Below, one piece after another: positions 1-64,000 of a DNA stretch of 64,000 nt; the first letter of the stretch is position 1; every line of letters begins with the position of its first letter. The DNA is taken from NCBI GenBank assembly GCA_032139905.1, contig JAQJDB010000007.1:558001-622000 (forward strand). Direction: 5' to 3'. Source of the DNA: Nitrospira sp. MA-1 (lineage in GTDB: Bacteria; Nitrospirota; Nitrospiria; Nitrospirales; UBA8639). Below the pieces are notes generated by a model that saw only the letters and a program-made list of their open reading frames with translations, was not told the DNA's origin and did not search any database. The position numbers and the translations under genes are program-made.

Positions 1-1225
1 TGACACATTCTTCGAGGTCGATCCCAGGAAGTAGGTTTTATCATGCAGGCAATATGTCCAGGGCACCTCTTAAAACCCGTAGTTATTGGACCTCCCTTCC
101 CTGGCCTGCTTGAGTATTGGGCGGAAGGCCCTGAGCATCGTGTGCGTGAGAGGGCGTGGTTGCCTGGAGTTCGTTCAAGGCCTTTCCCGCTGCCCCCTGC
201 TGCAGACTGGCGGCTGTGAGAAACGGCACCCGTGGGACGGTATCACCCTGATTCTTACGCCCGATCTTTGCTCGAGCTCGCCCCACCCACTCGCTCAAAT
301 GAGCCGCCTCCCATCGCGGACATGTGGTGACTGAAGACCTATTCGACGCGAACGCGCGTCTGCGCTCGACGCCGATTCCGATCCTGTGGCTGCGTCGACA
401 GAGGCTTGTCCCGATAGTCGTTTTCCTGCTTATGGGAGCGGAGGTCCTGGATGTTGTCTCCTGTGAGCTATAGGCGAATCCGCCCCCACGACCGGTCCGC
501 CTGGCTCTGGGGGCTACCCGGCCTCCCGGGCGTGGCTGTCCTGCATGGTGGCTGGCGTTACGGTCTCTCGCCGAATCCGCTTATGCGGCCTGTCGACATT
601 CACCTGATTCTTCTAACCCGAGTGATGGTCCCCCTGCGTGCTTGGCCAACGGGCATCTACATCGTTCTGCCGTCGTGGGGCCGGGTGGGCTTCCCACGCT
701 GTGGCGCTTCTGCCCGCTTTCATCGCCGCAGTTTCTTCTCGGCTATGCCCTTGCTGCGGAACCGGGACCCAGGACGCATCAATCCGTTGGTCCCCTCGCG
801 GTTGGAGTCCCTGATCGTCCAGCTAGGCGTCCCATGGCTCGACCAGGGCGTCGACCACGTCCGCTGCTGCCAAGGGTTCTCGAACCAGTCCGAGAGCCTT
901 CGCATCGGGAATGCCTTGGGCCCGATCGAGGGAGAAGAGGCGCATACACGACACACGATCGCGGAGCTGATATTCCGTTTGGGAGTCGGACACATTCTAA
1001 AGGGCGTTGCCGAAGGCCGGTCAAAGGGCTTCCCGACCTGCGTATGGTGAGCTAAGGGATCGCCCCAGTGCCTGAGGGCCTACTAGCGTGTCGTAATATC
1101 AACGAATCCAAGTGGCCGCAGGGTCGACAGCGGTAAGTCCTCCTTGGACAGGCCGCATGGCATCCTTAAAGCCCTTTGCCAGGAATTTTTAGAGATTCCC
1201 TCTATTGAGGATGGAGGAAATATTC
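1..1225. other. G+C-rich stretch without a recognisable gene
   Basis: Several overlapping open frames occur on both strands (the longest at 451-1050, plus strand). None has a convincing ribosome binding site, a domain signature or the composition of the neighbouring genes. The stretch is richer in G+C than the A+T-rich DNA that follows it. It may be decayed mobile or coding DNA, but I cannot name a parent family. Confidence 0.4.
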
Positions 1226-1699
1226 TTAGAGGTATCTTGCGGATGAGTATTTGTTGGTTGTCGATTGATGGATGTCAAACTTCGTGACCCAGTCCACGGC
1301 ATTACAAAGCTCTTGAAAGTCTAGGGGTTTTTCAAAGACCCGATTGACGCCGTTTTTAAATGCGCGAAGACGGACAATGTGGGATAATTCAGCAGTAATC
1401 AGAAAAATTGAGAGAATTTCCTGGGAATATTTATGATTGACTTGTTCAATAAAATCAAGTCCATCCATCTGTGGCATGTTGTTGTCGGTAATGATGATGG
1501 AGACCGCCTCTTTTTGCAAAGTTTCAAGCCCTTCCAGGCCATTTTCTGCTTCTGAACACAAATACCCCCGAAGTTCTAAAAATTCCTTCAGGCAAGTACG
1601 ATGATTTCGATCATCGTCAACTAACAAGATTCGGTCTTTAATGGGAACCTTGGGTGGATCGGGTTTTGGTGAATGCTGGTATACGCCTAAGATTTTCAT
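1226..1699 (-). CDS. Stand-alone response regulator receiver protein
   Basis: A 157-residue CheY-like receiver (REC) domain that would accept a phosphoryl group from a histidine kinase. The acidic triad appears as VDDD near residues 27-30. The phosphoacceptor Asp lies in IITDNNMPQMDG. The switch Thr lies in LITAE and the conserved Lys in FEKP, so all key residues are present. There is no output domain: about 20 residues precede the receiver and a short tail follows it. No histidine kinase gene is adjacent, so its partner is encoded elsewhere or it is an orphan single-domain regulator. The family call is firm; the pathway is unknown. Confidence 0.85.
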   Translation of the reverse strand: MKILGVYQHSPKPDPPKVPIKDRILLVDDDRNHRTCLKEFLELRGYLCSEAENGLEGLETLQKEAVSIIITDNNMPQMDGLDFIEQVNHKYSQEILSIFLITAELSHIVRLRAFKNGVNRVFEKPLDFQELCNAVDWVTKFDIHQSTTNKYSSARYL

Positions 1700-3008
1700 G
1701 ATGTTTTAAATTTATTGGGGTCAGATTTGTTTCCTAAAAAGGTGGCGGAGGGACCTTTGAGAAGGTGGCTGATGAGAAGACCAGACTCCGGGTGCGGTCG
1801 AAATCGTAGTTCCCCTGAAACCAGTCCCTCCGCCGAGGCTCATATCGAGGCGCTTAAAACCAGTATTATCATGTGTCAAGTTGGTGGTTATGAAAGTCGA
1901 ATTGCGTCATTCTCCATGCTATTAGGTCGTAAAAGCGGAATATTTAAAAAAATGGCTTCGCCTCCAAAAAACTGGTGTGCAGTAATAGTTGATTGGTAAA
2001 AGTGCAAGGGGTGTTCCAAGAAATGTTATTATAAAAAAATTAAAAATTTCAAATGGTTATGAGGTGTGGGGACAAAAGTTTTGCCAAAAACTATGCAGGC
2101 GAAACCCTACAGCACCGAGCGGACTCCCTTCATGAGTCAAATGGTCGGACAGCTTCAATTGATTAACTTGGGAAAGCATTTGACGGGGCGGCTTTTGCTT
2201 AAGAAGGGCTTGCCCACGAACGCCAGGAATAGAGAAATGGATGTTTAAAGCACGACGAGAAATGATTCGTGAAACGGAAAGTGCCAGTATTTTTTATATG
2301 AATTGTTAGATCTCGAAATAATTCGACATTGGGCCGGACCCTCTAAGAAACTTCACATTAATTGGTGTGTATTAGTTCGGGTAATGTTTCGAAATAGCCA
2401 TTAGGAAAAGGTTTGAGTTGCCATATCTGAGGATCATTGTGAGTGGCTGTCTTGAGAAACTTTCGAGAACAAAAGGAGTTCCAGAGTCAGCGGTCCTGCT
2501 CCTGTTGGTCCGCGATGTCTAATAGTTGGTGAATACTCTTATCTGGCTAAATCCAGACGGAAGCGACTTGGGACAATGATGAGAATTCTGATGTTAGTAG
2601 GAAAGAAATATCTATGTTGGGGGAGATGGCAGGCGACTATGATGTCACAATTAAGGATGTTGAGGAGGGCTAGGCTTGCCCCATTGGGAAGCGTAAAGAT
2701 CAGGAATAGCGGTTGTTTCATGTGGGGTGGCATGTAGTTTTTTCCTATCACCCTTGACCTGGATCCTACCAAAAGGCATTCTTAGGGAATAAATCAGGAG
2801 TGGACCTTAAGTTCCACGCCAGGGTTCTTGACATCATTCGAAGGGGCTGCATACAGTTTTGAGATTACTTTGTTATTGAAAATGACACTGTCATTTTCTT
2901 AAAGAAATTATTGTAGAGGAAATAAGAATGGAAAAAAGAATCATCATATTGGATGGGGTCTATGTGGATGCATCCGTCAGTCAAGGAAAGGAATAGTGGA
3001 GGTAAAAC
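1700..3008. other. Long A+T-rich intergenic region
   Basis: About 1.3 kb with only short frames (for example 1715-1999 plus, 2066-2248 plus and 2539-2772 minus). None has a clear ribosome binding site or recognisable motif. The last 60 bases carry the leader and ribosome binding site of the Pal-like lipoprotein gene. Otherwise I see nothing that can be named. Confidence 0.5.
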
Positions 3009-3953
3009 ATGACCGAAGTATTGTTTTTTTCTAAGGTAAGGAGTGTCTGGAAATTTGGCCTACTGGGCGGATGCTTGGTTGCAATAATGGCGGGGTGTAG
3101 TTCCAAATTGCAAACGACGGTTATAAGTGTGACTGAACCTCCGGCCAAGTCTCAAGTGGTAAAACTTGAGCCTGTGGCGTCGCAGGCTGAGGCGGTTGTG
3201 CAGCCACCCGTAAAGGCGGAAACATTCATTGGGATTCCGGCTATGGATATTCCCGTTGAAGAGCCTGCTCGTCCATTTATTCGTCCTTCGGCTCCTGCTG
3301 ATATATTTGCCACTCCTCGAACGACAGTCGTCGAACCGGCTGTTCCTGAAGCTCTTGAAGCTCCCCTGGTGGCTGAATCTGTGGTTCCTCCGTCTCCTAT
3401 AGCTCCCACCCCGAACCAAATTTCTCCTCAAGAATTATCACAAGAGGGTGGAGTCCCGCCGATTTTGTCCGAACCGGAAACACCGGCACGCCCGGCAATT
3501 CGTGGAGACGCGGTTCCCCCGGAACAATTGATCGCTCGGGTGGAACCCGAGGAGGACAAACCGGTGCAGCAGGTTGCAGAACTTCCAGAAATTTTTGAGG
3601 AGAAGACTGAAGATCTTCTCAAGTCTCTGGGGGATATTTATTTCGATTATGACCGATTTTCTATTCGGAAGGATGCCATTTCAGTTCTGTTAGAAAATGC
3701 CCAAACACTGGCTTCGGGTTTGTCGAATAACAAAATTGTGATCGAAGGGCATTGTGATCAGCGTGGTACCGAAAGTTACAACATGGTGCTTGGCGAGCGA
3801 AGAGCAAATGCGGTGAGGGAATATTTAGTTGATTTGGGCGTTCCTAGTGAGAATCTTCAGGTTGTGAGTTATGGAAAAGAGAAGCCGTTTTGCACCGATC
3901 AGAATGAAAAGTGCTGGCAGGAAAACCGACGTAGTCATTTTGTCGTACAGTAA
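3009..3953 (+). CDS. Peptidoglycan-associated lipoprotein, OmpA family (Pal-like)
   Basis: An outer-membrane lipoprotein that anchors the envelope to peptidoglycan, as in the Tol-Pal system. The N-terminus has a basic segment, a hydrophobic helix and a lipobox ending AIMAGC, so Cys is the expected lipidated residue. A long Pro/Val/Glu-rich linker (about residues 40-200) follows. The C-terminal OmpA-like domain is marked by IYFDYDRFSI, VIEGHCDQRGTESYN and LGERRANAVREYL, the usual peptidoglycan-binding positions. The start has GGAGGT about 5 bases upstream. At 314 residues it is longer than typical Pal (about 170), because of the proline-rich linker. No tolB or tolAQR gene is next to it here. 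Confidence 0.88.
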   Translation: MTEVLFFSKVRSVWKFGLLGGCLVAIMAGCSSKLQTTVISVTEPPAKSQVVKLEPVASQAEAVVQPPVKAETFIGIPAMDIPVEEPARPFIRPSAPADIFATPRTTVVEPAVPEALEAPLVAESVVPPSPIAPTPNQISPQELSQEGGVPPILSEPETPARPAIRGDAVPPEQLIARVEPEEDKPVQQVAELPEIFEEKTEDLLKSLGDIYFDYDRFSIRKDAISVLLENAQTLASGLSNNKIVIEGHCDQRGTESYNMVLGERRANAVREYLVDLGVPSENLQVVSYGKEKPFCTDQNEKCWQENRRSHFVVQ

Positions 3954-4276
3954 GAGGATTAAATTGATTGGGCTAGAGACGTTTCTTGGAGGAGCGTCTT
4001 GAATGGAGAAGGAGCGGGCCATTCCTCCTGAGGGAAATGGCTGCCCCGTTCCTTAATTGCCGTTTTTGAATTATCGGCAGTCTTTCTGATTCTTCTGCTT
4101 GGTCCTTCAAAGCTCAGAGCTAAGCCGAACATTCTTCAGTGTTTCCCTCCAGATCTGCTTGCCCCCCGATTTTTCCGCCATTGTCAATTCCCAATTCGAT
4201 CAGCCCATGGGAGTTAACCAGTACTAAAATTGAGAATGCGATAAAGCAAGTGACCTTTTCTAGAGAGGTGGAGGCA
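3954..4276. other. Intergenic region
   Basis: About 320 bases between the Pal-like gene and the cupin gene. An imperfect hairpin around 4017-4041 (GGCCATT pairing with AATGGC) could end the Pal transcript, but it lacks a good T tract. I see no gene. Confidence 0.35.
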
Positions 4277-4603
4277 ATGGAATTATGTCAAAATCTGTTT
4301 GCCAATATTCCTGAACACCTTAATCACGAATTGACGAGTGAGGTATTGAGGAGTCGTTCTGTACGAATTGAACGGATAGTGTCACGGGGCCAGGCGTCTC
4401 CACCAGACTTTTGGTATGACCAGGCCGAGCATGAATGTGTTGTGGTACTGGCAGGAAAAGCCACACTCAAAATTGAGGGACAACCTGAACGGGTGCTTTG
4501 TCCTGGGGATACGGTTTATCTTTCCGCGCATACCAGACATCGTGTGGAATGGACCGATCCCAAACAAAATACGATCTGGCTTGCAGTGTATTGGAAGGAC
4601 TGA
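4277..4603 (+). CDS. Small cupin-domain protein
   Basis: A 108-residue single-domain cupin. The frame is open from 4139, but the ATG at 4277 is preferred because AGAGGTGG lies just upstream and homology-like sequence begins there. Cupin motif 1 is seen as EHECVVVLAGKATLKIEG and motif 2 as PGDTVYLSAHTRHRVEW, with His and Glu residues suited to bind a metal. Members of this small cupin group are usually of unknown substrate. It stands alone on the plus strand. Function beyond the fold cannot be inferred. Confidence 0.75.
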   Translation: MELCQNLFANIPEHLNHELTSEVLRSRSVRIERIVSRGQASPPDFWYDQAEHECVVVLAGKATLKIEGQPERVLCPGDTVYLSAHTRHRVEWTDPKQNTIWLAVYWKD

Positions 4604-4709
4604 GCTTTTGCCGTGGTGCAAGCTTAATCCCGTGGTATACGTTCTTCTGTATGGATTTCACTGCGCAACGTGCTCATGAGTCGGTGGCCCGGAAAACGGG
4701 CGAGAATAT

Positions 4710-4856
4710 TTAGTTGAATGCAAGAATAATAAAAGGGGAGATGAGCCAGAATGTTCCTTTGACCAAGAAAAAGACCACTCCATACCATCCAAACTTTTTT
4801 ATCCAGGTAGGTTCCTGTACAGGATTCTGGAATATCCCGGTTCTCAATGTGCGCAT
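4710..4856 (-). CDS. Small single-pass membrane protein
   Basis: A 48-residue protein. It has a short soluble head containing NPVQEPTWIKKFGWYG, then a hydrophobic stretch VVFFLVKGTFWLISPFIILA. The ATG at 4856 is chosen over the longer frame because AAGGA lies 8 bases upstream on the minus strand. The N-terminal pattern resembles small conserved membrane proteins of unknown function. It lies downstream of the broken methyltransferase gene on the same strand and may once have been co-transcribed with it. Confidence 0.5.
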   Translation of the reverse strand: MRTLRTGIFQNPVQEPTWIKKFGWYGVVFFLVKGTFWLISPFIILAFN

Positions 4857-4938
4857 GGTTGTTTTCCTTTCCCCGGGAAATAAATGAAGCACGCCGCTAC
4901 GTGGATATTTCAGGCAGCGGATTGTGTCATTTTGGCCT

Positions 4939-5713
4939 TCAAGTAGCCATAGTCCTTGGGGCTTGTGGTTTTCCCATGAAGCTCCCTATGAATAGTCGTG
5001 GAATAAGTTTGGGTACTCGTTCTTGATAATCTTTATACGCCTCTCCATGGAAAGCCACCAAATCCTTCTCTTCCCATTGAATGGCCATCAGGATATAGAT
5101 GGTAGTCGTCACCGAAAAGACCAGATGGGCAACCGTTATCGTGGGAGTGGCCCAGAATGCCAAGAGCCAACCGACATAGAGAGGATGCCGTACCTGCCGA
5201 TACAGGGCCGGGGTCCTGAACGGTAATGGTGTGTACTCTTGTTTTTGCAGATAGAGCCAGACCTGCCGCATACCGAACTAATCAAAATGATTGATGAGGA
5301 ATGTGGCCATGAGAATTAATCCCCAACCCGCCGCAAACATGCCATACAGCAGGCCCTGCCCGACTGGGTCTTGAATGTGCCAAATCCAGTCTCCCATGGG
5401 TTGCCAGGCATAAAACAAGAGAGCCAGTGCAATGTTGGTACAGAGCACATAGGTGCTACGTTCAATGGGTTTGGGAATATATTGTGTCCACCATTGTTTA
5501 AAGGTCTGCCGGGCCATGACGCTATGCTGGACCGCAAAAATTCCCAACAGAAACGAATTGAGGGGCCAGAGCCTGCCAAACTGGAACCCCGGGTTGGCCA
5601 TCAATGGTATTGGAGACGCCAAAATTTCCAAGAAAGCCTAAGGCATTTAAAAAGATGCCTAGGAAAGATAGGTAGCACAGGGTGCCATAGATAAAAAACA
5701 CCAGACGTTGCAT
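4939..5713 (-). pseudogene. mddA: Broken methanethiol S-methyltransferase (MddA-like)
   Basis: Three minus-strand pieces together make one integral-membrane methyltransferase of about 258 residues. MddA makes dimethyl sulfide from methanethiol and S-adenosylmethionine. Piece one (from 5713) begins MQRLVFFIYGTLCYLSF. Piece two holds GIFAVQHSVMAR and IERSTYVL. Piece three holds LPFRTPALYRQVRHPLYVGW. The first break is a +1 shift at a run of four G at 5562-5565 (plus strand); removing one base restores ALNSFLLGIFAVQHS. The second is an in-frame amber codon at 5278-5280, at the position after INHFD where relatives carry Leu. Two separate lesions make a sequencing error an unlikely full explanation. 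The MddA assignment rests on remembered family motifs. Confidence 0.75.
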
Positions 5714-5793
5714 GATCGTAGCTCCTTTTTGATTCGGACGTTTAAGGGCCGACTGCCTCAGGTTGGGCCTGAGGCAATCAGTTATGTCTGTCC

Positions 5794-6363
5794 TCAGTTG
5801 GTCCCTTTTGTATCTACCGAAATGGCCACCGGCACGGGATTGGATACAATGTCGAAAACCGGTGAATACTTCGTCAATTCCCGAATTGTCTCGGCTGGCG
5901 CATTACTTTTCACGGTGAAGTGTACCCGGAGGTTTTGATAGCCCGGGCGAACGTCTTTGGACAGCCCCAGAAACCCGCGAAGATCCAAATCCCCCTCTAG
6001 GCGGGATTCCACTGAATCAATTTTGATGCCACGGGCGGCCGCATGATAGACCATCGACGTGGTTAAGCAGGGCGCCAGGGCATGCAACACAAACTCCACC
6101 GGGTTGGCTCCCTGATCCTCTCCTAACAAGACGGGCGGTTCATCGGCATCAAGCACAAATGGCTCGGTTCGGGTTGTATCTTCTTTGCCCACTCCGTAAA
6201 ACTCCTTGATCGTGGTGCGATTGTGCCCCCCATTGACCCAGTTGTTGGTGGCCCGGAACTGAAATTTGGCCAAACCGGGTTCGCCTTGAATGGCATGGAT
6301 ATTGGCCCCTAATTGTTCGACGTTGACCCCATTGATGGTTGATGTTGTGGCGACAGATGACAT
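5794..6363 (-). CDS. OsmC family protein
   Basis: A 189-residue OsmC/YhfA-like protein, a family that includes thiol-dependent peroxidases acting on organic hydroperoxides. ATG at 6363 is chosen because AGGAGG lies about 7 bases upstream; an in-frame extension to 6495 lacks this. The helix with the reactive cysteine is seen as NPVEFVLHALAPCLTTSMVY. The usual second cysteine is not evident: the C-terminal part reads SPVFDIVSNPVPVAI. A sigma-54 promoter and activator-like palindromes lie upstream, and a sigma-54 activator gene follows beyond those. The gene precedes the broken mddA-like gene on the same strand. Confidence 0.85.
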   Translation of the reverse strand: MSSVATTSTINGVNVEQLGANIHAIQGEPGLAKFQFRATNNWVNGGHNRTTIKEFYGVGKEDTTRTEPFVLDADEPPVLLGEDQGANPVEFVLHALAPCLTTSMVYHAAARGIKIDSVESRLEGDLDLRGFLGLSKDVRPGYQNLRVHFTVKSNAPAETIRELTKYSPVFDIVSNPVPVAISVDTKGTN

Positions 6364-6559
6364 GGCACATCCTCCTGGTTGAGTGTGAAACAGCATGTGA
6401 AAAAAAAGTTGATCCGCCTGACGGCACATATCCTGAAGGTTCCGCTTTTCAGCTGGCGTCTGAGAGTTTGAATCTCGCTCATCCTGACTCATCATGGTGT
6501 TCCTGCCTGTTCCTTGAGAACCTGGTTGATATGTGCTGTCTTCAAAAATATTTTATTTT

Positions 6560-6576
6560 GCAGGGGGTGTGCCAAG
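6560..6576 (-). promoter_or_regulatory. Sigma-54 (-24/-12) promoter for the OsmC gene
   Basis: On the minus strand this reads TTGGCACACCCCCTGCA. It matches the RpoN consensus, with GG at -24 and GC at -12 exactly 12 bases apart. It points toward the OsmC gene. The predicted start near 6548 would give a leader of about 185 bases. Recognition is by eye against the established consensus. Confidence 0.8.
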
Positions 6577-6587
6577 CGTAAATTCCT

Positions 6588-6617
6588 AATAAAAATCAAT
6601 AAAAACCAATAAAAACA
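6588..6617. promoter_or_regulatory. Phased A-tracts (predicted bent DNA)
   Basis: Three tandem 10-base units of the form AATAAAAA followed by two variable bases lie between the sigma-54 promoter and the palindromes upstream. A5 tracts repeated at about one helical turn are a known cause of intrinsic DNA curvature. Curvature would favour looping between a bound activator and RNA polymerase. Confidence 0.55.
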
Positions 6618-6638
6618 GTATGTTGAAATTTTATGAAG

Positions 6639-6708
6639 CGTGAAAATCGCTCACGAAATTTGCCGAATTGCGAAATTTCATAAGACGAATTTGCGAAAGT
6701 TCGCAAAT
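6639..6708. promoter_or_regulatory. Cluster of palindromes, candidate activator binding sites
   Basis: Three inverted repeats occur. The best, at 6689-6708, has perfect 9-base arms ATTTGCGAA and TTCGCAAAT around AG. A second at 6655-6679 has arms GAAATTT and AAATTTC. A third at 6639-6655 has arms CGTGA and TCACG. They lie about 65-150 bases upstream of the -24/-12 element, the usual place for enhancer sites of sigma-54 activators. Binding by the adjacent regulator is inferred. Confidence 0.55.
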
Positions 6709-6789
6709 AGGATAGAATCCTGAAAATGAAGAAATGCTGAAAGAGAATCGGAAAGACATGAAAAAATATGGGTAGAAATCGTGCAGGAA

Positions 6790-8727
6790 TTATTTCGCGC
6801 GAGTAATGCCCAAAGCTTTCATACGAGATGCAAGGGTTGAAGCATTCATGCCCAGTAGTTTGGCGGCTCCTTGTTCACCGGATACTTTCCAGCCGCTTTG
6901 TTCCAGAGCTAGAAGAATGTTTTGCCGCTCAAAACTCTGAAGTTCCTGAAGAGTGCGAATGCAGGTGGATGGCTCCTGTGTAAGAGTTTCTGGAGAAGAG
7001 GAGAGTTTCGCTTCAACATCAGGGAGGGCACGGTCAAGATTTAATTGACTGTTTTGGGCCGTAATGACAGCCCGCTCGATCACGTTTTGCAATTCCCGCA
7101 CATTTCCCGGCCAATGGTAAGCCGTGAGGCGTCGGAGTGCGTCAGGGGAAAGGGGGGCCACCGTCCGACCCATTCGTTGAGTAAAATTCTGAACAAATGT
7201 CCTGGCTAGGAGGACCACATCCTCTCCGCGTTCCCGCAAAGGCGGAAGATGGATGGGAAAGACATTCAATCGATAATAAAGATCTTCACGAAATTTTCCG
7301 TCTTGGACCTCCTTCTGTAAATCCCGGTTTGTGGCTGCCAGGACACGGACATTTACCTTTTTGGTGTGGGAACTGCCGACCGGATCGAATTCCCCTTCCT
7401 GAAGAACGCGTAACAGTTTCCCTTGAAGATCCAAAGGTAATTCGCCGATTTCATCCAGAAAAATGGTCCCTCCGTCGGCCAATGAAAACCGTCCTTCCCG
7501 CTTTTTTGTGGCGCCGGTAAATGCACCCTGTTCATGTCCAAAAAATTCACTTTCGATTAAGGTAGCAGGAATGGCCGCGCAATTTACTTTGATGAATGGG
7601 TGATTCCGACGCCGGCTGTTGGCATGAATGGCGCGGGCCATCACCTCCTTGCCGGTTCCGGTTTCGCCTGAAATGAGCACGGTGGCCTCGGTATCCGCGA
7701 CCTGTTGGATGTCCCGGAGGACGTGCACCAAGGCGGGACTATTCCCCAAAATTTCCCCAAAATTTTGGAGCTCATGTAATTCTTCTTTGAGGAAATCTTT
7801 TTCAATCGTGAGGGACCGAATTTTTTGTTCCGCTTCCAGGCGTTCATTCAAATTACGAAGAATCAGGGTGTAGTAGACCCTTCCCTCTATATGAAATTGG
7901 GAAAGCGTGGCTTCCGCGGGAAATTCCGAGCCGTCCAGGCGGAGAGCCGTGAAGCCTCCGGAAATCCAGAGAGATCGTTGGCCTGCAGGTTTCGTGTTGA
8001 GATCCTGGATAAAAAGCCGTAATTTCTCAGGGTCCTTTTGGGCAAGAGAGTGGGAAAAATTCTTACCAAACAAATGGGTGGCTTTACATTGAAACACCTT
8101 CTCGGCAGCCGGATTAATTCGGGTGACTCGAAGATCCTCGTCTAATTCAATGATGGCATCCATTGCACTGTCGACCAATCGCCGCAACTTTTGTTCACGT
8201 TCACGTGTCGCGGATTCTGCTTGGAGGCGCTGGAGTTCGGCGCTCGCTCTTGATGCAAAAATTCGAAAAATTGTCTGCACCCGCGGTTCCGCCGGCATGG
8301 GTCTGGTATCCATGACCGCCAGATGTCCAAGAATATTTCCGACCGAATCGGTAAGCGGGAGACCCATATAGCTGGCTGCCTTGATGCCGGTGATATCCGG
8401 ATCAATTGGAAAGAGATTCAATAAGTTGTCTGGAAAATGAATGAGCCGGGCTTGCTCGATAACGTGCTCGCACGGGGTACCGGCAATATCCATTTCCCAA
8501 TTTTTGAGGAACGTGCCATCTAAAAAAAACGCCAGGGCTTTCAATCGTCGGGAATCGGGGAAATATTCCGTGACCCAGGCGGCATCGGTGTGCAGGGCTT
8601 TGGCGAGATTTTCCACAAGCGCTTCAAAAAATCGTTCCCCAGTGGCGGTGGCCGTCCCTTCCAGAATAGTTCGGAGTGCGGTCTCTTCGTCGAGGTTTGT
8701 TAGCGGATAGTGCGGGGATCCAGGCAT
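6790..8727 (-). CDS. Sigma-54-dependent transcriptional regulator, GAF-PAS-AAA+-Fis HTH
   Basis: A 645-residue enhancer-binding protein that uses ATP to open sigma-54 promoters. Domains in order are GAF (about 15-170), PAS (about 180-300), AAA+ (about 325-560) and a Fis-type helix-turn-helix (about 605-640). Walker A is GETGTGKE, the sigma-54 contact loop is intact as GAFTGA, and Walker B is [10 protein letters not shown]. There is no receiver domain, so it senses directly through GAF/PAS, as FhlA-like regulators do. ATG at 8727 follows GGGAGG; the longer frame would need a TTG start. It sits immediately upstream of, and in the same direction as, the OsmC gene with its sigma-54 promoter, which is its likely target. 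The ligand is unknown. Confidence 0.9.
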
Positions 8728-8739
8728 AAAGCCTCCCAA

Positions 8740-9038
8740 ATAAAAACCCTATTATGATCCATTAGTTTTTGACGTGTAAAGAATGGGCTAATATAGGTTT
8801 GAGGATTCTGGGTTTTTACAGCATACAAAGATAGGGCCGTTGATGAGGTTTGGAAGGGGAGGGAGTTCGCAAGTGTTGTTTCAGACACGCATGAACCTAC
8901 ATGAAATTTAAAAGAAACCTTGATCGGAAATTGACAAGTTCCATATGTCCGGTGTGATAAAGTAGTCTAATTTCATTTGTAGGGTATTGCCTTGTTGGGT
9001 ATGTCTGGTGAGGTAATCGAGGGAGCCAGGTGGTAGAC
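8740..9038. other. Divergent intergenic region
   Basis: About 300 bases between the sigma-54 regulator gene (minus strand) and the FrnE/DsbA-like gene (plus strand). It should hold both promoters. No clear operator or RNA element stands out. Confidence 0.4.
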
Positions 9039-9695
9039 ATGACCGTGAAATCGATTATCTATGTGGTTGATCCCATGTGTTCGTGGTGCTGGGGATTTTC
9101 CCCGGTTATTGAGGAGATCGTTCGGCGGTATCGGGATCAGGTCACGATCGAAGTCTTGTTGGGTGGTTTGCGCCCCGGAAATACCGAACGATTTGATGAG
9201 CGAAAACGTGCCTACATCCTCAGCCATTGGCGTGCGGTGCATGAAAGAACCGGCCAGCCATTTAACTTCAATTTTCATCCGGAGCCTTCGTTCATCTATG
9301 ACACCGAACCATCATCCCGAGCGATGATAGTGGTGCGACAATTGGCTCAGGATAGGGAGTTTATGTTTTTGAGTTCTGTGCAGGAAGCATTTTACGTGAA
9401 GCACATGGATATTACGCATGAAGGAGTTTTGGCGGATCTTGCCAGCCGTCAAGGTATTGACCGCGACAGATTTTTGCAAGGGTTCAATGATTCTGTGATT
9501 AAGCAATCGGTCTGGCAGGAGTTTGATCGGGCTCGCCAATTGGGAGTGAGTGGTTTTCCTGCGTTGCTTGGTCAAAATAAAACTGACCACATCAGTTTTA
9601 CGCATGGGTATCAATCCACAGGGGTGTTGGTTCCTATCATTGACGAATGGATGGCCGAGCCATTTTCTGGCTTCTCCCGTTCATCGAAAGTCTAG
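9039..9695 (+). CDS. DsbA family oxidoreductase (FrnE-like)
   Basis: A 218-residue thioredoxin-fold protein. The redox motif lies near the N-terminus in DPMCSWCWGFSP, a CxxC with Ser-Trp between the cysteines, typical of the cytoplasmic FrnE/DsbA branch. The cis-Pro loop is seen as GVSGFPALL. There is no signal peptide, so it should act in the cytoplasm as a thiol-disulfide oxidoreductase. ATG at 9039 is preferred, with AGGTGG 5 bases upstream. A GTG at 9030 in the same frame is an alternative. The YceI gene follows on the same strand after about 110 bases. Confidence 0.85.
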   Translation: MTVKSIIYVVDPMCSWCWGFSPVIEEIVRRYRDQVTIEVLLGGLRPGNTERFDERKRAYILSHWRAVHERTGQPFNFNFHPEPSFIYDTEPSSRAMIVVRQLAQDREFMFLSSVQEAFYVKHMDITHEGVLADLASRQGIDRDRFLQGFNDSVIKQSVWQEFDRARQLGVSGFPALLGQNKTDHISFTHGYQSTGVLVPIIDEWMAEPFSGFSRSSKV

Positions 9696-9804
9696 ATCAT
9701 TGCATGAGAATAGAATGATGGATGACTTTTAGATGATGGGTTTTTGTTTATCAATCAACGAAGACCATACAACGGGTATGTCTTCAATTTTCACAGGAGG
9801 TTAC

Positions 9805-10446
9805 ATGATGCGGAAGGTTTCGAAAGTGTTTTCTTTGATTGGCTTGGTTCTGATCGTTGGTTTTGGGCTTGTTTCTGCTTCGTTTGCGGAAATGGCTAAA
9901 TGGAAACTGGATCATGACCATTCCAGGGTTGGATTTCAAGTTGCCCATATGGTGGTATCCAAAACCAATGGCAGGTTTACCGAGTATTCAGGAGTTGTGG
10001 AAATGGATCCGGAGGCCAAAGAATTTAAAACCATTGAAGCAGTCATCCAAACCGCCTCGGTCACGACCGACCATCAAAAACGTGATGAGCATTTACGAAG
10101 CCCGGACTTTTTTGATGTCGAGAAGTTTCCGACCATGACGTATGCCATGAAAAGTTATAAAAAATCCGGAGATGACTACACCGCCATCGGAGAGTTGACT
10201 CTGTTGGGAGTCACTAAAGAGATCACGTTAGTCGGAACGTTTAATGGGGTCGCGCAGGATCCTTGGGGCAATACACGGGCTGGTTTCACCGCTTCCGGAA
10301 CGGTAAACCGAAAAGATTTCGGTATGAAATTCAGCAAGTTATTGGATAGTGGAGGAATGCTTGTGGGTGATGAGGTCAAAATCATATTGGAAATTGAGGT
10401 GATCAAAGAAAAAACCGTCGAAAAAGTGAAACAAGAAAAAGAATAA
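9805..10446 (+). CDS. Periplasmic YceI family protein
   Basis: A 213-residue secreted lipocalin-like protein. YceI proteins bind isoprenoid-type lipids and are often linked with stress or quinone metabolism. ATG at 9805 follows a perfect AGGAGG. The first 24 residues after it form a signal peptide with a likely cleavage at ASFA. Family motifs include WKLDHDHSRVGFQVAH, KRDEHLRSPDFFDVEKFP and GELTLLGVTKEITL. The C-terminus is a charged Lys/Glu tail. The longer frame from 9733 has no signal peptide at its start and is rejected. Confidence 0.9.
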   Translation: MMRKVSKVFSLIGLVLIVGFGLVSASFAEMAKWKLDHDHSRVGFQVAHMVVSKTNGRFTEYSGVVEMDPEAKEFKTIEAVIQTASVTTDHQKRDEHLRSPDFFDVEKFPTMTYAMKSYKKSGDDYTAIGELTLLGVTKEITLVGTFNGVAQDPWGNTRAGFTASGTVNRKDFGMKFSKLLDSGGMLVGDEVKIILEIEVIKEKTVEKVKQEKE

Positions 10447-10660
10447 AAGGGCAGGGGGACATGTGTGGTAAATTTATGCATTTTCCCTTTCCATATAGCT
10501 GAGGAAATCCGAGCGGTGAAATCATGAAGGTAGGGTTGGGTGAGGCTTCATGGTAAGCCAATCGGCAACCTCAGAACATTTTCCCCAAAGGATTTGGCAA
10601 TGGCTATATCCTCACCCTAACAGAGGTCCTTCGTGGTAAAGCCTAGGATGACAGGCTATT

Positions 10661-12154
10661 TTAAGGATTGTCCGCTAACAGGGAAATCAGTGAGTAGAGA
10701 AATTTGGTAGCAATGGTCAAGTTTTCAGGTTGAATGGACTCTAGGGTATCAGAAGGTTGATGAAAATGGGGGTGTCTGCCACTGCTGACGACTGTGACGG
10801 TCGGCACCCCCGCCTCAAAAAATGGGACATGATCTCCCCCGGGAAAATATCCATACATTTGAATTGTGTCCTGTAATCCCGCCAGGTTGGCTGCTTGCTG
10901 AGCCATCGTCTTTTCCATTCGAGTGACTCCAACAGTCAGTTTTCTATCACCCGCTCCCAGATGATCGAGATTAATCATGGCGACTGTTCGATCCAATGGA
11001 AATGCCGGATGGCTGACATAGAGAGTCGATCCCAATAGGCCTCGTTCTTCTCCGTCAAAAGACACGAAGAGAATGGTTCGTTTGGGTGCGGTTGTGCTTT
11101 GGGAGAGCATTCTGGCCAGTTCCAACATCACGGCTGTCCCAGATGCATTGTCATCGGCTCCAGGAAAAAGCAGGCCGGTTTGTTGACCAAAGTGGTCGCG
11201 ATGTGCACCGATGAGAATGAGTTCGTTGCGTGGTTGCTGGTCCCGACCCGGTAATATCCCGATGACATTCGTTAGCGTTCCGGGCAGGCTGTGGCTTTCC
11301 CAGTGGAATTGCGCCAGAAGGGGGAGTGGTCTGCTATGAAATATCCCGATATCGTTGGCGGCTTGTTGCAGAGCTTCAAGGGAGGCATTTGCCGCGTTCA
11401 AGGTCTGATCAAGAATTTGCCCATGTATCCATGCCCCAGGAATGGGGCGGTTATCGGGTTTCTCTCCGTAGATGGCCAGAGGACCTTGTCCCAGACCTTT
11501 GCGGGCTTCATAACGACCAAGCAGTGGGCCGGTTGCCGTTAAATACCCTATCGCTCCTTTTTCTTTGGCAATTGCCGCTTTTTCTTCATGCGTGACCCAC
11601 TTGGGGTAGGTAGGGGGTTTACCCCGAAGAAATAGCACGATGCGATTGTCGACATTCATTCCCTGGTACTCATCTATTCCGCGGGCAGGGTCAACAATTC
11701 CGTATCCCACAAAGACAACTTTGCCTGTGGTTCTGGTGGAAGGAGAATCCAAGATTGGAAGAAACTCCTGCCCTGGGACAAGCGACATCGTCATTGACGA
11801 TTGGCTTGAGTCAACCAGAGAAAGGGTGATTGTCGCCGGCTCAAGCAATTGAACCGCTGTCAGGGACCGTTGTTGTAACCAACTGAAATCCTGTTCTTGT
11901 TCGGAGAAGTGGTTGCCCGGTTGTAAGCCGAGAGATTCGAATCGATCGACCAGATAATTGGCTGACTGTAAGCTACCATCCGTGCCGGCCTGCCGACCCT
12001 GATACGATGGATGACTCAGTTCGCGAATGTCCTGAATGATATTCCCAATATCCAAGGGAATGGATGGAGAAGAAGAGAATTGATTGTCAAAGCCCAAAGC
12101 CGGAGCCGTAAGGGCTAATCCAATCAAAATGTGGATAATGAGAAATCGTAACAA
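10661..12154 (-). CDS. Secreted M28 family zinc aminopeptidase
   Basis: A 497-residue metallopeptidase with an N-terminal signal peptide (hydrophobic residues 3-20). A PA-like insert (about 140-260) precedes the catalytic domain. The two-zinc site of family M28 is visible in order: GAHRDHFG (His, then Asp), GADDNASG, FDGEERGLLG, the Asp of MINLDHLG and a late His in HFHQPSD. All expected metal ligands are there, so it should be an active periplasmic or secreted aminopeptidase. It stands alone on the minus strand, about 110 bases before the haem-protein gene. Confidence 0.88.
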   Translation of the reverse strand: MLRFLIIHILIGLALTAPALGFDNQFSSSPSIPLDIGNIIQDIRELSHPSYQGRQAGTDGSLQSANYLVDRFESLGLQPGNHFSEQEQDFSWLQQRSLTAVQLLEPATITLSLVDSSQSSMTMSLVPGQEFLPILDSPSTRTTGKVVFVGYGIVDPARGIDEYQGMNVDNRIVLFLRGKPPTYPKWVTHEEKAAIAKEKGAIGYLTATGPLLGRYEARKGLGQGPLAIYGEKPDNRPIPGAWIHGQILDQTLNAANASLEALQQAANDIGIFHSRPLPLLAQFHWESHSLPGTLTNVIGILPGRDQQPRNELILIGAHRDHFGQQTGLLFPGADDNASGTAVMLELARMLSQSTTAPKRTILFVSFDGEERGLLGSTLYVSHPAFPLDRTVAMINLDHLGAGDRKLTVGVTRMEKTMAQQAANLAGLQDTIQMYGYFPGGDHVPFFEAGVPTVTVVSSGRHPHFHQPSDTLESIQPENLTIATKFLYSLISLLADNP

Positions 12155-12264
12155 GTTCCTACTTTTCTCCGGAATTTACGGGGGACTACACAATACGTGT
12201 AAAAGAGGTTCCGTCCAAATGGCTGTGTGGAATATGGACCCTGCTGCAGCACGTGTGCCGGACT

Positions 12265-12864
12265 TTAATCTTCTAAAGGAATGGTGATGACAATTGCCCC
12301 CATGACGTCGCCTTTGCTGAAGTCACGCTTGGGACTTAAGGGGTGAGCATTATGGCACGTCGTGCAGGTATCATTAATCGCTTTGTCGGCATAAATTGCC
12401 TGAAATAAGCGCTTTTTCCCGGTGGAAACAATTCCACGTTGGGGTGTATCGGAATTTAGCGAAAGTTGTTCCAAGGCCTTTCGTTCGAAATCCGTTGCAG
12501 GGCCATTCCTTCGATATATTGGCCACAGACTAATTAAACGAAATCGAATGCCGTGACCTGATTCCGCGACTAATTTACTGGAAATATGGAGGAACTGGGC
12601 AGGAAGGGGAATGGCATTTTTGTTTTCCCAATCTTCCCGCGCCACCACGACGCCTTGCTCCTGCATTCTCTTCACGATATGTGAAGTGTAGACATGGCGG
12701 TCCGCCTCCACGATGGCATGGATAAAGTCTGCCACTTTCTCCGGTGACAGATTTTTCATGGCGTTGGATTCACCTGCTTGCAAAAATGATGAAGAAAATA
12801 TTCCAATGAGGAGGGTCGAAAGAAAAACCATCGATAAACCGATGCTACTTCGTACGCTTGTCAT
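12265..12864 (-). CDS. Periplasmic DUF3365 (Tll0287-like) haem protein
   Basis: A 199-residue exported protein. An N-terminal signal peptide or anchor covers about residues 10-30. The body matches the Tll0287-like/DUF3365 fold, often found as the sensor part of kinases. One c-type haem motif, CTTCHNAH, lies near residue 168. The protein ends soon after, at GAIVITIPLED. Its start overlaps the end of the Cache-kinase gene by 4 bases (ATGA), so the two are translationally coupled. This suggests a redox or gas sensing role with that kinase. Confidence 0.8.
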   Translation of the reverse strand: MTSVRSSIGLSMVFLSTLLIGIFSSSFLQAGESNAMKNLSPEKVADFIHAIVEADRHVYTSHIVKRMQEQGVVVAREDWENKNAIPLPAQFLHISSKLVAESGHGIRFRLISLWPIYRRNGPATDFERKALEQLSLNSDTPQRGIVSTGKKRLFQAIYADKAINDTCTTCHNAHPLSPKRDFSKGDVMGAIVITIPLED

Positions 12865-15326
12865 GACGTCGAATTCCTTTCCTTTGCCAGGTGGGCATTC
12901 GAGACGGGTAAGGTAATTAAACAGGTCGTACCCCGGCCCTCTTCACTTTCCATTCGAATATGTCCGCCTAATTTATTGATAATCCGATAGGCAACGGTGA
13001 GTCCAAGGCCCGATCCTTCTCCCTGGCCTTTCGTGGTAAAAAAAGGATCAAAGACTCTTGGTAGATGCGTTGGAGGGATACCGCCGCCCGTGTCTTGAAT
13101 GCGGATTTCCAGTTCGTGTCCTGACGTTTCTGTTGAAATATCAAGCTTCCCACCTTGTTTCATCGATTGAAAAGCATTAGTGATAATGTTGGTAAAGGCT
13201 TGTCCGAGTTCCAGGGCTTTTCCTTGAATGGATGGGATGGACCCCAGGTGAGTCTGAATATTAACCGGGATTGATGGGAAGAGATCCTTGACCGTGGTCA
13301 GAGATTGTTCCAACAGTTCATTGAGGTTAATGAGCGATTGCCCTTCGGTCAATTTTTTCCCGGATTGACCGGTAAAGTCCCGAACAATGGAAGCCATACG
13401 TTTTCCATGTTGTACGATGCCCCTGGCATATTCTTTGATTTGTTCGGGATTAGTCTCTTCTTGTATTGCTTCGCCTAATCCAATGACTCCGACTAACGGA
13501 TTATTGAGCTCATGTCCAATCCCGGCGCTTAGAACCCCCAAGCTTGCCAATTTTTCCCCTTGGATGACCCTGTCCTGAAGAATGCTTTCCTCCGTTGTAT
13601 CTCGTAATACCAATCCGACACTCGGCCCCCTTCCCGGTCGGGCCTGGACACCAAACCACCGGTACCGGAACGTTCGCTGATTGATTCGAATTTCCTGGCG
13701 ATGCGTCCCTGTTTGGGTCCAATTGGTGGGAACCAAGGGGTCTTGCAACGAGGCGTTAGACGGATTGGTCTTTGTATTGTCTGAAGATGGAGGTTCCGTT
13801 ATTTGGACAGCGTGCATTTCCTGTTTAAGCCGGTCTTGTGTTGCGGGGTCCAATGAGAAAATTTGAAACAGTGGGGAACCGATCATCTCGCCATTGGCGA
13901 CGGCAAAGGCTTCTTTCGAGGCGTTATTTAAATATTCGATTTGTTCATCTGGTCCGACCATGAGGACCGGGTCAGGCACATTATCCAAAATTTTAATAGT
14001 CGACTCCTCAAGGTATTTTACTTCCTGGGTTTTCATCTCAACTTGGCTTTCCAATCCGGCGAACTGGGACATCAATTGTTGGTTCATGCGATTGACTTCA
14101 TCGGCCAATTCCTCAATTTCATCTCCGGTGGACAAAGTAAGGGGCTCGCGATATTCCCCCTTGCCGATTTGTTTGGCGGCTTCCTGAAGACGGCGAATGG
14201 GTGCGGCAATTCGACTAGCCGCGATATATCCCAACGTGACGAGCAACCCGACTCCCAGTAACCCAAAAGTCGCTATCCATTTAAAAAAATGCTCTATAGG
14301 GGCAAAGACCTCTTCAGATGATTGCCAGACAAACATATGCCAGGTCTGCCCGGTGGATATTTGAGTAATCTGACGAGTATTGCTCAGAGGGGCAAATCCG
14401 ATGATGGAAGTTGCAGTACCCCCATGCCCATCGCTTGGGGCTAGAGTCCATCCGGCATGCAGCGGGGTGACGAGGGGAATAAGCCGGGTGTCACTAATGG
14501 AAGTGCCCGTGGGAAGGATCGGGCAGCTCAAGACCACGCCACGGCTGTCAATGAGCATGACATGGCCGGTTTTACCAAATCGAATAATGTCGATTGAAGG
14601 AGCAAAGAACTCCTTGGCGTCATAAACACGGAGCAGGACGCCGATGGCTTCATACCGCAGGCTATCCATAATGGGGAGCGCAAGGGTAAATGTATAAACA
14701 CCCCGAAGGGAATCAAACGCCACCTGGCCGATATACGGTTGGCCGACGCCATTGTGAAATGCGCCTTTCCACCATGCTTCTTCCTGATGAAGGTAGGGAA
14801 TGTCGGAATCCAGGCTTGCAACGACCCGTCCCGCGCGATCGGTAATAAATAGGCCACGGGTGGCAGATCGGGTAATGACCGGAATCGGGTGGCCCGGGTC
14901 CATAAAGGTTCCCCCCACATGTTGTTGCAGAATCCCGGCAAACGGCCCTTTCAGAATTCTTTCAAGGAGGTCCGCCTCCTTGCTGTTCCAGGCTTCTTGT
15001 TCCTGTTTGAGGGTGAGAGCCAGCTCTTGAGGATTCAACTCACTGAGGGCATCGCGGGTGCGTTCGAGTTGTTCAATGATTTTGATATCAGTGGTCAGTA
15101 GGGCGGTGCGGGCGAGTTCATCAGCCATGACTAGATCAAGCTTTCTGGCTGTTTCGGTTGCGAGCGCTTCAAAGCTGGATCCATTAACCTCGCGAATTTC
15201 CTGGGTGCCCTGGTAGAAAGCCAGCACGAGTCCAATGACCAAAGGGAGGGCACCGACCAGCAACATGGACAGGACCAGTTTTTTGGTCAGTCCTTTTTTT
15301 CGTTTGGCGGGTTCAGGGCTTTTCAC
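12861..15326 (-). CDS. Membrane histidine kinase: Cache-HAMP-PAS-HisKA-HATPase
   Basis: An 821-residue sensor kinase. The first helix is at about 17-38, followed by a large periplasmic Cache-type domain, a second helix (FGLLGVGLLVTLGYIAAS), HAMP (RIAAPIRRLQEAAKQIGKG), PAS (ILDNVPDPVLMVGPDEQIEY), HisKA with the phospho-His at about 605 (GIGHELNNPL) and HATPase boxes DTGGGI and GEGSGLGL. The frame is open back to 15620, but GTG at 15326 is preferred. It gives a normal N-terminus and overlaps the preceding kinase gene by only 14 bases. It sits between the Rossmann-kinase gene and the haem-protein gene in one minus-strand run. Confidence 0.85.
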   Translation of the reverse strand: MKSPEPAKRKKGLTKKLVLSMLLVGALPLVIGLVLAFYQGTQEIREVNGSSFEALATETARKLDLVMADELARTALLTTDIKIIEQLERTRDALSELNPQELALTLKQEQEAWNSKEADLLERILKGPFAGILQQHVGGTFMDPGHPIPVITRSATRGLFITDRAGRVVASLDSDIPYLHQEEAWWKGAFHNGVGQPYIGQVAFDSLRGVYTFTLALPIMDSLRYEAIGVLLRVYDAKEFFAPSIDIIRFGKTGHVMLIDSRGVVLSCPILPTGTSISDTRLIPLVTPLHAGWTLAPSDGHGGTATSIIGFAPLSNTRQITQISTGQTWHMFVWQSSEEVFAPIEHFFKWIATFGLLGVGLLVTLGYIAASRIAAPIRRLQEAAKQIGKGEYREPLTLSTGDEIEELADEVNRMNQQLMSQFAGLESQVEMKTQEVKYLEESTIKILDNVPDPVLMVGPDEQIEYLNNASKEAFAVANGEMIGSPLFQIFSLDPATQDRLKQEMHAVQITEPPSSDNTKTNPSNASLQDPLVPTNWTQTGTHRQEIRINQRTFRYRWFGVQARPGRGPSVGLVLRDTTEESILQDRVIQGEKLASLGVLSAGIGHELNNPLVGVIGLGEAIQEETNPEQIKEYARGIVQHGKRMASIVRDFTGQSGKKLTEGQSLINLNELLEQSLTTVKDLFPSIPVNIQTHLGSIPSIQGKALELGQAFTNIITNAFQSMKQGGKLDISTETSGHELEIRIQDTGGGIPPTHLPRVFDPFFTTKGQGEGSGLGLTVAYRIINKLGGHIRMESEEGRGTTCLITLPVSNAHLAKERNSTS

Positions 15327-16374
15327 GAGACACCATATTTTCTGCAGGAGAAATGACGGGGAAGGACAAGCGGAACGTGGTGCCTTTCCCTGGTTCACTT
15401 TCGACTTCAAGGTCGCCATGGTACTTCTTGACAATCGTTTTAACGTTATACAGTCCGAGGCCTGTCCCTTGGCCCTTAGGTTTGGTTGAGAAGAAGGGAT
15501 TGAAAATTTTTTTGAGGTGTTCGGGGGAAATGCCACAGCCTGTATCGCTGATAGCAATCTGAACTGTTCCATTGTTATGTGAGGTGGTAATGGTGAGGCT
15601 GCCTTTTTCTTCCATGGCATGGATGGCGTTGGTAATCAGATTGATGAATACCTGGAGAATTTCTTCGGGTTTAGCCTGGACAGTCAAGCCGTTTTGGTAA
15701 TGTTTCTGAACCGTAATTTCTCGAAATTTTGTCGCAAACCTGGAAATGCTTAAGGCTTCATCCAGTCTTGCATGGAGGTCGATTTGTTCGAGTTCCTGAT
15801 GACTGGATGTGCGAACATAGTCCGTAATATTTCGTGAAATGGCTTGAATGCGTTGTGCCGCCTCATGGATGCTGGCGGCATGTTGTCGAATTCGATCGAG
15901 ATTGTTTTCCTCTTGAATTTCTTCGGCCATCGCCAAAATGACATACAGCGGGTTATTAATGTCATGGGCAATCCCTGAGGCAAAAGTTCCCATGCTGGCT
16001 AGTTTTTCCGAATGAAACAGTTGGGCTTGGATAAAGGTTTGATGTTGGATCAACTCTGAGAGAACTTTGGCGGCGGTTCCTCCGAGCACTTCAGCTCCGC
16101 TGTGTTTGTGCTCCGTAATGTATGAAGGAAGTATGGGATCGCCGGTCACGTCGATGATCAAATTCAACTTGTCTTCTTGAATAAGCTTCAGAGGGTGGGA
16201 GACAGTCGGGATATTGTGAAGTCTGGCCAATTGAAAGCCCAGGGCGTGAGGATTGGTGTCGGCAATGCCCAATAGGCGGATATGGGGTAAATTAAGAAAG
16301 GATTCCAACATGGCCGTTCCCCCTTTGCCGGCCCCGAGAATGGCAACGGTAATTGGAGGATCAACGGTTGACAT
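15313..16374 (-). CDS. Histidine kinase with N-terminal NAD(P)-binding Rossmann domain
   Basis: A 353-residue soluble kinase with an unusual architecture. Residues 8-105 look like a dehydrogenase-type Rossmann fold: glycine motif VAILGAGKGGTAMLE, acidic residue after strand 2 in LLGIADTN, and IIDVTGDP. HisKA follows (phospho-His about 137 in GIAHDINNPL), then HATPase with NLITNAIHAM, DTGCGI and GQGTGLGL. There is no membrane segment. The simplest reading is a kinase whose input domain binds NAD(P) or a similar nucleotide. It overlaps the next kinase gene, and a single-domain receiver gene lies upstream, suggesting a local phosphorelay. Confidence 0.85.
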   Translation of the reverse strand: MSTVDPPITVAILGAGKGGTAMLESFLNLPHIRLLGIADTNPHALGFQLARLHNIPTVSHPLKLIQEDKLNLIIDVTGDPILPSYITEHKHSGAEVLGGTAAKVLSELIQHQTFIQAQLFHSEKLASMGTFASGIAHDINNPLYVILAMAEEIQEENNLDRIRQHAASIHEAAQRIQAISRNITDYVRTSSHQELEQIDLHARLDEALSISRFATKFREITVQKHYQNGLTVQAKPEEILQVFINLITNAIHAMEEKGSLTITTSHNNGTVQIAISDTGCGISPEHLKKIFNPFFSTKPKGQGTGLGLYNVKTIVKKYHGDLEVESEPGKGTTFRLSFPVISPAENMVSREKP

Positions 16375-16582
16375 GGAATCCCTCCTTGATTGTGAGAGTC
16401 GAGAATGAGGTGAGGCTAGGGTCGAATGCGGAGCAAGAGATGTTTCTCCATGCTGAAAAGTCTATATGGTATAAAGCCCTATCCTGAGGATAGGGCCTTA
16501 TTTGATATACCATAGTCTTCTTCAAGGGGAATCATTCTCCCGTGAGAAGAACCTCGGAATCTGAACAGGCAGTCCCGTCAGA

Positions 16583-17014
16583 TTACAAGCGATTGAGATC
16601 TCGTTTTTCCATGGCAGTGGCCACGGATTTAATTAATTTTTCCTTTTCAACCGGTTTGACGAGATAATCCACGATCCCTTGCTTCAGAAACCCCGTGGCC
16701 ATTTCCATGTCCGGGAATCCCGTGAGTACGATGAGTGGAACGCGCGGGTATTGTTGCTGAAAGTAGTTAATGGCTTCCACGCCGTTGATTTTCGGCATGC
16801 GAATATCGGAAATGATGACGTCCAACATTAAGGGGTTTTCGCCTTTCTGCACTTCCTGAATTGCCTTTTCCCCATCCTCAGCCTCAATGACATCATATCC
16901 GGCCTTTTCGAGAGTCATCCGTACAACTTTTCGGACATCGGGCTCATCGTCCACGACCAGAACCAGGCCGTTGGTTTTGTGTCCGCCAAACATTGCTGCA
17001 GTTGTTTCCGCCAT
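16583..17014 (-). CDS. Stand-alone response regulator receiver protein
   Basis: A 143-residue CheY-like protein. The acidic pair is in VVDDEPD, the phosphoacceptor Asp in IISDIRMPKING, the switch Thr in IVLTGFP and the Lys in LVKPVEKEKL. No output domain is present. It lies 208 bases upstream of the two kinase genes on the same strand and is the obvious phosphorylation partner. It may relay to a diguanylate cyclase, a transcription factor or a flagellar target encoded elsewhere. Confidence 0.85.
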   Translation of the reverse strand: MAETTAAMFGGHKTNGLVLVVDDEPDVRKVVRMTLEKAGYDVIEAEDGEKAIQEVQKGENPLMLDVIISDIRMPKINGVEAINYFQQQYPRVPLIVLTGFPDMEMATGFLKQGIVDYLVKPVEKEKLIKSVATAMEKRDLNRL

Positions 17015-17376
17015 AATGCATCTCCTTAGGTTGTGAGGTTGAAAACTCGAATGGGTATCCCACCAAGTATGGTCAAGAACATTTTTAATGTCTCTAGCTC
17101 TCCGCCTCCATTATGGAAATATTCTAGCTTAATCAATTGAATAATAAAAAGAGGAAATGTTCCTTCTCCTGACCAAAGGCAATGGATTGAGAGGTCATGG
17201 AGTCCTTTTAACTGTGCCCATTCCGGCCGAAGGATGAAACTATTAGCCCGGTATGGCCCATGGGTAGGCTCCTAATGCCCGTTGATACTGCATTTGCATT
17301 TTTGAACGTATCAGCGGTCGCCAATAGATCGCGGGCTGGAGGGTTGACGGAAAATCATGTGGGTTCAAGAGTGTGG
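17015..17376. other. Intergenic region
   Basis: About 360 bases downstream of the cyclase remnant and upstream of the receiver gene on the minus strand. It should hold the promoter of the signalling cluster. No further coding or repeat signal is recognisable. Confidence 0.4.
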
Positions 17377-17853
17377 TTACTTTGTAGTCAAGATGATCGT
17401 TCCCTGCCAATCCGGGGACGGAGGATGGTTTCGATAATGACTGCATAGGCTCAAGTAAAAATGACTGGGCCCATCTCTCCCCCGAAGTTGCAAGCATGTT
17501 CGAAACGATTCCTCGGCTTGGTCCCAGCGCCGGGTATAAAAACATCCTACTCCGTGTAAAAATTTTTGAATTGCTTTCCGGCAAATCTCATCCACTTCGG
17601 ATTCCCGACCCAGAAGTTCATAAACCACCACCGGCCTGGTTTTCCCAATTAATTGAAAACTCCCTATCATTCGGGAGAAGATATCAGGTAAGTCTTTTGC
17701 GACGAGTTGAGTAGCCAGGAGCCGAGTGCCCAGCCTTTTATTGAGGTTTTCAATCCGGGAGGGGGTGTTGACGATATCGTCTACGGGGGTATAGGTGTAA
17801 AACTCCCCCGCCCCAACGGTTCCCGTAAACATTGGTCCACCGCTTATTCCCAT
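17377..17853 (-). pseudogene. C-terminal remnant of a class III adenylate/guanylate cyclase
   Basis: The frame carries only the last part of a class III nucleotide cyclase. The core motif GISGGPMFTGTVG, then the substrate-binding strand with DIVNTPSRIENLNKRLG, is followed by a TPR-like tail ending PPSPDWQGTIILTTK, a typical natural end of CHASE2-type cyclases. Everything upstream (sensor, membrane helices, metal-binding aspartates) is missing. The frame begins exactly where IS30-like sequence ends. The remnant cannot be catalytic. Confidence 0.75.
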
Positions 17854-18075
17854 TCTGGTGGGGGGAAGACGGCATTGGGCCTGGTCTGGCGACGGTGAAC
17901 CGCCAACTGGTGGGTCTGTAAGGGCCGATAGCCTCGCAAGCCTTTGGTGCGCCGCACCTCACGGCTGATCGTGGACTTATGGACTCCCACAACCGCAGCA
18001 ATGTTGGTTTGGCGATGGGAAAAGCCACGATCCTACTGCAGGTTGCCTTCTATCCACCATGGTAGAATTGCACTT
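17844..18075 (-). mobile_element. IS30-family transposase N-terminal remnant
   Basis: Minus-strand translation of this stretch gives the IS30 helix-turn-helix segment: GFSHRQTNIAAVVGVHKSTI, then SREVRRTKGLRGYRP and THQLAVHRRQTRP. A TAG stop interrupts the frame just before GFSHRQ, and the frame ends at 17844, so the catalytic DDE domain is absent. It is a decayed fragment joined to the cyclase remnant, and probably marks the event that removed the front of that gene. The family call is by motif recognition. Confidence 0.75.
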
Positions 18076-18274
18076 ACGAGTTGAATTCATGTCACATTTT
18101 TGTGCGAACACGAGCGGAAGGAGGCCAAAATAATAAGGAAGGAGGTATGTTAGAAAAAAGCATGAATGGTGTCCGCCAGGTAGTCGAGAGGGCAAAGGAC
18201 GCTGATCTCTGGGGGAAAAGGGACACTTTCCAGGTTGGCGAACTACAGGATTCCAGACACTGAGAAAATGAAAA

Positions 18275-19441
18275 CTATGTTGGCGATGGAGAAGAAGGCG
18301 ACCGGGAGCGGGGAGGCATGAAAGATTCCGGTGTGCCGAATGGCAGACTTTCGATATAAATGGAACTCGATGGAAACGCAAAGCTGGCCTTCTCGCCCTC
18401 GACGGTTTCCTTGATTTTGTATGCCAAGCGTTCTTTGGCTTCCAACCACTCACCCCACACAATGGTCTTCGTAAAACAATACAGCATAATGTCAATGCTC
18501 GAGTTGCCGAATGAATCCAAAAAAATAAAGGTTTTGGTCTTTTCCGGATTGGTTTCAAAGTCACCACATTCGTAAATATAGGTCGAAATGCCATGGATGA
18601 TGTTCCGAATTTGATCATGAGTCGAACGATACTCGATCCCGATCTTCCAATAAATTCTCCGGTTCGTCATGCGGGAGTAATTGATTAATGCTTCATTGGC
18701 CAATTTGGAATTAGGGATGGTAACCAGAGCCTTATCAAATTGACGGACCTTTGTCGCACGAAATCCGATATCCTCTACCGTGCCTTCCACATCAGGCGTT
18801 TTAATCCAATTACCTTTTTCAAAAACCCGATCCATGAAAATTGTGAGTCCGGCAAACATATTCTTAATGAAATCCTGTGCCCCAAGGGCGACCGCCATGC
18901 CGACCAGTCCTAAGCTACCAAGGACCGCCGCGACATTGAATCCCCATTCTTGAAATACGGCGGCCACACCTAAGCAGACCACGATGAATTTTGAAACTTT
19001 GAGGAAAAAGCCTTTGATGGTTTCATGCATGGTTTGGTTGCCGAAGAACGTGATGAACCGATCTAGCAGGATGGAAAGCGGATCAAGTATTCGAAAAATA
19101 GACCAGAAAATTGTGAAGGCAATCAAAGATCTGATGATTTGTCCAAAGACCGCATTTAACGGGGGAGACAAGGACACGACCTGTCCTGAAATATAGAGTC
19201 CGATAATCACAAAGGTAAATTCAAGGGGGCGCTCAATGGCGTCCAGAATTCGGGCATCCGTATCCGTTTGAGTTCGTGTCGCGAGCTTTTTGAAGACATG
19301 TGACAGAAAGCGAAACACAATTCGTCTGGCAAACAAGAACATCAGAAAGATGCTTAAGGCTAAGAAAATGTCACCCAAGCTGGTATTCAAAATGCCGATG
19401 TGCCATACGATAAGAAATTCCTGCCAAAAATCTTGGAGCAT
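18275..19441 (-). CDS. MscS family mechanosensitive channel
   Basis: A 388-residue inner-membrane channel that releases solutes under osmotic downshock. Several hydrophobic helices occupy about residues 20-190. The pore-lining TM3 region is seen as VLGSLGLVGMAVALGAQDFI, followed by the beta domain (GNWIKTPDVEGTVEDIGFRAT and IPNSKLANEALINYSR) and a soluble C-terminal domain. Length and motif order fit the mid-size MscS/YnaI type. A Ser/Pro-rich tail ends the protein. It is preceded and followed by non-coding DNA, so it is probably monocistronic. Confidence 0.9.
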   Translation of the reverse strand: MLQDFWQEFLIVWHIGILNTSLGDIFLALSIFLMFLFARRIVFRFLSHVFKKLATRTQTDTDARILDAIERPLEFTFVIIGLYISGQVVSLSPPLNAVFGQIIRSLIAFTIFWSIFRILDPLSILLDRFITFFGNQTMHETIKGFFLKVSKFIVVCLGVAAVFQEWGFNVAAVLGSLGLVGMAVALGAQDFIKNMFAGLTIFMDRVFEKGNWIKTPDVEGTVEDIGFRATKVRQFDKALVTIPNSKLANEALINYSRMTNRRIYWKIGIEYRSTHDQIRNIIHGISTYIYECGDFETNPEKTKTFIFLDSFGNSSIDIMLYCFTKTIVWGEWLEAKERLAYKIKETVEGEKASFAFPSSSIYIESLPFGTPESFMPPRSRSPSSPSPT

Positions 19442-19819
19442 AAATCGAAAGTTCCTGATTCCAGTTAAAGGGTTGTTGATGGAGATGTCCTAGAAGAGGT
19501 CTATCGTAAAGGCAGGATGAACGCGTCCACCCCTGTGAATGACCTCGTTGGATGGATCGACGAATGTCGATGCATCAAATTGTCCTCATTTCTGCGGCAA
19601 GGGTAAAAGAATTTTCCGGCAAGGTCAATTTATGCTGGAATTGGAAAGACGTGTTGGTGCCACCAGTGAGGGATTGAGCCAGCGGAAGCAACGTGTCTGG
19701 CACAAGACGGTGTGAAATGAATCCTCGTTCATGGACAGTCTGAATGAGTGTGTTAGGATGCATTCTCGGAGTGATGTTCATCAGTCATCTGAGGGGCAAG
19801 CAAGAAGGGAGGGCTGTCC
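19442..19819. other. Divergent intergenic region
   Basis: About 380 bases between the MscS gene (minus strand) and the lipoprotein gene (plus strand). A minus-strand frame at 19575-19781 lacks support. I see no named element. Confidence 0.4.
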
Positions 19820-20206
19820 ATGGCATACACGTATCCAAGTTGGTTGGGCAGGATCTTTGTTCTCATGAGTTTGGTGGGTTGCGGGGGAACACAGGAACCT
19901 GGGGACTTGCGTCAGGCGGATATCGGGTTTGGCATTGTTGAAGGGACCAAAGGGTTCATGCAGATTCAAGAAGAAGCCTTGTCTCCCTATGGATCGTTGC
20001 GGGTAGTGGAGGGCCAGGTGTTTCAGATTGAAGGGGCAGCGTATGTCGTGCATATCAACGATCAGATTGAGGCCCGATTGCCTTTTGATGAAAATACGCG
20101 AATTGATCGACCGGCTCATGTCGGTGATTGGATTGAGGCGCAGCTTGATCAGGAGGGGCGTGCCAGAATCATTCGAAATATCGATGACCGTATTTCACTC
20201 GAATAA
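19820..20206 (+). CDS. Putative lipoprotein of unknown function
   Basis: A 128-residue protein. A hydrophobic N-terminus runs into a lipobox, LMSLVGC, with Cys near residue 21, so it should be lipidated and exported. The mature part is small and mostly beta. It contains GSLRVVEGQVFQIEGAAYVV and HVGDWIEAQLDQEGRARII, which look like a compact OB-like fold. I do not recognise the family. The preceding bases AGGGAGGGCTGTCC give a ribosome binding site. Confidence 0.7.
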   Translation: MAYTYPSWLGRIFVLMSLVGCGGTQEPGDLRQADIGFGIVEGTKGFMQIQEEALSPYGSLRVVEGQVFQIEGAAYVVHINDQIEARLPFDENTRIDRPAHVGDWIEAQLDQEGRARIIRNIDDRISLE

Positions 20207-20384
20207 GCTCCTTTCTCTTCAAATTTTCCCTTTTGCGGTTTCTCCTTGTGGCGTCCCAATAGTCGGCTCTCAGCATGCTGTTGTTGCACCTTTTCTCATC
20301 TCAGAACGTTGAGTGGTGTCGTTGCCCCCATGGGGGTTGTTGGAGGGATCAAGGGCGGGGAACAGGGAGAAAGGGGGAGGCCGT

Positions 20385-21512
20385 CTAATAGCCGGGAAAT
20401 CCCGGAATAAACGGAAGGAGTATGGAGATGGCAATGAGAATGATGATGATCCATTCAAGAATTTCCATCCGCCGATTGCCGGTTTGACCGGCCATCTTAT
20501 CATACAAATTATCCAGCGTGTCCAACTTGCGGAGAATGCTGGTATCCCAACTGTGCAAATGAAAGCGTTGCGAGGCCAGTCGAGAGACTCTGGCCAGGTA
20601 TTGATCGCCGAATAATTTCAGCGTGTTGGTGACCCGTTCAAAGAGAATCGCGCTATCCACCTGCATGCCTGCGATTCGGCGGAGATTAACATCCGATGAT
20701 CCCGGCCAACGGAACCCATGCCGGGTTTCCTGTGTGAGGGCGGCATAGGCCTCATCCAACGCTTCATCCAATTGGTGGTCAAGAAATCGGCGCTCGACGA
20801 GTTCCACATTGGCGAATTCTAGAACCGCTCGGACGTCATCCATTTCCTGTCCAATCATGAGCGAGGCATTCCAATCAATGAGGGTCAGGTCCTGTGTCCC
20901 GAAGGCAATTTGACTCATGGTGGCATCACAAATTTCCTGCTCTGACAATGGTTGATCCTCACAACGGAGGATTTGAGACAGAAGCGTGCCGTGTTGTTTG
21001 ACAAATTTCGACAGATCCAACGCAGGTTGCGTCGAGAAAATATGAAATATCGCATAGTCCTCGACCAATTCGGATATATTCGGTTTTTCAATTGCCGGAC
21101 CCAGCGTGTTCAGGAGAGATTGGATATGCAGGAATGTGCCTTCGAGCAGTTGAGCATTTTCATAGAGGACTTCACTGAGCGGGAGCAGCGACGCAAACGG
21201 CCCGGCCAGGGGAATCTGGTAGGTCACCATGAGCGCGCCGAAGTCATAGAGTACGGTGTCGACGGTGCGAAGCGTGTGATGTGCGCCGAGGCTGATGGGT
21301 TCCAGCTCTTGCGTAATACGGAGCGGCGGGGGATGATAATCAAAATATTCCGGTGCCGGCCGTTTCCGCTTGATTCGTCCTCGTTCTTTTGTCGCGGTAA
21401 TCCGCTGTTCCGCTTCGTCGATTTGAATGGACGCACCTACGTCATAGGCAAAGACGACGATGCATCTCCCGTCTTGTATGTGAAAGATATCTGGTTCGGT
21501 CATGGGTGGCAT
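20385..21512 (-). CDS. DUF155/RMD1-like protein
   Basis: About 375 residues. The C-terminal half resembles the RMD1/YagE (DUF155) family: a helical region with VERRFLDHQLDEALDEAYAA and LDNLYDKMAGQTGNRRMEIL, then one C-terminal membrane helix (EWIIIILIAISILLPFIPG). Fungal RMD1 relatives are organellar; the bacterial function is unknown. The frame extends to a TTG at 21572, but ATG at 21512 or 21503 is more likely. Neither has a strong ribosome binding site, so the start is uncertain. Confidence 0.7.
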   Translation of the reverse strand: MPPMTEPDIFHIQDGRCIVVFAYDVGASIQIDEAEQRITATKERGRIKRKRPAPEYFDYHPPPLRITQELEPISLGAHHTLRTVDTVLYDFGALMVTYQIPLAGPFASLLPLSEVLYENAQLLEGTFLHIQSLLNTLGPAIEKPNISELVEDYAIFHIFSTQPALDLSKFVKQHGTLLSQILRCEDQPLSEQEICDATMSQIAFGTQDLTLIDWNASLMIGQEMDDVRAVLEFANVELVERRFLDHQLDEALDEAYAALTQETRHGFRWPGSSDVNLRRIAGMQVDSAILFERVTNTLKLFGDQYLARVSRLASQRFHLHSWDTSILRKLDTLDNLYDKMAGQTGNRRMEILEWIIIILIAISILLPFIPGFPGY

Positions 21513-21695
21513 GTGGCGCTTGCGGTGTGATGAACGGGAGGCTAACCCAATAGGAACATTCGAGTGCCCCAACCTGATTTCATGATGACAAAGGGATCAG
21601 GAAGCCAATGGAGATATTACCATAATCTTTCATTCTCCAGGAGAGCATATGTATGAGAGGAGAAGTCAGAATCCACAAGGCATCAGGATCATGGA

Positions 21696-23093
21696 TTACA
21701 TGTCATACATGGAATCCGGGCGAGGAACCTCCACTTCCATGCCGGGAAATTCCGTGGTCAGCCTCATGGCAAAGGCGAGAGACTGGCGCTCTTCACCATG
21801 CACCACAAAGACTTTTCGAGGATGAGGGGTGATGGCACGGACATACGCGAGGAGATCCTCCCGGTCCGCATGAGCGGAGTATCCATTTAATCGGACCACT
21901 TGAGCACGGCGTCGCGTGGGAATTCCAAAAATCGGGACGGTGTCCCATTCCTCCGCCAGTTTGCGTCCTAAGGTATGCTCGGCCTGCCATCCCACCAGGA
22001 CGATCACATTGGCTTCATCCTCAATGGTATGTTTGAGATGATGGACGACGCGCCCCCCTTCGCACATGCCGGAAGCTGAAATAATCACACAGGGGCCGCT
22101 ACGCCGATTCAGAAGCTTGCTGTCTTGAGCCGTCGAGATGAAATTGATGTATTTGGCGGCAAAGACATCGCCGGTCGAGGTAAAAGTGCGATAGGTTTCC
22201 TCGTCATAGCATTCCGGGTGTTGGCGAAACACTTTGGTGGCTTTCAACGCGAGAGGGGAGTCGATAAAAATCGGAATGGGGTCGACTTCTTCATAGGTCA
22301 CGAGTTCCTTAATGCGCATGATAATTTCTTGAGTGCGGCCAACCGAAAAGGCCGGAACAATAATTTTGCTTTTATGCTGAATCGCATGGTCTACGAGTTC
22401 TTTCGCAATCGTTTTTCGTTTGGCTTGGTCGTCCTCATGCAGTCGGTCTCCATAGGTCGATTCAATGATCAGCACATCACAGGGGGGAGGCAAATGAGGA
22501 TCACGAAGGATCGGCATGTTGGCCCTTCCCAGGTCTCCCGAATACAAGACCGAAGTGGTATTGCCACGACTCTGGTGCTTGACCCAGATTCCCGCCGATC
22601 CGAGGATATGCCCGGCATCATGAAATTGCACCTTTAGATTGGGGGCAGGAGAGAGGGAGGTCCCGTAACGGACTCCTCGAAACCGATTGGTGATGTTCTG
22701 GACATCGTCCATCGAATAGAAGGGTGTGACACATGTTTTTCCTCTGCGTCGTTCTTTTTTGTTGACGTACCGGCAGTCACTTTGCTGAATCTTAGCGGAA
22801 TCTTCCAGTAAAATTTTGGTCAGATCTGCCGTGGCCGACGTCATATGGACCGATCCGCGAAATTTTTCTTTGGCCAGGACTGGAAGCGCCCCGGAATGGT
22901 CGATGTGGGCATGGGATAAGCATACGGCTGTCAGGGATTTTGGATCAAAGCCGAGGTGACGATTGAGTTTGGCCGCTTGGTCTCGATGCCCTTGAAACAT
23001 GCCGCAGTCCAGAAGCAGGCGGGAGGATCCCGCGTGAATGAGATGGCGACTCCCCGTGACGGATCGGGCGGCTCCATGAAACGAAATTTTCAT
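21696..23093 (-). CDS. Beta-CASP metallo-beta-lactamase-fold ribonuclease
   Basis: A 465-residue MBL-fold enzyme of the RNA-processing beta-CASP group (CPSF73/YsiH-like exonucleases or endonucleases). The zinc motif is SHAHIDHSGALP. Further ligands lie in DAGHILGSAG and YSGDLGR. The beta-CASP insert runs from about 180 to 390, and the C-terminal RNA specificity motif includes GYSAHADREDL. All metal ligands appear intact. Its start overlaps the end of the LOG-family gene by 4 bases, so the two are an operon. Confidence 0.88.
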   Translation of the reverse strand: MKISFHGAARSVTGSRHLIHAGSSRLLLDCGMFQGHRDQAAKLNRHLGFDPKSLTAVCLSHAHIDHSGALPVLAKEKFRGSVHMTSATADLTKILLEDSAKIQQSDCRYVNKKERRRGKTCVTPFYSMDDVQNITNRFRGVRYGTSLSPAPNLKVQFHDAGHILGSAGIWVKHQSRGNTTSVLYSGDLGRANMPILRDPHLPPPCDVLIIESTYGDRLHEDDQAKRKTIAKELVDHAIQHKSKIIVPAFSVGRTQEIIMRIKELVTYEEVDPIPIFIDSPLALKATKVFRQHPECYDEETYRTFTSTGDVFAAKYINFISTAQDSKLLNRRSGPCVIISASGMCEGGRVVHHLKHTIEDEANVIVLVGWQAEHTLGRKLAEEWDTVPIFGIPTRRRAQVVRLNGYSAHADREDLLAYVRAITPHPRKVFVVHGEERQSLAFAMRLTTEFPGMEVEVPRPDSMYDM

Positions 23094-23947
23094 GAGGGGG
23101 CTTCAAGTGGATGTTCGGCCATGATAATGCTCCAGGCTTCCCCTGCGGTTTCAGCATAATGAAACAATTGCAGGTCTTCACCCGCAATCAATCCATACTC
23201 CACAAATTTCTCCCAATTAATGAGATCTTCCCAAAAGGGTCGTCCGATGAGTACGACTGAGACGTCACATACTTTTCCTGTTTGAAGAAGGGTCAGGGTC
23301 TCAAATAATTCGTCCATGGTCCCGAATCCGCCGGGAAAGACCACCAAGGCTTTGGCTCGATTGAGGAAGTGCATTTTCCGAAGGGCAAAGTAACGAAATT
23401 GAAAACACAGTTCAGGAGTAATATAAGGATTGGGCAATTGCTCATGTGGTAATGCAATATTCAGTCCAATGGATTTGGCCTTTACATCGGCTGCACCTCG
23501 ATTGGCGGCCTCCATGATACCGGGACCCCCGCCGGTGATGATGACGAATTTTCGACGTCCGTCTATCTGACAACTGGAAGACACCAGGCGGCCAAACTCC
23601 CGCGCTTCCTGATAGTAGGGAGAATACGCCTTCTGGTTTTTGGCAATGGCCACGCCCCGTTTTTTTTCAGGATCGTGTGGTGAGGCGGCCAGCTTTTCTT
23701 CCGCGATCAAGAGCTTGGCTTTGGCTGCGGCCGGTTCCAGAAGTCTGGCACTGCCGAACACCACAATGGTGGATTCGATACCCTCGTCCTGTTGGATCAG
23801 TTCCGGTTTAAACCATTCCAGTTGAAGCCGGACCGCCCTGAGTTCGTCTCGCTGCAAATAATCAAGGTCGGAGTCTGCCCGTTTGTATGCCGGAGAAGAC
23901 AGAAGAGGAGGATCAGATTGTGGCAAATTGGTCATAAGAAGATACAT
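23090..23947 (-). CDS. LOG family protein (TIGR00730-type Rossmann fold)
   Basis: A 285-residue protein of the family often misnamed lysine decarboxylase. Members are phosphoribohydrolases acting on nucleoside 5'-monophosphates. The defining motif PGGFGTMDE is present, and GGGPGIMEAANRGA precedes it. An N-terminal extension of about 80 residues places it in the longer subgroup. ATG at 23947 or 23935 could be the start. It is translationally coupled to the beta-CASP nuclease gene downstream, suggesting a joint role in nucleotide or RNA turnover. Confidence 0.88.
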   Translation of the reverse strand: MYLLMTNLPQSDPPLLSSPAYKRADSDLDYLQRDELRAVRLQLEWFKPELIQQDEGIESTIVVFGSARLLEPAAAKAKLLIAEEKLAASPHDPEKKRGVAIAKNQKAYSPYYQEAREFGRLVSSSCQIDGRRKFVIITGGGPGIMEAANRGAADVKAKSIGLNIALPHEQLPNPYITPELCFQFRYFALRKMHFLNRAKALVVFPGGFGTMDELFETLTLLQTGKVCDVSVVLIGRPFWEDLINWEKFVEYGLIAGEDLQLFHYAETAGEAWSIIMAEHPLEAPS

Positions 23948-24153
23948 TTTTCACGAATAGGGCAGTGAGAAGATTATAAAGACCCAGGAAGTAATTTGAA
24001 ACTGCTGAAGATGCATACGGGGGCATATTCTTTCCTGAGAGACGTGAAGGGACACTCATCCTCCAGAAATAATCAAGTCTACTGTGCGAAGGGGTTGGTT
24101 GAATATCAGGAATCGGGTATAGTCCAATGGTTCGAAACGTACCGGAGGGAGCG

Positions 24154-24879
24154 ATGAAAGCACCCACTTCTCCAACCATTCCTGAATGTGAAGTTTGCCC
24201 CAATCGGGAATCGTCTGATATCTGCCAACTCGTGCCTTCCGTGGAAGAACCCTTCGGGCTTATTAAACGCAGGGCCATGTATCAGGCCGGCCAATTTGTA
24301 TTCTATGAAGGGCATGTGGCTCTGGGATTGTATATTCTCTGCCAGGGGCGTGTGAAACTGACCCGGCTCAATCGCAAGGGGCAACAGCGGTTGGTGGACA
24401 TTTTGGATTCAGGCCAACTTCTGGAAAAACAGGCTTTTCAGGAACAGCCGGTCCATCAGGTTACGTGTGAAGTCTTGGAGCCTTCGCAAATTTGTCTGTT
24501 GGATCGCACCAGTTTTCTCGCATTTCTGGAAGACCATGGTGCGTTAGCGGTCAAACTTGTTCAGGTGCTCAGTAAAGAAATGACGGCTGTGTTGAATGCA
24601 GCCGATCAATTTGCGTTCACTCCGGCACGGGAGCGATTAGCCGGACTCTTATTGAAGTTGAGCGATCGATTCGGGAAACACGATGATGCAGGGATTCGCA
24701 TTTCGCTCAAACTCAAACGAGAGGATCTTGCACAAATGACGGCTGTCACCGTAGAGACCTTGGTCCGGCTTCTTCGTGATTTCCAGGAAGATCACCTCAT
24801 TACGGTGCATGGACGGGAATTAACGATTATGAATGCCGATCGCTTGACGAAAATTGCCGGCATGTCCCCCTCTCATTGA
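24154..24879 (+). CDS. Crp/Fnr family transcriptional regulator
   Basis: A 241-residue regulator. ATG at 24154 follows GGAGGGAGCG and is preferred over the start at 24127. A cysteine cluster sits near the N-terminus (CEVC, then a Cys nine residues on), followed by a cNMP-binding-like barrel and a C-terminal winged helix (REDLAQMTAVTVETLVRLLR). The N-terminal cysteines plus others inside the barrel could hold an iron-sulfur cluster as in FNR, though the spacing differs from E. coli FNR. Targets are unknown. Confidence 0.85.
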   Translation: MKAPTSPTIPECEVCPNRESSDICQLVPSVEEPFGLIKRRAMYQAGQFVFYEGHVALGLYILCQGRVKLTRLNRKGQQRLVDILDSGQLLEKQAFQEQPVHQVTCEVLEPSQICLLDRTSFLAFLEDHGALAVKLVQVLSKEMTAVLNAADQFAFTPARERLAGLLLKLSDRFGKHDDAGIRISLKLKREDLAQMTAVTVETLVRLLRDFQEDHLITVHGRELTIMNADRLTKIAGMSPSH

Positions 24880-25224
24880 AATTTTCCTCCTCAACACTTC
24901 TTCCATCCTCTATCGTTTTTCCCTAGCTCTGGCTCTACTCAGTCTCGTTTTTTATCAACCAGCCTTCTCTCAGGCTCCCTTCCCTAATGTTGCGTGCTCT
25001 CGCCGTCTTTAGGCCATTAGGCCTATTCAAAAGATTGATAACTATCTGATTGACCATTGTTTTCCAACAAGGTCCCGCCGTCGGGAATCGTATAGCCTAT
25101 GGCCCGTTCAGTGGTTTTTCCCATTTTCACTGAAGATGAGAGAAACAGAGATGACTCACAATTCGGGGCCATGTTCATGACGGGTTGAAGTTCTACCACA
25201 ATTTTTGAATGAGGAGGTGACAGG
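24880..25224. other. Intergenic region
   Basis: About 345 bases between the Crp/Fnr regulator and the outer-membrane protein gene. It ends in a strong ribosome binding site, GAGGAGG, for the latter. No other element is recognisable. Confidence 0.4.
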
Positions 25225-25986
25225 ATGAGCAGAAACCGGTTGGTGGCACAATTGAGCATATGTGCATGGTTTGTGGGGTGCGTGCTGTGGGCAGTACCGG
25301 GAATGAGTCAGGCCCAGGGTTTAAGCGTAGACGAAAGGCTGGAGCGTTTGGAGCAGAAAACGCTCTCCCAATCCCCAGGTGCTGAACAAGAAACCGGAAA
25401 CATGGTGTTTTTCCGTGGAGGCTGGGCAGGGTTAGTGAATGATCGTTCCAATGAAGTAGAGACGGATGTTTTCGGATTAAGTGGATCCAATGATAGTAAT
25501 AACGGCTATTATGTGGGCGCTGGACTGGATCTGGTTCTCACGCGAGATATTTGGGATTTGTTTCCTGGAACCTGGGTATTGGGTGAAATTGGGGTGGAAT
25601 ATAAACGGTTTAATTCCAAAAACGTGACGCAGGCGGTTCCCAGCACCTGTGCCCTTGCAGGCGTCCCGACTTGCTCAGTGGAAACGAATAAAAAGGTCCA
25701 AATCACGATGTTGACGGTGAATGTGGCACCGAAAATCATGTTTATGGAAGGCAGCCGATTCCGTCCCTGGATAATTCCGGCAGGGCTGGACTTCCACGTC
25801 ATCAGTCCTCCTTCAAATGATACGACCGTCCTGGATATCGGTGTCCAATTCGCACTCGGGGCGCAGTATCGAATTTGGAAAGCCATTCATCTCGGAGTGG
25901 ATGGCCGATTTCATCTCGCTACCGGTCAAACAGATACGACGAATAATTTCGGCACCGCCGGTGCGTATGTCGGCTTCGCGTTTTAA
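25225..25986 (+). CDS. Outer-membrane beta-barrel protein of unknown role
   Basis: A 253-residue exported protein. The signal peptide ends near MSQAQG, and a short predicted coiled coil follows (VDERLERLEQKTL). Alternating strands rich in aromatic and glycine residues follow, and the last residue is Phe (VGFAF), the usual outer-membrane sorting signal. Two cysteines (TCALAGVPTC) probably make a loop disulfide. The start has GGAGGTGACAGG upstream. It may be a small porin-like or adhesion barrel; no specific family is recognised. Confidence 0.75.
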   Translation: MSRNRLVAQLSICAWFVGCVLWAVPGMSQAQGLSVDERLERLEQKTLSQSPGAEQETGNMVFFRGGWAGLVNDRSNEVETDVFGLSGSNDSNNGYYVGAGLDLVLTRDIWDLFPGTWVLGEIGVEYKRFNSKNVTQAVPSTCALAGVPTCSVETNKKVQITMLTVNVAPKIMFMEGSRFRPWIIPAGLDFHVISPPSNDTTVLDIGVQFALGAQYRIWKAIHLGVDGRFHLATGQTDTTNNFGTAGAYVGFAF

Positions 25987-26292
25987 TGTTCGGTGAGGTA
26001 AAGGTGAGGTAAAGAAGGAGGGTGGCGGAGATGAGATTGCGATCGGGCCGAGGTAACCCAGGAGGCATTGGAGAGGGAATTTCCGCCGTCTATATAAGCG
26101 GCAGCACCTAGGTCATCGTGGTTTGCATTCTGACTCGGATTAAATTACAGAGGGAAGCCGTTTCAAGTATTCGCCTGTCTGAAGTGGTTACTCTGTATAA
26201 TAGATTTTTCTATTCACTGGAAATGGTTTTTCCCCGAGGTCGAATACATTTCCATGTGGTGAGTTCGGATCAATCCCGCTACAATTAAGGAA
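25987..26292. other. Intergenic region
   Basis: About 306 bases between the outer-membrane protein gene and the CopD-like gene. No repeat, terminator or RNA feature stands out. Confidence 0.35.
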
Positions 26293-26784
26293 GTGAATTT
26301 CTTTTACATTATTCTAGTCTGGACCCATCTGATTGCAGCAACCTTCTGGATTGGAGGAATGCTGTTCCTCTCCCTTGTCGCAGTCCCTCTTCTGAGGCAG
26401 GCCTCTGACCCTCCTTCCGCCCAACGAGGGTTTATAAGCCTTGCTCGTCGATTTAGAACGCTGGTATGGATCGCTCTGTTCATTTTGGTGGCGACGGGGT
26501 CGGTCCTTCTCGGAAATATCATCAATTTCGGGGTTCCTGTTTTCTCTTGGCCACCTGTTGTCCTCACGAAACTGATCCTGGTGTTCCTGTTAGTTCTAGT
26601 GTCCTTCACTCACGATCGGATTATGGGAACGAAAGTGCGTAACCTGAAGAGTAAGGCCGCTTCCGAATTATCGTTTGGCGAAGGGCTCCTTCTCCGATTC
26701 GCTCCTCTGCTTGGCCGTTTGACCCTGTTGTTAGGGTTGGGAGTGCTATTGTCTGCCGTCATCATGGTGAGATCCTCAGGGTAA
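26293..26784 (+). CDS. CopD-like integral membrane protein
   Basis: A 163-residue four-helix membrane protein. The first helix carries WTHLIAATFWIGGMLFL, with a His-Trp pattern like the CopD/YcnJ copper-import or haem-binding family. Later helices include a conserved HDRIMG after helix three. The predicted start is GTG with AAGGA just upstream. It may bind copper or haem in the membrane, but substrate evidence is absent. A bidirectional terminator separates it from the RRM gene on the opposite strand. Confidence 0.65.
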   Translation: MNFFYIILVWTHLIAATFWIGGMLFLSLVAVPLLRQASDPPSAQRGFISLARRFRTLVWIALFILVATGSVLLGNIINFGVPVFSWPPVVLTKLILVFLLVLVSFTHDRIMGTKVRNLKSKAASELSFGEGLLLRFAPLLGRLTLLLGLGVLLSAVIMVRSSG

Positions 26785-26812
26785 CCATTTGAAATCCTGG
26801 AATAGAATAAAA

Positions 26813-26843
26813 AAAGGGAGAGGCCTTGTGGACCTCTCCCTTT
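26813..26843. terminator. Bidirectional intrinsic terminator
   Basis: An 11-base perfect stem, AAAGGGAGAGG with CCTCTCCCTTT, around a 9-base loop. A-rich sequence lies on the left and T-rich on the right. It sits between two convergent genes and can end both transcripts. Confidence 0.9.
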
Positions 26844-26867
26844 ATTATCAGACGTATTGAGTAATCG

Positions 26868-27212
26868 TTAGAATCGGCTGCGCCGTTTTCCTCCAAAATC
26901 TCCTCCGCCTCCGCCACTGCCACCGAATCCACCCCGGCCACCTCCGCCGCCACCGGTTCGTGGAGCTTGGGGTTTGGCCTCGTTTACCGTCAATGTACGG
27001 CCACCGAACTCCGTAGAGTTCAAGGCTGCAATTGCGGCTTGCGCTTCCTCTCCGGTAGACATTTCAACAAATCCGAACCCGCGCGATTGGCCGGTGAACT
27101 TGTCGCTGATGACGTTAGCTGATTCGACGGTGCCGTGTGCCGAAAACAGGTCGGTTAATTCTGCTTGAGTCGCTGAATACGGCAACCCACCTACATACAA
27201 TTTTGAACCCAT
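26868..27212 (-). CDS. RRM-domain RNA-binding protein, glycine-rich tail
   Basis: A 114-residue protein with one RNA recognition motif (residues 3-80). RNP2 is KLYVGGLPY and RNP1 is RGFGFVEM, with the usual aromatic residues for RNA stacking. A Gly/Arg tail (RTGGGGGGRGGFGGSGGGGG) follows, as in cyanobacterial Rbp proteins and other bacterial RRM proteins. Such proteins are often cold induced and act as RNA chaperones. A long, potentially structured leader lies upstream. Confidence 0.92.
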   Translation of the reverse strand: MGSKLYVGGLPYSATQAELTDLFSAHGTVESANVISDKFTGQSRGFGFVEMSTGEEAQAAIAALNSTEFGGRTLTVNEAKPQAPRTGGGGGGRGGFGGSGGGGGDFGGKRRSRF

Positions 27213-27450
27213 GGGGTTCCTCCTTTTAAAAAGATGATATTGTCTGAGGCTCGAGAAGGGTAAAACATTTGGAAGAGGTAGGCCACGGACGCTATTCCCA
27301 CGCCACTCAGGTCAGACACTTCCGAGTTATTCTCTCGGGCTAAACAACACCGGTTACGGGCTTGAGTGATTGAACTCTCAAAGCTAAGCCCAGAGCGATG
27401 AGTTAAAAAAAATCGTAGCACACAAGGGAAGTAAAAGATAGTAGCGAAAA
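27213..27450 (-). ncRNA. Candidate structured 5' leader of the RRM gene
   Basis: Between the RRM start and the next upstream gene, the minus strand can form several hairpins. These include CCGAG with CTCGG around seven bases, TTGAG with CTCAA, and GGGCTTAG pairing possibilities. Leaders of this kind regulate cold-inducible RRM genes in other bacteria. I cannot assign it to a known riboswitch family; extent and strand are inferred. Confidence 0.3.
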
Positions 27451-27507
27451 AATGGAAGTAGGATGGATCGGGTGGCGCTTTTTTGGACCGCATAAGCTAG
27501 TGGTGAT

Positions 27508-28770
27508 TCAGGGTTGTACGGTTCCGCCGGTGACGCGTTCCAGTTCGGTCAGAGCGATCGAGAGATCGTATTTGGCCTGCGCATAGTCAATGTGTGTTTG
27601 CCGCAAGACCCGTTGGGCATCCAGCACATCCAGCAGACTGGCCTCCCCGTATTTAAAGCTGACTTGAGCGATACGTAGCGCCTCTTGTGCCTGTTTGAGC
27701 AACCCTTTTTCGTATGTGGCAATTTGCGCCGCAGCGGCTTGAGAAAGTTGGATCTGCTGGGCGATGCCTTTGAGCAGGTCCTGCTTGGCCCGAAGGAGGC
27801 TCGCTTCCCGTTGTCGCAGTGCGCCTTTGGCTTGGGCAATGTCCCCCTGTCGTTGATTCCAGACCGGAAAAGGAATGGAAACCCCGGCGATATAGGCTTC
27901 TCGGCCTGCGTCTCGCTGGTATCCTCCACTCAGCGTCACATCGGGCACGCGAGCCTGTTGTTCCTGACGGTGGGTGTGCTGCGCTTGTGCTATCAGTTTT
28001 TTCCATTTGGTAATGATGGGATGGTTCGCCAGAGTCTGCTGCGAGAGTGTTTCGAGATGTAAGGCTCCAGGCCAGATGGCGAAATCGCCATCAATGGAGA
28101 ATTCAAGCCCCAACGCCCCGGCAGTGAGGCTATTTAATGAGGCTTGGATAGACTGGACCACACCCCTGGTCCGGGCGACCTCTTTTTGAACTTTCATGCT
28201 CTCTACCTGGATTTTCACGGCATCAAATGGGGGTGCTTCACCGGCGTCAACACGACGAATCACGGCCTTTTGGACTTCTTTCATCGTGCGAACATTTTGG
28301 ATGGCCGTCGCCGTTTGGCGTTCGGCGAATAAGAGGTCATAGAAAGCCTCTTTGGTTGCGGCAATCAAATTCAGTTTGGCTTCTTCTTTTGAAGCCAGGG
28401 CTCCGTCCAATCCTGCTTGAGCTGCCTGTTGTCGTGCCGCCCGTTTCCCCGGCCATTCGATGGGCTGATAGAGGGTGGCATATCGTTCGGTGAGAGTCGG
28501 ACCGGTAGGTTCTCTGACGGTTCCACGTCCACTCTGAACCCATAGGGTGGGGTTGGGATAAGCGGAGGCAGAGATTTTGTCTCCTTCTCTTTGTTCGATG
28601 ACCCCCTCACTTTCGTTCATAAGGGGATTTTTCTCTAAGGCCATGTTCAGAATTTCTTTCAGACTATAGGTCGGGGCCGCAGCCTGTGGTGTGGTGTCAG
28701 TCGCTGCCAACGCGGGTTGCCAGCAGAGACCGTATAGCATGATGAGGCAAATGATCTGTTTAAACCACAT
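27508..28770 (-). CDS. TolC-like outer-membrane channel of the metal efflux pump
   Basis: A 420-residue outer-membrane efflux protein (CzcC/CusC-like). It has a signal peptide (cleavage near ALAATD) and two long alpha-helical repeats typical of the TolC barrel-tunnel fold. Markers include LKEILNMALEKNPLM near the start and ALRIAQVSFKYGEASLLDVL and RVLRQTHIDYAQAKYDLSI near the end. It is the last gene of the efflux operon, 34 bases after the pump gene, and would carry metal ions across the outer membrane. Confidence 0.9.
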   Translation of the reverse strand: MWFKQIICLIMLYGLCWQPALAATDTTPQAAAPTYSLKEILNMALEKNPLMNESEGVIEQREGDKISASAYPNPTLWVQSGRGTVREPTGPTLTERYATLYQPIEWPGKRAARQQAAQAGLDGALASKEEAKLNLIAATKEAFYDLLFAERQTATAIQNVRTMKEVQKAVIRRVDAGEAPPFDAVKIQVESMKVQKEVARTRGVVQSIQASLNSLTAGALGLEFSIDGDFAIWPGALHLETLSQQTLANHPIITKWKKLIAQAQHTHRQEQQARVPDVTLSGGYQRDAGREAYIAGVSIPFPVWNQRQGDIAQAKGALRQREASLLRAKQDLLKGIAQQIQLSQAAAAQIATYEKGLLKQAQEALRIAQVSFKYGEASLLDVLDAQRVLRQTHIDYAQAKYDLSIALTELERVTGGTVQP

Positions 28771-28804
28771 GACAAGTTCCCTTCTTGTGACAACACCATC
28801 CTTC

Positions 28805-31800
28805 TCAGGTTGAGATGGTGCTGGTGTGAGACTGATTGGGTATGGCTGGTTGTTTGTTGGAACGGCAGACGGTGCCGTACAACGCTGGAATAATAAATAG
28901 GGTCAAAGCCGTGGACGTGATCAAACCGCCAATCACGACTGTGGCCAGAGGCCGTTGGACCTCCGCTCCCATACTGGTAGCGACGGCCATCGGTAAAAAA
29001 CCCAAACTTGCGACGAGGGCGGTCATCAAGACAGGGCGAAGACGATCCATGGCTCCCTGTGCCACCGCGTCCCGGGTCGGAAGCCCTTCGGTTTCAAGTC
29101 TTTGGATACGGCTTACCAAAACGACACCGTTTAAGACCGCAATTCCGAAAAGGGCAACACAACCGATGACCGCCGAGATACTCAACGGAAGGCCTCGAAT
29201 CCAAAGGGCAAAAATACCGCCCGACAGAGCGAGGGGTACATTCAAAAATATGAGGAAGGCCGGACGAATTGTTCCAAAAATCACCGAAAGAATGGCGATG
29301 ATAAGCAGTAAGGTAATCGGCACCACGACGGCCAGTCGGCGTGACGCTTCTTCGAGATGTTTAAATTGTCCGCCCCATTCAAGGTAGTATCCGGGAGGGA
29401 GGGAAACTCGGTCGCGAATGATTTGTTGGGCTTCGGTGACAAAGGAACCCAGATCACGGCCACGGATATTGGCTTCGACTACCAGCCGGCGTTGAATATC
29501 CTGTCGACTAACTTGCGCAGGTCCTTCATCCACTTTGATGGTGGCCACGCGGGACAACGGAACCAGTTCCCCATGCGGGGTGGGGATCAGGAGATTGCCG
29601 AGCGCCACCGGACCGGCCGATGCATTGTCCGAGAGGCGGACTATCAGATCAAAGCGGCGTTGTCCCTGAAAGACGGTTCCAACCGTCTGGCCCACTCGTG
29701 CAGATTCAATGATGTTTAACAGGTCTTTGGCGTTCAACCCGTATCGCCCGATTTGATCACGGTCCACGATCACCCGAATCCTTGGGACCCCGGTCACTTG
29801 TTCCGCTTTCACATCGGCAGCGCCGGGCACCTGTTCGAGGGAACGTGCCACCAAATCTCCTTGATGGCGTAAGACCTCAAGATCCTCCCCGAAAATTTTG
29901 ATTGCGAGGTCGGAACGGGTGCCGGCAATGAGTTCATTGAATCGCATCTCAATCGGTTGCGTAAAGCTCATGCCAACACCGGGAACCGCTTCATGAACAG
30001 CCGTTTTGAATGTGTCGATCAATGCCTCTTTGGAGGTGGCCGTGGTCCATTCGTCTTGCGGCTTAAGGACAACAAAGACATCAGATAGTTCAATGCCCAT
30101 CACGTCCGTGGCCACTTCCGGACTTCCAGTCCTTGTGACCACCTGGACGACTTCGGGAAATTTCCTCAATGCCCGTTCTACCTCCAAGGCCGTTTGCACT
30201 GATTCAGTCATGGAGACGCTGGGGAGGCGCCATACTTGAATGGCCATATCCCCTTCCTCTAATCGAGGAACAAATTCGATCCCTAAGCGCGATCCAATCA
30301 ACAGACTGAGGGTAAACAGCACGATGCCTGGAATCACGACCCATGCCGGCCGGTTTATGGACAGGTCTAACCAGGGTTGATAAAGGCCTCGGGCATGCCG
30401 AATGAGCCAGGTTTCTTCATGATTCGGTCGGGCGCGTGCGAACCAATAGGCCAGTACCGGCACGCCTCCTACCGCAAAGAGGAGTGAAGCCGCCAGGGCA
30501 AAAATGACAGTCATAGCCATGGGCCGAAACATTTTGCCTTCCAACCCAACCAAGGACAAAATGGGAAGATACACGACGATAATAATGCCGACTGCAAACA
30601 CAATGGGTCTTAACACTTCCCGTGCCGCACTCTGAATCGTTGCCAGTTTGTCTTCCTTCGACTGGCTGGTGACCTTCCCGAGCTTTCGCAGAATATTATC
30701 GATCATGACGACCGATGCATCCACCAGCAGTCCGAAGTCAATCGCACCCAGGCTCATCAGATTTCCGGAGATGCCAGCGTGATACATGCCGGTAAAAGCC
30801 ATCAGCATGGAAAGAGGTATGGCTAAGGCCACAATAAATCCGGCCCGAACGTCTCCTAGAAATGAAAAGAGAATCGCGATGACCAGCAGACCTCCTTCGA
30901 GTAAATTATTTTTGACGGTGTTGATGACTTTTGAAACAAAAAGGGTCCGGTCATAATAGGGTTCAATCAGGACACCCGGTGGAAGCGTCGATTGAATCTC
31001 CTTGACCCGTTTCTTCACCTGTTCGACGACCTGCTGAGCATTGGCCCCTGCCAGCATCTGAACCATTCCGATAACCGTTTCCCCCTCACCCATCCGCGTG
31101 GCCGCGCCTATCCGCAAGGCCGCACCTTCTTTGACTTCCCCAAGATCTCTAATGAAAATAGGAACGCCACCCGGCCCATGACTCACGACAATTTGCCCTA
31201 AATCGGTAACCGTCGAAGCCATGGCTTCTCCTTTGATGAGATACAGCTCCCGCTCATGTTCAATGTATCCGCCTCCGGCAACCGCATTGTTCTGCGCGAG
31301 GGCATCAAACACGGCTTTTAAGGTGAGATTGAAGGCGAGGAGCTTACTGGGGTCGACCACCACCTGAAATTGTTTGGTTTCTCCGCCCCAAATATTCACT
31401 TCAACCACACCGGGAACGGCACGAAGCCGCCTGCCGATATCCCATTCCAGAAGTGTCCTCAGGAACATGGGACTGTGCCCCTGCCCTGTGAGCGTGAATT
31501 GGTAGACTTCTCCGAGGCCGGTTGATAAGGGGCCCATCATCGGTCGTCCATAAGCGGCGGGAATGCGCTCTGTCGCCAACGCCAGACGTTCGCTAACAAG
31601 TTGTCGGACAAAATAGAGATCCAGGTGTTCCTCAAAGATCGCCGTCACGGCCGATAAGCCATAACGTGAGACCGAACGCACTTCCTGTAATCCCGGTATG
31701 CCACTGAGTGCGGTTTCAATCGGAAACGTGATGAATTGTTCCACCTCAATCGGACCGAGCGCGGGTGAACGGGTGAGGATCTGCACCTGGACAGGGGTGA

Positions 31801-31921
31801 GATCGGGAACCGCATCGATGGTGAGATTGGTCAGCGACCACATTCCGGAGGCGCTGACCAAAAGCAAGGCGACGACAGTAAAAAATCGATATTGAAGTGA
31901 GAGTGTGAGAAGACGTTCCAT
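28805..31921 (-). CDS. Heavy-metal efflux RND pump (CzcA/CusA family)
   Basis: A 1038-residue inner-membrane proton antiporter of the HME-RND group. It has twelve predicted helices and two large periplasmic loops. The helix IV signature reads AIDFGLLVDASVVMIDN: both Asp residues used for proton relay in CzcA are there, but the third acidic position is Asp where CzcA has Glu. The family assignment is firm. Whether it exports Cu/Ag or Co/Zn/Cd cannot be settled by eye. It lies between adaptor and channel genes and completes a tripartite pump. Confidence 0.93.
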   Translation of the reverse strand: MERLLTLSLQYRFFTVVALLLVSASGMWSLTNLTIDAVPDLTPVQVQILTRSPALGPIEVEQFITFPIETALSGIPGLQEVRSVSRYGLSAVTAIFEEHLDLYFVRQLVSERLALATERIPAAYGRPMMGPLSTGLGEVYQFTLTGQGHSPMFLRTLLEWDIGRRLRAVPGVVEVNIWGGETKQFQVVVDPSKLLAFNLTLKAVFDALAQNNAVAGGGYIEHERELYLIKGEAMASTVTDLGQIVVSHGPGGVPIFIRDLGEVKEGAALRIGAATRMGEGETVIGMVQMLAGANAQQVVEQVKKRVKEIQSTLPPGVLIEPYYDRTLFVSKVINTVKNNLLEGGLLVIAILFSFLGDVRAGFIVALAIPLSMLMAFTGMYHAGISGNLMSLGAIDFGLLVDASVVMIDNILRKLGKVTSQSKEDKLATIQSAAREVLRPIVFAVGIIIVVYLPILSLVGLEGKMFRPMAMTVIFALAASLLFAVGGVPVLAYWFARARPNHEETWLIRHARGLYQPWLDLSINRPAWVVIPGIVLFTLSLLIGSRLGIEFVPRLEEGDMAIQVWRLPSVSMTESVQTALEVERALRKFPEVVQVVTRTGSPEVATDVMGIELSDVFVVLKPQDEWTTATSKEALIDTFKTAVHEAVPGVGMSFTQPIEMRFNELIAGTRSDLAIKIFGEDLEVLRHQGDLVARSLEQVPGAADVKAEQVTGVPRIRVIVDRDQIGRYGLNAKDLLNIIESARVGQTVGTVFQGQRRFDLIVRLSDNASAGPVALGNLLIPTPHGELVPLSRVATIKVDEGPAQVSRQDIQRRLVVEANIRGRDLGSFVTEAQQIIRDRVSLPPGYYLEWGGQFKHLEEASRRLAVVVPITLLLIIAILSVIFGTIRPAFLIFLNVPLALSGGIFALWIRGLPLSISAVIGCVALFGIAVLNGVVLVSRIQRLETEGLPTRDAVAQGAMDRLRPVLMTALVASLGFLPMAVATSMGAEVQRPLATVVIGGLITSTALTLFIIPALYGTVCRSNKQPAIPNQSHTSTIST

Positions 31922-32056
31922 GGAGTTATAGGGTTTTCATCATTTGACTAATTGCGGGGAACACGAAAGAAGAGAACCTGATTCGTCAGGCATGCCTTGA
32001 TAAATAACACGCATATTTGTGCGCAAATTCCACGTTCTCACCCACGGTGATGGTGG

Positions 32057-33259
32057 TTAATGTTCATGGGCGGATGGTTTCATGATGGCGTTTTTCAGAT
32101 CGAAGACACCTTCGGTGACCACGTGTTCTCCCAGTTTTAAGCCCCGTTTGATTTCCACAAGTCCCCCGCCTTCCTGGCCGGTTTCAATAAACACGAAATC
32201 GTATCCGTTGCCCCGTTGAACGAACACTCCGCGCACGCCCTCTACCATCGTCAAGGCCGATAGAGGAATGGATAAGACGGGCTGTTGTTGATCGATCAAC
32301 CGCACGTCCACATATTCATTGGGCTTAAGCCGGCCATTAGAATTCTCAACGTCGAATCGCACGCGAATGGTGCGGGTGGTGGCATCTGCGACCGGGGCAA
32401 TATAGGTGAGCCGGGCAGTGATGGGCTCTCCACCACGGGGAAGAACCTCGCCTTGATCGCCTTCCTTGAAACGACGGGCATGCTCGATTGGCAGATTGGC
32501 AAACACCCACACCTGACTGGTATCCACAATTTCAAAGAACTCGTCTCCTGCCGCTACGCCCTGACCCAGCACGATTTTTTGATTCACGACGGTTCCACTA
32601 AGAGGGGCCCGGAGCAAATATTTGTGGCCCTCCAAATGGCTCCCATGCTCCATTTGTTGGAGTTCCTGTGGGCTGAGCCCCATGTTCAGGAGCTTTTCCC
32701 GGACGTGTTGATAGACGGCCTGGGCTTCAATCTGCTGTCCACGGTCTTCCAGAAACCGACGTTGAGAAATAATGTTTTCAGCCAGGAGTTGTTTGGTTCG
32801 CCTAAAGTTGCTGGAGGCCACATCCAATTTGGATTTGGCCACCAGGTATTCCTGGACTAATTCATCCAAGCGCATGCTTTCAACGGCCGCGAGCGGCTGA
32901 TCTTTATTCACCCGATCCCCTAATTGCACCATAACCTTATCCACTTGCCCGGGGATGCGAGAGGAAACTTTTGCCACGTGGGAGAGATCAAGGGCGACAT
33001 GTCCCGGAGCCGAAATTGAATGCGGGGTCAGGCGTTCTTTAACTTCTTCAATTCGGATTCGTTGACGCGCTTGGTCAGGGACATGATCCACATGAAAGGT
33101 TTGTTCGGAATGGGGGCTAAGATCGGTAGAGGAAACAGCCGGATCTTTGTCCGGAGGGCTACCCGCTGGTGGCTGGGTGTCGGAACAACCCAAAGGGAAC
33201 AGCCCGAGAAGGCAAAAAACAGGGATCCATCTCCAATACCTGTGGTTCAGTTTCTTCAT
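32057..33259 (-). CDS. RND efflux periplasmic adaptor, lipoprotein (CusB/CzcB-like)
   Basis: A 400-residue membrane-fusion protein linking pump and channel. ATG at 33259 gives a lipoprotein signal (WIPVFCLLGLFPLGC, Cys near residue 25). Lipoyl, alpha-hairpin and beta-barrel regions follow: KVMVQLGDRVNKDQPLAAVE, the hairpin around residues 130-200, and AGDEFFEIVDTSQVWVFANL. The frame is open to a TTG at 33295, which I reject because it displaces the signal sequence. A His-rich C-terminus (SAHEH) could touch metal. Confidence 0.88.
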   Translation of the reverse strand: MKKLNHRYWRWIPVFCLLGLFPLGCSDTQPPAGSPPDKDPAVSSTDLSPHSEQTFHVDHVPDQARQRIRIEEVKERLTPHSISAPGHVALDLSHVAKVSSRIPGQVDKVMVQLGDRVNKDQPLAAVESMRLDELVQEYLVAKSKLDVASSNFRRTKQLLAENIISQRRFLEDRGQQIEAQAVYQHVREKLLNMGLSPQELQQMEHGSHLEGHKYLLRAPLSGTVVNQKIVLGQGVAAGDEFFEIVDTSQVWVFANLPIEHARRFKEGDQGEVLPRGGEPITARLTYIAPVADATTRTIRVRFDVENSNGRLKPNEYVDVRLIDQQQPVLSIPLSALTMVEGVRGVFVQRGNGYDFVFIETGQEGGGLVEIKRGLKLGEHVVTEGVFDLKNAIMKPSAHEH

Positions 33260-33316
33260 GAATGACTCATTCGGACAAAAAATCTCCTCTGACAACAGAC
33301 TATCAGGGCGTTCATG

Positions 33317-34762
33317 TTAACGGTGGTTCTTTCCGGTTGGGAAGGTGATTGTGAATGTGGTGCCGTATCCGACTTGACTCTGTGCATGGATCGTTCCTCC
33401 GTGGGCTTCGACAATCTCTTTGACGATTGCCAATCCCAGGCCTGTTCCTCCTGAATGGCGATCCCGTGCCTGGTCGATTCGATAGAATCGCTCAAACAGG
33501 TGAGGGAGATGTTGGGAATCAATTCCCGGCCCGGAATCCTCTACGGATAGACGGATTGACCCCTCGTGAAACCGGACTCGAACGGTTATGGTTCCGTCTG
33601 AAGGGGTATGCCGTAGCGCATTATCCAGCAGATTGATCAGGGCTTGTTTGAGCTGTGAGGCATCTCCAAGGAAAGGAGGTACAGGTTCAAACTCCGTCTG
33701 CAGATGGATACCGCCTTCGTGAGCTAACACGGACAACTCGCTCACGACGTCTTCGACAAGAGGCGGGAGGTCAAGAGTTTGCAGCGCGAGTGGTGGGCGG
33801 TCGCCGGCGAATTGTGCGAGAGTAAGGAGGGATTTGGTCATGGCGGTGAGTCGATCGACTTCAGCCAGGTTGGAGAGAATAGTCTCCCGGTATTCCTCTC
33901 CCGACCGTGCCCGCTGCAAGCTGACCTCAAAATTGCCTTTCATTGCCGTTAACGGGGTTTTCAGTTCATGGGCCGCATCGGCCACGAAGCGACGTTGTCC
34001 TTCGAAGACCTGCTGCAAGCGGTCCAACATGCCATTAAAGGTGTGGGCGAGGCGTTGAAATTCCGCGTAGGGGGAGGTGAGTGTGAGACGGGTGGAGAGT
34101 GTCTGTCCGGAAATGGTTTCCGCTGTCTGACTCAAGGCCTTGACCGGTGCCAGGGCTTCACCGGCCAAACGTCCGCTTCCCCACCAGGCAAACAAGAGCG
34201 AGATGGCGGAGGCCCCACAGAGAAGCCATGCCAACCACTGAAGAGTTTCCTCGACAAATTGTAAAGATTTTTCCGTTTGTAAAATGAATCGTCCGTGGTC
34301 CTCGATGGCAAGAGGAATCGAGATGCGGCGAATGGGGGACCGGCCTGGTTCGTGAAACGTTTCGAAGACCGTTTCCCCTTTAAGAGCCTGAGCGATGACC
34401 TGAGACGCCACTGGAATCCGGTTCTCGGTGCTCCGCCCACTCCAGAGAATACGGCCGGTGGGATCCAGGATGGCGCTGTAACGGATGGCCTGCTGTAATT
34501 CATCTTCGTCATCAAATTCTTCTCGTTCGTCTTCTTCATCCTCTTTGTTCCCCTCATCTTGCCGGTGAGAGGACACTTCCACATGGTCGGTGGCCAGGTC
34601 CACCCGATAACTTTCCTCTTCGGCGAGTGCGACCAATTCTTCATCGATATGACCGTGCAAAATGGTCGAAAATCCAAGGTAGAGGAGCAGGCTAAAGAGG
34701 CCTAGGAGGATGACGATGAAGCCCAAGGCGACGAGACGAATGCGAGTGCGAAAGGCCTGCAT
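33317..34762 (-). CDS. CusS-like sensor histidine kinase
   Basis: A 481-residue two-helix sensor kinase. Helix 1 spans about 9-30, a periplasmic domain runs to about 175, helix 2 is near 180-200, then come HAMP, HisKA (DAAHELKTPLTAMKG) and HATPase (DNALRHTPSDG, DSGPGID, GGTGLGLAIV). The periplasmic part has a strongly acidic run at residues 69-88, 15 of 20 being Asp or Glu, which could bind cations. It lies just after its response regulator gene (4-base gap) and before the adaptor gene, so it should control this efflux operon. Confidence 0.9.
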   Translation of the reverse strand: MQAFRTRIRLVALGFIVILLGLFSLLLYLGFSTILHGHIDEELVALAEEESYRVDLATDHVEVSSHRQDEGNKEDEEDEREEFDDEDELQQAIRYSAILDPTGRILWSGRSTENRIPVASQVIAQALKGETVFETFHEPGRSPIRRISIPLAIEDHGRFILQTEKSLQFVEETLQWLAWLLCGASAISLLFAWWGSGRLAGEALAPVKALSQTAETISGQTLSTRLTLTSPYAEFQRLAHTFNGMLDRLQQVFEGQRRFVADAAHELKTPLTAMKGNFEVSLQRARSGEEYRETILSNLAEVDRLTAMTKSLLTLAQFAGDRPPLALQTLDLPPLVEDVVSELSVLAHEGGIHLQTEFEPVPPFLGDASQLKQALINLLDNALRHTPSDGTITVRVRFHEGSIRLSVEDSGPGIDSQHLPHLFERFYRIDQARDRHSGGTGLGLAIVKEIVEAHGGTIHAQSQVGYGTTFTITFPTGKNHR

Positions 34763-34765
34763 GGG

Positions 34766-35443
34766 TTAGGCATCCGGGATCTTTAAGACGTAACCGATCC
34801 CCCGTACGGTATGGATCAGCTGTGGAGAAAAATCCCGGTCCATTTTGCTACGCAGGGTTTTAATGTGGACATCGACAATGTTTGTAACGGACTCATAGTG
34901 AATGTCCCATACATGCTCAGTAATGGCTGTCCGGGTCAATACCCGTCCCGTATTTCTCATAAGATATTCCAGAAGAGAATATTCTTTGTTGGTCAGGACG
35001 ATGATCTGGCCTGCCCGTGAAATACGGTGGGAAACCGGATCCAGCTCCAGGTCTGCGATTGTGAGGCGGGGGGTGGGCTGGGCACTGCCACGACGGAGAA
35101 GTGCTCTGAGACGTGCCAGTAATTCAGCAAAGGCAAACGGTTTGGTTAAATAATCATCTGCCCCGGTATCCAAACCGGTCACGCGATCTTCAACGGCCTC
35201 CCGTGCCGTCAACAGAAGAATGGGCGTGGTCTGGCGTTTCGCTCGAAGCCGGCGGCAGAGATCAATGCCATTCATTTTTGGGAGCATGATATCCAGAATG
35301 ATCAGGTCATAGGACGAGGTCATGGCCATGGCTAATCCCATCTCACCGTCGGTGGCAAGATCCACAGCATATTGCTCCTCGCGTAGACCTTTCACAATAA
35401 ATCCTGACACACTTGAATCATCTTCCACTAAGAGAATACGCAT
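34766..35443 (-). CDS. OmpR-family response regulator (CusR/CopR-like)
   Basis: A 225-residue regulator. The receiver domain (1-120) has VEDDSS, the phosphoacceptor Asp in IILDIMLPKMNG, and Lys in LTKPFAF. The C-terminal winged helix (about 130-222) includes LTNKEYSLLEYLMRNTGRVL and IHTVRGIGYVLK. It is the first gene of the metal-efflux run and pairs with the following kinase. It likely activates the pump genes when periplasmic metal rises. Confidence 0.92.
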   Translation of the reverse strand: MRILLVEDDSSVSGFIVKGLREEQYAVDLATDGEMGLAMAMTSSYDLIILDIMLPKMNGIDLCRRLRAKRQTTPILLLTAREAVEDRVTGLDTGADDYLTKPFAFAELLARLRALLRRGSAQPTPRLTIADLELDPVSHRISRAGQIIVLTNKEYSLLEYLMRNTGRVLTRTAITEHVWDIHYESVTNIVDVHIKTLRSKMDRDFSPQLIHTVRGIGYVLKIPDA

Positions 35444-35506
35444 CTGTCTCCCGCTGAAAAGTATAATCGTGAAGGCCGGAGGTGCTTCGCAGGAGTCCTG
35501 CCTCCT

Positions 35507-35794
35507 TCACAAGGGCAGCCCCTGCTCGTAGACCAAATCTCCCCCATAGCGACCTTTGGCGCTTAGTGTGCCTAATCTGATTGCCGCAATCAAAAAATAC
35601 GAAAACGAGGTCTTCCGCCTAAATTTGTCTCGCAGCACCAGCCGACCCCATAGGAGGACTCCGAAAATTCCTAAGCTCACAAAAGCGAGGGCCTCGTGGG
35701 TCTCAATCATCGATTTGGCAATTCCGGTCCTTTTGATAGCCTCCTCTGCCCAGGTGCCGGTAATCGCGGCCGCAACCCCTCCGAGAAACCCCAC
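35507..35794 (-). CDS. DUF2231-like membrane protein, probably truncated
   Basis: 95 residues matching only the C-terminal part of the DUF2231 membrane family: a His in IETHEALAFVSLG, one helix (GIFGVLLWGRLVL) and the diagnostic end AKGRYGGDLVYEQGLPL. Full members are about 150-170 residues with more helices at the front. Upstream minus-strand sequence in other frames does not restore an obvious N-terminus, so this may be a fragment. It lies just upstream of the metal-responsive two-component genes. Confidence 0.55.
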   Translation of the reverse strand: MGFLGGVAAAITGTWAEEAIKRTGIAKSMIETHEALAFVSLGIFGVLLWGRLVLRDKFRRKTSFSYFLIAAIRLGTLSAKGRYGGDLVYEQGLPL

Positions 35795-35966
35795 GATGAG
35801 AAGTCAAAATCGCCATTACCGAAATTGTTCCGTTTGAACTATGCTCCTGCGTCGTCAAATAGCATAGTGGTGAATTGCAAGGGGATGAGGAAATGCACGA
35901 ACATGGGAAGTACCCGCAGCTCAAAGATGGTTCCTCCTGTGTGTCGTCAGTGTGGGGAAAGGAGAA

Positions 35967-36000
35967 AAGGCCCCATACTCTTTCTTACGCATGGGGCCTT
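35967..36000 (-). terminator. Intrinsic terminator of the PepSY gene
   Basis: A perfect 10-base stem, AAGGCCCCAT with ATGGGGCCTT, around a 14-base loop. On the minus strand it is followed by a T-rich run. It sits 10 bases past the stop codon of the PepSY gene. Confidence 0.85.
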
Positions 36001-36009
36001 GACGATGTA

Positions 36010-36366
36010 TTAGGCTTCTCCGCAATCCTTCTGAGAGGCGCCCTTCTCGTGCGCTTCCTGGTCCTCGAGTTCAGAACTCAGGATTTTTCCGGATTGGTCG
36101 TCAATCTCAATCTCCCTGATTTCTCCGGCAGCGTTGACAATCTCGACTTCATAGATCACTTTTCCGTCTTCACTTTCCAGTTCGGCTTCAATCACCTTTC
36201 CTGGAAATTGAGTCGTCGCGGTTTTAATGGCTTCTTCCATGGTGACCGAAGTGGGCAGATTGGCCACGGCGACCTTCTCCCGGCCGTCATCACCTATGGC
36301 CAATCCAAGGGAAGTCAACAAGAGAGCTGAGGCGCCCAATAGACTGAATGTGTGGATTCCCTTCAT
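36010..36366 (-). CDS. Exported PepSY-domain protein
   Basis: 118 residues with a signal peptide (residues 4-24). A PepSY-like domain follows: VTMEEAIKTATTQFPGKVIE, then YEVEIVNAAGEIREIEID and DQSGKIL. PepSY domains are small periplasmic modules that often inhibit proteases or bind metals. The start has AAGGAGG 6 bases upstream. The acidic C-terminus may bind cations. It stands alone with its own terminator. Confidence 0.85.
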   Translation of the reverse strand: MKGIHTFSLLGASALLLTSLGLAIGDDGREKVAVANLPTSVTMEEAIKTATTQFPGKVIEAELESEDGKVIYEVEIVNAAGEIREIEIDDQSGKILSSELEDQEAHEKGASQKDCGEA

Positions 36367-36611
36367 GATACATCCTCCTTCTTAAGAAATTGATGGAATC
36401 AACTGGCTGTTCATAAATTTAGAATAGACCATCTACATGAAGCAGCTATGAAGCGGACATGAAAAATTCTTCATTTAGAGAGAATGACATGAGCCAGGAT
36501 AGGTCCTTGTCGACCAAACTGGAAATGCGGAAAGCCAGCGATTGGGAGGGAAAACGCGTTGTCGGTTGAATCCTAACGTGCCCGCCAGCATGCCGGCAAG
36601 CAAAAACCCGT

Positions 36612-37682
36612 CTAGACGTTAAACTTGAAGTGGCAGACGTCGCCATCTTTGACGACGTATTCTTTTCCTTCGGAGCGGATCAAGCCCTTCTCGCGCAGGG
36701 CGGCTTCCGACTTGTGGGTGTCGATGTCCGTGAAGGCGTAAATGTCGGCCTTGATAAAGCCCTTCTCGAAGTCGGTGTGGATGACCCCGGCCGCTTGTGG
36801 GGCCTTGGCTCCAATGGGAATGGTCCAGGCCCTGACCTCCTGCACTCCGGAGGTGAGGAACGAGCAGAGCCCGAGTGTTTTATAAGCGGCGACGACGACC
36901 TTCTCCAAGCCGCTCTGCTCCATGCCCAAATCTTTCATGAAAATTTCGCGGTCCTCACCGGATAGTTGAGCAATTTCACTTTCGAGTTTGCCACAGATCA
37001 CGACCGATTCCGATCCGCGCTCCTTGGCGAATGCCTGAAAGTCCGCAAGGATCGCCGGATCCGGATTCTCATCGGTATTCCCGACATAGAGCACGGGCTG
37101 TGTGGTGAGCAGGAAAAAATTCTTGAGGACTTCCGGTTCGAGGCCCAGTGCTCGCGCCGGCTTACCCGCTTCAAGACCATTCTTCAGGATATCGAGCACC
37201 ACAAGTGCCTCTTTCGAGGCCTTATCTCCGGACCTCGCTTTGGCTGTGACCTTGTCGTACTGTTTGGTGAGACTGTCCAGGTCCGCGAGCATTAATTCGG
37301 TTTCAATCACTTCAATATCCCGCCGATAGTCCACGCCGCCCATGGTGTGCACCACGTCGGGATCCTGAAAGAGACGCACCATGTGAAGGATCGCGTCGAC
37401 TTCGCGGATATTTGCGAGAAATTTATTCCCGAGGCCTTCACCCTGGGAAGCCCCTTTCACCAGACCGGCAATATCGACGAAACGGCAGGAAGTTGGCACG
37501 GTTTTCTTGGGTTTGACCAACTCGGTCAGGCGCGCAAGACGCGGGTCAGGAACGGCTACGACGCCGACGTTCGGCTCGATTGTCGTAAATGGATAATTCG
37601 ATGCGGCCGCGTTTCCAGAGGTCAACGCGTTAAAAATCGTGGATTTGCCGACGTTGGGTAGACCGACGATACCAATTTCCAT
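36612..37682 (-). CDS. ychF: YchF-type redox-regulated P-loop ATPase
   Basis: A 356-residue Obg-related protein. It starts with the conserved [20 protein letters not shown] (P-loop NVGKST). The switch and G3 region has [18 protein letters not shown], and the C-terminal TGS-like domain ends [16 protein letters not shown]. YchF binds ATP in preference to GTP, associates with ribosomes and responds to oxidative stress. ATG at 37682 matches family length; the frame extends to 37712 but those residues are not conserved. Confidence 0.94.
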
Positions 37683-38601
37683 AGAAGACGCAAGGTAACA
37701 AATTAGGAACATGGCGGTCCTTGAGCCAAAAGGCCTATACGTAGCCGGTCCTTCCCTTCACATAAAAATTTTCGGATGGTGAATAATCTTTCTCTGGTTT
37801 ACACCGCATCAGTTCCTGAGGTTGAAATAGAAAGTTTTGTATCGATCAATTCAGGCTTAGAAAAGTCGCAATTTTCCGGTGATTTCAGAATAGAAAATGA
37901 TGAATTTAATCACCCTCGTGGATCCGAAAGAAAAACGGTGTGGATCGTTTTTAAAACATCCGCTCCACTCGGTCGTCCAGAGATTCCGGGAAACGGCCTG
38001 GCCTCAGGAAGGCCCTATCGAGAGAGGAGCTGACAACCAGAGCAAGCATGGTAAGTGGCGTGTGCAGAAAGGGAATGACGGCCATTAATGAAGAGTAGGT
38101 TGATCAACTGATTCCGTACAGGTTTGGCATGAAAATTCCCGGCAGTCCTGGATTCGAACGGGGTGTTCCACAAACATGGCAGGCCTCGAAATTTGTGAGC
38201 AATTGTGGGTCGTTCCTTTGGCTTTCTCTTTTTCAGAACCGTGTAGCAACCGGCTTGTTTTTTCTTGACTTAATTCGCTGTTTGAAGAAAAATTGACACA
38301 AGCTGTGTAGCTGTTGCGTGTCGGGATGCGGGCAGGAGAAGGAGAATGGCACATTGCCTCAAGCCCTAGGCTCCTGGGGATGTAATGATAATCCCATCAT
38401 TGAATGTAGCCAGGCATTGCGGCAACTATTGAGGCACCATAGTCATGCAAACGAGGTTCACCTGTATTTATCATGAGATCCCAATGACTCTGATGATATT
38501 GAAGAAGACGGCACTCCGCAGTTTAGGCGGATCAGTCTCAAGTTGTTTGGGCTTCACCTACTCCGAGAAGATCGCGATGGCCATCGCAGGGAGGAGCGTT
38601 C
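37683..38601. other. Long intergenic region
   Basis: About 920 bases between ychF (minus strand) and a histidine kinase gene (plus strand). Short frames on both strands lack ribosome binding sites and recognisable products. The last bases carry GGGAGGAG, the ribosome binding site of the kinase. I see no tRNA, repeat or other named element. Confidence 0.4.
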
Positions 38602-39453
38602 ATGGGGGAAGATAAGAATCAAATCGTGTCCGGCATTCTCAGAGCCCGGGCGGAGTTGGAGCAGGTGTTGTACGAAATGGAGAAACTGCCGGCAATCAGT
38701 GAGAGTGCTGTCCATTTTGCCGCACATGCCCTGAACAATTATCTCACCGTGACCGGCGGAACGGTTGAATTACTCCTGTTGATGCTAGCGGACCATCCGG
38801 ACAAGCAAATCCGCACCGGGCTTGAGTCCTTGCAACAGGCCACAAATTTGATGGCGCACACGGTCAGTCGACTGGTGAATACCGAGACCGGTCTGGACGC
38901 CGAAATGCGTTTCGAAAAGGTGGAGTTGCCGATCATGGCGCAGAGGTTTCGCCTCTTTTATCAACGCATTGCGGATCAGAAGCAGATTCAGTGTCTTTTG
39001 GGTTCCACGGGCGGTGTTCCTCCTGTGTGGACTGACCGTGTCGCCACCGCTGCTGCGTTGGATAACCTGTTCTCGAACGCCGTGAAGTACTCACCACCCG
39101 GGAAGCGAATATGGGTCGATGTGGTGCCCCAGCAGGATTGGGTGGTCTGTCGTGTTCGAGACGAGGGCCCGGGCCTGAGTCAGGAAGACCAGGCCAAACT
39201 CTTCCAGCGCGGAGTACTACTCACCCCTAGACCTACGGGAGGAGAGCCTTCAACAGGGTACGGCTTGGCGGTCGCCAAGGAACTGATCGAGAAGGTAGGG
39301 GGGGGGATCTGGTGTGAGAGCGTGGTGGGGCAGGGGGCCTGTTTCTCCTTTCGATTGCCTCAATACCAGGAACTGGTGCATGGATCCGGGCGGACGTTGC
39401 CGGGTTTACACGAGAACAAGGAGCATGAGAGCCGGACCGTACGCCACACCTGA
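38602..39453 (+). CDS. Soluble histidine kinase-like protein
   Basis: A 283-residue cytoplasmic protein. The dimerisation/phosphoacceptor region is a degenerate HisKA-like helix (HFAAHALNNYLTVTGG, candidate His near residue 45), followed by a HATPase domain: DNLFSNAVKYSPPG, RDEGPGLSQ and STGYGLAVAKELI. There is no sensor domain and no membrane segment. It has no adjacent response regulator. A strong ribosome binding site, GGGAGGAG, precedes the start. It may act on an orphan receiver. Confidence 0.8.
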   Translation: MGEDKNQIVSGILRARAELEQVLYEMEKLPAISESAVHFAAHALNNYLTVTGGTVELLLLMLADHPDKQIRTGLESLQQATNLMAHTVSRLVNTETGLDAEMRFEKVELPIMAQRFRLFYQRIADQKQIQCLLGSTGGVPPVWTDRVATAAALDNLFSNAVKYSPPGKRIWVDVVPQQDWVVCRVRDEGPGLSQEDQAKLFQRGVLLTPRPTGGEPSTGYGLAVAKELIEKVGGGIWCESVVGQGACFSFRLPQYQELVHGSGRTLPGLHENKEHESRTVRHT

Positions 39454-39569
39454 TCTGAGGGTTATTCAGAATACTCAATGTTCATGGTCCTCGACAGGTA
39501 AGCGGTTTGTTGTAGTTCAATCAGGGGCGTGCCATCCATCTCTGCAACACCTTTAAAGGGGAAATTCCT

Positions 39570-40097
39570 ATGAGATCGACACGACTCAACCTCTTTTCTA
39601 TCATGATCGCCGTGGTATTTTCGCTTTGTGCATCACTGGTGTTTGCTGGAGGAGCGACGGCAAAAACCGGATTCTCACAAGCCCAGGAATCGGCCAGGAA
39701 ATGGCAGGCGGACGTGGTTCTGGTCCAAATCATCACCGTATCAGGAGATATGGAGGGCACGTCGAGGAAGTGGAGCTATCTCTTTTATTCACCTCAGGCA
39801 AAAAAGGGGTACAAGGTGGACGTGAAGGATAGCAAGATTGATCAAGCGATTGAAGTGCCGTCGAGCTTTACGGATGCGGTGGATGGAGATTTTATTGATA
39901 GTGCGCAGGCAATCACAGAAGGGAAAAAGAAAGGGCTCAAGGGGAAAAATCGAGCGATGATGACCCTCCACATCATGCAGCAAGGCACCAAAAGCCAGGG
40001 CGCCTATTGGAATATCGTCAGTGACCAGGCGGAAGGAAGAAGCACGCTCATCAACGCCAAGACCGGGAAATTCTTCAGGCACCAGGCACTCAAGTAG
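39570..40097 (+). CDS. Exported protein of unknown function
   Basis: A 175-residue protein with a signal peptide (residues 8-30, cleavage near VFAGGA). The mature protein is lysine-rich and contains a repeated pattern of small beta units (WSYLFYSPQAKKGYKVDVKD and AYWNIVSDQAEGRSTLINAK) that resembles PepSY-like periplasmic folds. I do not recognise a named family. It sits between the kinase gene and the toxin-antitoxin module, with its own start site. Confidence 0.7.
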   Translation: MRSTRLNLFSIMIAVVFSLCASLVFAGGATAKTGFSQAQESARKWQADVVLVQIITVSGDMEGTSRKWSYLFYSPQAKKGYKVDVKDSKIDQAIEVPSSFTDAVDGDFIDSAQAITEGKKKGLKGKNRAMMTLHIMQQGTKSQGAYWNIVSDQAEGRSTLINAKTGKFFRHQALK

Positions 40098-40268
40098 ATG
40101 GTGCCTGGCGTCAGTATCTATCCTCTGTCAATGTGTATTCCTCCCTACAGGCAGTCGTGTCTTATTGCGTCAGGGCCCATTTCTGGCACGTGGAGCAGTT
40201 CTGCCTTCCTGACAGCTCTGTAAGTTCAGATTTCTCCGATTGACTTCCCGTTTCATGAAAAGTACCAT

Positions 40269-40285
40269 TTGTACAATTCGTACGA
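40269..40285. promoter_or_regulatory. Tandem palindromic operator of the toxin-antitoxin module
   Basis: Two perfect 8-base palindromes, TTGTACAA and TCGTACGA, separated by a single T, lie 36 bases before the antitoxin start. YefM-type antitoxins are known to bind palindromes with a TGTACA core, which the first contains exactly. Confidence 0.65.
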
Positions 40286-40321
40286 TACGTTCATTCGAGA
40301 GGAAGGGAAAAGAGGTAGTTT

Positions 40322-40576
40322 ATGGCACATTTACCATCCAGCAAAGCACGAGAAGGATTTGCGGATACGATCAATCGTGTGGCATACGGCAACGAGCGCG
40401 TGGTGTTGCGCCGGCGCGGGAAAGAAGTCGCAGCCGTCGTCCCGATTGCCGACCTGCGATTGTTGGAAGAGTTGGAAGATCGAATGGACCTTGTCGACGC
40501 CAGAGCCGCCTTGGCTGAAACTAAGAAGAAAGGCGCGAAGTCCCTTGATGGGATTCTGAAGGAACTGGGTCTCTAA
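40322..40576 (+). CDS. Phd/YefM-family antitoxin
   Basis: An 84-residue antitoxin. The N-terminal half carries the family pattern SKAREGFADTINRVAYGNER then VVLRRRGKEVAAVVPIADLR, which folds as the Phd/YefM DNA-binding domain. The C-terminal half (LEDRMDLVDARAAL onward) would wrap the toxin. Neighbouring palindromes fit autoregulation. The toxin gene follows after 9 bases. The pair is a type II toxin-antitoxin module. Confidence 0.88.
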   Translation: MAHLPSSKAREGFADTINRVAYGNERVVLRRRGKEVAAVVPIADLRLLEELEDRMDLVDARAALAETKKKGAKSLDGILKELGL

Positions 40577-40585
40577 CCCCTTCCG

Positions 40586-40846
40586 ATGGCCTATTCGATT
40601 CTCCTCGCCCCTCCTGCGGAAAGGCAGCTCAAGGCCTTTTCCCAAGCAGTTCAAAAGCGTCTGATTAAACGTCTCAAGACGCTGCAGGTCAACCCCCGTC
40701 CACAGGGCGTCAAGAAGCTGTCTGGTGAAGATGACCTGTACCGTGTTCGGGAGGGAAGCTATCGCATCATTTATACAATCCGCGAAAAGGCACTTATTGT
40801 CCTTGTTCTCAAGATCGGCGATAGAAAAGAAGTCTACCGCCCTTGA
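40586..40846 (+). CDS. RelE/ParE-superfamily toxin
   Basis: An 86-residue toxin, probably a ribosome-dependent mRNA interferase. Motifs PPAERQLKAFSQAVQKRL, NPRPQGVKKL and YRVREGSYRIIYTI match the RelE fold, with the conserved basic and aromatic residues (Arg in YRVREG, Tyr in RIIYTI) and terminal VYRP. It is 9 bases after the antitoxin gene, so the two are co-transcribed. Confidence 0.88.
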   Translation: MAYSILLAPPAERQLKAFSQAVQKRLIKRLKTLQVNPRPQGVKKLSGEDDLYRVREGSYRIIYTIREKALIVLVLKIGDRKEVYRP

Positions 40847-40927
40847 TCCTTGGCCATCATTTGGGAGGCGGTTGGTTGTTAGAGTATATGACCAGACTGA
40901 GGGTGGGTGCTTGCGGGTGCAGTGGTT

Positions 40928-41104
40928 ATGGAGCCTGAATATGAAATGGTTCAGCCTAATGGACGAATTCGCTGGTGGGGTCAATTGAAGAAGCCGGTGG
41001 AAAGGCCGCCCAGGGTTATCCTGTTAGCCGATAGGGAAACGGGTCGTAACGCGTTTTTTGATGGATCCTATCGGAGACCGAATGAAGGTAAAATATTTTT
41101 CTGA
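40928..41104 (+). CDS. Small conserved protein preceding DUF2283
   Basis: 58 residues: an acidic start, then RIRWWGQLKKPVERPPRVIL and RETGRNAFFDGSYRRP. This pattern resembles small proteins that are often paired with DUF2283 genes, though I cannot name the family. ATG at 40928 gives the likely product. Its end overlaps the next gene by 23 bases in another frame, so the two are coupled. Together they may form a toxin-antitoxin-like pair; that is inference. Confidence 0.5.
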   Translation: MEPEYEMVQPNGRIRWWGQLKKPVERPPRVILLADRETGRNAFFDGSYRRPNEGKIFF

Positions 41105-41285
41105 CACGGACACCGCCTATATCGAATTTAGTAATCAAGATGTGGTGGAGACTAAAGATATTAATGAAAACATCCTGATTGACCTTGATGAAAATGGCCA
41201 GCTTGTTGGGATGACCATTGAACATGCCGATGTTCAAGCAAACCTTTCTGAAATTTCATTCCAACAACTGACCCCAAAAGGCTAA
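41082..41285 (+). CDS. DUF2283 family protein
   Basis: 67 residues with the family pattern MKVKYFSDTDTAYIEFSN, ILIDLDENGQLVGMTIEHA. DUF2283 proteins are small and often lie in toxin-antitoxin-like pairs. ATG at 41082 is preferred because the family starts at this Met-Lys-Val; the frame extends to 41058. It overlaps the preceding small gene. Confidence 0.8.
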   Translation: MKVKYFSDTDTAYIEFSNQDVVETKDINENILIDLDENGQLVGMTIEHADVQANLSEISFQQLTPKG

Positions 41286-41369
41286 TGCACCAATCCTTTT
41301 CCCCCAGCGATGAGAGCTGATGTACACACCTTTCCAGCATATCCCTAGTAATTCTTTACCCCACTCTGT

Positions 41370-41446
41370 CATACCCGACATTGTTAATCGGGAATCCATC
41401 TTCTCCGCTCTTGTCATTCCTGCGGGCCGTTGGCAGGAATCTATTT
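41370..41446. repeat. Two 32-base palindromic repeats
   Basis: Units at 41370-41401 and 41415-41446. Each starts GTCAT and contains an inverted repeat (CCCGA with TCGGG; ATTCCTGC with GCAGGAAT), ending ATCCAT or ATCTAT. The same 32-base family recurs at 60279-60399. It lies upstream of the reverse transcriptase locus. Confidence 0.8.
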
Positions 41447-41589
41447 TACCTTGATATATTTCGTCGATTGACGGAGAATTGGCCGCGACTGTTGGTAAGT
41501 AGTTTTTCGAATGCGACAGGAGAAAGGGTTCGTGGATAGAAAAACGAAATTCCACATCTTGGGCGGATTAGGCTAATTAATGTTATGTG

Positions 41590-41775
41590 TGAAAATTCGA
41601 AAGCAAAGTGATAGGATAAAAATTACTTTCCCAGGGAAAGAACGGACACCCTATAGATCGTTCCATGAACGAACTCCTGGGGGAAAAGCGTCAAAACTTT
41701 TTCAACCAAATGGCAACTTACTTTTACGTGGTTGTGTCCGTGGAAGGCCCGGTCTTTTGATCGGGCCTTCTGTAT
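41590..41775 (+). ncRNA. Candidate non-coding RNA of the reverse transcriptase locus
   Basis: About 185 bases directly before the reverse transcriptase gene hold no reading frame but dense structure. A perfect hairpin with stem CTTTCC lies at 41626-41640. A long-range stem, ACGGACAC (41642-41649) with GTGTCCGT (41734-41741), closes a domain of about 84 bases. Inside it a small hairpin, CGTTC-CAT-GAACG, spans 41659-41671. A terminator hairpin at 41743-41770 ends it. Retrons and several defence-associated reverse transcriptases carry a template or structural RNA in this position. The 5' end is not known. Confidence 0.6.
41743..41770 (+). terminator. Intrinsic terminator between ncRNA and reverse transcriptase gene
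   Basis: A 12-pair stem (GAAGGCCCGGTC with GATCGGGCCTTC, one G-T pair) with a TTTT loop, followed by TGTATTTT. It lies only 17 bases before the start codon, so most upstream transcripts would stop here and some would read through. Confidence 0.85.
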
Positions 41776-41787
41776 TTTGGAGAAAGA

Positions 41788-43284
41788 ATGTATTTAGAAG
41801 ACTACCTCAGAAAAATAATTGATGAAGAATCAGATAAGCTGATTCTTCGATATCATGCATATCATAATGCCCTTCATAATGAGTATCTTCGAAACAAAAA
41901 AAGGATTTCGGATCCTCCCAAAAAGACCATAAAAAGGCCTGATTACTGGCAGGAAGATAAAAAGTTTAATCCTTTTTATGTCAAAAGAAAAAGTAAAAGC
42001 ATAGCTTGCTCAATTGCTAAAAAAATATCAGAGCAGACTTACGAGCCATACCCCCCACATACAAAGGAGATTCCAAAGCCGGGTGGAGGTCTAAGGTCAA
42101 TCGCCGTTTACCAGATACCTGATGCCGCAGTATCAAGAATTTTTTACAACCGTCTATTGGCTAAAAACAAACATAGGTTTAGTTCATTTTCTTATGCCTA
42201 TAGGAATGATCGAAACGTTCATTTCGCTATTCAGGATATTTGGCTAGATATATCGAGAGACGCAAGATCATTTATCGCAGAGTTTGATTTTTCTGATTTT
42301 TTTGGATCAATTTCTCATGATTATTTGATGGCCCAATATGATGAGAACGGTTTTTTTATTAGTGACGAAGAAAGGCATGTGATCAATTCTTTCCTAAAGG
42401 GTAGAACGAGAGGGATTCCTCAAGGTACGTCGATCTCATTGTTCTTAGCCAACCTCGTATGTTGGAGGCTAGATCTAGGGCTTGAAAGAGAGGGTCTAAA
42501 ATTTGCCCGGTATGCAGACGACACTGTGATTTGGAGTCCCGATTATCAAAGGATTTGCAAAGCCTTTACAATTATTAACGAGTTCTCTTCATTAGCCGGC
42601 ATACCGATTAACGCTAAAAAATCAGATGGAATAAACCTATTAACAAAGGAAGATTTACCTACAGAACTCAAGAGCACCAAAACAAAGCTTGATTTTCTAG
42701 GTTATTCAATATCCGTGACCGCAGTATCTATAAAAGATGCATCATTGAAGAAGATCAAAAAGCAAATCTCATATTTGCTCTATAGAAATCTCATACAACC
42801 CTTACGAGGTAGTGAGCTGAAGGGTATGATAATCCCTGCGAATGATAAAGATGCAGCTTTGCTTACAGCTATAATGCAGATTAGGCGCTATTTGTATGGT
42901 GGGCTGACCGGTCAACAGCTAAGAAATTACTTAAGTGGCAGAACTAAAAGAATCTATTTTAAAGGGATTCTTAGTTTTTACCCATTGGTCAATGATGAAG
43001 AACAATTGAAAGCCTTGGATGGATGGCTTGTGTCTGTCATCTGCCGCTCTTTAAAACTACGATTGAAGTTGTTGAAGAAATGGAAATTTGATCGCTCTGG
43101 CATTTTCCCCTTTAACTTGCCGTGCTCTGAAATCCCCGAAAGATTTAAAGCCAAAAGAATATATGGGAAATCTTTGTTGGAAATCCCCAGTTTTATGCTA
43201 ATCCAGCGTGCAATGCAAAAGGGGCTTAAGCATCGTGGGATAGAGAGTGTGATGCATCCAGATTCAGTGGATTATGACTACTGA
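41788..43284 (+). CDS. Reverse transcriptase, retron/DRT (unknown-group) like
   Basis: A 498-residue RNA-directed DNA polymerase. Motif order is intact: RT1 region PKPGGGLRSIAVYQIPDAAV, motif A EFDFSDFFGSISH (catalytic Asp about 167), motif B GIPQGTSISLFLANL (QG about 212), motif C RYADDTVIW (YADD 242-245), motif D GIPINAKKSDG and motif E LDFLGYSIS. About 190 more residues follow, with no maturase or HNH motif, so it is not a group II intron protein. The DGR signature is absent. The gene is clearly A+T-rich compared with its neighbours, suggesting transfer. GGAG precedes the ATG. A structured RNA and terminator lie upstream. The exact subclass is not known to me. Confidence 0.85.
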   Translation: MYLEDYLRKIIDEESDKLILRYHAYHNALHNEYLRNKKRISDPPKKTIKRPDYWQEDKKFNPFYVKRKSKSIACSIAKKISEQTYEPYPPHTKEIPKPGGGLRSIAVYQIPDAAVSRIFYNRLLAKNKHRFSSFSYAYRNDRNVHFAIQDIWLDISRDARSFIAEFDFSDFFGSISHDYLMAQYDENGFFISDEERHVINSFLKGRTRGIPQGTSISLFLANLVCWRLDLGLEREGLKFARYADDTVIWSPDYQRICKAFTIINEFSSLAGIPINAKKSDGINLLTKEDLPTELKSTKTKLDFLGYSISVTAVSIKDASLKKIKKQISYLLYRNLIQPLRGSELKGMIIPANDKDAALLTAIMQIRRYLYGGLTGQQLRNYLSGRTKRIYFKGILSFYPLVNDEEQLKALDGWLVSVICRSLKLRLKLLKKWKFDRSGIFPFNLPCSEIPERFKAKRIYGKSLLEIPSFMLIQRAMQKGLKHRGIESVMHPDSVDYDY

Positions 43285-43615
43285 GCTTCATAGCAATTGC
43301 TTTTACCTGGGGAAAATGTAGGTACGTCCGTTCCTCGCTCTGCCACAATAGGTCACCGATTATCCGAAGCCATAACCAGAGGGGCGACCCCTTAAATTTC
43401 TTACACAGTCTATTTTCCCAGGATAGGGGGCGGCGGCCATTATCCTCGGCTCGTGCACGACCGTTACAACCATATCGCAATCGCGACAAGGGAGCCTTAC
43501 AAGAAAAAGTTGGCCGGAATGTTTATCCTGGTTTGGGGGGTAGGTCTTACAATATCACATCAAGGGATTTCTGTGCCCACGGCCGCGATCCTTTCTGAGT
43601 CTTTATGTTTCAAGT
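43285..43615. other. Intergenic region after the reverse transcriptase gene
   Basis: About 330 bases between the reverse transcriptase stop and the HigA-like gene. A frame at 43453-43680 runs into the HigA gene on the other strand and is not supported. I see no second effector gene for the reverse transcriptase here. Confidence 0.45.
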
Positions 43616-43909
43616 CTAACGTTTCGTGGTCATGGCGAAACGGAATCCGCACGCATACAAAAGTGCATCGAGACTTTTGAATTCCGGATTTCCCCGTCCA
43701 GAGAGGATCTTATACAGGTTTTCACGATTAAGTTTGGACTTCTCGGCGAGTTGTGCCACGCCCCCTTGAGCTTTGGCTACATTGCTTAGCGCCAATAAAA
43801 ACAATTCAGGATCGTCTTCCTCCAGTGCTGCGTTCAAATTTTCTTCGACTTCACCCGCATCATGTAGGCATGCAATTAGGTCTGGTTGATAGGCGTTACT
43901 TTTGTTCAT
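43616..43909 (-). CDS. HigA-like antitoxin (XRE-family, orphan)
   Basis: A 97-residue antitoxin of the type that pairs with HigB/RelE-like toxins. ATG at 43909 follows GAGGAG. The N-terminal part (LIACLHDAGEVEENLNAAL) and the helix-turn-helix (GGVAQLAEKSKLNRENLYKI) plus SGRGNPEFKSLDALLYACG match the family. A toxin gene normally lies directly upstream, but the 95 bases before the next gene cannot encode one, so its partner is missing. It may be a degenerate module or act on a distant toxin. Confidence 0.8.
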   Translation of the reverse strand: MNKSNAYQPDLIACLHDAGEVEENLNAALEEDDPELFLLALSNVAKAQGGVAQLAEKSKLNRENLYKILSGRGNPEFKSLDALLYACGFRFAMTTKR

Positions 43910-43987
43910 GGTCTCCTCACTTTTCAGGAACTGCGAGTAAGGAAATCTCCCTGGGTCCTTCTTTTCCAATGTTGGGAAATTCTCTGT

Positions 43988-44017
43988 CGGCAGGCTCTCA
44001 AGCCTTAGAGCCTGCCG
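43988..44017 (-). terminator. Terminator of the DUF433/DUF5615 module
   Basis: A perfect 11-base stem, CGGCAGGCTCT with AGAGCCTGCCG, around an 8-base loop. It overlaps the last codons and stop of the toxin gene, and separates that module from the HigA gene. The T tract downstream is weak. Confidence 0.65.
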
Positions 44018-44346
44018 GATAATTCAACCAGAGGCTCACCGGATTTCAGAAGCGTCAGTAGAGTTGGGAATGTCCTTTGAAGAAGGGTGCAAAGGTAGGC
44101 GTTTGACGTGTTCCCACACGTAACCCAAATGATTTGCGGTGGGACGCCATGCACCATCACCAAATCCATAAAATCCTGATCTTTACTCATAATGGTGGCA
44201 CCGGCTTGTCGAGCGGATTGGAATATTTCCAGATCACTGGCATCTCTAAGGCCGAGAGAGGAGACGGATTGAGCGGGAATAGAAAAGGTAATAGTGAGCC
44301 AGGGTGCTAACTGAGGAGACAGTTGAGCGTCGATCCACAGAATCAA
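44005..44346 (-). CDS. DUF5615 PIN-like toxin
   Basis: 113 residues of the PIN-like DUF5615 family. The N-terminal motif ILWIDAQLSPQLAPWL has the first acidic residue of the PIN-like site. The second part has GLRDASDLEIFQSARQAGAT and MSKDQDFMDL, which supply the other acidic residues. It is predicted to be an RNase toxin. Its start overlaps the end of the DUF433 antitoxin gene by 4 bases (ATGA). Confidence 0.85.
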   Translation of the reverse strand: MILWIDAQLSPQLAPWLTITFSIPAQSVSSLGLRDASDLEIFQSARQAGATIMSKDQDFMDLVMVHGVPPQIIWVTCGNTSNAYLCTLLQRTFPTLLTLLKSGEPLVELSGRL

Positions 44347-44567
44347 GAGGTAACCATGGGATGGTTCACACGCGCACTGGCAAATTTAAGGCAGGCTTGA
44401 ATATCTTCCGCTTCTAAATCGGGCAATTCTTCTAGGACTTGTTGAGGGGTGAGCCCGTTCCCCAAGAGGGCCAGGACATCCGTCACACGAATCCGCATTC
44501 CCCGGATACAGGGACGGCCACCGCATTGGTCAACGTTCACAGTAATACGTTCTGCAATAGTAGCCAT
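44343..44567 (-). CDS. DUF433 antitoxin
   Basis: 74 residues of the DUF433 family: ITVNVDQCGGRPCIRGMRIR, then VTDVLALLGNGLTPQQVLEE and LPDLEAEDIQACLKFA, a helix-turn-helix-like antitoxin usually encoded just before a PIN-like DUF5615 toxin, as here. GGGAGG lies upstream of ATG 44567. The pair forms a type II toxin-antitoxin operon. Confidence 0.88.
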   Translation of the reverse strand: MATIAERITVNVDQCGGRPCIRGMRIRVTDVLALLGNGLTPQQVLEELPDLEAEDIQACLKFASARVNHPMVTS

Positions 44568-45068
44568 ATTTCTTCCCTCCCTGGGGATTATACCAGAGAG
44601 TAAATGAGGAGCAACCGAACAAATGTAGAGGAGAGCATTCAGGGGAAAATCGAAACTCTTCTCAAAAGGGAGGATTTGACTGCGGGAAAGATGGACTATA
44701 GTTATTCCAAATAATTTCCAAAGGCTTCTTCTCTTTGATCATGCCAGTAAAGCGGCCATTCCACATGGAATTCCCTGAGGACCTTAACCTTCCCATTGTC
44801 CGACGCCTGCCGCCCGGATCCATGGGCGGACGCTCTCATCACTTGGCGGGCATTGTTTGAGTGCAACGAGTTGGCCCGCCCTCCCCTGGGTTGCGTCCGT
44901 CCATTCGTGACCGGGCGGGGCGTCCATGGTTTTGGCTACTTTTGCCGAAACAAAAGTGGCTCGGCAGTCAGGACGAAACCAGGCATCTCTGATCATTCCA
45001 ATTAGGGGAATTGTGCCCCCGAGCAAAGCGGAAATTATATGGAAAGACTGTAGTTTCTGCCAGAGTTA
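44568..45068. repeat. Non-coding region holding a dispersed repeat-like element
   Basis: About 500 bases between the toxin-antitoxin operon and the P-type ATPase gene. From about 44790 to 45010 it resembles a widely dispersed intergenic element: conserved-looking GGCGTCCATGGTTTTGGCTA, then an inverted repeat ACTTTTG-CCGAAA-CAAAAGT, then CTCGGCAG. No gene is supported. Its identity as a repeat is recalled from other genomes, since only one copy is in this window. Confidence 0.4.
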
Positions 45069-47750
45069 TCAACCGCGACGCCTGACCCACTTTTCGAGTT
45101 CTACGGCGAAAAATACGACAGTTGACAGGAGGAGGCAGAGGGCTAATTGGTCCAGGGTTAAGGGTATGGTATGGAAGATGGGGTTGAGGAAGGGCATGTA
45201 TATCGTGGCCATCTGAAGGGCAAACGTGAGGAGGACGGCTCCAAATAACCAGAGATTGGTCAACGGTCCCCGCTGAAGAAATGATTCCTGTTCCGCACGA
45301 ATCGCCAACACATGGCCCATTTGTGAGAGGGTGAGGACGGTAAACACCATGGTTTGCCATTCTCCCTGATCGGCCTCGTAGGCCCACATTTCAGTAGCCA
45401 GCGACACACCACCCATGAGTAGTCCTACCCACAAGATATGTTGCCAGAGACCGCCGGCAAAGATGCTTTCATTCGGTGGGCGGGGCGGGCGTTCCATGAT
45501 GTTGCGTTCTTCGGGTTCCATGGCGAGGGCGAGGCCGGGCAGGCCGTCGGTGACGAGATTGATCCATAAGATCTGAATCGGAAGCAGGGGAATCGGCAGC
45601 CCGAATAACGGCGCCAGGAAAATTGTCCAAATTTCTCCGGAATTGCTTGTCATCGTATATTTCACAAATTTGCGGATGTTGTCATAGATCCGGCGTCCGT
45701 CCCGGACGGCGGTGACAATGGTCGCAAAGTTATCATCCAACAGAATCATGTCGGAGGCTTCCCGGGCCACGTCTGTGCCGGTTCGCCCCATCGCGATGCC
45801 GATGTTGGCCTGGTTCAAGGCGGGGGCGTCATTCACCCCGTCGCCAGTCATCGCGACGAACTCTCCCCTCGTTTGCAAAGCTTTGACGATGGCAATTTTT
45901 TGCGCGGGAGTGATGCGGGCATAGACGCGGGTGTGCTCAACAATTTGCTCCAGCTCTTCGGGGGAACGGTGTTCCAACTCCTGGCCGGTCAACACCGTGG
46001 TCTCCTTATTGATGATGCCGACCCGTGAGGCAATGGCCTTGGCGGTGCCTGGATGATCGCCGGTGATCATGACGGGTTTGATGCCCGCCGATCGACAGAG
46101 GGCGACCGCCTGCGCGGCTTCTTCCCGTGGAGGATCCATCATGCCGGCAAATCCCAGAAAAGTAAGCTGGCGTTCGACGACCGAAGGAGTTATTTCCGAA
46201 GGAGCTTGGTCCCAGTGGCGATAGGCCACTGCCAAGACCCTTAACCCTTCATTGGCCATGTGTTCGGCCTGCTCCAACAGTCTGTCTGTTGCCAGGGATT
46301 CAGGGCCAGGGCCGGTCTGTGTGAGCATGGATTCGCACAGAGGCAGAAGTTTTTCCGGCGATCCTTTGGTGAAGGAGAGGACTCCCTCTGGCGTGCGATG
46401 CAGGGTCGTCATGCATTGGCGGTCGGAGTCGAAGGGGAGTTCTTGTATGCGTGGGTTCGTGGCCTCCAATGTATCTTTGTCGTACCCGGCCTGGCTGGCT
46501 GCCAGATATAAGGCTATTTCCGTGGGATCGCCCAATGTCGGGCCTTCGGTCTGAGCCTTGGCATCGTTGTTCAATGCCAACGCCAGGAAAAACAGATCGA
46601 TGGGATTGTGGAGATCAACTTCAATGCCGGGTTGTTTACTGGTGGGCGGGGTCAGTATGTCCCCGGCCACAGACAGTTGCTCTACCCGCATGGAGTTTTG
46701 TGTGAGGGTGCCCGTCTTATCCGAACAGATATAGGTGACGGACCCTAATGTTTCCACAGCGGGCAGTCGCCGGATCAATGCCTGTTTTTTGGCCATTTTT
46801 CGCGCGCCCAATGCCAGAGAAATTGTGACGACGGCCGGGAGGGCTTCCGGAATGGCGGCCACGGCCAAACTGACGGCGGTCAGGAACATGAGCACCGGCG
46901 GCTCACCCCGCCAGACCCCAACGGCAAATAACACCACGCAGATGGCGAGGACGGCCAACGCGAGGCGTCGTCCAAAGACCGTCAGGCGTTGTTGTAAGGG
47001 CGTTTTAATGTCTTCGTCTTTATGCAGGAGAGAGGCAATCTGTCCTAACTCGGTCTGAAGGCCGGTGCCGATGACGATTCCCGTGCCCCGGCCATATGTC
47101 ATGAGTGTGCCTTTATAGGCCATATTCCGCCGATCACCCAGCGAAAGTTTCGGGTCGTTGAGGGGGTCCGTCTGTTTGTCAACCGGGACGCTCTCGCCTG
47201 TGAGCGTAGATTCATCCACTTTGAGTTGAACCGCTTCGACTAATCGAAGATCGGCAGGGATGAGATCTCCGGCTTCCAGTAGCACGATGTCACCTGGTAC
47301 CAGGTCGAGCGTGGAGAGCGGCACGATCTGCTCCTCACGTTGGACACGTGTCGCGGGAGTCGAGAGTTTTTTGATGGCTTGCATGGCTCGGTCCGCTCGA
47401 TATTCCTGCACAAATCCGATGATGCCGTTGAGCATCACAATGATAATAATCGCCAAGGCATCCATTCGCTGCCCCAACATGCCTGAGACGATGGCGGCCC
47501 CAAGGAGCACCAGGATCATGAAGTCGGAAAATTGATCGATGAAGATTCGAGAGAGACTCCGCTGCCGGTGTTCGGGAATCGTATTGTGTCCGTAACGACG
47601 AGTCCGGCGACGGACTTCCCGGGCATTCAGCCCTGTTTGCGGATCGACTCCCAGCCGTTGAGCCACGTCCGCGACAGGAAGAGTATGCCAGGCCGTATCG
47701 CTTGGCGATGGGGAAGGGGCCTCAGTGGTGGTGGTGGGTTCTTTGGTCAT
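45069..47750 (-). CDS. Ca2+-type cation-transporting P-type ATPase
   Basis: An 893-residue P2A-like ATPase. It has an N-terminal cation-ATPase domain, TGES motif (STLTGESVPVDKQ), phosphorylation site CSDKTGTLTQN, PEALPAVVT in helix 4, and the hinge motif MTGDGVNDAPAL. The helix 6 region has LWINLVTDGLPG, the Asn/Asp pair used for Ca2+ binding. It would pump Ca2+ or a similar cation outward. It stands alone, with a weak ribosome binding site at ATG 47750. Confidence 0.93.
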   Translation of the reverse strand: MTKEPTTTTEAPSPSPSDTAWHTLPVADVAQRLGVDPQTGLNAREVRRRTRRYGHNTIPEHRQRSLSRIFIDQFSDFMILVLLGAAIVSGMLGQRMDALAIIIIVMLNGIIGFVQEYRADRAMQAIKKLSTPATRVQREEQIVPLSTLDLVPGDIVLLEAGDLIPADLRLVEAVQLKVDESTLTGESVPVDKQTDPLNDPKLSLGDRRNMAYKGTLMTYGRGTGIVIGTGLQTELGQIASLLHKDEDIKTPLQQRLTVFGRRLALAVLAICVVLFAVGVWRGEPPVLMFLTAVSLAVAAIPEALPAVVTISLALGARKMAKKQALIRRLPAVETLGSVTYICSDKTGTLTQNSMRVEQLSVAGDILTPPTSKQPGIEVDLHNPIDLFFLALALNNDAKAQTEGPTLGDPTEIALYLAASQAGYDKDTLEATNPRIQELPFDSDRQCMTTLHRTPEGVLSFTKGSPEKLLPLCESMLTQTGPGPESLATDRLLEQAEHMANEGLRVLAVAYRHWDQAPSEITPSVVERQLTFLGFAGMMDPPREEAAQAVALCRSAGIKPVMITGDHPGTAKAIASRVGIINKETTVLTGQELEHRSPEELEQIVEHTRVYARITPAQKIAIVKALQTRGEFVAMTGDGVNDAPALNQANIGIAMGRTGTDVAREASDMILLDDNFATIVTAVRDGRRIYDNIRKFVKYTMTSNSGEIWTIFLAPLFGLPIPLLPIQILWINLVTDGLPGLALAMEPEERNIMERPPRPPNESIFAGGLWQHILWVGLLMGGVSLATEMWAYEADQGEWQTMVFTVLTLSQMGHVLAIRAEQESFLQRGPLTNLWLFGAVLLTFALQMATIYMPFLNPIFHTIPLTLDQLALCLLLSTVVFFAVELEKWVRRRG

Positions 47751-47874
47751 CTTGGCTGTTGGGACTCTAGGGGACTTCTGAAATGTTATGGAACGTGAAT
47801 ACGGTTATAACTTTGATTCGAATTTTCGGACATGGGATAAACACCTGATGACTCGGTTTTTGCCTAACCATGTT

Positions 47875-47990
47875 GTCATCTTGAGCCCCCTTCGACTCCG
47901 CTCAGGGCAGGCATGGCGAAAGATCTGTGCCAGGTCGAGGAGGCCACGGCTTGGCGAGATTTTTCGTTCCTCTCAGGATGCCAATGTCTC
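47875..47990. repeat. Dispersed intergenic repeat-like element
   Basis: The stretch has GAGCCCCCTTCGACTCCGCT, CAGGGCAGGC, AAGATCTGTGCCAG and GAGATTTTTCGTTCCTCTCA, a pattern recalled from highly repeated intergenic elements in several bacterial genomes. Only one copy is seen here, so the call rests on recall. No gene overlaps it. Confidence 0.4.
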
Positions 47991-48069
47991 CAGGAACGCG
48001 TGCCCTGCATGGTTGGTTTACCTTATCAGCAGATGATGCCTGTCCGGAGTATTCCAAGGTTTTACATTT

Positions 48070-48558
48070 TTATCCCTCCCTAATTTGATACATCTCGTGA
48101 CAGGCTAGGCACCTGGTCGTGATAGTCGACAGGCGTTGAAGAATGTCCTGGGATGTCGTGCCGGCGTTGATCGCATCCGCCAGTTCATCAAAATCCCGAT
48201 GCACGGACATGCCGAGTTGTTTCATGGGAAGCGGAAGTTTGAGAATGAGTCCTGGATTGTCATCGACGGCCATTTTCATTCCGGCCGAGCGGGCGGCCGC
48301 TGCAGCCTGAGCATGTCCTTGGGTCTGATCCGTATCACTCACTCCCGTCACGATGCCATGCACCGCTCGTAAGAGTTGTCGCATTTCCGCCAGAATAAAG
48401 TCGCGTTCTGCTGGAGCCAGAAGCACGGCCGTTCGGCCATCGGCGGAAGGGGTGGTCTCTCCTTTCACAAACAACCAGCCCAGCACGCCGGCGCTGACTA
48501 TCCAGAGCACGAGAGTAATCCTGCAAATATTTTTTGAGAAGGATGGTAGAAATGACAA
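48070..48558 (-). CDS. Membrane-anchored c-type cytochrome (c556-like)
   Basis: A 162-residue protein with an N-terminal membrane anchor (TLVLWIVSAGVLGWLFV). A helical domain follows and one haem motif, CLACHEMY, lies about 10 residues from the C-terminus, as in cytochrome c'/c556 proteins. Internal helices include MRQLLRAVHGIVTGV and DFDELADAINAGTT. The predicted start is TTG with a good GGAGG 6 bases upstream. It probably accepts or gives electrons at the outer face of the membrane. Confidence 0.75.
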   Translation of the reverse strand: MSFLPSFSKNICRITLVLWIVSAGVLGWLFVKGETTPSADGRTAVLLAPAERDFILAEMRQLLRAVHGIVTGVSDTDQTQGHAQAAAAARSAGMKMAVDDNPGLILKLPLPMKQLGMSVHRDFDELADAINAGTTSQDILQRLSTITTRCLACHEMYQIREG

Positions 48559-48864
48559 CGGGGGCCTCCTTATTTGTCCAATAACTTGTTGATCCGATTT
48601 CTGTGGACATCTGTCTTGCTGCTTTCACGAGTCGATTTCACTTAGGAACTTGACTGGGGCATTTTTCTACATCACCCACGATTTTGACTGTACCTCTTTT
48701 CCACAAAAATCCGGCTCATGGATCCTGGTCTGCTCAAGATTACTGAGGTTTTGCTGGTTGAATCTAACATTTCCATCTCTCATCAAATAAGGCATATCTC
48801 TTGCCAAATACATCAAGAGTGAGTGAACGACATAAACCTATTCAGGTGAATTGATGAGGGACGA
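48559..48864. other. Divergent intergenic region upstream of the por operon
   Basis: About 306 bases between the cytochrome gene (minus) and the por operon (plus). It ends in GAGGGACGA, the por ribosome binding site. It should hold both promoters; I see no clear operator. Confidence 0.4.
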
Positions 48865-49437
48865 ATGATCCAAATCCGTATTCATGGCAGAGGAGGGCAA
48901 GGCGTGGTGACGGCTGCCGAGCTGCTGGCATTAACGGCATTCCGGGATGGGAAAGAGGCGCAGGCCTTTCCCAGTTTTGGATCTGAACGGACCGGTGCCC
49001 CGGTCACGGCATTCTGCCGGATCGATTCTCAACCGATACGCAGTCGGGAGCCGGTCTATCATCCGGATGTCTTGCTCATCCAGGACTCCACTCTGCTGCA
49101 TCAGGTGGATGTCTTTGCCGGATTAGCTGCAACAGCCTTCGTTCTGATTAATTCCACACGACATGTGGATGTGCTTCATCTCACTGACTTTGTTACCCAA
49201 CATCCCGGAGTGCAGATGCATACGCTCCCTGCATCCGATCTGGCTCTGAAGCATCTGGGACGACCGTTTGCCAATATCGGGATGGTAGCCGGCTATGCGG
49301 CCCTGACGGGGGAAGTCACTCAAGCCTCCGTGAAGCAGGCGATTACAGGGAAGTTTCCTGGAACGATTGGAAAATTGAATGCGGCAGTGGCGGAAGAGGT
49401 CTATGCCTATGTTGCGGCCAATCTGGCCACGGTCTAA
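48865..49437 (+). CDS. Pyruvate:ferredoxin oxidoreductase, gamma subunit
   Basis: A 190-residue 2-oxoacid:acceptor oxidoreductase gamma subunit. The N-terminal pattern IRIHGRGGQGVVTAAELLAL and AQAFPSFGSERTGAPVTAFCRI is typical of PorG/VorG. It helps form the CoA-dependent catalytic interface. It is the first gene of a four-gene run, 26 bases before the alpha subunit. Confidence 0.92.
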   Translation: MIQIRIHGRGGQGVVTAAELLALTAFRDGKEAQAFPSFGSERTGAPVTAFCRIDSQPIRSREPVYHPDVLLIQDSTLLHQVDVFAGLAATAFVLINSTRHVDVLHLTDFVTQHPGVQMHTLPASDLALKHLGRPFANIGMVAGYAALTGEVTQASVKQAITGKFPGTIGKLNAAVAEEVYAYVAANLATV

Positions 49438-49463
49438 TTCAATCGGGGAATCAACAGAAGACC

Positions 49464-50717
49464 ATGAAACAACACATTGAAGGATCTCAAGCCGTGGCCC
49501 ACGCTGTCGCCCTCTGTCGGCCGGAAGTGATGGCTTGTTATCCGATTTCTCCCCAAACCCATATTGTCGAAACGCTTTCGCTCAAGGTCAAAGCGGGAGA
49601 AATCGGCAATTGCCAATTTCTGAATGTTGAATCAGAGTTTGGCGCGTTAAGCGTGCTGATCGGCGCCTCGGCGATGGGTGCGCGAACCTATACCGCGACG
49701 ACCAGTCAGGGACTCTTGTTTATGGCCGAAGCGGTCTATAACGCGGCGGGCCTGGGACTTCCCATTGTCATGACGATAGCCAATCGCGCTATTGGTGCCC
49801 CTATTAATATCTGGAACGATCATTCAGACAGCATGGCCATGCGAGATGCCGGCTGGATTCAATTGTTTGCGGAAGATAATCAAGAAGCTGTCGACCTTCA
49901 CATTCAAGCGTTTCGCCTCGCGGAGGAACTGAGTTGTCCGGTGATGGTCTGCATGGATGGTTATATTCTCACCCATGCGTATGAGGTGGTGGATCTCCCT
50001 ACGCAAGAGCAGGTGGATGCCTACCTCCCCCCGTTTGAACCGGTTCAAGTGTTAGACCCGCAGGACCCTGTGTCCATAGGCGCGATGGTCGGGCCGGAAG
50101 CCTTTGCGGAGGTTCGGTACCTCGCGCATGACAAACATCTTCGAGCGTTAGAGGTGATTCCACGACTCTCTCAGACTTTTCAGGATATCTTCCAACGTCG
50201 CTCTGGTGGGCTGTTGAAGACTTATCACACCGATGAGGCGGAAACGATTCTGCTTGCACTGGGATCGGTGAACGGAACCATAAAAGATGCGGTGGATGAT
50301 TTGCGGAAAGAAGGATGGCCGGTGGGTTCAATTGCGCTCCGTGCCTTTCGTCCCTTTCCCTCCCATGCGCTCCGTCACGTCGTCGAGGATGCCAAGCGGA
50401 TAATTGTCATTGAAAAAGACCTGGCGGTAGGAAAGGGCGGCATTGTGTCCAGCGATGTGAAGATGGCGCTTCAGGGGCTACCGATCATCGTGGATACAGT
50501 CATCGCCGGACTTGGAGGTCGGCCGATTCCTCAAGCCTCGGTCATTGATACCGTGAAGCAAGCCTGCCTGGAAGGTTTGGAGGAACCTCATTTCCTCGAT
50601 CTGAATTGGGACGCCATTAATGGGGAATTGACCAGGCAACAGGCGCAGCGGCGTTCGGGATCCACCGCGGAAAATATTCTCCGAGAAATCGGCGCTCCCG
50701 GCGCATCGCCCATTTAA
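49464..50717 (+). CDS. Pyruvate:ferredoxin oxidoreductase, alpha subunit
   Basis: A 417-residue alpha subunit. It has the opening GSQAVAHAVALCRPEVMACY with YPISPQTHIVE, then the NVESEFGALSVLIGASAMGA motif of the 2-oxoacid oxidoreductase alpha family, and a C-terminal transketolase-like domain. It binds the substrate side of the thiamine pyrophosphate site with the beta subunit. It precedes the beta gene by 20 bases. Confidence 0.92.
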   Translation: MKQHIEGSQAVAHAVALCRPEVMACYPISPQTHIVETLSLKVKAGEIGNCQFLNVESEFGALSVLIGASAMGARTYTATTSQGLLFMAEAVYNAAGLGLPIVMTIANRAIGAPINIWNDHSDSMAMRDAGWIQLFAEDNQEAVDLHIQAFRLAEELSCPVMVCMDGYILTHAYEVVDLPTQEQVDAYLPPFEPVQVLDPQDPVSIGAMVGPEAFAEVRYLAHDKHLRALEVIPRLSQTFQDIFQRRSGGLLKTYHTDEAETILLALGSVNGTIKDAVDDLRKEGWPVGSIALRAFRPFPSHALRHVVEDAKRIIVIEKDLAVGKGGIVSSDVKMALQGLPIIVDTVIAGLGGRPIPQASVIDTVKQACLEGLEEPHFLDLNWDAINGELTRQQAQRRSGSTAENILREIGAPGASPI

Positions 50718-50737
50718 TTTTTAATGGTGAGGCCGCT

Positions 50738-51733
50738 ATGTCTTATCAACGTGTGAAATTTTATCAAACAGGGACCTTCACGGTTGGCAACCGGTTATTG
50801 GATGAATCCGATCGCACGGTGCAAGCCGGGATGGATCGAACCAATTCACTCAATTCGGGTCATCGTGCCTGTCAGGGGTGCGGGGAAGCACTGGGTGCCC
50901 GTTATGCGCTTGATGCGGTGATGCGTGCCACACATCAGCAGATGGTCGCGGTGAATGCCACCGGCTGTTTGGAAGTCTTCTCCAGTCCCTATCCGGAAAG
51001 TGCCTGGCAGATTCCCTGGCTGCATTCGTTGTTCGGGAATGCCCCCGCGGTGGCGAGCGGTGTGGCGGCAGCCCTCCGGGCCAAGGGCAGAACGGATATT
51101 CGTGTCATTGCGCAGGGCGGAGATGGCGCGACGGTTGATATCGGGTTCGGGTGTTTGTCCGGGATGTTCGAACGCAATGATGACGTGTTGTATGTTTGTT
51201 ACGACAATGAGGCCTACATGAACACGGGAGTTCAGCGTTCGGGGTCTACCCCGCCACGAGCCTGGACCAATACCACGCAGGCCGTGGGAACAGACCCCGG
51301 CAATCCCATGGGCATTGGAAAAAATCTTCCACGAATTGCAATGGCTCACGGTATTCCCTATGTGGCCACAGCCTCCGTGGCCGATCTCCATGATCTGGAA
51401 GCCAAAGTGACCAAGGCCATGAGCATCAGGGGCGCACGGTATATTCATATCCATGTTCCCTGCCCGCTTGGTTGGAAATCGGATCCTGCGCATACGATCA
51501 AGGTTGCCCGCCTGGCAGTGGAAAGCGGCCTGTTTCCTTTGTTTGAAGCCGAAGGGGGCGAAGTGACTGATCGAACGCCGATCCGGAAAAAAGTTTCTGT
51601 CGAACAATACCTCGAACTTCAAGGTCGCTTCAGACATCTCTTTCATCCACGGGATAAAGGTGCGCTCGAAGCGATTCAAGCGATGGCGGATGCGAATATT
51701 GATCGGTATCAGTTGATTCCTTCGGAGGCATGA
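50738..51733 (+). CDS. Pyruvate:ferredoxin oxidoreductase, beta subunit (TPP/FeS)
   Basis: A 331-residue beta subunit. The cluster-binding HRACQGCGEALGARYA and the TPP motif GDGATVDIGFGC are present, followed by the classical pyruvate-type signature NEAYMNTGVQRSGSTP. This signature supports pyruvate rather than 2-oxoglutarate as substrate. The stop codon overlaps the next start (ATGA). Confidence 0.9.
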   Translation: MSYQRVKFYQTGTFTVGNRLLDESDRTVQAGMDRTNSLNSGHRACQGCGEALGARYALDAVMRATHQQMVAVNATGCLEVFSSPYPESAWQIPWLHSLFGNAPAVASGVAAALRAKGRTDIRVIAQGGDGATVDIGFGCLSGMFERNDDVLYVCYDNEAYMNTGVQRSGSTPPRAWTNTTQAVGTDPGNPMGIGKNLPRIAMAHGIPYVATASVADLHDLEAKVTKAMSIRGARYIHIHVPCPLGWKSDPAHTIKVARLAVESGLFPLFEAEGGEVTDRTPIRKKVSVEQYLELQGRFRHLFHPRDKGALEAIQAMADANIDRYQLIPSEA

Positions 51734-53364
51734 TGATGGAACAGAAGCCCTTCGCCATTACATTGGACCCTGCTTCAAGTCTGGCTAATCATACTGGCAA
51801 CTGGCGGACGATGAGGCCGATCTATGTTGATCACCTTCCGCCCTGCAATCAGGGTTGCCCGGCTGGCGAAAATATTCAAGGCTGGTTGTATGAGGCGGAG
51901 GAAGGGAAATACGAACAGGCCTGGCGAAAAATTATGGAAGATAATCCCTTCCCGGCGATTCATGGTCGCGTGTGTTATCACCCGTGTGAAACGGCTTGCA
52001 ATCGGGGCCAACTCGATGAGCCCGTGAGCATTCATGCCGTTGAGCGGTTTTTAGGCGATTACGCGATTGAGCAGGGGTGGCAGGTGGAGGCGGGAGTGCC
52101 CACCGGAAAGCGGGTTCTGGTCGTCGGCGCGGGACCCAGTGGGCTATCTGCAGCCTATCATCTCGTCCGTCTGGGTCATGCGGTCACGGTGATTGAAGCC
52201 GGTCCGAAATCGGGAGGCATGATGCGATTCGGGATTCCACAATACCGTCTCCCTCGCACGATCGTTGATGCTGAAATTGCCAGAATTGTCGCCATGGGCG
52301 TCTCAGTCCATCTGAATCACAAGGTTGAGGATTTAGAGACGACCATTCAAGAAGGGGGATTCGATGCCGTGTTTCTGGCCATTGGCGCTCATCTGAGTAA
52401 GCGAGTTGATATTCCCGGTCGGGATGCCGGCCGGATGATCGATGCCTTGGGATTTCTCAAGGGAATGGATGGTGAGGCTATTCCCAAGATCGGTCGGCGG
52501 GTCGTCGTCTATGGTGGAGGTGATACGGCCATTGATGCTGCGCGAACGGCCAAACGACTAGGTGCGGAGGAAACCATCCTGATTTATCGGCGTGATCGCA
52601 GGCATATGCCCGCCCATGACTTTGAAGTGGAAGAAGCGTTGGAGGAGGGTGTGGTGACACGATGGCTGAACACCATCAGACAGGTGAATGATACGACATT
52701 GACCGTGGAAGAAATGACGCTGGATGAGCAGGGGCACCCTCAATCCACGGGCCGGATTGAGACCTTGGAAGCTGACACGGTTATTCTGGCGGTGGGGCAG
52801 GAAGTGGATACCGGGTTTTTAGAGAAAGTGCCGGGATTGGATATTTCGTCCGATGGCGTGATCCAAGTTGATGCCTCGATGATGACCGGCCGTGCGGGAG
52901 TGTTTGCCGGAGGGGATATGGTTCCTGCAGAGCGCACGGTGACGGTGGCCACCGGTCATGGGAAAAAAGCGGCACGGCATATTGATGCCTATCTCCGTGG
53001 GGGGGAGTACCGGAAATCCCCGCCCAATGCCGTTGCCACGTATGATCGACTCAATACCTGGTATTACACCGATGCGGACAAAAGTCGGCAGCCCTACCTG
53101 GATTTGGCCAGGCGTCGGGCCGGCTTTGATGAGGTGGTGGGTGGATTGGATAGGGACACGGCGTTGCTCGAATCCCGGCGATGTCTCTCTTGCGGGAATT
53201 GCTTTGAGTGCGATACCTGCTATGGCGTGTGTCCGGACAACGCCATTATCAAACTGGGACCTGGTCAACGATATGAAGTGAATTATGACTATTGTAAAGG
53301 CTGCGGGGTGTGTGCGGAGGAATGTCCCTGCGGCGCTATCGATATGGTCAAAGAAGTCAGATAG
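51730..53364 (+). CDS. GltD-like NAD(P)H flavoprotein fused to ferredoxin domains
   Basis: A 544-residue oxidoreductase in the por operon. An N-terminal [4Fe-4S] binding region (PPCNQGCPAGENIQGW and CYHPCETACNRG) is followed by FAD binding (GAGPSGLSAAYHL), NAD(P) binding (YGGGDTAIDAARTA) and two C-terminal 2[4Fe-4S] motifs (CLSCGNCFECDTCYGVCP and CKGCGVCAEECPCGAI). The layout equals a GltD/NADPH:ferredoxin-like module fused to PorD. It would feed electrons from the oxidoreductase to NAD(P) or accept them. Start is one of three adjacent ATG codons. Confidence 0.9.
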   Translation: MMMEQKPFAITLDPASSLANHTGNWRTMRPIYVDHLPPCNQGCPAGENIQGWLYEAEEGKYEQAWRKIMEDNPFPAIHGRVCYHPCETACNRGQLDEPVSIHAVERFLGDYAIEQGWQVEAGVPTGKRVLVVGAGPSGLSAAYHLVRLGHAVTVIEAGPKSGGMMRFGIPQYRLPRTIVDAEIARIVAMGVSVHLNHKVEDLETTIQEGGFDAVFLAIGAHLSKRVDIPGRDAGRMIDALGFLKGMDGEAIPKIGRRVVVYGGGDTAIDAARTAKRLGAEETILIYRRDRRHMPAHDFEVEEALEEGVVTRWLNTIRQVNDTTLTVEEMTLDEQGHPQSTGRIETLEADTVILAVGQEVDTGFLEKVPGLDISSDGVIQVDASMMTGRAGVFAGGDMVPAERTVTVATGHGKKAARHIDAYLRGGEYRKSPPNAVATYDRLNTWYYTDADKSRQPYLDLARRRAGFDEVVGGLDRDTALLESRRCLSCGNCFECDTCYGVCPDNAIIKLGPGQRYEVNYDYCKGCGVCAEECPCGAIDMVKEVR

Positions 53365-53475
53365 GAACAAGAAAATCGTGCGCACGGCAGAGGCGGTCGT
53401 TGGAAAAAGTACAATGAGTCATTTGGCATCAACACATACGGCACAAAAAATGTGTCACACCCGGGAGATGTACCT

Positions 53476-54342
53476 ATGAAATACCTATTGGGCATTGATG
53501 GATCGGATCAATCCGTAGATGCCACACGAGTGTTTGAAGCCCTCAGTCCGGCAGAAAGCTTGATGGTCTTGTATGTGGTGAATGTGCCGGGAATTCCCTA
53601 TCCGGCCATGGGTGCGGGTGTGGCGAAAGATTTGTCGATGGCGGTGGATAAAGCGATGAGGGAAGAAGGCGAACGCGCTATCGACCAAGCGGTGTCCCTC
53701 CTGCCTTTAAATCCGGGACCCGTGAAAAAACGACTGGAAACCGGTAAGCCCGCCGAGGTGATTCTTACCCTGGCGGAAGAGCAGAACGTTGACCTGGTGG
53801 TGCTGGGCGCCAGGGGAATCGGTCAGATACGAGAACAGATGTTCGGGAGTGTCTCGCATCGGGTCATGACCCACGCGCCGTGTTCGACCTTGATCATTAA
53901 GAGGCCCGTTCGCAAGATCCAACAGGTGTGCATCCCCGTTGAAAGCCAGGAGGACGGTGAAGCGGTCGTGCGATTCATGAAAAAGAAGCCCTTTCGGGTC
54001 CCGATCTCTGCGATTGTTCTGCATGTGATTCCATTTTCAGAACCGATCTGGCCTGTGGGGGCGATGATTTCTTCGGAATTTCGAAATGAGATGATCGCCC
54101 ATGGAGAGAAATTCACGAATGATCTCAGCAGGGAATTAAAGCAGCTGGGACATGACGCCCAAGGGGTCGTCGTCGTCGGGGCACCCTCACAGACGATCAT
54201 TGAAGAAGCGACCAAGCAAGCGGCTGATGTCATCCTGATGCGAACGCATAGCCGATCGGGGGTGAGTCGATTTCTTTTGGGGAGCGTCTCTCATTCCGTT
54301 GTGCATCACACAGAGTCTTCAATCTTGTTTGTACGCGAATAA
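53476..54342 (+). CDS. Tandem universal stress protein
   Basis: 288 residues made of two UspA domains. Domain one starts KYLLGIDGSDQSVDATRVFE and ends with GARGIGQIREQMFGSVSHRV; domain two ends with THSRSGVSRFLLGSVSHSVV. Each has the G-x2-G-x9-G(S/T) ATP-binding pattern. ATG at 53476 follows GGAG and gives the canonical start; the frame runs on upstream. It follows the por genes after 111 bases and may be part of their stress response. Confidence 0.88.
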   Translation: MKYLLGIDGSDQSVDATRVFEALSPAESLMVLYVVNVPGIPYPAMGAGVAKDLSMAVDKAMREEGERAIDQAVSLLPLNPGPVKKRLETGKPAEVILTLAEEQNVDLVVLGARGIGQIREQMFGSVSHRVMTHAPCSTLIIKRPVRKIQQVCIPVESQEDGEAVVRFMKKKPFRVPISAIVLHVIPFSEPIWPVGAMISSEFRNEMIAHGEKFTNDLSRELKQLGHDAQGVVVVGAPSQTIIEEATKQAADVILMRTHSRSGVSRFLLGSVSHSVVHHTESSILFVRE

Positions 54343-54390
54343 CCCGGTCTAAAGGACAAATCTGGATAAACTATCTTTTCCCCATGGCCT

Positions 54391-54483
54391 ATGAATAAAA
54401 CTTGGTTTCTTATTGGTGCCGTTGCGTTAGGAGTATTAGTTTTTCTCTATCTGATCTTCTGGTGTCCCAGCCCCTGTCAGTAA
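54391..54483 (+). CDS. Possible 30-residue membrane protein
   Basis: A short frame, from ATG 54391 to TAA 54483, encodes a hydrophobic helix (WFLIGAVALGVLVFLYLIFW) followed by CPSPCQ. It starts 48 bases after the stress protein gene. The two terminal cysteines and single helix look like a real micro-protein, but no good ribosome binding site is visible, so the call is tentative. Confidence 0.4.
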   Translation: MNKTWFLIGAVALGVLVFLYLIFWCPSPCQ

Positions 54484-54885
54484 GGCTTCTTTCATTTGCA
54501 GGCGCACCTCCTCCTGGATCCGTTCATTAAATTTTTTGTGTTCGAATGTCCGGCCTTGCCGGCCTGCGCTCCCCGAATAAGTCGACCTGGCACCCTGGTC
54601 AGTGATAACAGTGGGCATCGCTTTGATGTCATGCCGAACTTTTGCCTATTCAAGACACATTCCAGACAAATCTGTTGCTGGAACTAGGGGTTACTGAGTT
54701 CTTTGACATAATGTATGGGACATTTCAGGCAAAAATTCGAAGACGTTTGGTAAGGAATAAAGGGGGCCTTATGAGGAGTGGAGCCATCTAGGCCCTCATA
54801 AGCCGACAGGCGACAAAAAAATTGCCGTTCGGTATAATGATATCAAGGGAGGTAAGTTCCCTCTTTCATTGAGGGATATCTAAAG
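54484..54885. other. Intergenic region
   Basis: About 400 bases before the Lon-like protease gene. Small frames on both strands (including 54436-54618, minus) are not supported. GAGGG lies ahead of the next start codon. No other feature is recognised. Confidence 0.4.
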
Positions 54886-55569
54886 ATGGGCAATGTGACT
54901 GACAGAAAGGGGATCTTCAGGCTACTTGGATTGGCCGTAACCATAAGTTTGGTGTTTGCCACCAGTCTAGGAGCCAGTCCGTCTGTTCAGCAGATATCTC
55001 ATTTAATCATTCCAATCCTTGGGACATCTGTCAACAAACAATTCAGGCCGGTAGGCATGGTAAGCCAAGTGGTAATTGATGTGTATGAACGCCAGGATCG
55101 CAACGGCCTTCAAATCCAATTCCATACCGAACCAGGAAAATTTTCCTTGTTTGCTCGTCAGTCGATTCATGCAGCCATCACCCGGGCGCTGGCCGCCGCC
55201 AATCTACCGTCTGATTCCTGGACTGTCCTCTTGAAATTTCCCTATTCCGGTCAGACGATCTATGGGGAGAGTCTTTCGGCCATGGTGGGTCTGAGTGTGG
55301 TATCCATGATCAAAGGAGATCATCTCCTTGAGGGTCGAGCCCTTACTGGAACGATCACGGAAGGAGGATTCATCGGAGCCGTTGGGGGACTTCAACTCAA
55401 GATTTTAGCTGCTTACAATAACCACTTTCAGCGTGTATTGGTTCCCAGCGAGTATGATGTACGCGATGGAGACTGGCGTACCCCTTTTCTGATGCATGTC
55501 TCTCCTGTGGGGACGGTCGATGAAGCGTACTTTGGCCTGACCGGCCACCATTTGGCGACCCTTCCGTAA
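54886..55569 (+). CDS. Secreted Lon-type (S16) proteolytic domain protein
   Basis: A 227-residue protein with an N-terminal signal peptide (hydrophobic residues 11-30). The rest matches the proteolytic domain of Lon without the AAA+ part: YGESLSAMVGLSVVSMIKGD gives the catalytic Ser (about 131), and GTITEGGFIGAVGGLQLK gives the catalytic Lys (about 172), the Ser/Lys dyad of family S16. Export of a bare Lon protease domain is unusual. It has its own promoter region and no obvious partner. Confidence 0.75.
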   Translation: MGNVTDRKGIFRLLGLAVTISLVFATSLGASPSVQQISHLIIPILGTSVNKQFRPVGMVSQVVIDVYERQDRNGLQIQFHTEPGKFSLFARQSIHAAITRALAAANLPSDSWTVLLKFPYSGQTIYGESLSAMVGLSVVSMIKGDHLLEGRALTGTITEGGFIGAVGGLQLKILAAYNNHFQRVLVPSEYDVRDGDWRTPFLMHVSPVGTVDEAYFGLTGHHLATLP

Positions 55570-55660
55570 GGCCTGCCTTTCAGTCTTCTCGCAGTTGCTC
55601 CGGCATAATGGTTGATTATGGTTTCCTGCCCGGTTTCTCTATCGTAATTCCCGGTGTGAT

Positions 55661-56986
55661 TTATGGCATCGTTATAGGTAGATCTTCTTTCGTCAACGTT
55701 AAAAAATGTGTGGCGCAGGAGATGCAGGGATCATAACTGCGAATCAGTTGTTCGCATTTCATCGCCGTTTCCTGATCGTTGAGATGGAGAATGTCTGGTA
55801 ACAGTTTTCGAAGATCGTCCTCCATGCGCCGCTGATTTTGGGAGGTCGGTGGCACGATCTTGGCGATGCGAATGGTTCCATCAGCATTGACCTCATAGCG
55901 ATGATACAGCAGTCCTCTTGGGGCTTCGGTGGCGGCCATACCAATTCCTGCCCGGAGTATCACCGGAACGGCTGAAGCACCTGGCTGTTCATACTGGTCA
56001 ATGAGGCGAAGGGCTTCGTCAAACGCATAGAACACTTCAACCGATCGTGCCACGATACCCATGGACGCGCGGTTGAACGGGAGAACTAATCCCGTGCTCT
56101 GTAAGACGTCTTTGGCCAACAACGAGAGCTGGTCCTGGTTGAGAGCGAGCCGGGCTAACGGCCCTGTGAGAAAAGATTGTCCATTCAATGTGCAGTGGAG
56201 GGCATTGGAATAGGGCACCTGTTCTTCATGAAAATGGTGTTCAAACTCCGATGCGGCCATGCGGTGTCCTCGATTGGTGACGACGTCGCCTTCATTCATC
56301 GGATATTCAGAAGGCCCCCGAAGGGCGAGGAAGGTATAGGCCTGTTCGGGATCTTGAAATTCAAACCCGCTCACCCATCGGAGGGTTTCCGCAGCGGCAT
56401 CTCTGGCCCACAGGAATTCGTCTTTCAGCGCATGCAGGGCACTCCTGGTCGGCACTTGAGAGAATCCGCCAATCTTTACCGAAACCGGATGCACCGATCG
56501 TCCCCCCAACAGCGTTAACAGATCATTGCCCGCCTTCTTCATTCGAAGCCCTCGCTTCACAAGTTCGGGATGTGAGCGAGCCATCTCAAGCCCGCTGTCG
56601 AATCCTAAGAAATCCGGACCCTGGAGCATATAAATGTGCAGAACATGACTTTCGATCCATTCCCCGCAATACAGGAGTCGACGTAAATCGCGAAGGCTTT
56701 GGGGCATTACCACATCGAAGATTTGTTCCATGGCATGGACCGCACTCATTTGATAAGCCACCGGACAGATGCCGCAAATACGGGCCACGATATCGGGCAC
56801 TTCGGTGACGTGACGTCCCTGGAGGAAGGCTTCAAAAAATCGTGGAGGTTCAAAAATCCGGAGTTGAACATCCCGGACCTGACCATCCTGGACGGTGATG
56901 TGAAGGGCCCCTTCCCCTTCTACCCTGGCCATCATGTCGATTTTAATGGTTCTGGATTTATCCGGGTTTGTTAGAGGATCGTTCAT
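55661..56986 (-). CDS. hydA: [NiFe] hydrogenase large subunit (group 3b-like, HydA)
   Basis: A 441-residue catalytic subunit. The N-terminal Ni ligands are in RICGICPVAYQMSAVHAMEQ and the C-terminal pair is in DPCISCATHF, followed by a short tail that a maturation protease would remove. Order and length fit the bidirectional NAD(P)-linked hydrogenase group 3b. AAGGT precedes ATG 56986. An IS110-family element separates it from the small-subunit gene, so its expression may be lowered. Confidence 0.92.
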   Translation of the reverse strand: MNDPLTNPDKSRTIKIDMMARVEGEGALHITVQDGQVRDVQLRIFEPPRFFEAFLQGRHVTEVPDIVARICGICPVAYQMSAVHAMEQIFDVVMPQSLRDLRRLLYCGEWIESHVLHIYMLQGPDFLGFDSGLEMARSHPELVKRGLRMKKAGNDLLTLLGGRSVHPVSVKIGGFSQVPTRSALHALKDEFLWARDAAAETLRWVSGFEFQDPEQAYTFLALRGPSEYPMNEGDVVTNRGHRMAASEFEHHFHEEQVPYSNALHCTLNGQSFLTGPLARLALNQDQLSLLAKDVLQSTGLVLPFNRASMGIVARSVEVFYAFDEALRLIDQYEQPGASAVPVILRAGIGMAATEAPRGLLYHRYEVNADGTIRIAKIVPPTSQNQRRMEDDLRKLLPDILHLNDQETAMKCEQLIRSYDPCISCATHFLTLTKEDLPITMP

Positions 56987-57086
56987 GTGTCTACCTTCGA
57001 TTTTTAATGAGAAAAATCAGGAAACATACTATCCTCCGGGAATGATGAAAAATAATCCATCCAGTCCCGTCCTGAGATTCTATGGT

Positions 57087-58040
57087 TTATGTCAAGCATT
57101 GTGTGATCCGCTCTGGATGAAATGTTGTACGGTAATGATGAATAGACCAAGCCGCACGGGCGATTTTGCGAGCGATAATGACCAAAGAGGCCGTCGTGCT
57201 CCAACCTTGAGTGCGGTAAGACTCGTAGATGGGTTTCCAGACTGTGGTTTTGATGGCCGACATCGCGGCGTTAAACAGCAAGCGGCGCAACTCGGCGGGG
57301 CCGCGTTTGGACAACCGTCGGCGCCCGGTTTTGTGTCCCGAGTCATTCGCCCGCGGATCCAAGCCAATGAAGGCGACGAACGCATCCGCCTTGCGGAACG
57401 GCACGCGCTCCAACGTATTGGTCAAGCTGATGCCCACCAAGGGCCCGACGCCCACAATGGTTTGCAACCGTTGTTGCGCCTCCTGATGGTGGGGCGAACA
57501 GGCCGCCAGCGCGGCCATGGTCGCATCAATCTTGGCGAGCAAGGCATCCATTTTGCCCATCACCGCCTTGAGTTCGTGGGCAAAGCCACTCAGATGGCGC
57601 ATCGTCTGCTTGAGCGTGCCTTTGAGGCGGACGATCGTGGCGCGCCGTCGAATGAGCCGATCGAGCTTGCGTTGGTTCGCCGTGGGGGGCGTGTAGGCCC
57701 GCAAGCGCGTGTGCTCTTGCGCGATGAGTCTGGCGATCAACTCCGCATCCACCCAGTCGGTTTTGGCGCGGGTGCCCATGGCCTTGGCATAGTGCCGAGT
57801 ATCCAAGGGATTAAGCAGGAAGACGGTATGACCGTAGGCCTGCGCGAGGTCCGCCAGCAATTCGTGATAGGCGCCGGTGGATTCCAAGCCAATGCGGCTG
57901 CCTGCCGGCAGCGATTTGAGCCAAGCCCGCAACGAGCCACGCTGATTGGGAACACTCTGGACCGGGAAGCATGACTCGGCGCAGGCAACCATGACGGCAT
58001 CTTTGGCCACATCCACGCCGACATTCAGACAGGTGTGCAT
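57087..58040 (-). CDS. IS110-family transposase
   Basis: 317 residues of the DEDD transposase class. VGVDVAKDAVMVAC gives the first Asp; ESTGAYHELLADLAQAYG and TRAKTDWVDAELIARLI give the others. The C-terminal transposase_20 part has VGPLVGISLTNTLERVPFRK and the Ser region GRRRLSKRGPAELRRLLF. ATG at 58040 is the family start; the frame is open to 58091. It looks intact and may be active. Confidence 0.93.
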   Translation of the reverse strand: MHTCLNVGVDVAKDAVMVACAESCFPVQSVPNQRGSLRAWLKSLPAGSRIGLESTGAYHELLADLAQAYGHTVFLLNPLDTRHYAKAMGTRAKTDWVDAELIARLIAQEHTRLRAYTPPTANQRKLDRLIRRRATIVRLKGTLKQTMRHLSGFAHELKAVMGKMDALLAKIDATMAALAACSPHHQEAQQRLQTIVGVGPLVGISLTNTLERVPFRKADAFVAFIGLDPRANDSGHKTGRRRLSKRGPAELRRLLFNAAMSAIKTTVWKPIYESYRTQGWSTTASLVIIARKIARAAWSIHHYRTTFHPERITQCLT

Positions 58041-58375
58041 GATGGTACCCTCCAAAAAGTACGTGAACGATGCTGGGGTGGCACACACCAACGTGAGCTT
58101 GCGGGTAAATCGGCGGTCAGGGTCCCTGCCGCGAGATTCCTCATCGACGTTTGTGGTGTGGGTGGGAGAGTTCTCAGGAAGTCTGTCCGCCGTGCGGCAG
58201 ATGCTAGCCGATGTCCCTCCACCCCGGCTCCTCGTAGCTTCTCAAGAATGCGCTGCAAAACACCATACAAGCGAACCGAAGGAATGGCCGCACGCAGTGA
58301 GGAGGACGAGGCGCACTCACCAGTACGTCGAGTCCTACGAACAAGGAGAACGCCGCTGGTGGCCCGTTTCAACAT
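58041..58375 (-). ncRNA. Candidate bridge RNA region of the IS110 element
   Basis: The 335 bases upstream of the transposase start hold no gene but several hairpins, for example CAGGG with CCCTG and CCGC with GCGG. IS110-group elements encode a bridge RNA in this upstream end that specifies target and donor DNA. Position and length fit; the exact loops cannot be set by eye. Confidence 0.45.
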
Positions 58376-58378
58376 TCC

Positions 58379-59245
58379 CTATCGGGTTTCCCATGCATCG
58401 CTTTCCTGCCGGAAAGGCTGAACCGATCCGTTGATTCCTCGAAATCGGCGAACTATTTCCACGGGAATGAGTTGGAGATGTTCATGGAATTGGTTGGCAA
58501 GGGATCGGGTATTTGGGGGCACTCCGGGAATCACTGAATCTTGCTCGGCCGGGCCAAAACATCCATAACATTCCCGACCCATAGCGGGGCAGATGGCCCC
58601 GCATCCGGTACGTGTCACCGGTCCAAGACAGGGTAGTCCCTTCGCAACCAGGACGCAGACATGGCCCTGGCGTTTACAGTCCAGACAGACACTATGTGTG
58701 GGAATGCTGGGTGTGACGCCTCTCAGTAAATCGGTGAGGACTCGAAGGAGTTGTTGCTTATCGATAGGGCATCCCCACAATTCATAGTCCACCTTGACGT
58801 GTTCGGAGATAGGAGTCGAGGTGCTGAGGCTGTGGATGTATTCGGGGTTGGGGTACACGGCTTGCTTGAAGGCCTCCACATCACCCCAGTTCCGAAGAGC
58901 CTGAATGCCGCCGGAGGTTGCACAGGCGCCAATGGTGATCAAGGTCGTTGTCTGCTGACGGAGATCGAGCACTCGAGAAAGATCTTCAGGGCAGGTAATG
59001 GAGCCTTCCACAAAGGTAATATCATACGGGCCAGGCTGCATCTTGCTGGAGGCTTCAGGGAAATAGGCAATGTCGAGGGCCTCTCCCAAAGCCAGTAGAT
59101 CGTCCTCCATATTCAGGATGCTTAACTGGCATCCGTCACAAGAGGCAAATTTCACCACCGCAATCCGTGGGCGAGGCCTGGTTGAAAAATTCTGAGTGGC
59201 GGCGGTTGTTTCCTTCATGGTAATTGCCAGCTTCTCCTTACTCAA
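58379..59245 (-). CDS. hydD: [NiFe] hydrogenase small subunit (HydD-like)
   Basis: A 288-residue small subunit carrying the iron-sulfur clusters. The proximal cluster motif KFASCDGCQLSILNMED is intact, with FVEGSITCPED, TIGACATSGG and YELWGCPIDK following; further cysteines (CLDCKRQGHVCVLVAKG, CGAICPAMGRECYGCFG) give the other ligands. The start is TTG at 59245 or ATG at 59218. It lies between the diaphorase gene and the inserted IS110 element. Confidence 0.92.
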   Translation of the reverse strand: MSKEKLAITMKETTAATQNFSTRPRPRIAVVKFASCDGCQLSILNMEDDLLALGEALDIAYFPEASSKMQPGPYDITFVEGSITCPEDLSRVLDLRQQTTTLITIGACATSGGIQALRNWGDVEAFKQAVYPNPEYIHSLSTSTPISEHVKVDYELWGCPIDKQQLLRVLTDLLRGVTPSIPTHSVCLDCKRQGHVCVLVAKGLPCLGPVTRTGCGAICPAMGRECYGCFGPAEQDSVIPGVPPNTRSLANQFHEHLQLIPVEIVRRFRGINGSVQPFRQESDAWETR

Positions 59246-59353
59246 AATGTTCCCTTTGAATAAGGAGCTAGGGGAATATTTTCATTTTCCAGGTCATTTG
59301 TGTCGTCTTGTATCGGGAACCAAATTTTTACGGATCATTCCTTCATGCTCTGT

Positions 59354-60190
59354 TTACACACCCACTTTCCCAAAAAACGGCACCACCCGGTCCAAGCGCA
59401 TCACGGGCCCGTCCTTGCACAGGAAAAACGGCCCGAGCTGACAATGCCCGCAAAGTCCGATGCCGCATTCCATATGCCGTTCCAACGACACATACATGGC
59501 GTCGGGGCGAAGACCTTGATGAGTTAAGGTATTACAGGCAATTCGCATCATGATTTCCGGTCCGCACATCATGACCAGCGTATTGTCCGGGTCCAACCGT
59601 AGTTGGTCAAACAATTCGGTCACCACACCCACATGGCTATGCCAGGTCTTGCCGGGTTCATCGCTGGTCAATAGGACCTGTGTGCGGGGTTGGTGGCGCC
59701 AGGCATCGAAGCGTTCCCGGTAGAGCAAGTCGTGTGGGGTTTTCACCCCGTGGAGAATGGTCATGGTGCCGTACTCCTCTCGCCTGCGGAACATATATTC
59801 AATGGCGCCCACCACCGGGGCGCAACCCAACCCCCCGGTGACGATGAGCACATCCTTTCCTTGCGCTTCCTTCATGGGCCATCCAATTCCAAAGGGCCCA
59901 CGAACGCCCACGCTCTCACCTATTTGCATCACGCCCAGTACCTGCGTGATCCGTCCCACCACACGAATGGTGTGATCCAGAAATTCCGGCTCGCCAGGGT
60001 CCGACACAATTGAAATGGCCACCTCGCCCACACCAAACACATAGAGCATGTTGAACTGCCCCGCCTCAAACCGGAACAACTCCCGATGAGTAGGGTCGGT
60101 GAGTTGCAGGCGAAACGTCACGATATCCGTGGACTCCTGTTTCTTGTCCACGATGACAGCCGGATGGATAAGGTAGGGGTTGTGTGTCAT
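59354..60190 (-). CDS. hydG: Hydrogenase diaphorase subunit, FAD/NAD(P) and [2Fe-2S] (HydG-like)
   Basis: A 278-residue ferredoxin-NADP reductase-type protein. The FAD domain has FEAGQFNMLYVFG and RGPFGIGWPM; the nucleotide domain has VTGGLGCAPVVGAIEYMF and MMCGPEIMM; the C-terminal [2Fe-2S] motif is MECGIGLCGHCQLG plus CKDG. It passes electrons between the hydrogenase and NAD(P)H. It is the first hyd gene visible on this strand. A beta-subunit gene (hydB) normally precedes it and is not present. Confidence 0.9.
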   Translation of the reverse strand: MTHNPYLIHPAVIVDKKQESTDIVTFRLQLTDPTHRELFRFEAGQFNMLYVFGVGEVAISIVSDPGEPEFLDHTIRVVGRITQVLGVMQIGESVGVRGPFGIGWPMKEAQGKDVLIVTGGLGCAPVVGAIEYMFRRREEYGTMTILHGVKTPHDLLYRERFDAWRHQPRTQVLLTSDEPGKTWHSHVGVVTELFDQLRLDPDNTLVMMCGPEIMMRIACNTLTHQGLRPDAMYVSLERHMECGIGLCGHCQLGPFFLCKDGPVMRLDRVVPFFGKVGV

Positions 60191-60410
60191 AGCTGACTTT
60201 AGCCCTCTTGAATAACCCTTTGAAAAAGGAGAACTAAGGGGGATTTATCTGGTCTGGGTTTTTGTCATTTTAGGCCGTGTCATTCCCGGCATCTTTTATC
60301 GGGAACCTATCCCCCTTCCGTCATGCCCGAGGTTTGTAATCGGGCATCTATCTTGTTTTCGTTTCGGATGGATCCCCGCTAACTACCTGCGGGGATGACA
60401 GAAGTATTTG
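60191..60410. other. Intergenic region with repeats
   Basis: About 220 bases upstream of the hydG-like gene. It holds three units of the 32-base palindromic repeat (see the repeat entry) and must contain the hyd promoter near 60200. No hydB gene is present. Confidence 0.45.
60279..60399. repeat. Three 32-base palindromic repeats
   Basis: Units at 60279-60310, 60320-60351 and, inverted, 60368-60399. Each begins GTCAT, carries CCCG and CGGG arms about ten bases apart, and ends in A-(A/T)-C-x-AT-like sequence. Together with the two units at 41370-41446 there are five copies in the window, all exactly 32 bases. Confidence 0.85.
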
Positions 60411-60725
60411 CTATTCCAGATATCGTTCATCGGGAATCTCATTCAAAGAATGGCTTATCTTAACAAAATAAATTTCTCTGATCTTCCCTGGTGTTGCATA
60501 TCTTTCAATAAACTCAAAATTCGGTGTAGCCTTTTTCCTCAAAAATATGATGATTGGAGATTCTATTGTTGCTAAAGCAAATTCAAAGCCAATGGGGAGG
60601 TCAATGTGATGGCAAAAGGCAAAGGTTTCCCGATCAATTGAGCTGATTGCACCCTTGTCCTTGGTGGGCATCTCCTTGCTGAGTTTGACTTCATGACGGA
60701 TTGAACAACGAATGTTTACGTTCAA
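60411..60725 (-). CDS. Hypothetical protein in an A+T-rich segment
   Basis: 104 residues with no recognised motif, basic at the N-terminus and a short hydrophobic stretch (GFEFALATIESPIIIFL). It lies upstream of the hyd operon on the same strand, but the DNA is A+T-rich and the ribosome binding site is unclear. It could be a real accessory gene or a chance frame. Confidence 0.35.
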   Translation of the reverse strand: MNVNIRCSIRHEVKLSKEMPTKDKGAISSIDRETFAFCHHIDLPIGFEFALATIESPIIIFLRKKATPNFEFIERYATPGKIREIYFVKISHSLNEIPDERYLE

Positions 60726-60884
60726 TCGATTCTATCTATAATAACCCAAAAAAATCCTACACTGGAATTTGGCTTTCAAGGCATTACGTATCATGGTGGC
60801 TTGCTCTTCATATCCTAAATTCATACACTGCCAGCGTTGATGGAAGAAATGTAAAAAATCAATTTTGAACGCCAAGGGGTGCGC

Positions 60885-61907
60885 ATGGACCTGACTGGGA
60901 AAACACTCTGGCAAGTTGGAGCTGGCGATACTGATCGATCCTATGGGGACATCTGCATTAAGTATGACGTGATGCTTGCAGGTCCCGGTGAGCTTGGAGA
61001 ATACGAGAAGGCATGCTATGCGCACCTTGGCCACATCAGAAGATTCTGTCGAGAAGCCCTCAGTGGTGACATCGTTCTCCTCCGGCTCGGAACTGGAGAC
61101 ATTCTTGCTGTTGGTGAGATTGTTGATGATAAAGCGGAATGGCTTAAAGCTTTTGCTGACGTGGATGGTTGGGACTTGCAGCACGTCCGGCGCGTGAGGT
61201 GGTTCCCAAACACCAAAAGGGTCTTTCCACCAAGAACACTAGGTGGTCAGGTCAGGACATTTGCTGCAGTGAATGTCGAGGCGGTCAGGACCTGGGTTGA
61301 AAGTCTTGCCATTGCAGAGCATGATCGCAATCGTGCTCTTGCCCATGTTCCAGCCGCCGGGACTGAACTTGACCCGGTCGAACTGGCCCGACGTCTATTT
61401 ATCGAGGGACTGCCCAGTGAACATGTGGACAAGCTTTTGGCGACTTTCTCATCGCTCCAGCGAGTCGCCTCTTGGTATTGGAACGAGACAAAGCGGCCTG
61501 AGGGCAGACCTTCGGAGCAGGAAACAGTCTGCTATCTGGTTGTCCCCTTCCTTCTATCACTTGGCTGGTCTCAGCAAACAGCAGCTGTCCAGTGGAACTA
61601 TGTCGATGTCGCACTTTTCAATGGTATGCCATCAACTGAATCGACTCTTACATGCGTGGTCGAGGCAAAACTTCTCGGTAAATCCGTTTTCTCCCCTCTT
61701 GGGCAAGCCCTGGAATATGCACTTCGTCCTGGCCGCGAGCGGTGCAATCGGCTCATCGTGACGGATGGCATTAGGTACGCACTTCATCGTAGAGAAGGTG
61801 ACAAGTTTGCCTTAAAGGCATACCTCAACATTCTCAACGTACGTGATGGTTATCCGGTATTGGGCTGCGGCGGTGCCGTCGATGCGGTGCTTGGAATGGC
61901 GCGATAA
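60885..61907 (+). CDS. PUA/EVE-like plus PD-(D/E)XK nuclease, restriction-like
   Basis: A 340-residue protein with two apparent parts. Residues 1-115 (WQVGAGDTDRSYGD and SGDIVLLRLGTGDILAVGEI) resemble PUA/EVE-type folds that read modified bases. Residues 185-330 resemble a nuclease core: WNYVDVALF (Asp about 241), TLTCVVEAK (Glu 260, Lys 262) and CNRLIVTDGIRYALHRREG. This combination fits a modification-dependent restriction enzyme. ATG at 60885 follows AAGGGG; GTG at 60879 is an alternative. A membrane protein gene follows. Fold calls are by eye. Confidence 0.6.
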   Translation: MDLTGKTLWQVGAGDTDRSYGDICIKYDVMLAGPGELGEYEKACYAHLGHIRRFCREALSGDIVLLRLGTGDILAVGEIVDDKAEWLKAFADVDGWDLQHVRRVRWFPNTKRVFPPRTLGGQVRTFAAVNVEAVRTWVESLAIAEHDRNRALAHVPAAGTELDPVELARRLFIEGLPSEHVDKLLATFSSLQRVASWYWNETKRPEGRPSEQETVCYLVVPFLLSLGWSQQTAAVQWNYVDVALFNGMPSTESTLTCVVEAKLLGKSVFSPLGQALEYALRPGRERCNRLIVTDGIRYALHRREGDKFALKAYLNILNVRDGYPVLGCGGAVDAVLGMAR

Positions 61908-62103
61908 TTCGATTGTCTAAAAGGCAGGTAGTGGATGGCCCTCCGCGTCAGCCCCTGATGCCAAGCATTAACCTACTGAGAAGCGTCTACGATGCCCCAG
62001 CAAAAGTAGCCGTCCAAAGTCAACCTGGCAGGAGTCTGGAGAGCAAACAACGACGGAAACAATAAAAGATAAATATATTTTTCGTTCTTGGGAAGGTGCA
62101 ATA
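61908..62103. other. Gap between the nuclease and membrane protein genes
   Basis: 196 bases. It shows no clear terminator, so the two genes may be co-transcribed. No other element is seen. Confidence 0.35.
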
Positions 62104-63252
62104 ATGCTTGGTGAGTGGTTGTCTGATGTGAACGTATCTCTCAGCTTGTCGATTCTGATTGCAATCTTGTCTTCCCCTTTAATCCGCCTTCTTCAATGGT
62201 TGGAGAAATTCGAGGACAAACTTAAGAAATCTGAATTCACACTTGCTGGGATGCGCATGGCATTCTACAAGAAGATGCTCTTTTACCCCATCATGATAGT
62301 GTCGGGTTGGGCGTTTTTGGCCTACTTTTTTCTGCCTTTCGCCGTGTTCGCCACATGGGCGGAAGGTACATTCCAACGCGAAGTCACCTCTGATGACACG
62401 AACTTAAAATTCAAAGGTATGGTCATTTTTGCCTGTTGGCTTGTGGTGTTCGCTAAGGTTGGATGGTTTCTGCTTAATGATTTTTTCGCTAAAAATCCGA
62501 ACCGGGTACCCTCTACGGAGTATTATCAGTCCCCCACGAAAACAAAAATAGATGTTGAGGGAGAATACCCAAGTTATGAGAAAGATGAATTATGGAAATT
62601 CAAAATTAAGGATCTATTTCCACATACTGATAATTTATCTAGATATGTCCTCATGGTACTAACAGCTAATGAAGATCTTTCAAATTTTGAGCGATTGAAA
62701 TATTTATTGGAGAGTAAAAGCGCATCGTTAGGAAATGATGAAATTACACTGACTAAACAGGAAAGGAGTCAATTTTTTCTGTATAGGCTAAGGCTCGGAT
62801 TCTTGCACAATGTTTGGAATGAGATCTTTGAGAAGGGACAAAATACTTCATCGTTTGCGGTTGCTATATCAGAACTTGATAGTGAGGTCTCGCAATCCTA
62901 TGAAGAATTTCGCCGGACAATTTTTTCTTGTCGAAGGACCAAGGGAATCTTGGAAAAAATTCGGAACGAATCCTCCTTCCATTACGACCAGAAGAAATTC
63001 AATGAAGCTCTTGAAATTGGGGCAGAAAACCCAGGAGAAATTATTGTAGAAGAGGTAGATGCCCATTTTATTGTTGCCTACCACGTGCTCGATCTGGTTC
63101 AGACTGGACGCCTGTCTCCTGCGGAAATCGCAAAGGTTAGGGAGGAGATAGAATTAATTCAAAACAAATTCCATGCATTTGTGGCTGTGCTATTCCCTGC
63201 CTACCTTAGGAAGCGTTCATTAATGGGCAAGGTTGAGGTCACAAGAAGTTGA
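62104..63252 (+). CDS. Membrane protein of unknown function, defence-island neighbour
   Basis: A 382-residue protein. Three hydrophobic segments are near the N-terminus (SLSILIAILSSPLIRLL, FYPIMIVSGWAFLAYFFLPF and GMVIFACWLVVFAKVGWFLL), followed by a soluble, charged C-terminal half of about 250 residues. It is not a family I recognise. It is A+T-rich, unlike core genes. Its place after the nuclease gene suggests a two-gene system; the membrane part could be an effector. Confidence 0.6.
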   Translation: MLGEWLSDVNVSLSLSILIAILSSPLIRLLQWLEKFEDKLKKSEFTLAGMRMAFYKKMLFYPIMIVSGWAFLAYFFLPFAVFATWAEGTFQREVTSDDTNLKFKGMVIFACWLVVFAKVGWFLLNDFFAKNPNRVPSTEYYQSPTKTKIDVEGEYPSYEKDELWKFKIKDLFPHTDNLSRYVLMVLTANEDLSNFERLKYLLESKSASLGNDEITLTKQERSQFFLYRLRLGFLHNVWNEIFEKGQNTSSFAVAISELDSEVSQSYEEFRRTIFSCRRTKGILEKIRNESSFHYDQKKFNEALEIGAENPGEIIVEEVDAHFIVAYHVLDLVQTGRLSPAEIAKVREEIELIQNKFHAFVAVLFPAYLRKRSLMGKVEVTRS

Positions 63253-63728
63253 AAGTAAAGTGGGAATTCTCTCTGTAGCGGCTTCTTTTATTTAAAAACT
63301 TCGAGTTCCAAATGAGCAAACTCGTTAGGGCATACTCAACTTGGTAAGTAGGCTTGGTTTGACATCATAAGCAAAAAAATACCCGTCGTTCTGACCAGCG
63401 TTGAAAAATATCCGAACTTGAATCGAGGGACAGGGTTGTGGTTGGGTGAGGCGATTCATTTCGTCAAAAAGTCGAAGGGTCGCGCCATGAAGTGGATTTT
63501 GTCAAGCCCCAAAGGGAGACTTTGGAGGCAAGAAAATAGCCTGTCCCTTTCTATTAAACGGAAAACGTGATCCGTATCAAGCTGTGATCACCAGTGGTTG
63601 CTCACTCTCCTCCTTCGCGACCACTCCGCGCAGTCGCCATCAATCGGGCATTGTAGCCACATGTTAGCATGATCCCGGCCAACGTCTGTGACTTGTTGGC
63701 TTCATACGTATTGGGGTATTCTTCGGTC
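63253..63728. other. Intergenic region
   Basis: About 476 bases between the membrane protein gene and the antitoxin gene. Nothing recognisable on either strand; no tRNA or attachment-site signature is seen. Confidence 0.4.
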
Positions 63729-63962
63729 ATGGCTATAACTTGGGAACAATTGGCCGAGCAGGCCATGAGTCTACCGACGGAATCGCGGGCGCGGTTAGCG
63801 GACCTTCTTGTGGAAAGCTTAGATGCCGATGAACTAGGGCAGATTGATCGCCTGTGGGTTGCAGAGGCAACACGCAGGCGCGATGAAGTACGAAGCGGGC
63901 ACGTCGCGCCGATCCCTGGAGACGAAGCTCTTCAGAGGGTGCGAGACGACGTTCGCCGATGA
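63729..63962 (+). CDS. Addiction module antitoxin (CHP02574 type)
   Basis: A 77-residue antitoxin. The family pattern is WEQLAEQAMSLPTESRARLA then DLLVESLDADELGQIDRLWV. ATG at 63729 is preferred over the upstream frame start at 63669, whose residues do not belong to the family. Its stop overlaps the next start (ATGA). Confidence 0.8.
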   Translation: MAITWEQLAEQAMSLPTESRARLADLLVESLDADELGQIDRLWVAEATRRRDEVRSGHVAPIPGDEALQRVRDDVRR

Positions 63963-64000
63963 AATGGGATTTCCACCCGGAAGCTCTGGAGGAATATCGG
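63959..64000 (+). CDS. RelE/ParE-superfamily toxin, cut by the window end
   Basis: Only the first 14 residues are visible (MKWDFHPEALEEYR), typical of the start of RelE/ParE toxins that partner CHP02574 antitoxins. The start overlaps the antitoxin stop by 4 bases. The remainder lies outside the window. Confidence 0.6.
   Translation, partial: MKWDFHPEALEEYR

Follow-up and report, generated by a model that had tools for sequence, protein, structure and literature searches.

A putative DRT9 anti-phage system with a compact upstream RNA in Nitrospira sp. MA-1

The locus raises the question of which kind of reverse transcriptase (RT) system is formed by an RT gene and the structured non-coding RNA directly upstream of it in Nitrospira sp. 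MA-1. An earlier, sequence-only reading of the window (by which we mean the whole stretch of 64,000 nucleotides that was analysed) had proposed a retron- or DRT-like defence locus, possibly of a new subtype. Judged from its sequence, the locus is very probably a complete two-part DRT9 anti-phage system, in which a scaffold/template RNA of approximately 147 nt is followed by its RT. DRT9 was described and structurally solved in 2025 (PMC12483538, PMC12489045), and the present copy is an ordinary and apparently intact one, of which only the presence in this genome is new.

Classification of the reverse transcriptase

The RT open reading frame was found to be intact, and the YADD active site occupies residues 242–245, in agreement with the full-length RT claimed by the sequence-only reading. 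Classification with PADLOC, the type of HMM analysis suggested by that reading, identified the protein as Drt9 (E=1.7e-214, 711 bits; next-best model 106 bits), with the match spanning residues 4–496 of the RT and positions 2–487 of the 488-position profile. Furthermore, a phmmer comparison with solved structures matched residues 1–498 to PDB 9ioa/9nlv (5.8e-212), the solved DRT9 entries matched being 9ioa, 9iob, 9nlv, 9nlx and two more. Across 497 aligned residues, the RT shares 63% identity with the E. coli protein encoded at locus L012 (which agrees with the PDB DRT9 sequence at every place compared in the printed alignments), and its identity to other DRT9 RTs ranges from 57 to 79%. An assignment to DRT2 was rejected on scores and motifs, the Drt2 model reaching 77 bits, far under its cut-off, as against 711 bits for Drt9.

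Published mutants identify Y25, K98, R104, R140, the YADD motif, Y496 and Y498 as required residues (PMC12489045; PMC12483538). Residue mapping revealed that Y25 of the N-terminal extension is kept, as are the lock residues (K98, R104 and R140, corresponding to K97, R103 and R139 in the window RT) and the C-terminal priming tyrosines Y496 and Y498, which are invariant among nine aligned RTs. The pocket pair R205/K208 of EcoDRT9, which takes in U67 of the RNA, is represented by K204/T207.

The possibility that the gene encodes the RT of a group II intron or a diversity-generating retroelement (DGR) is practically nil. A group II RT/maturase model does match the RT core, and the RT core only, at 129.9 bits, but its cut-off is 300; Pfam gives no maturase or endonuclease domain, and an Rfam search of the window returned zero matches, group II introns included. 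The full-length Drt9 match argues directly against both forms and would appear to leave no room for a DGR; the earlier statement that group II intron signatures are lacking holds. The lack of any Rfam match in the window indicates that Rfam does not cover the DRT9 RNA at gathering level.

The upstream RNA and its family

The predicted RNA and its parts are listed in Table 1; its 5′ limit was placed from SL1 homology and from how far ahead of the U4 template the published RNA starts. Folding of positions 41625–41785 gave −61.7 kcal/mol, compared with −42.4 ± 4.3 kcal/mol in dinucleotide shuffles (z −4.5).

Table 1. Coordinates of the RT gene and of the predicted RNA elements in the window
Feature	Position	Strand	Description	Basis
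DRT9 (UG28) reverse transcriptase	41788..43284	+	498 aa, ATG	PADLOC, phmmer, residue mapping
DRT9 non-coding RNA (predicted)	41626..41772	+	~147 nt; 5′ end at SL1, 3′ end at SL6 hairpin	
SL1 hairpin CTTTCC-CAG-GGAAAG	41626..41640	+		both-side changes in 5/6 pairs, 8 loci
Closing stem, 5′ arm ACGGACAC	41642..41649	+		covariation count
Closing stem, 3′ arm GTGTCCGT	41734..41741	+		covariation count
Internal hairpin CGTTCCATGAACG, SL4 position	41659..41671	+		single-sequence fold
SL5 hairpin GAAAAG-CGTCAAAA-CTTTTTC	41683..41703	+	loop C41692	fold
G41712	41712..41712	+	U4 minus 10	place of G113 of SenDRT9
UUUU, putative template for poly-dA, context CUUACUUUUACG	41722..41725	+		position conserved; role from SenDRT9
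SL6 terminator-like hairpin GAAGGCCCGGTC-TTTT-GATCGGGCCTTC	41743..41770	+	ends 17 bases before ATG	fold

The sequence-only reading had described a closing stem, two internal hairpins and an intrinsic terminator. The closing stem was recovered, and structured RNA is indeed present upstream of the gene, but it starts at about 41626 rather than 41590, and the listed hairpins lacked a further 5′ hairpin, SL1, which is part of the structure. Similarly, a hairpin lies at the distance claimed for the terminator, but its U-tail is weak (CTGTATTTTGG); SL6 is reported not to be needed for poly-dA synthesis (PMC12483538). In SenDRT9, U123–U126 were shown by experiment to be the poly-dA template, and C93 (SL5) and G113 (SL5.1) are kissing partners located 30 and 10 nt before U4, respectively (PMC12483538). 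In the window, C41692 in the SL5 loop is positioned 30 nt before U4, matching C93.

For comparison, DRT9 loci were gathered from Methylobacter (L009), E. coli (L012 and L013), a Hymenobacter plasmid (L010) and viral contigs (L019 and L020), together with loci L017, L038, L039, L042 and L043. Ten loci, the window included and the near-duplicate L013 excluded, have a readable RNA; outside this tally stand L039, whose upstream region is cut by a contig end, and the distant DRT9 loci L011 and L040 (about 32–33% identity), in which R1 (see below) had no match to the upstream RNA. UUUU occurs at the template position in all ten readable RNAs, in CUUACUUUUAC or near variants. A motif scan yielded 17 loci, 16 of which lack a DRT9 RT and were taken as chance. 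Phage records contained only distant RTs (<31% identity, none covering 80%); viral contigs yielded two DRT9 loci (L019 and L020).

A covariance model, R1, was built from six other DRT9 loci, with neither the window nor L009 among them. It matched positions 41640–41772 at 84.3 bits (E=1.8e-18), the sole match in the whole genome, and matched L009 at 1.2e-16; L043 (0.0085) and L020 (0.038) scored weakly, yet ranked directly after these two in that search, all of these E-values being rough owing to a shortened calibration. Pairing across eight loci was maintained in 93.8% of cells for SL1 and 98.4% for the closing stem, and changes on both sides were seen in nine of the 14 pairs of the two stems (four of eight in the closing stem). 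In total, 23 both-side cells were observed as against 7.5 ± 2.0 after shuffling that leaves relatedness among the loci in place, none of 500 shuffles reaching 23, and the signal disappeared when the partner was slid by one to three columns. Where SL3 is absent, SL1 ends up in the wrong place when whole RNAs are aligned with MAFFT, and for this reason the count was made on excised arms and R1 begins at the AACGG stem. Since stem motifs guided the placement of the arms and two difficult loci were omitted by choice (L043, with a broken RT gene, and L020, in which a one-base shift leaves the alignment ambiguous), the count leans somewhat towards structure; the R1 test is independent and free of this lean. 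A third helix in the pair count hardly varies and thus proves little as covariation evidence. The comparison of homologous loci that the sequence-only reading had suggested favours a conserved structured RNA: its stems covary, R1 recognises it, and the RNA, together with U4, is present in all ten readable loci, of which the window is one.

These results also bear on the retron-like reading, under which msDNA would be made from an msr-msd RNA whose a1/a2 repeat is the ACGGACAC/GTGTCCGT stem. The arrangement of an RT and, upstream, a structured RNA closed by an inverted repeat would suit a retron, and a weak match to the retron St85 model was obtained. However, this match (68.8 bits) is far under the cut-off of 235, Drt9 is ahead of every other model by 600 bits, the NAxxH and VTG motifs are absent from the RT, the protein ends in the conserved tyrosine pair and the RNA is a member of the DRT9 family, making a retron extremely improbable. 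The other half of the original proposal, a DRT-like defence locus with an upstream RNA, fits the locus as DRT9, one of the examples named at the time.

Three of the gathered loci showed features of their own. The RT of L039 is a DRT9 protein 57% identical to that of the window, and the U4 motif is absent from the 110 bases upstream of it (L039:1–110, G948:C6), where the contig begins. By eye, GTGAAACGAAAAATCAGT stands at what seems to be the corresponding position, where L020 has GTGAAACTTAATTTTACTT. Such an A-tract, if real, would be a template with poly-dT as its expected product, but as the contig starts at that point a contig break or an insertion is equally likely. No relative was found among 152 genomes of its family. 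In L043 (positions 1–2450), an insertion of some 870 bases, which by eye encodes an IS5-type transposase, interrupts the RT gene after approximately residue 304. L011 (positions 4001–6131), located on a plasmid of Thioclava, is a distant DRT9 with 33% identity and has a SLATT-domain gene directly 3′. A SLATT gene beside some DRT9 systems has been reported, and none was seen among the DRT9 neighbours in the window.

Genomic setting and probable origin

The locus is A+T-rich compared with its surroundings, as had been noted previously, with a GC content of 0.38 for the RT gene and 0.42 for the RNA as against 0.49–0.50 in the flanking DNA and 0.51 over the window as a whole. The toxin-antitoxin setting was likewise borne out by Pfam, the neighbours being a PhdYefM/ParE pair, a DUF2283 protein, a HI1420-type antidote and a DUF433/DUF5615 pair. 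A congeneric genome, L055, retains both the HI1420 gene and the flanking antitoxin-toxin pair but lacks 40920–43566; in the complete congeners L056 and L057 the flanks at 39.5–40.1 kb and 44.3/45.1–47.6 kb are conserved and DRT9 is absent. DRT9 is present in a single copy in this genome, was not found in any other of the 198 genomes sampled from the phylum, and has its nearest relative found in Methylobacter. The A+T-rich composition, the variable, toxin-antitoxin-rich spot and the absence from sampled relatives together suggest that the locus was probably acquired horizontally, in a toxin-antitoxin hot spot.

Between the conserved flanks (39500–45070), the toxin-antitoxin genes are shuffled, duplicated or absent in L055–L058, which gives this spot the appearance of a variable hot spot. 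Additionally, an intergenic stretch of approximately 190–300 bases within 44697–45003, mainly 44791–44985, is a dispersed repeat with many copies (72–82% identity) in this genome and in most sampled genomes of the genus.

Proposed mechanism and comparison with known systems

All parts of DRT9 are present and under constraint. By analogy with SenDRT9 and EcoDRT9 (PMC12483538, PMC12489045), the system likely responds to phage infection by synthesising poly-dA, with a protein primer and U4 as the template, and so brings about abortive infection. The RNA would fold onto the RT and aid its assembly into hexamers; upon infection, one or both C-terminal tyrosines would prime synthesis, and dATP would be polymerised through repeated copying of U4. 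The RT would become covalently joined to its product, poly-dA of kilobase length, which is expected to drive abortive infection, whereby the infected cell stops. Tang et al. tested ten DRT9 systems in E. coli and named two as defending against multiple phages, and the activity of any single homologue is thus not guaranteed.

The points counted against the assignment are the change in the U67 pocket, the missing SL3 and the weak U-tail. The window RNA is approximately 24 nt shorter than the Sen/Eco RNA, the distance from the closing stem to U4 being 80 nt as against 104–105 nt in the E. coli type. SL3 is also absent from L009, L042, L038 and L010 (79–81 nt from closing stem to U4), and in the alignment such SL3-less loci are gapped by 22 nt relative to the SL3-bearing ones. 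Disruption of SL3 has only a mild effect on SenDRT9, the sole stem of which this is true, and SL3 is reported to be nearly dispensable (PMC12483538); this mild effect indicates that SL3 is not defining for DRT9. Neither the loss of SL3 nor the K204/T207 pocket makes a new kind, and the suggestion of a new subtype is not supported, given the 57–79% identity of the RT to DRT9 RTs and the recognition of the RNA by a model built from other loci. The compact RNA occurs across distant bacteria (the window, Methylobacter and others), and the RNAs might be divided into an SL3-bearing (Sen/Eco) and a compact, SL3-less type; that the latter assembles or is triggered differently is a tentative and rather unlikely idea.

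It is very unlikely that the locus, although descended from a true DRT9, has become inactive, or altered in its product or trigger, in this host. The lost SL3, the changed pocket, the single copy in the genome and the insertion-broken relative L043 could be read in this manner. On the other hand, the open reading frame is intact, as are the catalytic residues, the priming tyrosines, the stems of the RNA and U4, and L009, L042, L038 and L010 combine SL3-less RNAs with RT matches of full or nearly full length. The preferred reading, a complete DRT9, adds an intact system that closely resembles characterised ones in sequence, in a group without another sampled carrier; the natural covariation supports the published RNA fold, and the compact RNA represents a small natural test of the stems needed for poly-dA synthesis.

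Compared with DRT9 of Salmonella enterica and Escherichia coli (PDB 9ioa, 9iob, 9nlv, 9nlx; PMC12483538, PMC12489045), the RT is 63% identical from end to end and shares the catalytic, lock and priming residues, and the upstream RNA likewise has SL1, the closing stem, SL4–SL6 and a template-enclosing stem, with U4 in CUUACUUUUAC and the kissing-loop C and G at equal distances from U4. The differences are the shorter, SL3-less RNA, the pocket pair and the bacterial host. The closest relative found, in Methylobacter sp. KS41 (L009, PHSP01000001.1), has an RT 79% identical to that of the window, a nearly equal RNA also devoid of SL3 and the same spacing of 45 bases between closing stem and ATG, while its closing stem is changed yet paired (ACGGATGC/GCGTCCGT). 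DRT2 (UG2), for which a common ancestor with DRT9 has been reported (PMC12489045), similarly consists of a lone RT and a structured upstream RNA; however, approximately 120 nt of the DRT2 RNA are copied into a repeated gene, whereas DRT9 copies U4 only.
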